From IMG/VR virus record IMGVR_UViG_3300047550_000638, positions 1 to 38,072 of that record: DNA of 38,072 nucleotides; one strand, given 5' to 3'. The stretch comes from a virus. Below are positions 1 through 38,072 of this stretch, piece by piece. Within the stretch, counting starts at the first letter, position 1. Each line of letters starts with the position of its first letter. The notes below the pieces were generated by a model. It was not told the origin of the DNA. It worked only from the letters and a program-made list of their open reading frames with translations, and searched no databases. The position numbers were made by a program, and so were the translations under genes.

Positions 1-21
1 CTAATGAAGGAGGCAGCCTAA
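1..21 (+). CDS. 3' end of an upstream gene (partial)
   Basis: The first seven codons read L-M-K-E-A-A-stop, and the TAA stop overlaps the ATG of the next gene (TAATG). That is the tight coupling seen throughout this genome, so it is probably the tail of a gene that begins outside the window. An AAGGAGG Shine-Dalgarno inside this segment serves the next gene. Nothing can be said about the product. Confidence 0.5.
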   Translation, partial: LMKEAA

Positions 22-554
22 TGCCTATGGTGACCGCTGTTGTTGAACAAGTGAGTTCCAAGCCCCGCACCACTCGGTTTGGTGTGAAGGATACGTACAG
101 TTTCAAGGCTGGTGGTGAGTGGTTTTCCACCGGTTTCAAGAAGCACAACCTGAATGTCGGCGATAGTGCCACGTTCTCCTATACGGATGGCTCGTATGGG
201 AAGGATGTTGACCCTGCGTCCATCACTAAGGGAACCCCCACTACCTCTCCCTCTGGAGCTAAGACTGCTGCAGCAGTCGTCCCCTCCTATGGCGGTAAAG
301 GGGTGTTCCCTATTCCTCCGCTTGATGGCCAACGTGCCATTGTGCGCCAGAACGCGCTGACCAATGCGCGTGAGCTGGTATGTACACACATCCCGTCCAC
401 TCTGTACGACGCCTCGACTGAGACCTGCAAGTATGAGGAAGTGGCAGATCTCATCGTCAAGGTGGCTCGCAAGTTCGAGGCGTATAGCTGTGGGGATCTG
501 GACATGGAGGAAGTAGAAAACGAGCTGACTGAAGCGGATCGAAAGGCTGCGTAA
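21..554 (+). CDS. Putative single-stranded DNA-binding (OB-fold-like) protein
   Basis: 177 residues. The N-terminal 70 residues are beta-rich with evenly spaced aromatics and glycines (TYSFKAGGEWFSTGF, then ATFSYTDGSYG), the look of a small phage OB-fold. A Ser/Thr/Ala linker (about 70-90) follows, then a C-terminal part with FPIPPLDGQRAIVRQNALTNA and an acidic helix (DLDMEEVENEL). The ATG has an AAGGAGG Shine-Dalgarno about 9 bases upstream and overlaps the previous stop. It sits directly before a RecB/Cas4-like nuclease and a phosphoesterase, which suits a replication or recombination role coating ssDNA in the host cytoplasm. The SSB assignment is inferred from composition and context; I cannot match it to a named family with certainty. 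Confidence 0.45.
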   Translation: MPMVTAVVEQVSSKPRTTRFGVKDTYSFKAGGEWFSTGFKKHNLNVGDSATFSYTDGSYGKDVDPASITKGTPTTSPSGAKTAAAVVPSYGGKGVFPIPPLDGQRAIVRQNALTNARELVCTHIPSTLYDASTETCKYEEVADLIVKVARKFEAYSCGDLDMEEVENELTEADRKAA

Positions 555-557
555 CGT

Positions 558-926
558 ATGACTCGAACCGTGTATGAGCGGTTCGGCGTGGAGTGTGGGC
601 CAGGCTGGATGTCTCTTATCCAGCCCCTCCTCGACGAATGCGCAAGAGATGGCGTCACTGTGGCGCAGATCAAAGAGAAGTTCGGTGGCCTGCGCTTCTA
701 TGTACATGGTGGAAGTCAAGACTTGTGGCATCGCATTGACGCAGCCGAGCAAGCGTCCTACCACATCTGTGAAAAGTGTGGTGCTCCTGGTGTTCTTAGG
801 AGCGGCGGCTGGTTGAAAACCCTGTGTGATACGCATCACAACGAGCGTGAAGAAATGCTCAAGAAGGATGCGGAAGAGCGTGCTCGCGCTCACGAAGAGT
901 GGATGATGAAACATGGCAAGCATTGA
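558..926 (+). CDS. Conserved phage protein with a Cys/His zinc-ribbon-like module
   Basis: 122 residues. The N-terminal half contains FGVECGPGWMSLIQPLLDEC and QIKEKFGGLRFYV, a pattern I recognise from small uncharacterised phage proteins. The second half has C-E-K-C-G, then C-D-T-H-H, giving a CxxC...CxxH set likely to bind zinc, followed by a charged C-terminal helix rich in Glu, Lys and Arg. It overlaps the following nuclease gene by 14 bases, so the two are probably translationally coupled. Function is unknown; nucleic-acid binding or a partner of the nuclease is an inference from the zinc motif and position. Confidence 0.7.
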   Translation: MTRTVYERFGVECGPGWMSLIQPLLDECARDGVTVAQIKEKFGGLRFYVHGGSQDLWHRIDAAEQASYHICEKCGAPGVLRSGGWLKTLCDTHHNEREEMLKKDAEERARAHEEWMMKHGKH

Positions 927-1794
927 CACGTTGACGAAGGATCTACAAGCACAATTCAGTAGAGCTATCGATGGATCAGGAACCCTCATCCCCGAGGAAC
1001 TGCTCGTTGGATTTGGAACCAACGTGGCTATGCACGTGGCTGACACGCTCCGCGCTCGCACTAGGTCTCGTAAGCCCAACACCATCTACATGTCTGAGGT
1101 TGGGACTCCCTGCTACCGCAAGCTGTGGTACTCAGTCTACCACCCCGAGTACGGGGAGAAGCTGCAAGACCACACCCAGTTCAAGTTCCTGTATGGAGAC
1201 TTGATCGAAGAGATCGCTCTCCTGCTGGCTGAGACTGCGGGCCACAAGGTGGAACGTAGGCAAGAGCGGAAGGAGTATGAGAGTCATGGGTGGCGCTTTA
1301 CGGGACGCCTGGATGCAGTCATCGATGGTGTCCTGGTGGACGTGAAGAGTGCTAGTCCGTATAGCTTCAAGAAGTTTGAGCGAGGCTTGACGGACGAGAA
1401 CGACAGCTTCGGCTATCGCTCACAGCTCTCGATGTACAACGGGTGGGATGTTCCTGAGTTCGAGCGCCAGGGTTTCCTGGTGATTGACAAGCAGAGCGGA
1501 CACGTGAAGTTCTTCGAGTATCCGTGGGAATCCCAAGCGTTTCGCATGGGCAAGTGCATCGGTAGTGTGAGTACGCGTATGCCTCCGCCACGTAGCTTTG
1601 CAGCTATACCTGAAGGTAAGAGTGGGAACATGAAGCTGTGCGTCGAGTGCTCCTACTGTCAGTACAAGCAGAAGTGTTGGGAGGACGCGAATGGTGGTGC
1701 AGGCTTGAAGGGATATGCCTACTCCACTGGTCCTGTGTTCCTCACTGAGGTCAAACGAGAACCGGCAGTTGCCTCACTACCACTCGCTGCGTGA
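913..1794 (+). CDS. PD-(D/E)XK exonuclease, RecB/Cas4-like with Fe-S cysteines
   Basis: 293 residues. The nuclease core reads in order: GDLIEE (E99/E100), GRLDAVIDG (D134), LVDVKS (D143, K145) and a Q171 in YRSQLSMY. These are the acidic, D-(x)n-DxK and Q motifs of RecB-family nucleases. One cysteine lies before the core (C67 in TPCYRKL) and four after it (C243, C246, C249, C255 in CVECSYCQYKQKC), matching the one-plus-three arrangement that holds a 4Fe-4S cluster in Cas4 and AddB. The likely role is processing DNA ends during phage recombination or replication, or degrading host DNA. It overlaps the genes on both sides (14 and 4 bases). No CRISPR genes are nearby, so this is not a CRISPR adaptation protein here. 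Confidence 0.85.
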   Translation: MASIDTLTKDLQAQFSRAIDGSGTLIPEELLVGFGTNVAMHVADTLRARTRSRKPNTIYMSEVGTPCYRKLWYSVYHPEYGEKLQDHTQFKFLYGDLIEEIALLLAETAGHKVERRQERKEYESHGWRFTGRLDAVIDGVLVDVKSASPYSFKKFERGLTDENDSFGYRSQLSMYNGWDVPEFERQGFLVIDKQSGHVKFFEYPWESQAFRMGKCIGSVSTRMPPPRSFAAIPEGKSGNMKLCVECSYCQYKQKCWEDANGGAGLKGYAYSTGPVFLTEVKREPAVASLPLAA

Positions 1795-2564
1795 GCAGGG
1801 TGCTGGTAGTGGGCGACGCGCACGTCGATGAGGATCAACCTCTCGACAGATTCAAAGCGCTTGGCAACAAGATTCAAGCGGAGAAGCCCGACTACGTAGT
1901 GATCATCGGTGACTTCCTCTCATTGAACTGCCTCTCCGAATGGGACCGCAACAAGCGGGCCAAGATGGAGAACAAGAGGTACATCCTTGAAGTAGAAGCA
2001 GGACGACGAGCGTTGGACTTGATGGGTGTTCCTAAGAACCTCATCTACATCGAGGGCAACCATGAGAATCGACTGGACCGTTATCTCGACCATGACCCAA
2101 CGTTTGAAGGGTTGGTGCATCTCCCTTCAGACCTGGATGTCAAAGGCCGGGGCATCACTTGGATACCGTATAAAGCGTGCTTTGAACTCCACGGTGTACA
2201 TTTCACCCACATCCCCATTAGCAGCAACGGAAAAGCTATCGGCAATCCGAACGTTGCTCAGAAAGCACTTCGTCTTTTCTCTAGTTCTGTTGTCTTTGGT
2301 CATACCCACACTCTGGATCACGCCGCTGAACACAGGCACGGTGCTGCTCACCTTAATCAGTCTCTGTCAGTGGGCTGTTTCTTTGAGCATGTGGACGAAT
2401 ACGCTCAGGGTTCTATGACCAACTACTGGCGTGGGGTGGTGGACCTGGACATCTACGATGAGAACAGGTTCGACATCAGCACGACCAGCATGCGACAGTT
2501 GTACAACAAATACGGAAGTACACCCAAACCACGACGCGGGGTACTTCGTAATGCGAATGCCTGA
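1791..2564 (+). CDS. Calcineurin-like metallophosphoesterase
   Basis: 257 residues, GTG start overlapping the preceding stop (GTGA). All metallophosphoesterase motifs are visible: GDAH (D9, H11), GD (D41), GNHE (N90, H91), a histidine near 140 (HFTH) and GHTH (H171, H173). These bind a di-metal centre that hydrolyses phosphoester bonds. Length is normal for the family. Lying between a RecB-like nuclease and HNH nuclease genes, it may act on DNA ends or as a nuclease subunit of the SbcD/Mre11 type, but no capping domain or SbcC partner is in the window, so the substrate is unknown. A GTTCCTAAGAAC palindrome lies in the gene and encodes VPKN at residues 80-83. Confidence 0.85.
   Translation: MSRVLVVGDAHVDEDQPLDRFKALGNKIQAEKPDYVVIIGDFLSLNCLSEWDRNKRAKMENKRYILEVEAGRRALDLMGVPKNLIYIEGNHENRLDRYLDHDPTFEGLVHLPSDLDVKGRGITWIPYKACFELHGVHFTHIPISSNGKAIGNPNVAQKALRLFSSSVVFGHTHTLDHAAEHRHGAAHLNQSLSVGCFFEHVDEYAQGSMTNYWRGVVDLDIYDENRFDISTTSMRQLYNKYGSTPKPRRGVLRNANA
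2028..2039. repeat. Palindrome GTTCCTAAGAAC, inside the phosphoesterase gene
   Basis: Perfect match to GTTCYTARGAAC; in frame it encodes VPKN. Confidence 0.9.
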
Positions 2565-2718
2565 AATCCGGGACATCGTCTCCCGCCAAGTTGAAGATGT
2601 ACACGACTTGATTGATCTGCTTGAAATCGATCTGGAAGACATCCTGGATCGGTTCCCTGATCACATCCTCGATCACAAGTCGAAGTTCGGTATCACTGAC
2701 GTTCCGTTTGACGACTAG
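2551..2718 (+). CDS. Small acidic protein, unknown
   Basis: 55 residues starting at ATG 2551 (an in-frame ATG at 2557 is an alternative). It is one predicted amphipathic helix rich in Asp, Glu, Ile and Leu (DVHDLIDLLEIDLEDILDRF), with no membrane segment or recognisable motif. It overlaps the end of the phosphoesterase gene by 14 bases and the following HNH gene by 11, which supports it being a real translated gene. Function unknown. Confidence 0.55.
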   Translation: MRMPEIRDIVSRQVEDVHDLIDLLEIDLEDILDRFPDHILDHKSKFGITDVPFDD

Positions 2719-3082
2719 GAACGGCGGGCGCTGGACTGAAGCTCGATACAAATCCTTCATAGTCAGCGCATTGAGAGCGGCGTTTCGACGCTGGCCTCCC
2801 AAGTTTGATGTTCTTAGGAACGCAGCGACGGAGCGCCGCATCAATCCCAAGACTGGGAAGCTGGCCATGCACTACACGTGCCAGGCTTGCAAGAAGGAAT
2901 TCCCTGCCAAGGAAGTCCAAGTAGATCACGTGAAGGCTGTAGTCGATCCCAAGGTTGGGTTCGTCAATTGGGACACGTTCATCGAACGATTGTACGTGGA
3001 AGCCAAGAAGCTACAAGTCTTGTGTAAACCGTGCCACAAGAAAAAGACCAACAAAGAGAAGGCGCAACGTGCAACCAAATAG
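2708..3082 (+). CDS. HNH endonuclease
   Basis: About 124 residues from a TTG at 2708, chosen because the frame upstream of it is out-of-register sequence within the previous gene. The C-terminal half has CQAC...EVQVDHVKAV, then FIERL...LQVLCKPCHKKKT. This is the ββα-metal HNH core with two CxxC pairs that hold a structural zinc. It is a free-standing nuclease of the kind common in phages, either a homing-type enzyme or one used in DNA processing. Its 3' end overlaps the ribonucleotide reductase start by 14 bases. A palindrome GTTCTTAGGAAC (2810-2821) encodes VLRN within it. The start codon is uncertain; no good Shine-Dalgarno was seen. Confidence 0.75.
   Translation: MTTRNGGRWTEARYKSFIVSALRAAFRRWPPKFDVLRNAATERRINPKTGKLAMHYTCQACKKEFPAKEVQVDHVKAVVDPKVGFVNWDTFIERLYVEAKKLQVLCKPCHKKKTNKEKAQRATK
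2810..2821. repeat. Palindrome GTTCTTAGGAAC, inside the first HNH gene
   Basis: Perfect match; encodes VLRN in frame. Confidence 0.9.
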
Positions 3083-4736
3083 ATTCAAGACTCCATTCGC
3101 TGAACACATCTTCTTTCAGAAGTACGCATTTAGTAGTGCAGACAGTTGGGACAACCTAGCTTACCGGGTTGTAGATGACGTGTGTGGTACTCGTGGTGGT
3201 ACGGTACATGCGCTGATGTCGGAGTCAGATCGAAAGCAACTGACGCAGTACATCGCTGAGATGAAGTTCATTCCTGGTGGGCGTTACCTGTACTACGCAG
3301 GGCGTCCCATGAAAGCATACAACAACTGCTACCTGTTGAAGGGACAGGAAGACACCCGCGAGGAATGGGCTCGATTGGTACACGATGCCATGAGCTGTCT
3401 CTGTATGGGTGGAGGTATTGGAATTGATTACTCTGTTTTCCGTCCTAGTGGTCGTCTTCTGTCTCGGACTGGTGGTAAAGCTAGTGGGCCGCTCCCGCTC
3501 ATGTACGCCATCAACGAGATCGGACGCAACGTCATGCAGGGTGGGAGTCGGAGGTCAGCGATCTATGCGTCGCTCAACTGGCAGCACGAGGACACGCCAG
3601 CGTTCCTCACTGCTAAGGACTGGCACTCGAAGGAGATAGCAGGCACAGGGCAGACAGTGTGGGATGCAAAGAACGCAGACTTCAACTACCCCGCTCCGCT
3701 GGACATGACCAACATCTCCGTCAACTACGACGACGCATCATTGGTGGGTGGCCTGCAGCACAACCCAGTGTTTCTTAAGAACGTCGAGCAGGCGTTGAAG
3801 ACAGGGGAACCAGGGTTCAGCTTCAACTTCGGAGAGAAGCAGAATGAGACACTTAGGAATGCGTGCACAGAAGTTACTAGCAGCGATGATAGCGACGTGT
3901 GCAATCTTGGGTCTGTCAACCTTGGGGCTGTGGGTTCCATTGCTGAACTGGTTGATGTCGTCCGTCTTGCTAGCATGTTTCTGGTGTGCGGCACTGTACG
4001 CGCTGAGCTTCCTAATGAGAGAGTCAAAGCTGTACGGGAAAAGAACAGACGCATCGGACTAGGACTGATGGGCATCCACGAGTGGTTGCTTAAGAGGGGA
4101 CTACGGTATGAAGTCGGAACTGAACTCCACAGTTGGCTTGCTGTATATCGGGACGAAAGTAAACGCGCTGCTGACGAGCATTGTGATCGGCTATTCCTTA
4201 ATCATCCTGTGGCATACCGGGCTATTGCTCCCACTGGCAGCATTGGGATACTCGCTGCTACTACTACTGGTATCGAGCCTCTGTTTGCTGTGGCTTACAA
4301 GCGACGTTATCTCAAGGACGGAACGCGATGGCACTACGAGTATGTAGTGGATGCCACTGCTGACCACCTGATTAGGGAGTACGACATCAATCCTAGGGAC
4401 ATCGAGACGGCGAGGCAGCTAGCGGATGATCCAGAACGACGCATCAGATTCCAGGCGGACGTACAAGATTACGTTGACATGTCCATATCCAGCACAATCA
4501 ACCTTCCTGCTTGGGGAAGTGCAAGCAATAACGAATCCCGTGTTGCTGCGTTTGCTGACACACTCGCTGGTTACGCTCCTAGACTCCGGGGATTTACCTG
4601 TTACCCAGATGGAAGTCGAGGAGGTCAACCTCTCGTCGAAGTAGAGTACGAAGAAGCAGTGAAACACAAAGGTGTTGTTTTTGCCGAGAACGACATTTGT
4701 GAGATTAGTGGAAAGGGCGGGGTGTGCGGTAGCTGA
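3069..4736 (+). CDS. nrdJ: Class II (adenosylcobalamin-dependent) ribonucleotide reductase
   Basis: 555 residues from GTG 3069, which has AAGG about seven bases upstream. It reduces ribonucleotides to deoxyribonucleotides for phage DNA synthesis. Visible motifs: PGGRYLYYAGRP (about 69-80), NNC (C87, first redox cysteine), CMGGGIGIDYS (112-122), GGSRRSA, NISVNYDDA, the radical-site signature NACTE (C266, E268), DVCNLGSVNL (C278, second redox cysteine), APTGSIGILA (about 387-395) and a C-terminal C544...C553 pair able to relay reducing equivalents. No NrdB-type small subunit lies nearby, consistent with class II. It is somewhat shorter than typical NrdJ. HNH genes lie directly on both sides, an arrangement typical of homing around nrd genes. 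Confidence 0.88.
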   Translation: MQPNRFKTPFAEHIFFQKYAFSSADSWDNLAYRVVDDVCGTRGGTVHALMSESDRKQLTQYIAEMKFIPGGRYLYYAGRPMKAYNNCYLLKGQEDTREEWARLVHDAMSCLCMGGGIGIDYSVFRPSGRLLSRTGGKASGPLPLMYAINEIGRNVMQGGSRRSAIYASLNWQHEDTPAFLTAKDWHSKEIAGTGQTVWDAKNADFNYPAPLDMTNISVNYDDASLVGGLQHNPVFLKNVEQALKTGEPGFSFNFGEKQNETLRNACTEVTSSDDSDVCNLGSVNLGAVGSIAELVDVVRLASMFLVCGTVRAELPNERVKAVREKNRRIGLGLMGIHEWLLKRGLRYEVGTELHSWLAVYRDESKRAADEHCDRLFLNHPVAYRAIAPTGSIGILAATTTGIEPLFAVAYKRRYLKDGTRWHYEYVVDATADHLIREYDINPRDIETARQLADDPERRIRFQADVQDYVDMSISSTINLPAWGSASNNESRVAAFADTLAGYAPRLRGFTCYPDGSRGGQPLVEVEYEEAVKHKGVVFAENDICEISGKGGVCGS

Positions 4737-5074
4737 TGCCTGCTCATAAGATACCGATAGAGGAGCGCATCCGTCGTCACTCAAAAGTACAAGAAGACGG
4801 ATGTGTTAGATGGACAGGTTCCTGTCTTAAAGGTGGTCGTGGAAAGATGAAAGTCAACAAGCGATGGGTTCCAGCACCCCGCGTTGTGTGGGAGTTGCAC
4901 AACGGTCCTATACCGGAAGGGATGTGGGTACTACACACTTGTGATTACGCAGCGTGTGTCAATCCAACGCACCTTGAGTTGGGCACACATGCTATCAACC
5001 AGCAGCACAGATATAGACGATCAAAGAGGTTCAATCGAGACTTAGTAACTGGGAGATTTACCTGTGGCAGCTAA
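4736..5074 (+). CDS. HNH homing-type endonuclease (HNH_3-like)
   Basis: 112 residues; the ATG overlaps the nrdJ stop (TGATG). The core is VVWELHNGPIPEGMWVLHTC, followed by CVNPTHLELGTHAIN. This is the familiar phage HNH_3 pattern in which H of VLHTC is catalytic and the Cys/His residues bind zinc. The tail is basic (RYRRSKRFNRD), suited to DNA binding. Its position immediately after nrdJ suggests a free-standing homing endonuclease that targets the intronless version of this locus in rival phages. That is established behaviour for the family but only an inference here. Confidence 0.85.
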   Translation: MPAHKIPIEERIRRHSKVQEDGCVRWTGSCLKGGRGKMKVNKRWVPAPRVVWELHNGPIPEGMWVLHTCDYAACVNPTHLELGTHAINQQHRYRRSKRFNRDLVTGRFTCGS

Positions 5075-5249
5075 CGTGACGTGTATACCGAAGTTCAGGA
5101 TTGAGTCTGAAGATGATTTTTTGGAAGTGTACAAAGATGAAAGCATGATCTGCATCTACTCTAATGCGGGTGGTGTCACAGTGGAGCTGACAGTCGAGGA
5201 AGCAGAGGCTGTGTGTTCGTGCATCATGGCACTGGTCAGTGACGAGTAA
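5064..5249 (+). CDS. Small unknown protein
   Basis: 61 residues, GTG start at 5064 with GGGAG nine bases upstream. It overlaps both neighbours by 11 bases. The sequence suggests a compact alpha/beta fold: FRIESEDDFLEVYKDESMICIYS, then a helix (TVEEAEAVCSCIMALV). It has no known motif. It lies between an HNH nuclease and a dNTP hydrolase. Function unknown. Confidence 0.6.
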   Translation: MAANVTCIPKFRIESEDDFLEVYKDESMICIYSNAGGVTVELTVEEAEAVCSCIMALVSDE

Positions 5250-5709
5250 AGACACCTGGACTACGGGGATGAAGTTTGATGGAGGTAAACCCCGTATGGA
5301 CCTGGTTCCGTATGAGTCCGTAGCACAGATTGCCGAGGTCTTAGGGTTTGGTGCGCAGAAGTACGACGCGCACAACTGGCGTAAAGGGATAGCAATGTCT
5401 CGGCTCATTGCTGCTGCAGAGAGGCACATTGGTCAATTCAAAGATGGTGAGGACAGGGATCCCGAGAGTGGGCTGTCTCACCTAGCGCACGCAGGATGCT
5501 GTGTTCTGTTTGCGCTGTGGATGTACACCAATCGTCCCGATCTCGATGATCGGTGGAAACCAGAGGTGGCTAATGTACTGCGTGTTCAAGAACAAGCGAG
5601 CGACGTTGAAGGGTCATATGTTCGAGACGTACGAGCAGGCGCGGCAAGCGCTGCGGAAGCACATCCGAAAGTTGGTCCGTGCAGGGCGTATGCGCAAGAC
5701 GATGTTTGA
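5239..5709 (+). CDS. DUF5664 / MazZ-like dATP/dGTP diphosphohydrolase domain protein
   Basis: 156 residues, GTG start overlapping the previous gene. The first 100 residues have the DUF5664 signature: GMKFDGGKPRMDLVP, FGAQKYDAHNWRKG, RLIAAAERHIGQFKDGED and SHLAHAGCCVLFALWMY, an all-alpha MazG-type fold with acidic and histidine metal ligands. The cyanophage S-2L member of this family (MazZ) hydrolyses dATP and dGTP to their monophosphates. DUF5664 genes are also common in ordinary phages, so this alone does not indicate modified bases. With nrdJ nearby it fits dNTP-pool control. The last 45 residues overlap the next gene in another frame and look less conserved. Confidence 0.75.
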   Translation: MTSKDTWTTGMKFDGGKPRMDLVPYESVAQIAEVLGFGAQKYDAHNWRKGIAMSRLIAAAERHIGQFKDGEDRDPESGLSHLAHAGCCVLFALWMYTNRPDLDDRWKPEVANVLRVQEQASDVEGSYVRDVRAGAASAAEAHPKVGPCRAYAQDDV

Positions 5710-5806
5710 TGGCGGACTGGTCCCTGGTGGTGTTGCTCGGTGGGACGACGTTAGCCGTAACCCGGTGAACTACACCAACGCAGGCTACAGTATCCAGAAG
5801 GTGTAA
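5573..5806 (+). CDS. Small basic conserved phage protein, unknown
   Basis: 77 residues from ATG 5573 (AGAGG six bases upstream); ATG 5618, with AAGGG upstream, is a possible alternative. It contains GHMFETYEQARQALRKHIRKL, a recognisable small-phage-protein pattern, followed by a glycine-rich stretch ending in AGYSIQKV. From 5573 it shares 137 bases with the end of the dNTP hydrolase gene in a different frame, an unusually long overlap that argues for checking the start. Function unknown. Confidence 0.6.
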   Translation: MYCVFKNKRATLKGHMFETYEQARQALRKHIRKLVRAGRMRKTMFDGGLVPGGVARWDDVSRNPVNYTNAGYSIQKV

Positions 5807-5814
5807 GGGACAGC

Positions 5815-5835
5815 GGGATTAGGTGGGCTAATCCC
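5815..5835 (+). other. Stem-loop before a palindrome and start codon
   Basis: An eight-base-pair perfect stem (GGGATTAG / CTAATCCC) with a five-base loop GTGGG. No T-run follows, so it is not an obvious terminator. It lies four bases before the GTTCTTAGGAAC palindrome that abuts the ATG at 5851, so it could affect translation of that gene or mRNA processing. Confidence 0.6.
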
Positions 5836-5838
5836 CAG

Positions 5839-5850
5839 GTTCTTAGGAAC
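5839..5850. repeat. Palindrome GTTCTTAGGAAC, directly before an ATG
   Basis: Perfect match, abutting the start codon at 5851 with no spacer. Confidence 0.9.
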
Positions 5851-6057
5851 ATGAAAGAACGAGTGAGCTTCTTCATCACCAAGTCGGACAACGAGAGGTA
5901 CATTGTCCAGAAGAACGTTACAGATCCTGTCGATTGCCTCACCCGCGTTGACACCACAGTGGTACTTGACAACCTGTCGGACATTGGTATAGCGTTAGCT
6001 GAAGAGTATGAAGGAGATGCACATGCCTACCCGCAACAACTCAAACTCTCCATCTGA
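5851..6057 (+). CDS. Small unknown protein
   Basis: 68 residues. The ATG directly follows the palindrome GTTCTTAGGAAC with no gap, so the AGGA of the palindrome is the only Shine-Dalgarno-like sequence and sits unusually close. The N-terminal half is beta-like (RVSFFITKSDNERYIVQKNV) and the C-terminal part is acidic. No motif recognised. It overlaps the next gene by 35 bases. Confidence 0.6.
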   Translation: MKERVSFFITKSDNERYIVQKNVTDPVDCLTRVDTTVVLDNLSDIGIALAEEYEGDAHAYPQQLKLSI

Positions 6058-6217
6058 CCCACCCTTTGAGACACTAGGTGATCTCGTTGGGGAATTTGAG
6101 GAGTACGCAACCACTCCTCCTAACACACTGATCATCACTAGCATTGACAAGCTAGACGACATCATCAAAGAAAAAGCCCCCGAGGAGGGGGCTTCTTCTA
6201 AGTCAGTCGGTTCTTAG
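6023..6217 (+). CDS. Small acidic unknown protein, last plus-strand gene before the late block
   Basis: 64 residues from ATG 6023, chosen over upstream ATGs because GAAGGAG lies six bases before it. Low-complexity N-terminus (Asn, Ser, Pro), then acidic GDLVGEFEEYA and a short helix (SIDKLDDIIKEKAPEE). The end of the gene contains a terminator hairpin, and its TAG stop lies inside a GTTCTTAGGAAC palindrome. It overlaps the convergent lysozyme gene by 15 bases. Function unknown. Confidence 0.55.
   Translation: MPTRNNSNSPSDPPFETLGDLVGEFEEYATTPPNTLIITSIDKLDDIIKEKAPEEGASSKSVGS
6167..6194 (-). terminator. Rho-independent terminator of the minus-strand late block
   Basis: A perfect stem AAGCCCCC / GGGGGCTT with a five-base loop. 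On the minus strand it is followed by CTTTTTCTTT, a good U-run, and it lies 9 bases past the lysozyme stop. It probably ends late transcription. On the plus strand it is followed only by CTTCTTCT, so it may also work weakly for the converging early transcript. Confidence 0.8.
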
Positions 6218-6637
6218 GAACAACTGTTCTTCTCGCTTCCTGCGCCTCACCAGGCCAGGAAGCTCTTTCCCTCCGCCATACTTCCACCTCTTGAACTCTG
6301 CTGCTGCACCCACGTAGTCAGCGTTGTTCAGCTTACGCAACAGCGTTGAGGTACGGAATGCTTCCACCCCCACATTGTAGACAAAGCTGACCAGTGCATC
6401 GAACTGGTTCTGCGTCAACTTCACCTTCACATACTTGTTCACTGCCTGCTCACGAGGAGCAAGGTCATGCGCAAGCAAAAGAGCTGCTGCTGGTTCAGTA
6501 AGGTAGGTGAACTCTTCTCCCTCTTGGATTACGTGTCCGTATCCTATGGTTCGTTTGCCAGCGGGACAGATGTACTCTTCAGGTTCCCACTTCTCGAACT
6601 CTTTGATGAGGCTTACGCCTCGTTCCCCTGTGTTGAT
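6203..6637 (-). CDS. GH24 (T4/R21-type) lysozyme, endolysin, with a non-canonical start
   Basis: About 144 residues. The catalytic set is intact: GVSLIKEFEKW, then YICPAGKRTIGYGHV gives E-8x-C-5x-T, the Glu/Cys/Thr form of the GH24 triad. It continues with FDALVSFVYNVG, STLLRKLN and GLVRRRKREEQLF, the usual C-terminal lobe. It cleaves peptidoglycan glycosidic bonds at the end of infection. There is no ATG, GTG or TTG between an in-frame TGA (6656-6658) and the domain. The first plausible codons are ATC at 6640 or 6637, with AGTAGG seven bases before the latter, so 6637 is a best guess. A TTG at 6478 would remove the active site. No signal or anchor segment is seen, so it should need a holin. 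Confidence 0.8.
   Translation of the reverse strand: MNTGERGVSLIKEFEKWEPEEYICPAGKRTIGYGHVIQEGEEFTYLTEPAAALLLAHDLAPREQAVNKYVKVKLTQNQFDALVSFVYNVGVEAFRTSTLLRKLNNADYVGAAAEFKRWKYGGGKELPGLVRRRKREEQLFLRTD
6210..6221. repeat. Palindrome GTTCTTAGGAAC, at the convergent gene ends
   Basis: Perfect match; carries the TAG stop of the plus-strand gene and encodes the last residues of the lysozyme on the minus strand. Confidence 0.9.
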
Positions 6638-6651
6638 GATTGGACCTACTG

Positions 6652-6735
6652 ATGTTCAAATGGATTGTTGTACTTCTCCTTGCGTTGTGGTTCTTGGTGT
6701 ATGTAGTGCAGCGCCTGCCGTACTACGCTACTTAG
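6652..6735 (+). other. 27-codon hydrophobic ORF antisense to the transglycosylase/lysozyme junction
   Basis: ATG to TAG encodes one hydrophobic segment (FKWIVVLLLALWFLVYVV) followed by a short polar tail. It would be a single-span membrane peptide, but it is on the strand opposite the late block and lacks a clear Shine-Dalgarno. It fills the gap between the transglycosylase stop and the lysozyme. Probably chance; recorded because it resembles a holin-like peptide. Confidence 0.2.
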
Positions 6736-9208
6736 GTTTGTAGTGCTCGCGGAAGCGACGGATGAGTCCCTTAGTGGCGTCAGGCAGCTCCATCATCCAC
6801 ATGTCTCCATGCTTCTGAAGGTGGTTGGCAAAGCCTGTCGGTCCCATGTTCCAGGCAGCGATAGCCTTGAGCACATCCCCGTAGGTTTCGAGTTGCTTGC
6901 CGAAGTAGTTGATGGCAGCTTGCCTACTCTTCACGGGATCAGTGCGATCTTCAGGCTTGAAGCCTGCATCCACCATCGCTTCAGGGTGCATCTGGTACAC
7001 ACCCACAGCCTTCCCTCCATCCCCCACTACGTTCTTTCCACCGCTCTCTGCCATGCCGAGGGCGTCTACCATCGGCTCGACAGCTCTGTTCCTAGGAGCA
7101 TTCGACGTGGCTTCCAACTGCTGTGTGAAGGCGCTGGAGAGGGGCTTCCCTGGTGTGGTGGTCATGCTGAACACGTGGTCACGGAACGCCACTGTGCTTC
7201 CCAGGTCAGCTACATCAAGCATCTGACCCACGTTGTAATACACTTCCGCTCCCTTATTAATCTTCAGCGCTACCTCTACTGCCCTCTGTTGTGCAGCACG
7301 AGCGTTCTGTCCCACACCAGCGGGACTGGTAATCCCTCCCACCTTCCCACCCATAGTCCACGTACCAATCTGGTTGGCAGGCGGAGCCCATTGATCTGCA
7401 CGTAGCACGTTCACTGGCACAACCTTCAGTTGCTTGCTGATCGGATCTTGCTCAACGCGCAAGCGCCAACCCGCAGCCACTGCCTTGTTGTCAGGATCGT
7501 TGTTGTACGCAGCTACAGCCGAATTGAGTTCGGTGATGTTGTTGCGTGTTGCCGTCTCAATGGACGCGAGGAGGGGTGCAAGAGCAGCGTTCTTATCCGT
7601 GTACGACAGTCCCTCTACGAACGTCTTGAACTGCGGAGTCTCTACTGCCTTAGTGGCAGCGTCGATGTCCTTGGGTACACTGAAGTTGAGCGTACGACCA
7701 AGCTCTCCCATTGCGTTACGCCACGCCACCTTCTTCTCAGGCGTAGCGTTCGCATCCTTACTCCATTCCTTGGCACACTCCAGTAGGTCAGTCGCACACA
7801 CCTTAGCCATGTCGGGATTGAGCTTAGCCACTTCCCTCAAGTCGACAGGCTGACCTCCTACAATGGAGCCGAACAGACCAGCGTACATCTGCTGTGAAGG
7901 GGGATTAAGTAGGGCTTGCATCGGCCCACTGAGGCGAGGAAACCTCTTCTCAAACTCCTGTGGATCCATCATCGACATGTATGCCTGGAAGACAGGAGGC
8001 AGCACACCATACTTACCCAGGATGTGGGTGTGTGGAGCAGCCAACGCGAAGTTGTTCATCAATACGGTGACATCGTTCTCACTCTTCTTGGCAATGTTCA
8101 GGAACATGTTGCGTCCCTCTGCCGACTTCACCATTTCTTGGTAGGAGTCAAAGTCCTTCTTCATCGAGTCGATGAGCTTCTGCGCGTGATCAGCGGACAG
8201 GGACGGACGTGACGGATCAGGCTTCACCATCTCACGTACACGCTGACTGACAGCGTTGTACATCAGTCCGATCTTAGTCGAGAGCTGTAGTCCGAACTGC
8301 TGCGCCTCGATGAACTGCTTCGGATCTGCGTGCAGAGCACCAAGCTTCACCAAGTCAGCATTCATCGTAGCCAATTGTGCCGCCACATCGAGCGTCACCA
8401 TCTGGCTGTACGCCTTGTCAGCTTCCCCTTGGGCAAGGTTGCCCATCTCTAACTTAGCCTTCAACTCCTCCTGTGCAGCCTTCACTCCCTTGATCTGAGC
8501 ATAGCTCTTACGATACTCAGGACTCAGTTGATCAAGAGAGATACCAAAGTAGCTAGCTGTTTCTCTATCTAGTTGAAGCTGTACTTCACGTCGCTTCTCT
8601 AGCTCTTTCTCCCTAGCACTTTGTTTAGTGAAGAAACTGTGTACAGGAAGAACGTCAGCCTTCTCAATACCAGTTAAGTCAGCAGCCACCTTACGGAAGT
8701 CAGCAGCCCACCCAGGCATCATTGCACTGTACTTCTTCACAGTGGCAGAGATGCGAGTGATAGCCTCTTCTTTGCTGAGAACACCCTGATTGACAGCCTC
8801 CATGATGCGCTGTCCTTCATCAGACATCGCTGCCATCTCAGGACGATAGGTAGCACCCATCTCTCCCATGACGCTAGCGATAGTCACCTGGCTGTTGTTG
8901 AACTGGCGTGCCTCTTCCTGAGTGACCTTACCCTTAGCGCCAATCTCCTCAGTCCAGTCGATGGTATTCTGGATCTCCTTCCCTTCCTCCGACTCCAAGT
9001 ACCCCTTGGCTGCAGCAATGCCCGTTGTTCCTAGGAACGACAACGCATCAGTGTTGGCCTTGGTGCCAATCGCTTCAGCTTGCCCTCGTGTGGCATTGGC
9101 CTGCCCTTCGGTACGGCCAGCTTGTTCATACAACTCACCGGCACTTCCCTTGACAGGATTGGAAATGTCCGGCAGTTGAACAGAGTAGTCAGTGCGCTTA
9201 CTTGCCAT
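6728..9208 (-). CDS. Internal virion protein with C-terminal lytic transglycosylase (SLT) domain
   Basis: 826 residues from ATG 9208, chosen because it overlaps the previous stop as elsewhere in this block. The first 690 residues are long helical segments rich in Ala, Glu, Gln and Lys, as in ejected core proteins. The last 110 are an SLT/lysozyme-like domain: MAESGGK (catalytic E721), KAVGVYQMHPEAM, AAINYFGKQL and AIAAWNMGPTG. It should travel in the capsid and locally open peptidoglycan during DNA entry. In T7 the transglycosylase is at the N-terminus of gp16; here it closes a separate protein placed after the giant protein. Palindromes lie at 9027 (perfect) and 7088 (one mismatch). Confidence 0.85.
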   Translation of the reverse strand: MASKRTDYSVQLPDISNPVKGSAGELYEQAGRTEGQANATRGQAEAIGTKANTDALSFLGTTGIAAAKGYLESEEGKEIQNTIDWTEEIGAKGKVTQEEARQFNNSQVTIASVMGEMGATYRPEMAAMSDEGQRIMEAVNQGVLSKEEAITRISATVKKYSAMMPGWAADFRKVAADLTGIEKADVLPVHSFFTKQSAREKELEKRREVQLQLDRETASYFGISLDQLSPEYRKSYAQIKGVKAAQEELKAKLEMGNLAQGEADKAYSQMVTLDVAAQLATMNADLVKLGALHADPKQFIEAQQFGLQLSTKIGLMYNAVSQRVREMVKPDPSRPSLSADHAQKLIDSMKKDFDSYQEMVKSAEGRNMFLNIAKKSENDVTVLMNNFALAAPHTHILGKYGVLPPVFQAYMSMMDPQEFEKRFPRLSGPMQALLNPPSQQMYAGLFGSIVGGQPVDLREVAKLNPDMAKVCATDLLECAKEWSKDANATPEKKVAWRNAMGELGRTLNFSVPKDIDAATKAVETPQFKTFVEGLSYTDKNAALAPLLASIETATRNNITELNSAVAAYNNDPDNKAVAAGWRLRVEQDPISKQLKVVPVNVLRADQWAPPANQIGTWTMGGKVGGITSPAGVGQNARAAQQRAVEVALKINKGAEVYYNVGQMLDVADLGSTVAFRDHVFSMTTTPGKPLSSAFTQQLEATSNAPRNRAVEPMVDALGMAESGGKNVVGDGGKAVGVYQMHPEAMVDAGFKPEDRTDPVKSRQAAINYFGKQLETYGDVLKAIAAWNMGPTGFANHLQKHGDMWMMELPDATKGLIRRFREHYKPK
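9027..9038. repeat. Palindrome GTTCCTAGGAAC, inside the transglycosylase gene
   Basis: Perfect match with a fully symmetric CCTAGG centre; read out of the usual frame (encodes FLG). Confidence 0.9.
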
Positions 9209-12200
9209 TAGTGTTCCTAGGTGGTTGCGTGACAACCATTGGTTGATCGTAGGTCTGTCCCTTCCACATGTACTCTCCAAGCAGCTTTTGGAACTCGCTG
9301 TCGTAAGGGTACAGGCGATCACGAATGCGAGTACGAACTGCTTGAACATCGCCAGCATTCTCCGGCCACAGAGCCGTGAGTAGCTTGTGTTGTTCTTCTG
9401 CGTACTTATGATCACCTCGCAATCGTGCTGTCATGATGTCACGTTGTACTTTCATAATCAGACGAGCGATGTCGTCCAATGCTTCGTTGTGGTCCTTCTT
9501 GGCTTGGATGAGGTTGTGTACATCCATTGCCATCGTAGGCTGGAAGCCTAGTGCCTGCGCCAGTATCTCGTTGCTGTTCACCTTACCGACAGCCACCCCA
9601 TTCTTGTCCAGCATCTTGCCTTGGTGGATGGTGTACAGGTAGGCTTTGGCTGCGTTGCGCAGCGTAGCCACTTGCTCAGTAGTGAGTTGTGCCAGTCCTT
9701 CCAGCACGTCCTGACCACTGCGGTTGGGATCCTTCCACATCAGCTTTGCCACATCCATAGCCACAGACCAACGCTTCGCAGTGCCCACAGTGGGACCAAG
9801 CAGCGCTTCGTAGATGTTCTTAGGATCTGTGAAGATGGCCTTGCCAAGCTGGTGGTAGTAGTCGAACGCACCGAGGCGTGAGCCTAGGGCCACGTTCATC
9901 TTCTCTCCGGTGAACCACTCACCCACCTGGTTCAGCAAACCAGACAGCAATCCCTGAGCGATGTAGGTCTTCTGTGTCTCAGACAAACTCTCCTTCGTGT
10001 CCTTCGACATGAGTTCATCCACGAGCCAGGCAATGCCGTTACCAGCAGCACCATAGAGCAGGATGTGCCCACCCATCAGGGTGAGCGCTTCAGTCTTGGT
10101 GAACCCTCGTCCCTCTCCCTTACCGAGCAGAGCACTCATCACGTTAGCAGCGAGCTTGATGTTGTACTGAGCAAACTGCATCGGGATGGACAGCGCCCCT
10201 TCTTGGAAGCGTGCGAGGTTGGCCCTGGTCATGTTCTGTGTCAGGTCATCCTGACGCACCAGTATCTGCGCCAGTGCTTCCTTACTGGTCCAGTCCATTC
10301 CCTTATTCGCTGCCATCCATTCCCGTCGAGCAACGTCGAAGGAAACAAGACGAGCAAACTCTTCGCCACGGTTGAAGAAGAACGCATGGCTACCTAGTAC
10401 ACGTTGTGGGTAACCGTTGAAGATGTTCAGCTTCCCATCCTCAAGGTTGTGGAGTGCAGTGGATCGGATGTTGTCGATGATGCCGGTCTGACGCACTGCC
10501 TTCACCAGCTTCTGGAACTCATCGGCATCACCAAAGAGCGTAGCATCGATCTTCCCCATGAACTTCCACACATCGGGGTTGTCGCTCATCAACGCCATAC
10601 GCAACAATGGGAACGTTTTTGCAGCCGCTGCGCCATGCATCGGTGAGAGAATCAGGGCAGTAGCAGCACCGTTGGCCTGGACGATAAGCTGTGCAGGATT
10701 GAACATCCCCAGGTTCAGGTTGAAGTTGATGTTGCGGATAAAGCCCAACACCCCCATCTGTCGGATCTTCGCTCCCACACTCTCGATCTTCTCGTTCCCA
10801 GTAAAGAACTTCTCGGTCAACTGCCGGGTAACCTGTTCGTATAGCCGTTCCTCCTGCGTACGCAACCCAATCTGCCGCATGATGTAGCGGTGGGTACGCT
10901 GTGCAAACTGTGCTTCCTTGCCACCAGCAGTGAAGTGGGCATCCGCAGCGCTGAAGAAATCGGCTACGTCATCCCCTGTTCTGTTGGGGATGAGATCACC
11001 GAACGTGTTCATCCATCGACGAACCATCTGCTCTCGCCACTGTGTGATGTTTGCCACTCGACTGGTGTTTGTAATCTCACGCTCCAAGCTCTCGAACACT
11101 CCGAGCGTGTTCTCCTTCAGGGGATTCATCCCCATCACCTTCTCATTCCGTTCGCTGTAGAACGTCCGTCCATAGGCCAGCGCTTCGCGCACGCTGCCGT
11201 TCAAATACTCCTCTTGGTTCCGGGTGAAGTGGTGGGACAAGTCAGTCATCCCATCGAACTCACCCTCTGCATACCTGGCACGGAACTCGCTTACATCGAA
11301 GTAGCGACCAATGTGCCGCTGCAACAGATCATCCCCACCTCCGTTCTTAAGAACATCGATGGCTGCCTTCACACCCGTCACAAACTCGTCTGCTTCCCGA
11401 GCTGATGCAGCAGTGCGCAGCACTTCAGTGACGGGCTGCAGCTCTCCATCAACCATGCGGTTGACAGTGCGAGTGATGAAGTATTCGTCGCTGTAGATAC
11501 GAGCGTACTCACCAGGACGGTAGGACAACGCCGTCTGGATCTCCCGCACCTTAGCCGTCTCGGCATCCACAATGAGGTGACGGCGTAGTTCACCCTCGAT
11601 GTTCACCGGCTTGGCCAGACGAATAATCGACTTCCCTTGCGCGTACAACTCACGAATGCTGTCAGCGGTCACCTTCTTGTTGGCTAGGTTGAGGTAGTCG
11701 TACACCTGCTTTCCACCCAACTGTACAACAGCCATATCCTCCGACAACCGAGAACCCGCAGTGCGGATACCTGTGCCAGTGAGTTCCACTTCCTTCAGCC
11801 CTGAAGCCCGCATGTGTTGGACCAGTTCTTTGTTCTTCACAAAGTACATGGCCATGCGAAGCTGTCGCGTAGCAAGGTAGGCAGCAGCCTCGTCGTGGGA
11901 CAAACCACGCGCCATCGCCTCCGTAGCGGTGAACTCACGTCCAACACCACCGAGGTTGGAGTAGCTGTCCCCATCCTTCAGAAGCGCTTCCACCCGCTGC
12001 ACACCAGCCCTACTCAGCTTCTTGTAGAAGGGCATGATGAAGTCCGTGAACTCCTTACGCACCTTCGCTTCCCCGTGCACACCCACCACCCGAGCTTCCA
12101 CTGCCTGCTCAGATGCACGATGCTTCGGGTCAATGGCGAAGAAGGGCATCGACTCGATGTCCTTGTCGCTGAACTTACCGATGGCGTAGTAGGAGTAGGG

Positions 12201-15200
12201 ATCAGTACGCTCTACCTGCAACACCCATCCCGGTGCACTCGGCTCTTCACGCGGGCGAAGCAGCGCCCCAACGTCATTCTCACTCTGGACGGCACGCCCC
12301 GTACCACCCAACAGCGTACTAGTGTCGTGACGCATCGACTCAGAAATGGGTACACCAGCCGCCTCTTTGATGGCGTCATCAATGGGGTTCTTCGACAGCG
12401 GGAAGTACGTCATGCCCCCACGATCCAGGTACTCGTCCAGGAACTTCTTGGTGAGGTCAGACGGCTTGACAGCACGATCGCCAAACTGTGCTGCTACCTT
12501 GGCAAAGAATGCTTTCAGCTTCTGTACATGGTCGTAGAAGAACTGCGCCACAATGCCAACAGGGCGCGTCTCCGTCATCATGTACTTGGCAAAGTTCTCA
12601 GCCCACCACTCAGCAAAGCTGCCGTACCACTCAAGGCTTCCCCGAGACAACTGGCCCACAGTGGCGTTGTCGTACGTACCGCCCATAACGGAGTCCCACG
12701 TCGAGGTGGAATGGCTGCGGTATTCACCCACAAACTGACGCAGCGGTGTATCCTTGCGCACCGAGAGCATGTACGTTTTGAACTCGTTGAACAACGCTTT
12801 GCGAGTTTCCACGGGAGCATGTGCCAGCACAGCCCGGTCAAACGCGTGACCAAACTCATGTGCCATCACCGGAAGCCAGTTACTAAAGCGTCCTTTAAGC
12901 ACGCTGTCATTGACCGTGATGATGTGCACTCGTTGGTGCGTGTTCTTCCCGGTGGGAATGTCTATGTAAGTGTGCGTGCCGTTAGCCCCCTTCGTCGCCA
13001 CGTAGAGGCGAAGGAACTGTTCCTTCCAATACTGATCGTCCAAGCCCAGACGTTTGTGCAACAGCGCAATGTCTTCAGCTTCGATGAGCAGTACACGATC
13101 TTGTAAGGGGAAGTGCAGGAAGTCCATCCACCCTTCCATCACCTTCCCGTACTTGTCATGTACCGCATCGGAATGCTCCAGGGTCTTACCGTCCTGGAAC
13201 AACTTCTCTCCCTTGTCGAACGCAGTGCGTGCGTTTCCATTAGCCTTGGGTACAGGGAGTCCTTGCGCGTCGGCGCGTGCCATGTTGAAGAACACCTGAC
13301 CATCCACTTCAATAGGAGGCTCTTCCACACGAGGGAACGCCGCGGTTTCCTCTACGTCCCGCACAAACTTGAACTTGGCATCCTTCGCATTGAACACCAC
13401 GTACTCAGGCGTGCGACTCAACCCAGGGTTGGCCGCCTGATAGTTCCCCTTCACTCCTTCCTTGTATAGGCGCTGGCTCGCTGCCTTCGCCGATCCGAAC
13501 TTGTCCTTGACAGCGTTGTAGATGTCACTACCAGCCATGTTCCTAAGAACATCCTCGTCCATCTTCAGCAGCTTGCTTGCTGCTTTCTGCACGACAGCAG
13601 GTTGCTCAGCAAAGGGAGCGTCCCAGTGCACCATCGTGCTGGTTTCCGGGATGTCCCAGGAGGACAGCCGACCACCAAACCTAGACGCATACTTCTCAGC
13701 AAACGCTTCCGAGGGAGAGAGGTAGTGTCCCCATCCCAGACTGTCCCATCCTTCACCACTTCCGATGAAGCCGTCGTCAAACTTGTTGACCACAGAGCCA
13801 CCGTGGAAAGCAGTCTGTGCATGAATCGGTCCCATGCGAGCAGCAGTGACAGGCACCACCTTGAAGTCAACAATACCTTCGCGCAGTGCGTGTTCGACGG
13901 CAGCTTCCTTGGTAAGGAACACCTTCCCACTGTTGTCTTGCAGGAACAGCGTCACCTTCTGGCCGTCTACTGACGCCTCACCGAAGTGGACATCGTAAAG
14001 AGACTTGTCCGTGGATTGCATGTAGCTGTCACGGATTTGCCCTGCTGCCTTAGCCATCTCCTCCTTCGTCATACCTGACGAGTTGAGACGACTCTGGATT
14101 TCATCCAGCATGGAGTTGTACTTGTCCCGCAGCATCTTCTGTGTAGATGCATTGAGACCAGCAGCCGCAGCAGGATCGATGTCGAACGGCATCTTGCCAG
14201 CAGCCAGAGCACGAGCAACCAACTCCTCATTGGTCCAGCCCGTGATGTTGGTCTTGTTCAGGATGTCAGCAGCAACCGCCTTCCCTGCTGTGTCTTCGCC
14301 AGCGACATCCTTCAGCAGCTTACCCGGCAAGCCTTTACGTGCTACACCTGAGAGGAGCTTCAGTGCGTCACCGACCAGCGTAGCGTCCAGCAGACGGAAC
14401 GCACTGTCAGCAACAAACTCCTCCTTCGTCATCTCCGCCAGCTTACGCAGAAGGTCTGCCTTCCTGGCGGGGTTCATGCTGGTGTCAGTGACCACTGCCT
14501 CCAGCAGCTTCTGCTGCTCACTCGGAGGCAAGTTCATCAACACATCACGAATCGCTTGGGCGTGTGCATACGTGTTGAAGACGAACGATTCCCCCACCTT
14601 CTCACCAAAGTGCTTAGCGAGTAGGCGGTTGTCGAACGCAGTGATCCCAGGGATGATGTCAGTGAAGAACGCCTTCACCTTGTCCCATGACGTTGCACTC
14701 TCCTCAGTCTTAGACGCAGCAGCAGAGAGGAGCTGTCGAGTAACGAACGAAGCGGATGCTCCGTCAATAGCTTTGTTTACTGCGTTGAAGTCTCGCCATC
14801 GTCGTGCTGCTTCTTCGAGACCGGTCTCTTCAAGAGCGCGTACACTAGCGGCGTGTAGAGCGCGAGTAGGATCAGTAGTTGCATCAGTAGATTGGTTTTG
14901 GAGTTGACGCTCTTGCTCAATAGCAAGCCTTGCTTTCTGTACATCGTAAGCTTGCGCAGCAGAGAGCGCAGCAGCACGAGCTGCCTGAATGTTTTCTTCT
15001 TTCTCTTTTACTAGGATGTCTGACAGGATGGGAGCATGATTGCCCGCCTGCACAGCAGGCAGCATTGTCTTAAAGCTCTTACTGAAGTCAGCAGGATTGG
15101 AGGCGAGCGCCAGCATGCCAGCCACCTCCTGGTCGTTCTTAAGAACCAGCGTCGGCGGCTCAGCCGGCGGATCGGGAAGCACCGACTCAATGGGTGCTTC

Positions 15201-15236
15201 CGCTGCTTCGTCAGGGAGGAGAGAAACGTCTTCCAT
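9198..15236 (-). CDS. Giant internal virion (ejection) protein with ADP-ribosyltransferase-like and zincin motifs
   Basis: 2012 residues, the largest gene. It is mostly alpha-helical, in the position of the large T7 core protein gp16. Two enzyme-like segments stand out. Around H478 (AFHGGSVVNKF) to Y505 (GWGHYLSPSEAFAEKYA) is the pattern seen in ADP-ribosyltransferase-like domains of large phage polyvalent proteins. At 791-800 is MAHEFGHAFD, an HExxH zinc-peptidase motif (H793, E794, H797). A hydrophobic stretch near residue 1725 (HILLYGAAGNGIAWLV) could interact with membranes. It is presumably injected with the DNA to form a conduit and perhaps modify host targets. Three perfect palindromes lie within it. 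Both enzyme calls are motif-level. Confidence 0.75.
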   Translation of the reverse strand: MEDVSLLPDEAAEAPIESVLPDPPAEPPTLVLKNDQEVAGMLALASNPADFSKSFKTMLPAVQAGNHAPILSDILVKEKEENIQAARAAALSAAQAYDVQKARLAIEQERQLQNQSTDATTDPTRALHAASVRALEETGLEEAARRWRDFNAVNKAIDGASASFVTRQLLSAAASKTEESATSWDKVKAFFTDIIPGITAFDNRLLAKHFGEKVGESFVFNTYAHAQAIRDVLMNLPPSEQQKLLEAVVTDTSMNPARKADLLRKLAEMTKEEFVADSAFRLLDATLVGDALKLLSGVARKGLPGKLLKDVAGEDTAGKAVAADILNKTNITGWTNEELVARALAAGKMPFDIDPAAAAGLNASTQKMLRDKYNSMLDEIQSRLNSSGMTKEEMAKAAGQIRDSYMQSTDKSLYDVHFGEASVDGQKVTLFLQDNSGKVFLTKEAAVEHALREGIVDFKVVPVTAARMGPIHAQTAFHGGSVVNKFDDGFIGSGEGWDSLGWGHYLSPSEAFAEKYASRFGGRLSSWDIPETSTMVHWDAPFAEQPAVVQKAASKLLKMDEDVLRNMAGSDIYNAVKDKFGSAKAASQRLYKEGVKGNYQAANPGLSRTPEYVVFNAKDAKFKFVRDVEETAAFPRVEEPPIEVDGQVFFNMARADAQGLPVPKANGNARTAFDKGEKLFQDGKTLEHSDAVHDKYGKVMEGWMDFLHFPLQDRVLLIEAEDIALLHKRLGLDDQYWKEQFLRLYVATKGANGTHTYIDIPTGKNTHQRVHIITVNDSVLKGRFSNWLPVMAHEFGHAFDRAVLAHAPVETRKALFNEFKTYMLSVRKDTPLRQFVGEYRSHSTSTWDSVMGGTYDNATVGQLSRGSLEWYGSFAEWWAENFAKYMMTETRPVGIVAQFFYDHVQKLKAFFAKVAAQFGDRAVKPSDLTKKFLDEYLDRGGMTYFPLSKNPIDDAIKEAAGVPISESMRHDTSTLLGGTGRAVQSENDVGALLRPREEPSAPGWVLQVERTDPYSYYAIGKFSDKDIESMPFFAIDPKHRASEQAVEARVVGVHGEAKVRKEFTDFIMPFYKKLSRAGVQRVEALLKDGDSYSNLGGVGREFTATEAMARGLSHDEAAAYLATRQLRMAMYFVKNKELVQHMRASGLKEVELTGTGIRTAGSRLSEDMAVVQLGGKQVYDYLNLANKKVTADSIRELYAQGKSIIRLAKPVNIEGELRRHLIVDAETAKVREIQTALSYRPGEYARIYSDEYFITRTVNRMVDGELQPVTEVLRTAASAREADEFVTGVKAAIDVLKNGGGDDLLQRHIGRYFDVSEFRARYAEGEFDGMTDLSHHFTRNQEEYLNGSVREALAYGRTFYSERNEKVMGMNPLKENTLGVFESLEREITNTSRVANITQWREQMVRRWMNTFGDLIPNRTGDDVADFFSAADAHFTAGGKEAQFAQRTHRYIMRQIGLRTQEERLYEQVTRQLTEKFFTGNEKIESVGAKIRQMGVLGFIRNINFNLNLGMFNPAQLIVQANGAATALILSPMHGAAAAKTFPLLRMALMSDNPDVWKFMGKIDATLFGDADEFQKLVKAVRQTGIIDNIRSTALHNLEDGKLNIFNGYPQRVLGSHAFFFNRGEEFARLVSFDVARREWMAANKGMDWTSKEALAQILVRQDDLTQNMTRANLARFQEGALSIPMQFAQYNIKLAANVMSALLGKGEGRGFTKTEALTLMGGHILLYGAAGNGIAWLVDELMSKDTKESLSETQKTYIAQGLLSGLLNQVGEWFTGEKMNVALGSRLGAFDYYHQLGKAIFTDPKNIYEALLGPTVGTAKRWSVAMDVAKLMWKDPNRSGQDVLEGLAQLTTEQVATLRNAAKAYLYTIHQGKMLDKNGVAVGKVNSNEILAQALGFQPTMAMDVHNLIQAKKDHNEALDDIARLIMKVQRDIMTARLRGDHKYAEEQHKLLTALWPENAGDVQAVRTRIRDRLYPYDSEFQKLLGEYMWKGQTYDQPMVVTQPPRNTNGK
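11343..11354. repeat. Palindrome GTTCTTAAGAAC, inside the giant virion protein gene
   Basis: Perfect match; encodes VLKN on the minus strand. Confidence 0.9.
13539..13550. repeat. Palindrome GTTCCTAAGAAC, inside the giant virion protein gene
   Basis: Perfect match; encodes VLRN on the minus strand. Confidence 0.9.
15135..15146. repeat. Palindrome GTTCTTAAGAAC, near the start of the giant gene
   Basis: Perfect match; encodes VLKN on the minus strand. Confidence 0.9.
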
Positions 15237-15775
15237 TAACTCTTCTTAAGTCCATCGAAGATGGTCTTGAAACCACCAGCACCGCTAAAGATTGTGCCTC
15301 CCAGGCTACCCATTGCACCCCACTGAGCACCTGTCGCCTGTGCCACTTGCATGTCACCAGCAGCAGCACCTGCCTCTGCAGCGTATGTTGCTGAGGTCTT
15401 TTGGGATTCAGTCATCTGCTCTTGCAGTCCACCCATCTGCTGGAAGTACCCAACGTTCGAGGACTCCTGTGACGTGATGGAACCCACACCACCTAACACA
15501 CCACTGCTCGACAACGTGCCCGCATTGGCACCACTGTTAACGACACTGGCTCGTGCAATGCGAGCTTGACGTGCAGCAGCACGCAGAGTGCGTGCGTTCT
15601 GGATGTCTGCTTGGCGTTGTGCTATCTCTGCCTGCTTGCGCTGCTCATTTGCTTGCGCTCGTTGAGCGTCGGCTTGACGATTAGCTGCGTCCTTTGCATC
15701 TTGTCCCGACTCATACTGCATGTATGCCGAGACACCGGACATTACAAGACCTGCCACAGCTACTTCAAAACCCAT
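15236..15775 (-). CDS. T7 gp14-like internal virion protein
   Basis: 179 residues. A short hydrophobic N-terminus (VAVAGLVMSGVSAYM) is followed by a long Ala/Gln/Arg coiled coil (about 28-75) and then a Gly/Ser-rich region. This is the build of gp14-type core proteins that insert in the host outer membrane during ejection. It is directly upstream of the giant core protein, sharing one base with it (TAATG). Assignment rests on architecture and position, not on close sequence similarity. Confidence 0.65.
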   Translation of the reverse strand: MGFEVAVAGLVMSGVSAYMQYESGQDAKDAANRQADAQRAQANEQRKQAEIAQRQADIQNARTLRAAARQARIARASVVNSGANAGTLSSSGVLGGVGSITSQESSNVGYFQQMGGLQEQMTESQKTSATYAAEAGAAAGDMQVAQATGAQWGAMGSLGGTIFSGAGGFKTIFDGLKKS

Positions 15776-16107
15776 TATGCAATCTTCCTAACGTACATCT
15801 CCAAGCCTTCATTGGTGGAGAATGCAAATGTAAAGCCGTACATCTTGAGGAACTTCCGCCACTTGTCATCCTGGTTGCGGTTGTAGGTGAAGATGTGACT
15901 CACCTTGTCCTCTTGCAGCTCAGTGATGAGTTTGCTCAGCAGCGTGTAACCACGGTAGGCAGAGCGTAGATTCCATCGCTTCACCTGTACGTGCAGGAAC
16001 ACTACACCCCGTAGCTCTCCGTGCGTCTCAATGTCGATGGTGCAGTCTTCATCATCCAGCCACGTCTTAAACGTTTTGGTTTCCAATGTAGGTGATCGCC
16101 CAACCAA
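15775..16107 (-). CDS. GNAT-like small virion-associated protein (T7 gp13-like position)
   Basis: 110 residues if it begins at TTG 16107; TTG 16086 is an alternative. The pattern GVVFLHVQVKRWNLRSAYRGYTLLSKLITELQED, followed by WRKFLKMYGFTFAFS, resembles an acetyltransferase-like fold often found just before gp14-type genes in podoviruses. The acetyl-CoA loop is not clearly conserved, so it may be structural rather than enzymatic. It overlaps the nozzle gene by 41 bases and ends in a TAATG junction with the next gene. Confidence 0.55.
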   Translation of the reverse strand: MVGRSPTLETKTFKTWLDDEDCTIDIETHGELRGVVFLHVQVKRWNLRSAYRGYTLLSKLITELQEDKVSHIFTYNRNQDDKWRKFLKMYGFTFAFSTNEGLEMYVRKIA

Positions 16108-18289
16108 GTAGTTGCATGTCCATTTCTGCGGCTGCAGTGAACAGCAGTTGTACCGATCTACCTCGCCCCCTCACCTTACTCTTCGACGTAACCACCGGAT
16201 AACCATCCCCGTACGACACACTAGGCACGTCCGGGAAGAAGGCACGTCGATGCCGATACACTTCCTCCCCTGCACTCCACTTCCCTGCGATGGACGCATC
16301 GGTCCAATCCCACCGCGTTTGCAGCGTGCAGCTTGACGCACCAATCGGATTGCCAAGAGAGTCCACACCTGTCTCCGTGCGACGGAAGAAGCACGTGATG
16401 TACAGTCCCTGGATGTGTCGATCCCCGCCCTGGTTGTTCCCTAGGTCATGCCCTGTCAACAGATAACAGGCGTAGGTGGTGCCCACCGAATCGTAGGTGT
16501 ACCAATCCTTGAACTTGTGCGTCGTCTGGATGCCGTCATCGAACGACGAGAAGGTGAGCGTGAAGTTGGCACCTGACGGAACCACCGTCATAAAGCGAAC
16601 ATCCGTGTTCCTAAGAACAGCCGGAATGAGGGTGGCTACCACCTGGTTACCTGACCCATCCACAACCAAGCTGCCACTGGAATCTGCCACATCGTAGTCA
16701 CTGGAGAGTGACTGCCGAGTCTTGGTGATGCAGAGGTCAGTGATGTATGGCGTGGTAGGCGACAACGAACTGATGGAGTGGACGTAGAACGCAGGAAGGC
16801 GCAGGTCCAGCACCAGCATCTTGTTCTTCTTGTACCTTCGGCTCACCCCATCTTGCTCATCGTCATCGTTGTACAGCCAGTACACACACTTCCCTTCGAG
16901 GTGGTAGCGGCTACTGGCGTAGGTTCGACCCGACACCGGGATAGCTGCGTACAGGGTGTGTATGGTGAGGTTGGTGATGTTCTCAACCTTGAGCGTTCCA
17001 GTGTCAGTAGGACTGATCCGCCAGATACCATCCTGAGACCAGAAGAACACATTGTTCTCCGCCTCCACCACAGTTTGTGCACCCACACAACCAGCAGAGC
17101 TGAGCTTCTTAACCTCGTAGGAGGTGGCACTGAAGCCCTGATCCAAGCCCCCACTGATCTGCCACACTCCGTTCTCAGCGAACACAAGGAGGGAGTTGTA
17201 TGCCGACTTCAAGCAGATGATGTTGCCTGCATCCTGGATGGGAATCACACCCCCGTCCGTGTCCACCAGATCGGAGATGAACTCGGAGGTGGGGTCTGCT
17301 TCCTGGTAGCAGTAGCCGAACTTGGTGTTGTCGTCAGCCACCTGACTGAACAGCACCCACGTGGAGATGTCGGATCCCTTCATCCCTGCATACCACGCAC
17401 GTCCTGCGTAGAATGTACAGGTGGTTGGGTAGTAGAGTTCGCTGGACACTAGACCAGCAGCAATCCCTGCTGCACTGTCTCGATCTCGGTAGAACAGGTT
17501 GAGGACAAAGCGCCCCTTGGCTGCAGGCGTCGTACCAAAGTCTTGCTTGACGAGTAGCGTAGGGTCGAAGTTGTCACTCGCATCCTTCCCTGCAGTCCAC
17601 ACCTGTGCGTTGGACGGGTACTTAGCTTGAGAAGCGAAGTAGGAGTTGATGTTGGTGTCTGTCCACCCCTGGTTGTACAGGTTGTACTTGTGCTCGTTGG
17701 ATAGCGTGGCAGGCTGATTGTTGACAGCCAGTCCGTCTGTCACTCCGTACACATCACGGAAGTAGATGGTGACCACACTGGCACTGAAGATACCGGTGGA
17801 TACGGTGTAGGTGAGAAGCAGCGGGTAGGTGTCAGCGCTTGTGACGAGCAACCGTCCGTTCGCATTACTGAACGAGCACGGTGCTACACCTGAAGCGTTG
17901 GGATTGCCTGGCACCTTGTAAGTGGCAAGCAGAATCTCAACTAGCGGCTGCTCCGTCGGAGAGATGCCATCTCCACTATTCGTGTAGATGTACAGTTTGT
18001 CAGCACGCTGGACGACAACGAAGTTGTACGCTCCGTTACCGCCAGCAGAGTTCCATTCTCCACAGACGAACGCTCCCGTTTCCTCAGCTACGGGACCAGT
18101 GAGCTTGGCGCTAAGCGCATAGGCGTTCTCGTAGTTGATGGACGGACGTTTCACTAGACTCCCATCCACATCCGGGATGATGTTGATGCCATCAGCCCAG
18201 GTGTTAGGGGGAAACGTCAGTGGGCCAGCCTCAGTGTTGAGGCCAGCCACGAACGTGAACGACTTCTTGTTGGAGACGGACTTAGCCAA
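16067..18289 (-). CDS. Tail tubular protein B / tail nozzle protein
   Basis: 740 residues, TTG start immediately after the previous stop (TAATTG). The opening FTFVAGLNTEAGPLTFPPNTWADGINI is the hallmark I recognise from podovirus tail-tube nozzle proteins. The rest is beta-rich, with repeated aromatic strands suited to a propeller or beta-sandwich tube. It would extend the tail below the portal and adaptor and gate DNA release. One palindrome (16607-16618, encoding VLRN) lies inside. Length is close to T7 gp12. Confidence 0.75.
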   Translation of the reverse strand: MAKSVSNKKSFTFVAGLNTEAGPLTFPPNTWADGINIIPDVDGSLVKRPSINYENAYALSAKLTGPVAEETGAFVCGEWNSAGGNGAYNFVVVQRADKLYIYTNSGDGISPTEQPLVEILLATYKVPGNPNASGVAPCSFSNANGRLLVTSADTYPLLLTYTVSTGIFSASVVTIYFRDVYGVTDGLAVNNQPATLSNEHKYNLYNQGWTDTNINSYFASQAKYPSNAQVWTAGKDASDNFDPTLLVKQDFGTTPAAKGRFVLNLFYRDRDSAAGIAAGLVSSELYYPTTCTFYAGRAWYAGMKGSDISTWVLFSQVADDNTKFGYCYQEADPTSEFISDLVDTDGGVIPIQDAGNIICLKSAYNSLLVFAENGVWQISGGLDQGFSATSYEVKKLSSAGCVGAQTVVEAENNVFFWSQDGIWRISPTDTGTLKVENITNLTIHTLYAAIPVSGRTYASSRYHLEGKCVYWLYNDDDEQDGVSRRYKKNKMLVLDLRLPAFYVHSISSLSPTTPYITDLCITKTRQSLSSDYDVADSSGSLVVDGSGNQVVATLIPAVLRNTDVRFMTVVPSGANFTLTFSSFDDGIQTTHKFKDWYTYDSVGTTYACYLLTGHDLGNNQGGDRHIQGLYITCFFRRTETGVDSLGNPIGASSCTLQTRWDWTDASIAGKWSAGEEVYRHRRAFFPDVPSVSYGDGYPVVTSKSKVRGRGRSVQLLFTAAAEMDMQLLGWAITYIGNQNV
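16607..16618. repeat. Palindrome GTTCCTAAGAAC, inside the nozzle gene
   Basis: Perfect match; encodes VLRN on the minus strand. Confidence 0.9.
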
Positions 18290-18544
18290 TTACTTACTGG
18301 CTTCCTTCTCGGCTTGGATGCGCTTGTAGTCTTTGATGGCAGCTTCCGCAATGCGGATGTTCGTCCACTTCCCCTTCAGTACGTCCGGTACTTCACCACC
18401 AGCGGTGTAGCCGATGGAGTAGAGTCCTTCGTCCTCCCGGTTGATGACAAACTCCTTCTCTTCCGTACGCTTGTCTACTTGGTTTTCCTTCTCTGCCAAC
18501 TCCTTCTCTACGTCTTCAATACTCTTCACAATCTCTCGGGCCAT
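18290..18544 (-). CDS. Small helical protein between the adaptor and nozzle genes
   Basis: 84 residues. The N-terminal 32 residues form a highly charged helix (IEDVEKELAEKENQVDKRTEEKEF), followed by a short beta segment (GLYSIGYTAGG) and a C-terminal lysine-rich helix. It may be a tail assembly factor or a minor virion protein. No family recognised. It begins one base after the adaptor stop. Confidence 0.6.
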   Translation of the reverse strand: MAREIVKSIEDVEKELAEKENQVDKRTEEKEFVINREDEGLYSIGYTAGGEVPDVLKGKWTNIRIAEAAIKDYKRIQAEKEASK

Positions 18545-18545
18545 G

Positions 18546-19250
18546 CTATCGTCCGTAATCTACGTTCTCATTGGTTTTTGGTTCTGCTTGTCTGTTTCGG
18601 AATGAGGATTTTTGAAATCGACTGAAACTCTTGCGTGCATACTCTTCCTCTTTCGCTTGTGCTTGCTGCTTCAGCGCGAGGAAGGCTGTGCCCTTGGCGT
18701 CTGCAATGAACGCAGGGAACATCTTGGCTGGTAGTACGGGAGTGAACTGATCTTCGTGTTCCCAATCGGGAGTGATTAGTCCATACACTACACTCTTGGA
18801 TTGTTGCAGCGTCGTATCTACTGCACTGTCATACCCATCGAAGTGGATGTACTCCTCATCATACGAAGTCCAGTAGGTGGGATCCGCGTTGAGGATGTAG
18901 CCATTGGCATCAACGATGTCAGTGGTTTCCGTGCGGGTATCCAGCATGTCCTTGAACTCTTTGGGTGGGAGGTAGGTGACATCCTTCTTGTTGTACTTAA
19001 CCCACTCCACCTTCGTCATGTCTTCAGGGATTTGCATCTTGGTGGGATTGTCCAAGTCCCCGAGTCCTGTCAATTGGGACAGTGTTCTTAAGAACGGCCA
19101 ATCGTCCCGTGCAGCCAACCACTTCTCGTAAGTGGTGCGTACGATTTGTGCTACTTGCCGAGCTTCTTCCGTGTCATCAATGGAGTTGACACTATCGCTG
19201 TCCATGTCATTCAAGATGTCCTGGACAATCTCAAGCAGTGTCTTTTGCAT
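18546..19250 (-). CDS. Tail tubular protein A / head-tail adaptor
   Basis: 234 residues. The opening helix (LLEIVQDILNDMDSDSVNSI), then EARQVAQIVRTTYEKWLAARDDWPFLR, is the helical bundle typical of gp11-type adaptor proteins that bind under the portal. A beta segment follows (PEDMTKVEWVKY, YIHFDGYD). The C-terminus is basic and disordered. Position directly before the nozzle gene supports the call. A palindrome lies at 19084-19095, encoding FLRT in a shifted frame. Confidence 0.7.
   Translation of the reverse strand: MQKTLLEIVQDILNDMDSDSVNSIDDTEEARQVAQIVRTTYEKWLAARDDWPFLRTLSQLTGLGDLDNPTKMQIPEDMTKVEWVKYNKKDVTYLPPKEFKDMLDTRTETTDIVDANGYILNADPTYWTSYDEEYIHFDGYDSAVDTTLQQSKSVVYGLITPDWEHEDQFTPVLPAKMFPAFIADAKGTAFLALKQQAQAKEEEYARKSFSRFQKSSFRNRQAEPKTNENVDYGR
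19084..19095. repeat. Palindrome GTTCTTAAGAAC, inside the adaptor gene
   Basis: Perfect match; read out of the usual frame, encoding FLRT. Confidence 0.9.
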
Positions 19251-19339
19251 TACTCAAATCCTTCCCAATCAGCGTCTGGTCCGTCTGGCGGAGGAGGGTC
19301 TTCCCCATCCTCCCACCATTCGTCAAAGTCCCTAGGCAC
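19250..19339 (-). CDS. 29-residue acidic Trp/Pro micro-protein
   Basis: A GTG start at 19339 overlaps the stop of the upstream gene, and its TAA stop overlaps the ATG of the adaptor gene (TAATG). The product is very acidic with four Trp-containing turns and a PPPP run (EWWEDGEDPPPPDGPDADW). No Shine-Dalgarno was seen, so translation would rely on coupling. It may be a real peptide, or a leader that carries ribosomes to the adaptor start. Unrecognised. Confidence 0.4.
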   Translation of the reverse strand: MPRDFDEWWEDGEDPPPPDGPDADWEGFE

Positions 19340-19718
19340 GGTGCGCAAAGACGGTGTACGTTTGTGCTGCTGTTGGGGTGATGCCCACACCTGTGTTGTT
19401 CATGAAGGCAATGGCAATCTGGTTGTCGGCCGACACCCGCCAGCCCACAATACCGAGTCCGGTTTGATGCGTGGGCTTGGAGACACCGATGATGGTGTCC
19501 GTAGCCAGCACGAGGCCAGTGCACGTGAACGTCTGCTCGCTAGTGCTATTGGCAGACACAGCAGCAGGCGTAATGGTGATGGTGTACTTGCGAATGGGGA
19601 ACGTCCACGTCCCACCACCTGTACCATTCGCTACATACATCTGTCCTGACGTAGCCGTGGCAATACCCTTCGGCTCATGCAGGTTGGGGTCTGTTAGTGT
19701 GGAGTGGTCAACACTCAT
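19332..19718 (-). CDS. Minor virion protein, possible head fibre or decoration
   Basis: 128 residues. The start VDHSTLTDPNLHEPKGIATATSGQMYVANGTGGGTW is a pattern recurring in phage structural accessory proteins: a collar-like N-terminus and a glycine turn. A small beta-sandwich follows (YTITITPAAVSANSTSEQTFTC). No signal peptide or helix. It lies between the capsid group and the adaptor, after a terminator-like hairpin. Exact virion location is unknown. Confidence 0.5.
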   Translation of the reverse strand: MSVDHSTLTDPNLHEPKGIATATSGQMYVANGTGGGTWTFPIRKYTITITPAAVSANSTSEQTFTCTGLVLATDTIIGVSKPTHQTGLGIVGWRVSADNQIAIAFMNNTGVGITPTAAQTYTVFAHRA

Positions 19719-19734
19719 ACGTAAGTCCTAAATG

Positions 19735-19767
19735 AAAAGGGAGAAGAAGCCTGCGGCTCCCTCTCCC
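19735..19767 (-). terminator. Terminator-like hairpin after the capsid genes
   Basis: On the minus strand GGGAGAGGGAGCC pairs with GGCTTCTTCTCCC (13 pairs including two G-U) around a GCA loop, followed by TTTTCATTT. It is 43 bases past the stop of the 155-residue protein. As the late block continues beyond it, it probably lowers rather than ends downstream transcription, giving the capsid group a higher transcript level. Confidence 0.7.
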
Positions 19768-19809
19768 TAGGGCCGCGTTGCACGGCCAAGTCACTGCGTT
19801 AACAGAACG

Positions 19810-20277
19810 TTATTGCAGGTATTCAACAAAGACATCCGCTTTACCGGCAGTGTACGTACCAGTCTTGGTAAAGTAGAGGTCAGTAGCCGCAGCGTAAATC
19901 TTGCCGGGCAAGACACCTTCAGTCGCGGTGTAGAGGTAGGCTCCTTTCCCTTGCACAATGGTGCTCGCTGCAGGCGTAGCGCCGTACTCAGTGGCAGTGA
20001 CGTAGCCGTTGGTCGTACTACCGTCACCGAACACAATCGACGTACCACCTGCGTGGGTTTCAGTAAACCGAACCCACACACGAGTCACCATCGAGCCAGC
20101 CGGAGCAGTCCACTTCACACCAGAGGCACCAAAGGTGCTGTTCACCGCATCAATTGACAGCTTTACAACACGATAGATTGATTCTTGATCTTCAGCCGGA
20201 AGTTGTCGTTCAGGAACGTTGGTGCCGTACCCAACGTTCAGATTATCCGAGTTAGCCCACGTAGTAGCGCGAGTCAT
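19810..20277 (-). CDS. Capsid-associated protein, likely decoration or head protein
   Basis: 155 residues with TAGGAGC seven bases before the ATG. The N-terminus TRATTWANSDNLNVGYGTNVPE is a pattern I associate with small proteins encoded just after podovirus capsid genes. The remainder is beta-rich (MVTRVWVRFTET, AYLYTATEGVLPGKIY). Its location right after the major capsid gene and before a terminator suggests high expression and a role on the head surface. The role is inferred. Confidence 0.55.
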   Translation of the reverse strand: MTRATTWANSDNLNVGYGTNVPERQLPAEDQESIYRVVKLSIDAVNSTFGASGVKWTAPAGSMVTRVWVRFTETHAGGTSIVFGDGSTTNGYVTATEYGATPAASTIVQGKGAYLYTATEGVLPGKIYAAATDLYFTKTGTYTAGKADVFVEYLQ

Positions 20278-20291
20278 CTGTCAAGCTCCTA

Positions 20292-21269
20292 TTAGACGTT
20301 GGTCGTAGAGATGACAACACCCAGGCATTCAGGCCGGTACAGCTTCAGGCCATAGCGCCCGTTCATGACATACTCGTCTCGACGGAGGTCTTTGTTACGC
20401 TCTTGCTCAACCCGCACCATCTGACGCCACGCACCCTTAAACGGAGTCTCGTCGCCACCCACAGACATGAAGATGTTCTGGATGGGGCTGGACGGACAAG
20501 ACACCGAACCACGCGAGTCCGCGTTGATCGCACCCGTGCTCGTCGGCGCACTCAGGTAGTTGGACACATAGACATCAAAGCCAAAGATGTTCTTCGAGAA
20601 GCGCAGGCCAGTCGTGCTGTTAACAAAACCCTCTTGCACAATACCGTCGAACTGCGCGTTCGCGTTCGTCAGTGCAGTGATGTTGGTCAGGGTGTTAAGC
20701 ACATACTCTTGCGACGGATCGATGATTGCAATTCGACGAGCTGAGGCGTTAGCCTTGTCCATCGCCAGCTTCATACGCGCAAAGTCGGCAATCGCCAACT
20801 GCGTGTTCGTCGCACCCGACGCAATCATTCGGTGGGCCACACCGTTGATCGAGTTGGGGTTGGCTTGCGTCTGGCTGTTGGCCAGGTTGAAGATGTTGGT
20901 TTCGAGGTTTTCTTCGATTGCACGCTTCATCTTCGGAAGGAACGCGGCAATCAGTTGATCACTGTAGTACGAGTCTTGCTTCGCCTTGTCAGTGATGTAA
21001 GTGGCAGCTTCCACGTAGTTGTTAATCGTGAACGTGAAGTTACCAGTGTCAATCGTGTCATACACAACCGGATCGTTTTCGTTAACAGTCCGCATCGGGA
21101 GTTCACCGATGGAGGGGATGTTGAACGTAGTACCGTCCGGGAAATTAGACATCCAGTTGACATACTGCTGACCTTGCAGGATGTCGATGAGGATGTCTTT
21201 AAGTTGGTCGTTCCAAAGATTAGTCCGCGTCAGATCGGTGCTAATCGTACTGGAGTCAACGCCAGCCAT
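20292..21269 (-). CDS. Major capsid protein (HK97-fold)
   Basis: 325 residues. It follows the scaffold gene and has the pattern of N4/T7-type capsid proteins: an extended N-arm (TISTDLTRTNLWNDQLKDILIDIL), an E-loop region with beta strands (TTFNIPSIGELPMRTVNENDPVVYD), a spine helix (YSDQLIAAFLPKMKRAIEENLE), and P/A-domain segments such as RRIAIIDPSQEYVLNTL. AAGGGA precedes the ATG. No N-terminal cleavage signal is obvious. Confidence 0.85.
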   Translation of the reverse strand: MAGVDSSTISTDLTRTNLWNDQLKDILIDILQGQQYVNWMSNFPDGTTFNIPSIGELPMRTVNENDPVVYDTIDTGNFTFTINNYVEAATYITDKAKQDSYYSDQLIAAFLPKMKRAIEENLETNIFNLANSQTQANPNSINGVAHRMIASGATNTQLAIADFARMKLAMDKANASARRIAIIDPSQEYVLNTLTNITALTNANAQFDGIVQEGFVNSTTGLRFSKNIFGFDVYVSNYLSAPTSTGAINADSRGSVSCPSSPIQNIFMSVGGDETPFKGAWRQMVRVEQERNKDLRRDEYVMNGRYGLKLYRPECLGVVISTTNV

Positions 21270-21320
21270 GACTCATTCCCTTATTGTTATTGTTATGTAG
21301 GGAGCAAACTACGAGTTCGT

Positions 21321-21332
21321 GTTCTTAGGAAC
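21321..21332. repeat. Palindrome GTTCTTAGGAAC, at the scaffold stop
   Basis: Perfect match; contains the scaffold TAA stop and lies about 50 bases before the capsid start. Confidence 0.9.
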
Positions 21333-22089
21333 TTTGGAAGAACTTCGTAGGGTTTTGCGTTGCTGCCCTAGTCATCTGCAACTGCACGGCAGACGAGTAG
21401 TAACGCTTTGGATCCTTCTTGCGCAGAGTGTTGTAATACTCTTTGCACTCCGGGTCCGCAGCTCTACCGCTCACGTCGGTGTGTTCCAACGCACCGGTAT
21501 TCACTTTCGATCCACCGTTGACGCTTCCAGTGGGAGCAGGCTGCTCTTTCTGGAATAGCGCAACAAACTTCTCAGGGCTCACTGAAGCCAGGTCCATCAT
21601 CGCCTTCTTCATAGCAGGCGTGACAGCTTCCTTTGCAAACACTTCAGCAGCCTTCTCACCAAAGAGCCGCTTCATCTCAGCATCAGCTTTGAGAAGGTTC
21701 TCTTGACGAGAGCGGGCAGTTTCCATACCCGTGAGTGTGTCTCGTACGATTGCTGCTACGTCGGAAGCAGAAAGACTTGACGCTTGGTCCGCCTTTTTCC
21801 CACCCTGGTCTTGGGTGGCCTGTCGTTCCTCTGCATTCAATCGGTCCAAGACATCCGCAACAGTCTTGCTCTCAGCCACCTTGGCGCGGAGATCCGCGTT
21901 TTCCTGTTTGAGCTTTTCAGCAAACTCATCCAGGTGCAGGTAGGCTTTCGCCAGCTCGTCGGGAGTCTTGTACTTGCGGGCATCGCCCACAAGGGTTGCC
22001 AGGTGTTCCGAGGTGTCGCTCGGGGTCTGACTGGTTTGGTTCTGGGAGGAGTCCTGGTCGGACTGAAAGATAGTTTCCTGGGTGGTCAT
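21325..22089 (-). CDS. Capsid scaffold protein
   Basis: 254 residues, very rich in Glu, Gln, Ser and Lys, with a disordered N-terminus (QSDQDSSQNQTSQTPSD), a coiled-coil centre (LDEFAEKLKQENADLRAKVAES) and a basic C-terminus (RKKDPKRYYSS) of the type that docks scaffold to capsid. It lies between portal and capsid as in most tailed phages. The ATG has no recognisable Shine-Dalgarno; a small hairpin lies just upstream. The TAA stop falls within the palindrome at 21321-21332. Confidence 0.8.
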   Translation of the reverse strand: MTTQETIFQSDQDSSQNQTSQTPSDTSEHLATLVGDARKYKTPDELAKAYLHLDEFAEKLKQENADLRAKVAESKTVADVLDRLNAEERQATQDQGGKKADQASSLSASDVAAIVRDTLTGMETARSRQENLLKADAEMKRLFGEKAAEVFAKEAVTPAMKKAMMDLASVSPEKFVALFQKEQPAPTGSVNGGSKVNTGALEHTDVSGRAADPECKEYYNTLRKKDPKRYYSSAVQLQMTRAATQNPTKFFQSS

Positions 22090-22099
22090 CCAAGGGGTG

Positions 22100-22116
22100 G
22101 GTAGGTTTGGCCTACC
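22100..22116 (-). other. Hairpin at the scaffold ribosome-binding region
   Basis: GGTAGG and CCTACC pair perfectly around a five-base loop and end 10 bases before the scaffold ATG, where a Shine-Dalgarno would be expected but none is seen. It could control translation of the scaffold. Confidence 0.5.
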
Positions 22117-22284
22117 TTCTTATTGTTGTTATGTACTACTAAGAGTTTAGGAGCAGGTTTGGGCAGGCAGCTTCAGAGGCTGCCCCCTCGTTTGCTCCGC
22201 GTGTCGGTTCGAAAGAGTCGCGTAGCCCCTTCACCGCTCAATGGTGACGCCGCCGCCCTTACTCTCCACTTGTTGTTCAACGTA
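22117..22284 (-). other. Untranslated leader of the scaffold/capsid transcript
   Basis: About 190 bases between the 83-residue gene and scaffold hold no convincing ORF. Besides the promoter-like element at 22285-22311 it contains a stem GGCAGC / GCTGCC with a seven-base loop (about 22164-22182) and runs of TTGTTGTT. It reads as a structured 5' leader. Confidence 0.55.
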
Positions 22285-22311
22285 GACAACAAAAATCGAA
22301 AAAAGTTCCCT
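22285..22311 (-). promoter_or_regulatory. Late promoter-like element B, before scaffold and capsid
   Basis: Reading on the minus strand: AGGGAACTTTT, six variable bases, TTTTGTTGTC. It is 23/27 identical to the element at 33345-33371. It contains GGAACTT, a 15-base spacer and GTCTAC, close to the sigma-E/ECF consensus (GGAACTT, GTCTAA). It starts at the stop codon of the upstream gene and precedes the scaffold by about 195 bases. A phage polymerase or sigma factor site is the alternative. Confidence 0.65.
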
Positions 22312-22561
22312 ACTTCCTCACATTTTGTGGTAGGAGATCCAGGATTCGGTCAATCATCTGGGACTGCGCAGCCGCCCACACCATCTTTTCGTAGTGGTTG
22401 GGCAGACTGAAGTCCTTCGGATCCACCTTTTCTATCTGTCCCTGCATCTCTTTGAGGGTGTCAGCAAGCGCCTGGAAGGTGATAGTGAGCCCGTTCCAGT
22501 GCTTCTCCCAGTCTTCCGGGCTGTACTCAATCGGTTTGTTCTTAGCTAATAGCTGGTTCAC
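22310..22561 (-). CDS. Small helical protein after portal
   Basis: 83 residues, GTG start with GGGAGG five bases upstream, overlapping the portal end by 20 bases. It is almost wholly helical and amphipathic (EKHWNGLTITFQALADTLKEMQGQIEKV; EKMVWAAAQSQMIDRILDLL), with no membrane segment. It may be a head assembly chaperone or minor virion protein. Not recognised. Confidence 0.6.
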   Translation of the reverse strand: MNQLLAKNKPIEYSPEDWEKHWNGLTITFQALADTLKEMQGQIEKVDPKDFSLPNHYEKMVWAAAQSQMIDRILDLLPQNVRK

Positions 22562-24338
22562 TCACGCCTCCCTGCGGCATGCCCACATCGCCGGGTTGCA
22601 TCTCCGTGGGCATACCTGCTTCCGTCGTCAACTGTTCTTCCGTCGTATCCATAAGACGCTTGGTATCGGCCTGCTCCTGAATAAGGGCATTGTCCTTAAT
22701 GATCCCGAAGCTCTTCCAGCCCATCGTTTCCTCAAGCGCCTTAGCGATGGCCTTTCCTGAGATGTGCGCGGCAACTTGTGGGAGCTGTTGGATAAGTTGC
22801 AGTGTCTGCGTAAGTTCCTGGGTGAACATCGCTTGCTCCGCAAAGTGACGCGCTCCAACCGCACGGAATTTCCCACGCGCAGTGATGTCAGTCTTAACAA
22901 TGTCCGTGAACTTCTCTGTACCGTAGTCGGGATCCACTCGACGGATAGCATCCTTCGCTCCCATGCAGCGTACCGCTTCCTCCAACATAGAGTTGAGTAG
23001 CGGCTCGATGAGGTTGCGCTCGAACCACTGCACCTTGGATTGGAAGATGCGGCCAGCGCCGTTCTCCAGAACCTGCACCTCATACTTGGTCTTCTCGCCT
23101 GGAGTACGGATGCCCATTGCCTGACGCGGTGCACCAGCCAACTCTTCCATACGATCCATCAGCGTCTGGATTTCCATGTCCGCAGACAGGGCGGTAGCAT
23201 CTGGGCGCATGAATTCCACGTCCCCATCATCCCCGCAATTGATCGTCTGGCCCGGCCCAAAGACGAACGTATCCACCGTGCTCCCCTTCACCTTAATCAG
23301 GGGGTGCGCGATCTGGTCAAACACGTCAGCCTTGAGGTTTTCCAGGTGGTCGATGCGGTATTGCATGCCCACCAACTGGTCCAGCGGACCCTGTGCCCAC
23401 AGGTTGTCGGGACGCAGACGCCATCCCACGTGCTTGATGGGACGTTCCCCAGTCCAACTCTTGTTCTCGTGCATGGCAAGTGTCCAGCGGCGATCTGCCA
23501 CCGTAATCACCATGTCTTCGTAGTGTGTCTTGGTCACGGGGTCATACACTTCCCCGTAGAAGTGCAGCAACTCCACCATCCCACTCTCAATGTACTGCTG
23601 CAGCGTACCGAAGCCGTCCACAAGCAAGCCGTCGTTCTTAAGAGCATCCACCTGATCCGCAGGAGCCATGCGCCACGACTGCAGCTTAGCGATGACTTCT
23701 GGGTTGAACTCCAACTCAGGGTGCGCTTCTGCCATCTCAGCCAGTTCGGAGATGTGTACGAGACGCCGCACAATGCAAGTGGCTTCGCGGAACGAACACG
23801 CAGTGGGATCGAAGTTGATGTCCAGCGGACTGATCCGATAGGCTTTCGGTCCCTGATACACCACCACTTCTTCCCCAGTCTTGGGATCTACCTTCTTCTC
23901 CACGCAGTAGTGGTGGCCCACAAACGCATTACCGTAGTCGATGTAGTCCAACACAAGCTGACTCACCGTCCGCTCGAAGTCGCCTGCTCCTTGCAACTTG
24001 GTGAGCATGTAGGACTGGATGGTGTCCTTCTTCTCCTTAGACACGCTGTCGTTGTCAGCAGCCTGCCAGACAAACCACTGCTCACGCGGGAACAACGCAG
24101 CCATGTAGTTGGCGTGCAAGTTGTCTCGAATCTGCGTGAGCTTAGGCGTCACCGTGGAGTTCTTCCACGGCAGCTTCTTGTTGCTCGTATCCTTCGTGCT
24201 GGTAGCAAACAGGTACTCGCGTAGCTCCTTCTTCTCCTGCAACCATTTGTCGCGCAGGGACTGCCACGTGCTCCACTTGTTAGCAATCGCTTTAGCAACT
24301 GAATCCGCTTCGTAGCGGCTGTCCAAAGGGGTACTCAT
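22542..24338 (-). CDS. Portal protein (head-tail connector)
   Basis: 598 residues from ATG 24338; this start is 2 bases after a palindrome that fills the gap behind the terminase stop. Typical podovirus portal features: an N-terminal helix (SVAKAIANKWSTWQSLRDKWLQEKKELREYL), FPREQWFVWQAAD, a middle segment with YRISPLDINFDPTA, and the clip/stem region MQYRIDHLENLKADVFDQIAHPLIKVKG. It forms the dodecameric DNA channel and docks the terminase. An alternative TTG start 12 codons upstream would run through the palindrome and is less likely. Confidence 0.85.
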   Translation of the reverse strand: MSTPLDSRYEADSVAKAIANKWSTWQSLRDKWLQEKKELREYLFATSTKDTSNKKLPWKNSTVTPKLTQIRDNLHANYMAALFPREQWFVWQAADNDSVSKEKKDTIQSYMLTKLQGAGDFERTVSQLVLDYIDYGNAFVGHHYCVEKKVDPKTGEEVVVYQGPKAYRISPLDINFDPTACSFREATCIVRRLVHISELAEMAEAHPELEFNPEVIAKLQSWRMAPADQVDALKNDGLLVDGFGTLQQYIESGMVELLHFYGEVYDPVTKTHYEDMVITVADRRWTLAMHENKSWTGERPIKHVGWRLRPDNLWAQGPLDQLVGMQYRIDHLENLKADVFDQIAHPLIKVKGSTVDTFVFGPGQTINCGDDGDVEFMRPDATALSADMEIQTLMDRMEELAGAPRQAMGIRTPGEKTKYEVQVLENGAGRIFQSKVQWFERNLIEPLLNSMLEEAVRCMGAKDAIRRVDPDYGTEKFTDIVKTDITARGKFRAVGARHFAEQAMFTQELTQTLQLIQQLPQVAAHISGKAIAKALEETMGWKSFGIIKDNALIQEQADTKRLMDTTEEQLTTEAGMPTEMQPGDVGMPQGGVSEPAIS

Positions 24339-24339
24339 T

Positions 24340-24351
24340 GTTCTTAGGAAC
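24340..24351. repeat. Palindrome GTTCTTAGGAAC, in the terminase/portal gap
   Basis: Perfect match that fills the gap between the terL stop and the portal ATG almost exactly. Confidence 0.9.
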
Positions 24352-25884
24352 CTACGTAAAAGCCACTCCGCCAAATCGGCTGGAGTAGGTCATCACTCGA
24401 TCTTTCTGCTTGCTCTGCAGGGAGGCAGATGGCCCGTGGGCAATCTCCACCACTGAAGCGAGGGTGTCCTTTACGTCGTCATGCTCAGGGTGCTGGACAA
24501 TCAACTCTTCTTCCAACACCTGACAGTTCCCGCCCTTGTAGTGCCAAATCTGCTGGTTGCTGTAGCGCGGCTCTAGCGCCATCTGGATGCGCTCCTCCTT
24601 GGTCTTCGTGGGACCAGGGCGGTGCTCGTCAATCGAGATGGGCAGGTTGACACTACGCATGTAGTCCTTGAGTTGCTGGACCACCAAGCTCTGTGCTGCC
24701 GTGACTTCTGCACGCAAGCGACGGAATCCCCACTTGCGATAGGCACGTAGCACGTGCTCATACATCACACTAACCTTATTGGTTTTGAACCGGTCAATGT
24801 CGAGTACGTAAATGTTGCCCTCCGAATCCACGCCGACTGTGAGGACAACGGTGTAGTCAGCCGATTGCGAGATAGAGTAGGCGAAGTCAATAGCCGTGTA
24901 GGTAAACAAGAGCTTGTCGCCCAGATACCAAGCGCCGCTAACGTTCCGTAAGTTCTCTCGGCTGTAGTATTGGAACTTGCTTTCATCGATGTAACTGTTC
25001 TCCACGTTGTTAGGGTTGTTGTAATACTGTGCGTAGAACTGCGTTACATCGAGATACTTAGCCTTCTTGCGGGCGAGTTCCTTCTCGTCGAACCCAAAGG
25101 TCTTTCCGTCTGCTCGCCGCTGCTTCGGCCAGAGGAATTCGCCGTTCGTCTCCACCTGACGCTCGAACACCTCGTACACGGGACGCTCTACGTCCTCTCC
25201 AGTCTCACCGTCGGTGTAAATCTCCTGCATGTCGATAAGGTCGCGGTAGACATCCGACGGATGGTATCGAGTGCCCACAACCCATTCCTTAGCCCCGGTA
25301 GTTTCAATGGACGAAAGCTGAGAGTAGAAGGATCTAACCTGATCACGGCCAATCTGCGTGTATGCGTTTCCTGGCACCACAATGTCATCAAGCACCGCCA
25401 CTGAGCAGTGGAGGCCCGTCGTATTTGCGGTGAGTCCGACAGCCTTAACAGTCGCATCGCGGACAGCTTCCGCTTTCCGTTTCGGGTGATCCACAGAGAT
25501 TTCATTGACTGCCCACCTCTCTCTGTCGTTCTCATTCTTCTGCACCATCTCCGGCCAGTAGAACCGGTAGATGTCAGACGTGAGGATGTCCTTCACCACC
25601 TTGAGCTGCTTCTCTGCCAAGTCAGCCGTAGCTGACACGTAGAGGACCGTCGCGTCGGGGTGGTTGGTAATCCACCACGCAACGCGATAGGCCACCATCA
25701 CGCTCTTCTGATGATCGCGTGGGAGGAGAACCAGTTGGTTGTCTAGCGCGTCCGATCTGGTCCACCACCGTACCAGCTCCTCGTGTATCGCTCCGAGGAC
25801 GCGGTGTGGGGCTACCAGTTTGATGAACGTCAGGAGGTCTGCTTCGGCTAGGCTTCTAATTGCGTCCTTCTTGCTAACTGCCAC
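24352..25884 (-). CDS. terL: Terminase large subunit (packaging ATPase and nuclease)
   Basis: 510 residues, GTG start sharing one base with the previous stop (TAGTG). The ATPase half has an unusual P-loop, LLPRDHQKS (53-61), as in T4/T7-type terminases, and a Walker B VAVLDDIVV (about 162-170). The nuclease half has D333 in TAIDFAYS, then SADYTVVL, and D470/D473 in HDDVKDTLA, the RNase H-like metal site. It translocates DNA into the prohead and cuts the concatemer. Length is ordinary for the family. Confidence 0.92.
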   Translation of the reverse strand: MAVSKKDAIRSLAEADLLTFIKLVAPHRVLGAIHEELVRWWTRSDALDNQLVLLPRDHQKSVMVAYRVAWWITNHPDATVLYVSATADLAEKQLKVVKDILTSDIYRFYWPEMVQKNENDRERWAVNEISVDHPKRKAEAVRDATVKAVGLTANTTGLHCSVAVLDDIVVPGNAYTQIGRDQVRSFYSQLSSIETTGAKEWVVGTRYHPSDVYRDLIDMQEIYTDGETGEDVERPVYEVFERQVETNGEFLWPKQRRADGKTFGFDEKELARKKAKYLDVTQFYAQYYNNPNNVENSYIDESKFQYYSRENLRNVSGAWYLGDKLLFTYTAIDFAYSISQSADYTVVLTVGVDSEGNIYVLDIDRFKTNKVSVMYEHVLRAYRKWGFRRLRAEVTAAQSLVVQQLKDYMRSVNLPISIDEHRPGPTKTKEERIQMALEPRYSNQQIWHYKGGNCQVLEEELIVQHPEHDDVKDTLASVVEIAHGPSASLQSKQKDRVMTYSSRFGGVAFT

Positions 25885-27050
25885 TAACGCCGTCCAATGA
25901 AGCGCCTTAAGCTAACAACAAAACCACTCGCTGTACTAGCTACATAGGCTATGAACCGTGTACCTAACGAACCAAATGCTGTGATAGTGCCCGCTACTGT
26001 TTGACGGATTACAACACGCGTCACCAAACTTCCACTCGCAGACACGCTACCGGTGAATCGTTTAGTGGTCTTTCTAACGAGTGTGCCAGCCGCTGTAATG
26101 GAGGCACCTAACGTACGTCGAGTCTTCTTTAGAAGACTGCCTGATAGGGAAACACTGCCACTTGCGGTCTTGCGCGTCAGCTTGCGTAGAGCACCTACAC
26201 CACTAATTGATCCTTGTAGCAGTAGCCGTAGAACAACCTGACGAGACAAAGCACCAGCAGGAGTGATCGAGCCAGTGTACGTCTTTGTAGTTTTACGAAC
26301 GATTAGACCGGTGGGCGTGAGGGAGCCGGCGATGGACTTGTAGTAGGTGGAGCCACCACCCCCACCACTCGGAAAGAAGTACGTTGTCCTGCTTCTTGGT
26401 GGGCACAACCAACCCCAGGGGTTAGCTATTAACTCCTTGTGGGAGATAAAGCCGGAAAAGATCGCTGCTAGCTGAATGTAATCAAGACCGCTCGACCCGA
26501 TAGACAGTGATACTTTATTGTCTGAAGGCTGTGAGTAGCTTCCGGTTTGTGATCTTGTGTTTGTTGTGCCAGCGTTGTCCCATAGGCTGGCGGAATTGTT
26601 CGTGAGGTCGAACTGGCCGACAACAATGCGAAAAGTTGGGTTAGAACTGAACCCGTACGAAACAATAGTCGCTGGATTGTATGTGTAACCACCCGGGGTC
26701 AGGAGAAAGGTGCCGTTGTTAGCGGATTTGGCAAGCGCAACCCCGTTCGACGTGCCAAGACGGAACGTAATTGTTCCGCCCCACCTGAACCAGCCCATCA
26801 TCAGGAATGTGACTGGCCCCCGATGGATGCCCGGTGCATACGCTTCCATGAACGTAGCACTTGCCGACCCCGCAGCGTTGTATATCGCCGGACCTTCTCG
26901 CAGGTGCAAACTACTGCCTTGTGGCGGCAGCGTGTAAGTGCGAAGCCCACCAGTCGGCGTGCCGACGAACGCAGCAAGGACGTTCTGCGAGGCCTTATAC
27001 TGGCTTCGCGGGTGTGCTGTTGGTCGGTTCCGACGAACGATATACGGCAT
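25884..27050 (-). CDS. LamG-like virion protein with tandem 20-residue repeats
   Basis: 388 residues. Residues about 50-220 look like a concanavalin/LamG jelly roll (FLMMGWFRWGGTITFRLG, FRIVVGQFDLTNNSASLWDN), ending in ELIANPWGWLCPPRSRT, a closing motif common in phage LamG proteins. A Gly-rich linker (PSGGGGGS, about 230) leads to about seven imperfect repeats of pattern GS[IV][TS]xxGxLxRK (about 236-375) and a basic tail RRFIGRR. It is probably a glycan-binding virion or fibre protein. It lies just before terL. Repeat number may vary between relatives. Confidence 0.65.
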   Translation of the reverse strand: MPYIVRRNRPTAHPRSQYKASQNVLAAFVGTPTGGLRTYTLPPQGSSLHLREGPAIYNAAGSASATFMEAYAPGIHRGPVTFLMMGWFRWGGTITFRLGTSNGVALAKSANNGTFLLTPGGYTYNPATIVSYGFSSNPTFRIVVGQFDLTNNSASLWDNAGTTNTRSQTGSYSQPSDNKVSLSIGSSGLDYIQLAAIFSGFISHKELIANPWGWLCPPRSRTTYFFPSGGGGGSTYYKSIAGSLTPTGLIVRKTTKTYTGSITPAGALSRQVVLRLLLQGSISGVGALRKLTRKTASGSVSLSGSLLKKTRRTLGASITAAGTLVRKTTKRFTGSVSASGSLVTRVVIRQTVAGTITAFGSLGTRFIAYVASTASGFVVSLRRFIGRR

Positions 27051-27053
27051 GGC

Positions 27054-27527
27054 TTATGCGTGCGGGCCGACGGACTTAGGCGTGACGTACAGGGCCCAAC
27101 CAGAAGAGATCGTCTGTCCGGTCAGGTTCTCCAGAAAGAAGGTGTAGTCCTGACTTGTCTGGTGGTTTGGAAGGTCACAAATCCCATCAGACTCGAACCA
27201 GTAGTCCGTGCCGGTACTGGCAGCGTACACAATGAATCGACCGATCAGTTGTGCCTGACGGTTTGTTCCCGGGGATACCGGATCGTTAGTGCTCTGGATG
27301 TTGAGCGGCAGTGCATACAGGTTGATGATCTTGTTGGCAACACCAGTCACCGTCGCCCATTGACACTTCAGGGCGAACACCGCGCTCGGCGCGTCATCGT
27401 CGTTCGTCCATGTTGCAACGTCCCCGGATACGGAAAACGCAGCAGACGCAATAGACCCCGGAGTCCCAGTGGTGACGGTATCCTGCGTACCAAACTTGTC
27501 GATCAAGTCGTTGGTGCTGATAGCCAT
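27054..27527 (-). CDS. Beta-rich accessory virion protein
   Basis: 157 residues: GTPGSIASAAFSVSGDVATWTNDDDAPSA, then a strand-rich core (IGRFIVYAAS, DYTFFLENLTGQ). No signal or membrane segment. It is encoded among small structural genes between the tailspikes and terminase and is probably part of the tail or head decoration. No named family recognised. Confidence 0.55.
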   Translation of the reverse strand: MAISTNDLIDKFGTQDTVTTGTPGSIASAAFSVSGDVATWTNDDDAPSAVFALKCQWATVTGVANKIINLYALPLNIQSTNDPVSPGTNRQAQLIGRFIVYAASTGTDYWFESDGICDLPNHQTSQDYTFFLENLTGQTISSGWALYVTPKSVGPHA

Positions 27528-27538
27528 TAGTCTCGCCT

Positions 27539-28039
27539 TTACAGGTTAAGGGCTAGACTGATGTCAAACGAGGTCATGACGATCTCGACATTGAGATCAG
27601 TTGCCGTAACGTTTGTGCCCCCTGAAATGACGGCGGTTTCGCTTACGCCGCCGAATACAAGTTCGCCCCGAGTTGCTTTGCGAACACAGGTCGACAGAAT
27701 GGCGTTAGCCTGAGCCGCAGGCCAAATATCGATCACCGCGTTGCGGATCTTCGGCCTGCCAAAATCAAGGGGAAACAGTTCGGCCTGCTCAAGCAACAAG
27801 CGCCATGCGTCACGCTTTCCTGCGGTCAGTCCATCGAACTGCGTAATCGGCGTGGCCTCAAATAGTGAGGCGCGATCACATGCGGATTCCCATACATCAG
27901 TATTGGAGGGCGTGTTGTACCAGTCCCGAATGGCGTCGTCGTTGCGAACGTTCGGATCACGAGCAGCAACCACCACGGGGTCCGTGTTGGCTAGGATGTG
28001 TGCCTTGAGCGTTGTAAGTTGGGTAGGATTAAGGGCCAT
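27539..28039 (-). CDS. Accessory virion or assembly protein, unknown
   Basis: 166 residues. The N-terminal half is helical (NPTQLTTLKAHILANTDPVVVAARD, IRDWYN), similar in feel to small phage proteins found near tail genes. The C-terminal half is beta-like (TRGELVFGGVSETAVISGGTNVTATDLN). It starts two bases after the previous stop. Function unknown; location suggests virion. Confidence 0.55.
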   Translation of the reverse strand: MALNPTQLTTLKAHILANTDPVVVAARDPNVRNDDAIRDWYNTPSNTDVWESACDRASLFEATPITQFDGLTAGKRDAWRLLLEQAELFPLDFGRPKIRNAVIDIWPAAQANAILSTCVRKATRGELVFGGVSETAVISGGTNVTATDLNVEIVMTSFDISLALNL

Positions 28040-28041
28040 GA

Positions 28042-28575
28042 TTAGCTCCCGCTAGGTAGAGTGAGTTCGTACGTGAACTCGATGGCATCACCGTTCACGA
28101 CGTTGATGGCTGCAAATACCGAACGATCCAGCATCGTGCCCGTACTCGATGCACTAAAGATGCCGTGCTCCGTGATGGCGTACGTACTGGTGTACGTTAC
28201 TGTACCCACTGTCTTGTAGATGTTTGCTGACGCGCCTTCTGCCTGCGAGCCGGTAGCTCGCGTTCCCACCTCAGTGACCAAGGCAGTTTGTGACGCCGCT
28301 TCTGCCGTAGTACCTGTGCCCGAGCCGTGGTATTTGAAGTTTTCCGGTTCGGTGAGGTTTTGCAGAGCGTCTACAAGATAGGCCACTCCGGCATCCGTCA
28401 CCACTTTGGTGGATACCAGACCGAGGTTTACAACACTACCGTCTGCTCGGAACAGCTTGGCGTACAGCCGCCCCACTGGTGTAATTTCACCGGTATATCC
28501 CAGTGCCGAGCCAAGCGCGTTCCTAAGAACACGCAGCCGCAATTTGAACTCTTCCCACACTGTGCGCCATTTCAT
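28042..28575 (-). CDS. Beta-rich virion protein, unknown
   Basis: 177 residues. A basic N-terminal helix (WEEFKLRLRVLRNALGSALGY) precedes a beta domain: LVSTKVVTDAGVAYLVDALQ, then NFKYHGSGTGTTAEAASQTALVTE. This is a pattern seen in phage proteins of unknown function encoded near tail fibres. The ATG overlaps the stop of a 31-codon ORF. A palindrome at 28519-28530 encodes VLRN in the N-terminal helix. Confidence 0.6.
   Translation of the reverse strand: MKWRTVWEEFKLRLRVLRNALGSALGYTGEITPVGRLYAKLFRADGSVVNLGLVSTKVVTDAGVAYLVDALQNLTEPENFKYHGSGTGTTAEAASQTALVTEVGTRATGSQAEGASANIYKTVGTVTYTSTYAITEHGIFSASSTGTMLDRSVFAAINVVNGDAIEFTYELTLPSGS
28519..28530. repeat. Palindrome GTTCCTAAGAAC, inside a small virion gene
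   Basis: Perfect match; encodes VLRN on the minus strand. Confidence 0.9.
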
Positions 28576-28670
28576 TACAGCACTCTCCCCCTGAAGGCTT
28601 TGCCTTTCATTATTCGGCGGTGTAAACGCCAGCTACGCAACCGGCTAAGTTGTTTTCGTAGCCAGCCCAT
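28575..28670 (-). CDS. 31-residue very basic micro-protein
   Basis: Both ends are TAATG overlaps with neighbouring genes, so its ATG and stop are each shared with a coupled partner. The product has 12 Arg or Lys in 31 residues (WLRKQLSRLRSWRLHRR, then KGKAFRGRVL). A GGGGGAGAG Shine-Dalgarno for the next gene is inside it. It could be a DNA- or RNA-binding peptide or only a coupling leader. No family recognised. Confidence 0.5.
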   Translation of the reverse strand: MGWLRKQLSRLRSWRLHRRIMKGKAFRGRVL

Positions 28671-28990
28671 TACATCATCCGCGTGATGACAAACGTTCCC
28701 GTTGACGCGCCATCTTGAATCACTGCAATCTTGGTGACATCAGGCGGAACCCGGAACAACTCAACACCCGTCGGAAACAGGATGCTGTTGGCGTCTGCTG
28801 TCGGGTTGGTGCCGAACAGAATGTAGCAGTTGGCATTCGACGAACACCGAATCACTTCAGCGTTTGACGGAATGGTCAACTGCACACTGGCTGCTCCAAT
28901 GGTGGCTTTAGCAATAGCCGATGAATCAGGAGCCAGTGCCTGAATGACCAGTCCATTTGCATCTCTAGTTACGTTAACGTTAGTTCCCAT
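28670..28990 (-). CDS. Small beta-sandwich virion protein
   Basis: 106 residues: SVQLTIPSNAEVIRCSSNANCYILFGTNPTADANS, then GVELFRVPPDVTKIAVIQDG. This strand pattern is shared with small structural proteins that decorate virions or tail fibres. The ATG and stop are both in TAATG junctions. The role is inferred from location. Confidence 0.55.
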   Translation of the reverse strand: MGTNVNVTRDANGLVIQALAPDSSAIAKATIGAASVQLTIPSNAEVIRCSSNANCYILFGTNPTADANSILFPTGVELFRVPPDVTKIAVIQDGASTGTFVITRMM

Positions 28991-29472
28991 TACATTCCCA
29001 ATCGTTTAAGATCGCTGGTCACTCTCCCGAGATCCAGCACTTCGTGTTGTTTGTCTTTCGGTGGTCTTCCTTTGTTCTTAGGAACAAACCCTTTATCTGC
29101 CAACCAACGTGCAGCAGCCGCACCCTTGTCCGTCTTCGCTTGCTTGCGCAACTGAGCCACGCCCTCACTGGCTAGCTTGACGTACACTTCCTCGCGCCAG
29201 GCTGCGACATGCTTGGCAAACGCCTCGCACTTACTCAGCAGCCATTGCCAATGTTCCCAATCCCCGATGAGGACCAGCGCTGCCCGGTAGTCTGTCGGAT
29301 CGGCAATGTCTACGTAGGTTTGCCGCCACTCAGACAACTTGAATATGGGCTTGATGCCCATGCTGTCGGACAACTCCTCGAACAGTCCAGACGTGAGGCG
29401 TCGCCCCGTACTATCTACCAGTAGCGGGCGGTATTTCGCGTAGTCAAGGGGATGGTAGGTTTTCTCGGGCAA
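28990..29472 (-). CDS. Probable small terminase subunit / DNA maturase A
   Basis: 160 residues from TTG 29472, preferred to TTG 29535 because AAGGA is eight bases upstream and the overlap with the holin gene falls to 29 bases. Central WRQTYVDIADPTDYRAALVLIGDWEHWQWL, then a helix and AAARWLADKGFVPKNKGRPPKDK, a basic DNA-contacting tail, resemble small terminase-type proteins of podoviruses as I remember them. It would recognise phage DNA for packaging. It lies 3.1 kb before terL in the same transcript rather than adjacent. The call is tentative. Confidence 0.45.
   Translation of the reverse strand: MPEKTYHPLDYAKYRPLLVDSTGRRLTSGLFEELSDSMGIKPIFKLSEWRQTYVDIADPTDYRAALVLIGDWEHWQWLLSKCEAFAKHVAAWREEVYVKLASEGVAQLRKQAKTDKGAAAARWLADKGFVPKNKGRPPKDKQHEVLDLGRVTSDLKRLGM
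29074..29085. repeat. Palindrome GTTCTTAGGAAC, inside the probable small terminase gene
   Basis: Perfect match; encodes VPKN on the minus strand. Confidence 0.9.
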
Positions 29473-29926
29473 TGCCCTTTTCCTTTTCTCTGGATCGAAT
29501 CCACGACGATCCGAGCAGTGTTCCCACCAGGCCAATGATTTCCACCACTCCCATCTCTGGGAGGGGAAGCATGGTCATGCTGTTGAAGCACATGTAAGCC
29601 CAGACAGACATGCCCACCAAGAACCGGGTGATGTAATAGACGCCTAGGCTGACAGCGCACACCCACCCTATGGCAGGACGCCATCCAGCCACAAAGAGGC
29701 GTCCACTCTTGGCCTCCTCCTTGTTCACCTCGATTTGCTTCTCTGCAAGATTGGCTGCAATGACCAACTCTTGCATCTCTCCTTCACGCGCCATCTGCGC
29801 CAACTCTAGTTCTTTCTTTGCTGCTTCCTCCGGGTCAGGAAACCAACGCCTGATGAGGGAGCGTCCGAGTTCGACAGCCCCCTCGACCAGTGCAGGAGCA
29901 GCGGCAGCTACGATTGGCGCGACCAT
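29444..29926 (-). CDS. Holin-type membrane protein (3TM holin family)
   Basis: 160 residues: an N-terminal hydrophobic/amphipathic part (PIVAAAAPALVEGAVELG), a charged helix (about 33-75), the signature GWRPAIGWVCAVSLGVYYI, and a final segment (GVVEIIGLVGTLLGSSWIR). The GWRPAIGW motif marks the 3TM holin family described in gene transfer agents and many phages. It would permeabilise the inner membrane so the lysozyme can exit. It overlaps the small holin-like gene by 19 bases. Confidence 0.75.
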   Translation of the reverse strand: MVAPIVAAAAPALVEGAVELGRSLIRRWFPDPEEAAKKELELAQMAREGEMQELVIAANLAEKQIEVNKEEAKSGRLFVAGWRPAIGWVCAVSLGVYYITRFLVGMSVWAYMCFNSMTMLPLPEMGVVEIIGLVGTLLGSSWIRSREKEKGIARENLPSP

Positions 29927-30084
29927 TTGGCCTTCAGCTTTTGCGCAGTGTCAGTTTCCCAAATTCGTATCATCGTCCAGACGATAGAAAGAACGGCGGC
30001 GACGTGTGGAAGCCAGCCAACTAGGGTTGCAAGGATGGTAGTAATGCTCACTCCATCAAGTAGGTGTCGTAGAGAGCTGTGCAT
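29908..30084 (-). CDS. Small single-span holin-like membrane protein
   Basis: 58 residues from ATG 30084 in a TAATG junction with the spike gene, AGGA six bases before. One strong membrane segment (ITTILATLVGWLPHVAAVLSIVWTMI) is followed by RIWETDTAQKLKAKW, a charged tail. This matches small class II-like holins of podoviruses. It is directly upstream of the 3TM holin, so one may be the holin and the other an antiholin or pinholin. The start GTG 30099 is an alternative. Confidence 0.65.
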   Translation of the reverse strand: MHSSLRHLLDGVSITTILATLVGWLPHVAAVLSIVWTMIRIWETDTAQKLKAKWSRQS

Positions 30085-31655
30085 TACGTTCCTACCCACG
30101 CACCATTGATACGCCGGGCAAACGCACCTGTACCGCCACTTGTGAGCGGATTGGAACCGAATGTTCCGTTAGTGACATAAACCATAGAGCCGTTAGCCCA
30201 AGCGCCAAGATCGGCAGCTTGTAGTCCTGTGGACATGTGGTCGCGTAACACCGTAGAGGCGTTGAGCCCGTTCTTATATTTCTGCGCAGTGGTGCAACGA
30301 TTGAACACGTTGTCTGCCACCAAGACGTTCGTGGCGTTGCCTCCCGTCGTAATGCCGCCAGGGAGAGCGTTGCTGTACAAGTCGATGATGTTGCCGTGAA
30401 TGACAACACCGTTCCCGTCTAGCACCGAAATTGCATTGAGGTTGGCGTTGTAGGAGTGGTTGAAAACGTTGTCGGAGATGGAGATGTTGGACAAGTATTG
30501 AGCTGCCCCTGCGGCGATGTACACCGTAGGGTTGGTAGGGACTACAGCGAGATTGGAAAACTCGTTGCAGTTGATGTTGATGTTCCCGCCCGTCTGCCCC
30601 ACGGTGCCTTGCTGTACAAGGATGTGGGCGTTGATTTGCTCCTCGAAGGAGTTGGCGACAATTTGAAGAGTGCCAGTAACACCCTTCAGGTTCCACCAAA
30701 CACCATACTTCCCACTGAAGAACTTGTTACCGACAATCCACGTAGCAGCAGCCGACTCGAAGTAGACCCCTGCAAAACAGGCGGACGACATCTTGAACAC
30801 ACAACCTGTCACGTAGTTGTCCGCTTCGTCCACGTCGCTGGCGTTGGGGTAGTAGATGGCGTAGTTGATGGGCTCATCAAACACGCAGTCGCGCACCACC
30901 CAAAACCGTGCACGGATGAAACCAATGGCGTTGTAGCTGCCGTAGAAGTAGCAGTTTTCCACCCTCGTACGCATGTTCGCATCGGACCCGTTGCCCGAAA
31001 TTTTTATGTCGTACGCGCCTCCCGAGCGCACCACTGCTCCCCGGAAAGCCAGGTCACGGAACGCCACACCACTGTTCGTCGTGACGTTGAAGATGTCTGC
31101 CGTAGCACTGGTCGTGCTGATGGTGGCTACCGAACCAGAGCCGTGCCCTGCCCCAAACCCTTGCAGCACACACGGCTTGCTGATGGTGACGGTGCCGTTC
31201 ACCACATACTCAATACCCTTTTCAAAGAGGATGACACCTCCCGTAGCAGGTAGGGCGTCGTGTGCTTCCTGAATAGCCTGCGTCCAGTTGGACGCTCCCG
31301 GTACATCGTAATCGTTGACGCTAACTACAGAAGCTAGCTTCCCGGCAATGGTGCGTTGTACAGCCCCTGAGCCTGACGCTGTATAGGTTCCCGCCGCTGC
31401 GTCATACACGCCCAACGACGCGTTGGCGTACGCATCTAGTTGTCGTTTGGTGACAGGTTCACTGGCACTGTCTGCGTCAGGGAGATTGACTACCCGCTGG
31501 CTGTTCATGTCCAGCGTGGCAGTCATGGCGTTAGGCGCCGTACCGTCACGAGACACCAGCGAATCCAGAAAGTCCCTCACTCGCGTGAAGTTGGTGTTGA
31601 TGGTGTCTACCGCACTGTACCCACCAGACACGTTAAGCAAAGATATTTTGGACAT
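30084..31655 (-). CDS. Tailspike/tail fibre 2, beta-helix receptor-binding protein
   Basis: 523 residues from ATG 31655 (TAATG overlap with spike 1). Residues 1-100 (SGGYSAVDTINTNF, RVRDFLDSLVSRDG, LDMNSQRVVNLPDA, EPVTKRQLDAYAN) form an N-terminal adaptor shared with the upstream spike. The rest is a right-handed beta-helix pattern with repeated short strands and Asn/Gly turns (GVILFEKGIEYVVNGTVTIS; GVVIHGNIIDLYSN). It should bind or cut surface polysaccharide. No catalytic site can be assigned by eye. Confidence 0.75.
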   Translation of the reverse strand: MSKISLLNVSGGYSAVDTINTNFTRVRDFLDSLVSRDGTAPNAMTATLDMNSQRVVNLPDADSASEPVTKRQLDAYANASLGVYDAAAGTYTASGSGAVQRTIAGKLASVVSVNDYDVPGASNWTQAIQEAHDALPATGGVILFEKGIEYVVNGTVTISKPCVLQGFGAGHGSGSVATISTTSATADIFNVTTNSGVAFRDLAFRGAVVRSGGAYDIKISGNGSDANMRTRVENCYFYGSYNAIGFIRARFWVVRDCVFDEPINYAIYYPNASDVDEADNYVTGCVFKMSSACFAGVYFESAAATWIVGNKFFSGKYGVWWNLKGVTGTLQIVANSFEEQINAHILVQQGTVGQTGGNININCNEFSNLAVVPTNPTVYIAAGAAQYLSNISISDNVFNHSYNANLNAISVLDGNGVVIHGNIIDLYSNALPGGITTGGNATNVLVADNVFNRCTTAQKYKNGLNASTVLRDHMSTGLQAADLGAWANGSMVYVTNGTFGSNPLTSGGTGAFARRINGAWVGT

Positions 31656-33250
31656 TACGCAGCCACCGTGGCCCCAGTATCGACAGCACGCCAAGCCGTA
31701 CCGTCGCTGAACACCAGCACTCCTGTGCCAGCACCAGCTCCTTCTCCGTTCTTCCGCCCGTTCGTAGCGAAGTAGGTGTCCCCTGCCAGATGCACTGCAG
31801 GGAGAGCAGCCACCGTACTGGTAGGCAGGCGCACTCGCACACCTGCCGTCAGTCGAGTGGCGTCCATTGCCCAGACAGCCACGCTGTTGATGAAGTCGGT
31901 CTTGGTGTTGGTGGATCGCGTGTACGCCGTGTAGTCGTTTGCGTCCCACACCAGCAACGGATCGGTGCCCGACAGCCCGAAGTAGGCGTTGCTGTCCAGC
32001 GCCACACGTGGCGTCTTGCACCACACATTGCCCGTGGTTTCACCCAACGTGTTGCTGGACAGGTCCGTCGCTCCACCAAACAGCACCACTCCACCCAGTG
32101 CTTCGATGCCGTAGCGGGTGTTGCCCCGACTCTTGCCACCTAGCACACGCACTTCGTAGCTGTTGATGGTGGCCCCCACTCGGATGCCACTGCCCGTGGC
32201 TCCCAAGACGTAGGGGGTGGCGATGTCGTAGTCGGAGCCTGTGGTGATGTCAATCGCGTGCGTACCGCAGTAGTCGATTTCGACGTGCTTAAACTTGCCA
32301 ATGGCAGGTACTGTGCCGCCACTCGTGTTGCGGACAATGACGCCGTAGCCGTTGGCTGCAGAGACAGACGCTCCACAGACAATGCCCAATTTCTGAGCCG
32401 TCAGGCTGTGGCAGTTGCCATCCCAGTCCAGCCCATACTGCCCCGCACCAACACTGAAGACAGCTTCACCGATGTTGAGGATGTCAGACCGCACTACCGT
32501 CGTGCCGTACCAGGTGATGCCGTAGCCACGACACGCCCCATACATCCACTCAATGGTGGTGTGGTTGGCTCCGGTGACATACACCCCGTTGAGCACATCC
32601 TTGGCGTAGAGACGAATGCGAGCGCGATGGGCAGTGTCCACCTTGACAGCCACTCCCGTGTGAGCAGCCGAGTCGACGACAACATCCACCACAGCACCCA
32701 GACAACCTCCCGTCACTACAACACCACAGTTGCCCGAGGGTTTGAGGACACCCCCACCCATCAGCCATTGGTAGTTGGTGGTGATGGAGAGGTTGGAGTT
32801 GAAGAGGTAGGTGCGACCAGGGGTGAGGAGGACACGCTTGCCTGTAGCTAGCGCGTTAGTGAGAGCGGTGGTGTCATTAGCGGTGCCGTCCCCCACTGCA
32901 CCGAAGTCTTCAGGGCTCACCCATTCCCCGAGCTTAGCTGACATGGTGCGACTGACAGCTCCTGTGCCAGAGGCTGTGTAGGTGCCAGCAGAAGCGTTGA
33001 AGCTAGCTAGGGAGGTGGTTGCATATGCATCGAGCTGTCGCTTAGTGACAGGCTCTCCCCCATTCTCCGCATCCTGTAGGTTGATGATGCGGTGGCTGTT
33101 CATATCCAGATCAGATGCCATGTAGTTGGGACTAACACCGTCCCGCGACACAACACTGTCTAGGAAATCAACGATTGCCTGGAAGTTGGCATTGATTGTG
33201 GAGGTAGCACCATATCCTCCTGTAATGGAGGAGAGGGATAGCTTAGACAT
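31655..33250 (-). CDS. Tailspike 1, pectate-lyase-like beta-helix
   Basis: 531 residues from ATG 33250, which lies five bases after a palindrome. The N-terminal adaptor (SITGGYGATSTINANF, IVDFLDSVVSRDG, LDMNSHRIINLQDA, EPVTKRQLDAYA) matches that of the downstream spike. Then comes VSPEDFGAVGDGTANDTTALTNAL, the signature of pectate-lyase-like tailspikes, and a long beta-helix. It would recognise or depolymerise capsule or LPS. It is the first gene of the late block. Confidence 0.82.
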   Translation of the reverse strand: MSKLSLSSITGGYGATSTINANFQAIVDFLDSVVSRDGVSPNYMASDLDMNSHRIINLQDAENGGEPVTKRQLDAYATTSLASFNASAGTYTASGTGAVSRTMSAKLGEWVSPEDFGAVGDGTANDTTALTNALATGKRVLLTPGRTYLFNSNLSITTNYQWLMGGGVLKPSGNCGVVVTGGCLGAVVDVVVDSAAHTGVAVKVDTAHRARIRLYAKDVLNGVYVTGANHTTIEWMYGACRGYGITWYGTTVVRSDILNIGEAVFSVGAGQYGLDWDGNCHSLTAQKLGIVCGASVSAANGYGVIVRNTSGGTVPAIGKFKHVEIDYCGTHAIDITTGSDYDIATPYVLGATGSGIRVGATINSYEVRVLGGKSRGNTRYGIEALGGVVLFGGATDLSSNTLGETTGNVWCKTPRVALDSNAYFGLSGTDPLLVWDANDYTAYTRSTNTKTDFINSVAVWAMDATRLTAGVRVRLPTSTVAALPAVHLAGDTYFATNGRKNGEGAGAGTGVLVFSDGTAWRAVDTGATVAA

Positions 33251-33254
33251 GTGG

Positions 33255-33266
33255 GTTCTTAAGAAC
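33255..33266. repeat. Palindrome GTTCTTAAGAAC, just before tailspike 1
   Basis: Perfect match in the ribosome-binding region, four bases from the minus-strand ATG. Confidence 0.9.
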
Positions 33267-33278
33267 CTCTTGTTGTTT

Positions 33279-33302
33279 GCCCCCTCCCTAGGGGTCGGGG
33301 GC
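33279..33302 (-). other. Late-mRNA leader hairpin
   Basis: GCCCCC and GGGGGC pair, with an inner CCC/GGG, about 30 bases upstream of the tailspike 1 start and downstream of the late promoter-like element. There is no T-run, so it is a leader structure rather than a terminator; it may protect the 5' end of late mRNA. Confidence 0.5.
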
Positions 33303-33344
33303 ATATAGGTGTGTATAGACCCCGGAGGGCTTATGCCCGTATTC

Positions 33345-33371
33345 GACAACAAAACTTAAGAAAAGTTCCCT
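33345..33371 (-). promoter_or_regulatory. Late promoter-like element A, before the tailspike-led block
   Basis: Minus strand: AGGGAACTTTT, six variable bases, TTTTGTTGTC, 23/27 identical to element B at 22285-22311. It holds GGAACTT, 15 bases and GTCGAA, close to the sigma-E consensus. Expected transcription start is about 33335, giving a leader near 85 bases to the spike 1 ATG. It lies back to back with a plus-strand promoter. Confidence 0.7.
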
Positions 33372-33377
33372 TGACTA

Positions 33378-33406
33378 TTGACAATTTTTGCAAATGGGAA
33401 TAATTT
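33378..33406 (+). promoter_or_regulatory. Sigma70-like promoter directed into the non-coding region
   Basis: TTGACA at 33378-33383 is a perfect -35. A -10 is either TAATTT after 17 bases or AATAAT after 15 in the sequence GAATAATTTTT. The area is A/T-rich against a GC-richer background. It would drive the candidate non-coding RNA and possibly the early genes by read-through. Confidence 0.6.
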
Positions 33407-33409
33407 TTA

Positions 33410-34092
33410 GGGGCTTCTGAATTTTAGTTAGCGATTTGTAAGGGGCAAGTGCACTCAGAAAGACGGACCCCGGCCCCCTGCCTACGGGTGCCTCGCGCAT
33501 GACGCGCAGCCCTGCGGGCGCAGAATGCAGGCGCATGTAACACGTGATCGCACTGCCGAGCTGGCGAGCAATCACGTGCGTAACAGAAGTACAACAACAA
33601 CAACAAGAGTACTGTAATGGTTCTTAGAAACATTCCTTTACTACCACTCCGGGCAGTAGTTGTTCTACTACTAGTAGCTGTTTGTTTATACAGCACATTC
33701 TGTGCCAGTCCCGCCGCAGCTTCGCTGCGATGTCATTCCCCGCCTTGTCAGTAGCGTAGCTACTGCCTCAGTAGTCCTGCCAGATGGGTTAGCAGCCCGC
33801 CGATAGCTGCCTTCGGCAAGGGTTGTGCCAGCCTTTTTCAGCAGTGCTTTAGCACTGCTGTGGGCCTTGTCGTGCCGTCGATTGGCACCGATGTGGCATG
33901 GCAATAGCAAAGCTATTGCTACACACGCGGTTCTAACAACATCTATGACAGAGAAGACCGAAGGTCTGAACTGGCATTGATGTTGTGAACACAGCAATCA
34001 ATAAAGCTCTGCACTCAAAAAGGATCTACACCCAAACAACTCTAAAAGCATAAAAACGCCTCCCAACAAGTTGTGAGGAAGGCGTTTTTATA
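33410..34092 (+). ncRNA. Candidate large structured non-coding RNA (about 680 nt)
   Basis: No convincing ORF lies here. A sigma70-like promoter precedes it and a strong terminator closes it. It is filled with short perfect stem-loops: CACGTGAT/ATCACGTG (33541-33578), GCACA-TTC-TGTGC (33693-33705), CGCAGC-TTC-GCTGCG (33715-33729), CAGTAGC-GTA-GCTACTG (33749-33765), CAGCAGTGC-TTTA-GCACTGCTG (33839-33860), GTGCC/GGCAC (33872-33888), GCAATAGC-AAA-GCTATTGC (33901-33919) and ACAACATC/GATGTTGT (33936-33987) enclosing AGACC-GAA-GGTCT. TGCACTCA at 33450 and again near 34010 can pair with TGAGTGCA at 34102-34109, closing the ends. Phages are known to carry large ornate RNAs (GOLLD, ROOL), but I see no specific match. 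An origin of replication is another possibility. Confidence 0.5.
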
Positions 34093-34114
34093 AGAGTTGT
34101 TTGAGTGCAGATCC
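34008..34114 (+). repeat. Long imperfect inverted repeat with alternative pairing
   Basis: Arms 34022-34043 and 34093-34114 are complementary at 20 of 22 positions and flank the terminator stem. A second left arm, TCTGCACTCAAA (34008-34019), pairs perfectly with TTTGAGTGCAGA (34100-34111), so two mutually exclusive folds share one right arm. Confidence 0.75.
34050..34091 (+). terminator. Strong rho-independent (bidirectional) terminator
   Basis: ATAAAAACGCCT and AGGCGTTTTTAT form a perfect 12-bp stem with an 18-base loop; the T-run is part of the stem, so it can work on either strand. No minus-strand gene lies to its right, so its main job is probably to end the transcript from about 33410. 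Confidence 0.85.
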
Positions 34115-34131
34115 CAAAATGGAGCGATGCG

Positions 34132-34350
34132 ATGGCAATGGTCATGAACTATGCAGGGTTCGCCGATCTCACGGCGAAGCCGCTCAGCGGTAAGGCGAAG
34201 GCTCAGCGCAACAACAACTGGGCCTGGCGTCCTCCGAAGGAGCAGCCCAAGCGTAAGACGGGCAGTGGCTTCGCCAAGGACAGACTCGATGCCCTGTGTG
34301 GCGCTGTCGCTCCGAAGGAGCGGTATGCCAAGCGGTGGGCAGCGAAGTAG
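34132..34350 (+). CDS. Small very basic protein, unknown
   Basis: 72 residues from ATG 34132, chosen because GGAG lies seven bases upstream. After a hydrophobic start (AMVMNYAGFADL) it is rich in Lys, Arg, Pro and Trp (NNNWAWRPPKEQPKRK; KERYAKRW). It could bind nucleic acid. The DNA includes two GAA-loop hairpins (CTCC-GAA-GGAG; CGCTCC-GAA-GGAGCG), so RNA structure may be selected here as well. Unrecognised. Confidence 0.45.
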   Translation: MAMVMNYAGFADLTAKPLSGKAKAQRNNNWAWRPPKEQPKRKTGSGFAKDRLDALCGAVAPKERYAKRWAAK

Positions 34351-34394
34351 CAGTCCACTGCGTGAAGGGCGAAAGCCCTTTGCAGAGTGGATTG
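34351..34394 (+). other. 44-nt composite stem-loop after the small basic gene
   Basis: Outer arms CAGTCCACT / AGTGGATTG pair with one G-U. Inside, AAGGGC and GCCCTT pair around a GAAA (GNRA) tetraloop. No T-run. It resembles a small structured RNA element or a stabilising 3' end. Confidence 0.6.
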
Positions 34395-34764
34395 ACCCGG
34401 CGAGTTCGGGGCGGTGATCCGGTTCTTAGGAACATCGCAGCTCGCTAGGCCCGTGAGATGGGGGCCGACATAAGCCCGTCTCTGACCACGCCCCATGCTT
34501 CAGGTAGGCGCTGTGCCGCACGGTCTGGCAAACCGGACGGATCCACACAGGAACAGCTTACACCCGCTAAGGCTCGGTCAAGCCAATGGCTCGCACTGTT
34601 AGTGGCGCTGTGGACAGCGGTTCAAGACTGTCGTGGTGGGTGCATCGACGGTGCCAGTCTCCGAGTCCCGGATGTAACGGGAACGGTATGGCGAGCGGTG
34701 GATGCCGCTACCTGCGCAGTGACAGTGTGCAGATAGCAGCACCCACTCACAACTGGAGACGAAC
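34395..34764 (+). other. 370-bp stretch without a convincing gene
   Basis: It contains a perfect palindrome (34422-34433) and one open frame of 92 codons (34458-34736). That frame lacks a Shine-Dalgarno and encodes a Cys/Arg/Thr-rich sequence unlike its neighbours, so I do not call it a gene. The final bases (CTGGAGACGAAC) are the ribosome-binding site of the next gene. A structured leader is the likeliest content. Confidence 0.4.
34422..34433. repeat. Palindrome GTTCTTAGGAAC, in non-coding DNA
   Basis: Perfect match in the 370-bp stretch without a clear gene, 27 bases after the composite stem-loop. Confidence 0.9.
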
Positions 34765-35256
34765 ATGCATGAACTCTTCAAGAATGCGGTGACGACGGCC
34801 AAGGGACTGGATCGCAAGGGCACGTCAATGTGGGAAGACCTCGTGAATTTCTCGGTCACCGTCGAAGGGGACCGCAAGGCACTGGATGCCTCGTTCAAGA
34901 AGCAGGAACGCGAAGCGGTCATCGAAGTGAAGTACGAGATGGACAAGAACTCTACCTACCGTGCGATCAAGAGCGTGATTGGCAAGGCACGCGAGCTGGA
35001 CGTGCTCCTCATCATCGACGGGAAGGTGCGTGGCAAGACCGAAGTCGAGAAGGAATGCAAGGCGAAGGCGGAAGAGACGGCGAAGCCGAAGTCTGAACTG
35101 GACAAGTTCAAGTCCACGATGAACACCGCGAACGCGATTGCGGACAAGCTCGAAGCGAAGGATGCGGTGATGGCAGCCGCACTCGTGCAGGACTTGCTCG
35201 CCAAACTGGTGGAGATGTGCAAGCCCTCGCTTGCAGCCACCGGTACGAATGGGTAG
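34765..35256 (+). CDS. Helical early protein, unknown
   Basis: 163 residues, ATG with GGAG eight bases upstream. Highly charged and helical: KKQEREAVIEVKYEMDKNS, then VEKECKAKAEETAKPKSELDKF and ALVQDLLAKLVEMC. No membrane segment or enzyme motif. Its isolated position with a terminator after it suggests a separately controlled early gene. Function unknown. Confidence 0.7.
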   Translation: MHELFKNAVTTAKGLDRKGTSMWEDLVNFSVTVEGDRKALDASFKKQEREAVIEVKYEMDKNSTYRAIKSVIGKARELDVLLIIDGKVRGKTEVEKECKAKAEETAKPKSELDKFKSTMNTANAIADKLEAKDAVMAAALVQDLLAKLVEMCKPSLAATGTNG

Positions 35257-35262
35257 TGACAC

Positions 35263-35286
35263 ACGGGGCGAAAGCCCCGTCCCTTT
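35263..35286 (+). terminator. GNRA-capped terminator hairpin
   Basis: ACGGGGC and GCCCCGT pair around GAAA, followed by CCCTTT. It begins seven bases after the preceding stop codon and directly before a palindrome. The T-run is weak, so termination may be partial. Confidence 0.55.
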
Positions 35287-35298
35287 GTTCCTAAGAAC
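35287..35298. repeat. Palindrome GTTCCTAAGAAC, after a terminator
   Basis: Perfect match immediately downstream of the GNRA-capped hairpin. Confidence 0.9.
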
Positions 35299-35445
35299 AC
35301 GGCCTTACGTTTTGCAAAGCTGTAGGTGAGCGGATACCAGCCCCTAACCTGTACGTGGGGTGGAAAACCAAGCAATAACACTACGCCGGAGAGCAACCGG
35401 CACAGACATGGAACTCTAGCCTCAATTGGTAAGGCACCAAGACGA

Positions 35446-35553
35446 ATGAAAGTCCTGCTCACTGTAGTGATTGCTGCCCTCCTCTACTGCGGGTGGGCAG
35501 CAACGCAGCAAGCCGTAACACATATGCAACGTATCCATTCCCGCTACATGTAA
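35446..35553 (+). CDS. Small membrane or secreted peptide
   Basis: 35 residues from ATG 35446. The N-terminus KVLLTVVIAALLYCGWAATQQ is a membrane or signal-like segment with a possible lipobox-like LLYCG, followed by a short polar tail. A longer frame from GTG 35326 has no support. AAGG lies 11 bases before the ATG. It may act in superinfection control or lysis. Unrecognised. Confidence 0.5.
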   Translation: MKVLLTVVIAALLYCGWAATQQAVTHMQRIHSRYM

Positions 35554-35563
35554 CGGAGACGCC

Positions 35564-35974
35564 ATGAACCAAGCAGCAATAGAAGCAAGCAAGGCACGCA
35601 GTGCAGTGAAGAGGGAGTCACGGGAAAGACAACGTGCGATGGACATTGAACTCAAGCAGTTCCACAACAACCGAGTGCAGGACATGGTGAAGCGTAATGG
35701 AGTGAGCTTCGTCCACGTTCGTGACTACAACTACGAGGGGCAGTACATGTCACGGGGTGGTGCCACTGTAGCCTGGCACCGTGCTGGTCCCAACCGCATC
35801 GTCGCTAGCGTGGCGCAGTGTCACCCGAAGGACCACTACTGCAAGTGGATGGGCCGGAGCGTGGCATGCCGTGCCATGCGTGAGGGTGATTCGATCCAGC
35901 TCACTGTTCCTAAGAACAAGAGTGTGCCGGAAGTTCTTTATCGTATGTTCAAACAGGTGATCAACCATGCCTAA
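35564..35974 (+). CDS. Early protein, unknown
   Basis: 136 residues with GGAG seven bases upstream. The N-terminal 40 residues are a basic helix (KARSAVKRESRERQRAMDIELKQF). The rest has strand-like segments (GATVAWHRAGPNRIVASVAQC) with several His and Cys (CHPKDHYCKW) that might bind metal. A palindrome (35906-35917) encodes VPKN near the end. It overlaps the next gene by 8 bases. Confidence 0.65.
   Translation: MNQAAIEASKARSAVKRESRERQRAMDIELKQFHNNRVQDMVKRNGVSFVHVRDYNYEGQYMSRGGATVAWHRAGPNRIVASVAQCHPKDHYCKWMGRSVACRAMREGDSIQLTVPKNKSVPEVLYRMFKQVINHA
35906..35917. repeat. Palindrome GTTCCTAAGAAC, inside an early gene
   Basis: Perfect match; encodes VPKN in frame. Confidence 0.9.
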
Positions 35975-36290
35975 GCCAGACATTGAAGTGACGTACGCAG
36001 GGAAGCAGCACATCTTCATGATTGACGGGAACGTGGAACTGCTGAGTGACACGCAGTGCCGCATCCTTGCAATGGCTGCTGCCCAGTTCTTCAGCCGCAA
36101 GGAGAATGATCCCGAGCTGGTGCGTCTGGTTGCGATCGCAATGCAGATCGATCCGCTGCAAGCGGTGGCTTTGCTGTATGCCATCCGGGATCTGATCGAA
36201 GAGGGTGCCAAGGCTGTTGCCGAGGAAGCTCTTAAGAACGAGGGTGCATCAACTGAAACCAAGCCTGCTGAAGTACAAACCGCAGGCTAG
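35967..36290 (+). CDS. Early helical protein, unknown
   Basis: 107 residues, ATG preceded by AGGTGA. The start IEVTYAGKQHIFMIDGNVELLS is strand-like; the rest is helical (ELVRLVAIAMQIDPLQAVALLYAIRDLIEEGAKAVAEEAL). No motif recognised. A one-mismatch palindrome copy is at 36228-36239. Confidence 0.65.
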   Translation: MPKPDIEVTYAGKQHIFMIDGNVELLSDTQCRILAMAAAQFFSRKENDPELVRLVAIAMQIDPLQAVALLYAIRDLIEEGAKAVAEEALKNEGASTETKPAEVQTAG

Positions 36291-36320
36291 CGGATGGGGG
36301 TGCACCCTCACCCCATTCGC
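36290..36320 (+). other. Intergenic stem-loop
   Basis: GCGGATGGGG pairs with CCCCATTCGC (one G-U) around an 11-base loop, starting at the last base of the preceding stop codon. No T-run follows. Likely an mRNA-processing or stabilising structure. Confidence 0.55.
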
Positions 36321-36347
36321 AACTGTTCAACAACACGGAGTAATGAC

Positions 36348-36536
36348 ATGCAGAATGTGAAGATGGAAGTGCAAGGCGACACGCTGATCATCGCGGTGGA
36401 CCTGAAGGCTGTGCCCACCCCGAGCAAGAGCGGCGAGACGATGGTGCTTGCCTCAACCAAGGGCAACGCCAAGGTTCCCGGTGCAGATGACGCACTGCGG
36501 GTTGGTCTGAACGTGTTCCAGTACAAGCCGAGGTGA
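36348..36536 (+). CDS. Conserved small phage protein, unknown
   Basis: 62 residues from ATG 36348 with GGAG upstream. The pattern QGDTLIIAVDLKAVPTPSKSGETMVLASTKGN, then VGLNVF, is one I recognise from small, strand-rich phage proteins of unknown role. Its stop overlaps the GTG of the next gene. Confidence 0.65.
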   Translation: MQNVKMEVQGDTLIIAVDLKAVPTPSKSGETMVLASTKGNAKVPGADDALRVGLNVFQYKPR

Positions 36537-37069
36537 GTGACAAACCTACTGCTGTACCGCCCCGTGTTGCTGCGTTCCTGAATACACACAGCATTGTGCA
36601 CGGGGTGGAGGAACAGATGAAAGCGCCCCGGTTTGTGATGAGCAAACTGGGGTGTTTCATTTGGAACAGGGTGTTCAGTTGCATTGGATTCCCACACGTC
36701 AACTTCCTGGATGCAAAGGACGAGAAAGGTAACAACGTCTATCGCCTCGACTTCGTAGTGTTCGGCATTCGTACTCACTACATCTGTTTCACGCCAGTGA
36801 TGGCCCACACCGTGGGCTTTCTGCTGTTTGCGTTGACGGAGGGTGGTGACAAGCCGAGGGACATTACGTTGTTGAGTGAGCAGGGACTCATGCACATCCC
36901 CAAGTGGGCCATGCGTGAGGTGCTTGACCATCTGCGCTCCATCTGTAATGCCAACGAGGCGCAGCTCGAATCATTCCGGGCTGAGTTGCACCGTCTGATG
37001 GAAGAAGAGGAACCCGTTCTTACCACGCAAGACATCATCAAAGCTGGCAAAGAACCCACGCTTCACTAA
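36533..37069 (+). CDS. Early protein, unknown
   Basis: 178 residues, GTG start overlapping the previous stop (GTGA). Central strands (NVYRLDFVVFGIRTHYICFTPV) and a C-terminal acidic helix (NEAQLESFRAELHRLMEEEEPVL). A moderately hydrophobic stretch (VGFLLFALTEGG) is too short for a clear membrane span. No family recognised. Confidence 0.65.
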   Translation: MSDKPTAVPPRVAAFLNTHSIVHGVEEQMKAPRFVMSKLGCFIWNRVFSCIGFPHVNFLDAKDEKGNNVYRLDFVVFGIRTHYICFTPVMAHTVGFLLFALTEGGDKPRDITLLSEQGLMHIPKWAMREVLDHLRSICNANEAQLESFRAELHRLMEEEEPVLTTQDIIKAGKEPTLH

Positions 37070-37141
37070 GCAGTAGCTGGTAGATGTACACGTCACCAGC
37101 GTCATGAAGTAAACACAAACAATAAGCAATGGGATTCAATC

Positions 37142-37465
37142 ATGACGAACGACGTTCGCTTTATTCATTTGCGTACTCGCACTAACGGTGTAGCTCAACA
37201 GAAAGGTGGATACACCATCGCTTGCAAGAAGCGGGACGATGGCAACTGGGCACTGACCATCTGTCAGTGCAACAGCAATCAGACGTATGACGGGAAGCTC
37301 GGGGAGAAGGTAGCCGCTGCTCGCATGAAGCGTGGTCAATACTTCGTGCAGAGTGATGCGGACATGCAAGCCACACTCAACACGCTGCACGCCAAGTTGT
37401 GCACGGGGACCGTGCCTCGCCTCAATCTGGATGAGGTCACCGAACCTGCCAAGCTTGCAGCCTAG
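37142..37465 (+). CDS. Early protein, unknown
   Basis: 107 residues. The sequence is mainly strand-forming and basic at the start (VRFIHLRTRTNGVAQQKGGYTIACKKRDDGNWALTIC), helical later (DADMQATLNTLHAKLC). Only a weak GGGA precedes the ATG. Its TAG stop begins the palindrome at 37465-37476. Confidence 0.6.
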   Translation: MTNDVRFIHLRTRTNGVAQQKGGYTIACKKRDDGNWALTICQCNSNQTYDGKLGEKVAAARMKRGQYFVQSDADMQATLNTLHAKLCTGTVPRLNLDEVTEPAKLAA

Positions 37466-37476
37466 TTCTTAGGAAC
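37465..37476. repeat. Palindrome GTTCTTAGGAAC, between two early genes
   Basis: Perfect match; begins on the last base of a TAG stop and supplies the AGGA ribosome-binding core for the ATG at 37481. Confidence 0.9.
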
Positions 37477-37480
37477 AAGC

Positions 37481-37999
37481 ATGGAAGATGAGTCGTCGTT
37501 GTACGAAGCGTGTGTCGGTTACATCGTAGGCGAGCAGTCAGCTAACAACTCGTGGGCTACGGTGTGCCGACACGTTGACAAACTTGTGCGAGAAGGGCAT
37601 CCGCGAAATGAAATCGCGGACACGCTCACTGCGGTAGAGCAGCAGGTGTGTGCCGACTTTGGTCGGAAAAAACCACCGGGTGCATGGCGTAGTGCGAAGA
37701 GTGTGGCGCTGTCTGCTGTCACCTTGGGTGTACCGCTAGTGGTGAACGGTGAGGTGCAAGGCAAGACTGCGGTGAGCAAGGCGAACAAGGAGCAGAGCGC
37801 ACTCCTGGTTGGTCCTGCGTCAACGCCCTCTTCTACATCTATACCGTACACGCATGTGTTCGAGTTGGTACACAAAGCAGTCCAACACATTTCACTCTTC
37901 TATCCACACACGCTCAACGACATAGAACGGTTGGCGCTAGGCAACATGGTGAAGGCGTTAAACGAGGTGTGTAAAGACAAGGGAATCACGCATGCTTAA
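37481..37999 (+). CDS. Early protein, unknown
   Basis: 172 residues. The only ribosome-binding sequence is the AGGA inside the palindrome GTTCTTAGGAAC, correctly spaced at six to seven bases from the ATG. The N-terminal 60 residues are helical (EACVGYIVGEQSANNSWATVCRHVDKLVREG); a Ser/Thr/Pro linker leads to a C-terminal helical part. No motif recognised. It overlaps the following gene by 8 bases. Confidence 0.65.
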   Translation: MEDESSLYEACVGYIVGEQSANNSWATVCRHVDKLVREGHPRNEIADTLTAVEQQVCADFGRKKPPGAWRSAKSVALSAVTLGVPLVVNGEVQGKTAVSKANKEQSALLVGPASTPSSTSIPYTHVFELVHKAVQHISLFYPHTLNDIERLALGNMVKALNEVCKDKGITHA

Positions 38000-38072
38000 C
38001 ACGATGGAGATGGACCGGTACATCCGGGCAACTGCTGCGCGTGGTGATTTGCGTGTGGTGTGGGAGAACACT
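37992..38072 (+). CDS. 5' end of a gene running off the window
   Basis: 27 codons from ATG 37992 to the window end: LNTMEMDRYIRATAARGDLRVVWENT. It overlaps the previous gene by 8 bases, the normal spacing here. Too short to identify. Confidence 0.5.
   Translation, partial: MLNTMEMDRYIRATAARGDLRVVWENT

Follow-up and report, generated by a model that had tools for sequence, protein, structure and literature searches.

The closest described counterparts of the locus analysed here are the genome ends of other Zobellviridae. In ICBM1, whose direct terminal repeats (DTRs) were read from PacBio data (PMC6775973), the repeats are 172 bp long and sit in the gap between the tail-fibre gene and the early genes; annotated DTRs occupy the same gap in ICBM2 (159 bp), VpV262 (138 bp), RIO-1 (121 bp), and Klyazma (711 bp). 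The authors of the ICBM1 study described a G+C-rich 5' end that is conserved among cobaviral repeats (PMC6775973). When the mapped ends of ICBM1, ICBM2, VpV262, and RIO-1 are aligned, they display a common motif in which the cut falls 19–21 nt after TTAG or its equivalent and is followed by C-runs; the Klyazma motif is located ~85 nt outside the repeat as mapped. Two further systems should be kept in mind, namely the early promoters of phage N4, DNA hairpins whose extrusion needs a C-G closed loop with a 5' G and a 3' A (PMC4496689), and the large phage RNAs GOLLD and ROOL, which are often encoded near tRNA islands (PMC12286853).

Here, the window is the whole stretch of DNA analysed, 38,072 nucleotides of one linear virus record. 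It belongs to a Zobellviridae podophage, with SIO1, ICBM1, CRP-4, CRP-5, ICP2, and Klyazma, among others, as relatives by capsid and terminase. Its genes form two arms, one on the minus strand from 33250 down to ~6700 and one on the plus strand from ~34130 onward, which is the layout of ICBM1, and the region under study (Table 1) is the divergent gap between the tail-fibre gene and the early genes. The ends of the record lie elsewhere than at the 33446–33449 junction. Part of the early arm seems to be missing from the window, because the homologues of its two edge genes are 10 kb apart in the related contig G002. A DNA-level search of a phage collection with the window gave no match, and neither did protein family searches with the small early ORFs of 45 and 72 aa. 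Two minus-strand genes (30084–31700 and 31655–33250) are neighbours with a similar N-terminal tail-fibre domain, which suggests that this anchor part was duplicated.

Table 1. Features in and around the gap between the tail-fibre gene and the early genes (window positions; a dot marks features without a strand)
Feature	Position	Strand	Basis or remark
Tail-fibre gene, end of late arm	31655–33250	-	gene list and family match
Conserved packaging-end motif: AT-rich inverted-repeat-like core, TTAG, TGCA, then C-runs	33417–33479	+	profile match
Predicted terminase cut, left end of DTR	33446–33449	.	predicted, 19–21 nt past TTAG or equivalent
Possible first early gene, 45 aa, hydrophobic stretch	33617–33754	+	counterparts in G002 and L134 with similar start context
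Array of short perfect hairpins	33655–33967	.	six members: 33655–33672, 33715–33729, 33749–33765, 33839–33860, 33901–33919, 33955–33967
Core closed by 9-bp helix 33822–33830/33894–33902 with three G-U pairs	33822–33902	+	common to G002 and L134
Closed hairpin domain, all Watson-Crick	33936–33986	.	G002 and L134 have a closed domain here too, with another sequence
Long inverted repeat with the 12-bp stem of a bidirectional terminator (34050–34091)	34008–34114	.	hairpin kept in two relatives, terminator not
Small basic ORF, 72 aa, early arm	34132–34350	+	ORF list

An end-site profile was built from 15 other Zobellviridae, leaving out the window and its two nearest relatives at this junction (G002 and L134). 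It has a single match in the 38-kb window (E=1.1e-4), so that the window carries in its tail-fibre/early gap the conserved motif, followed by C-runs, that marks the DTR ends of ICBM1, ICBM2, VpV262, RIO-1, and Klyazma. Run over the full contig set, a profile of 18 sites found some 20 junctions. One 43.8-kb contig (G021) stops ~15 nt past the cut predicted for it and, judged against a contig that crosses the junction (G022), picks up again after a further 166 nt, a break that lends weak support to a genome end there. By analogy with the mapped phages, terminase would cut within the motif to give the left end of the DTR; the early arm would begin at the cut and the late arm would finish there. 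We infer both the exact cut and the length that a repeat would have. The right edge of the repeat was sought but could not be placed: only VpV262 has an inverted copy of its left end at the right end, repeats of TGCACTC occur in the window and G002 and are absent from L134, and both candidates were dropped. Two strict patterns matched G002 alone, and a looser end pattern matched G002 and L134 alone.

To the right of the motif lies a stretch that a preliminary description had read as a candidate structured non-coding RNA of about 680 nt with at least nine perfect hairpins. A non-random structured stretch is indeed present. Counted more strictly (stem of at least 5, loop of 3–6), there are seven perfect hairpins in the 676 nt of 33440–34115, against 2.4 +/- 1.4 in shuffled sequence, and 1 of 100 shuffles reached that number; for hairpins with triloops, the figures are 5 against 0.6, a count attained by none of the 100. 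The density of hairpins with stems of at least 6 and loops of 3–4 rises from 0/kb over the 1 kb preceding the end motif to 8/kb in the next 500 bp, the genome as a whole having 1.1/kb. The hairpins are real and exceed chance. The folding z-score of the region was -4.6 in one computation and -6.9 (plus strand) and -8.3 (minus strand) in another. By part, it was 0 for 33450–33640, -4.1 for 33640–34000, and -9.9 for 33995–34115; structure is confined to 33640–34115, and the first part folds no better than chance. The closed domain proposed at about 33936–33987 was recovered. An 8-base pairing of the two ends of the supposed RNA does exist on paper, between TGCACTCA (33450–33457) and TGAGTGCA (34102–34109), but its 3' strand lies beyond the end given for that RNA and has a longer partner nearby (34008–34019, 12/12 paired).

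Related phages carry the hairpin array in the corresponding position. A comparable step in hairpin density at the end motif was seen in L134 (8), in the AT-rich group L113/L109/L111 (6–12), and in G019 (16–20). In G018, the extreme case, the 2.1 kb that start at the end motif hold 41 perfect hairpins with a median spacing of 40 bp; 34 have triloops, and 31 lie inside plus-strand ORFs. This array (G018:C1:26991-28945; L163, L095) consists mostly of C-G closed triloops and runs through tightly packed small ORFs. The arrays of G019 and G025 resemble that of G018, and within an array the stems are unlike one another from hairpin to hairpin. No array was found in SIO1, ICBM1, and ICP2, which do possess the end motif; the hairpins are thus not needed for packaging in general, and the array is lineage-specific. 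The end of ICBM1 differs from that of the window in this respect. Our literature search turned up no published account of arrays like these in Zobellviridae. As a genome end, then, the locus is of a known kind; an array anchored at that end, with loops prone to extrusion, appears to be undescribed.

The loops of these hairpins are biased. In six phages pooled, whose arrays were picked by hairpin density and not by loop type, triloops make up 75% of array hairpins (background, 50%) and C-G closure 80% (background, 34%). Among C-G closed triloops, GNA or its complement accounts for 39/71 (55%) in the arrays and 7/66 (11%) in the background (P=2.6e-8), statistics that rest mainly on G018, G019, and G025, with few hairpins added by the window. 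In the window itself, three of the four C-G closed triloops have a 5' G and a 3' A on one strand, as the N4-type loop does. By comparison with N4, loops of this kind should favour hairpin formation in DNA. The window also folds about equally well on both strands, and such strand symmetry points to DNA. The likeness to the hairpin promoters of the N4 virion RNA polymerase extends to the short stem and the C-G closed three-base loop of the GNA class. Whereas N4 has three conserved promoters, however, the arrays here consist of dozens of unlike stems, and a counterpart of the N4 polymerase was not recognised in the window: its 2012-aa protein matches a family of internal virion proteins, and a search among its largest proteins returned internal virion and lytic tail families only, part of the early arm lying outside the window.

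We consider it probable that the region is a Zobellviridae genome end, that is, a concatemer junction, followed by an array of hairpins that most likely act as DNA. Homology underlies the position and the end motif, and computation underlies the array density, loop bias, and strand symmetry. The array runs rightwards from the predicted end with C-G closed triloops, mostly GNA on either strand, and its hairpins would work as cruciforms or single-strand hairpins. They would do so at an end that has to be linked to others in concatemers and cut again, and that is the first part to be transcribed.

Ranked after this reading, and unlikely in our view, is a structured RNA of the plus strand, either a free non-coding RNA or a long early leader, that would span ~33690–34115 independently of the packaging end and finish at the hairpin 34050–34091. 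It draws on a fold shared by the window, G002, and L134. Anchor sequences are common to the three, and folding each separately yields a core that a GTGCC/GGCAT helix closes; this helix contains G-U pairs (three in the window, one kept in all), while the hairpins beside the core are replaced by other paired sequence. For G002 and L134, folding also slightly favours the plus strand, but in the window the minus strand folds just as well, and among the pairs just outside the stems, G-T (20) and A-C (22) are equally frequent. G-U pairs are nearly lacking from both the closed domain and the 3' hairpin. A helix test for one-strandedness, with three relatives only, gave G-U in the core and symmetry elsewhere; the structural alignment of the three sequences is poor, and a search of viral and bacterial contigs with the core pattern returned the relatives plus unrelated matches. 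In G002, the spacing of TGGCAT-N5-TTGC is also like that of a sigma-54 promoter, but this is absent from the window.

The transcription signals claimed for such an RNA fared unevenly. A TTGACA is present at 33378–33383, just 15 nt from an AATAAT and upstream of the predicted genome end. A promoter scan of the region found no more promoter-like sites than in shuffles, and it passed over this pair because it asks for a spacing of 16–18 nt. The terminator does contain a perfect 12-bp inverted repeat, but in the two closest relatives the corresponding site showed neither the promoter nor the U-tract terminator. Rfam searches at gathering scores and at E<=5 returned nothing relevant, and the weak matches (microRNA, leader, sRNA) all cover the inverted repeat 34008–34126 in minus-strand orientation. 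The stretch is ORF-poor, although the possible 45-aa ORF had been missed. Between the window and G002, this ORF has 28 differences at third codon positions and 20 and 18 at first and second positions, figures that are suggestive only, since the protein alignment served to align the codons; it may be the first early gene.

More doubtful still is the proposal that the hairpins are a mutational by-product, in which template switching during replication or end processing perfects imperfect inverted repeats without any function. In its favour, the stems are perfect yet unlike one another, and the array starts at the end motif, ignores reading frames, and is absent in several relatives. The preference for GNA-type loops and C-G closure and the regular 40-bp spacing are not obviously explained in this way. 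That the region belongs with the large ornate phage RNAs GOLLD and ROOL is scarcely credible, for the likeness stops at size and phage context: neither covariance model matched at gathering scores or appeared at E<=5 in 33300–34200, a tRNA search of the window found none (the tRNA neighbourhood being frequent for these RNAs, not strict), strand bias is lacking, the promoter and terminator are unconserved, and in relatives the hairpins run through ORFs and their loops favour DNA.

Other repeats were encountered in these genomes. The palindrome GTTCYTARGAAC occurs at 19 exact sites across the window, about every 2 kb, both within and between genes (e.g., 2028, 5839, 11343, 21321, 33255, 34422, and 37465), and its spacing is more even than chance (CV 0.58 vs 0.93, P=0.01). 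It has 31 sites in G002, 22 in G003, and 27 in G021, and most of the distant relatives have none; it is likely a binding site for a phage or host DNA-binding protein. In L113 (reverse strand, record 4601–6200), L111, and L117, a phrase like GTAAGTTTCGTGTAAGGTTNNTGTGTATAATG occurs up to four times downstream of the end region, and these repeats are probably strong early promoters.

For annotation, the end profile gives a way to locate the genome-end region of Zobellviridae without read data, and at this locus a candidate RNA class is replaced by a packaging-end annotation that can be tested. The analysis also exposes, in uncultured phages, end-anchored arrays of DNA-type hairpins whose loops follow the N4-promoter rule. 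Tentatively, and with less confidence than we place in the genome end and its array, we suggest that selection maintains, in several lineages of Zobellviridae, an array of regularly spaced DNA mini-hairpins whose loops are prone to extrusion. It would begin at the packaging end, continue into the early genes whatever the reading frame, and may be an undescribed DNA-structure element that serves entry, early transcription, or the processing of ends. Should the hairpins extrude in cells, they would form a natural array of functional structured DNA of an unusual kind.
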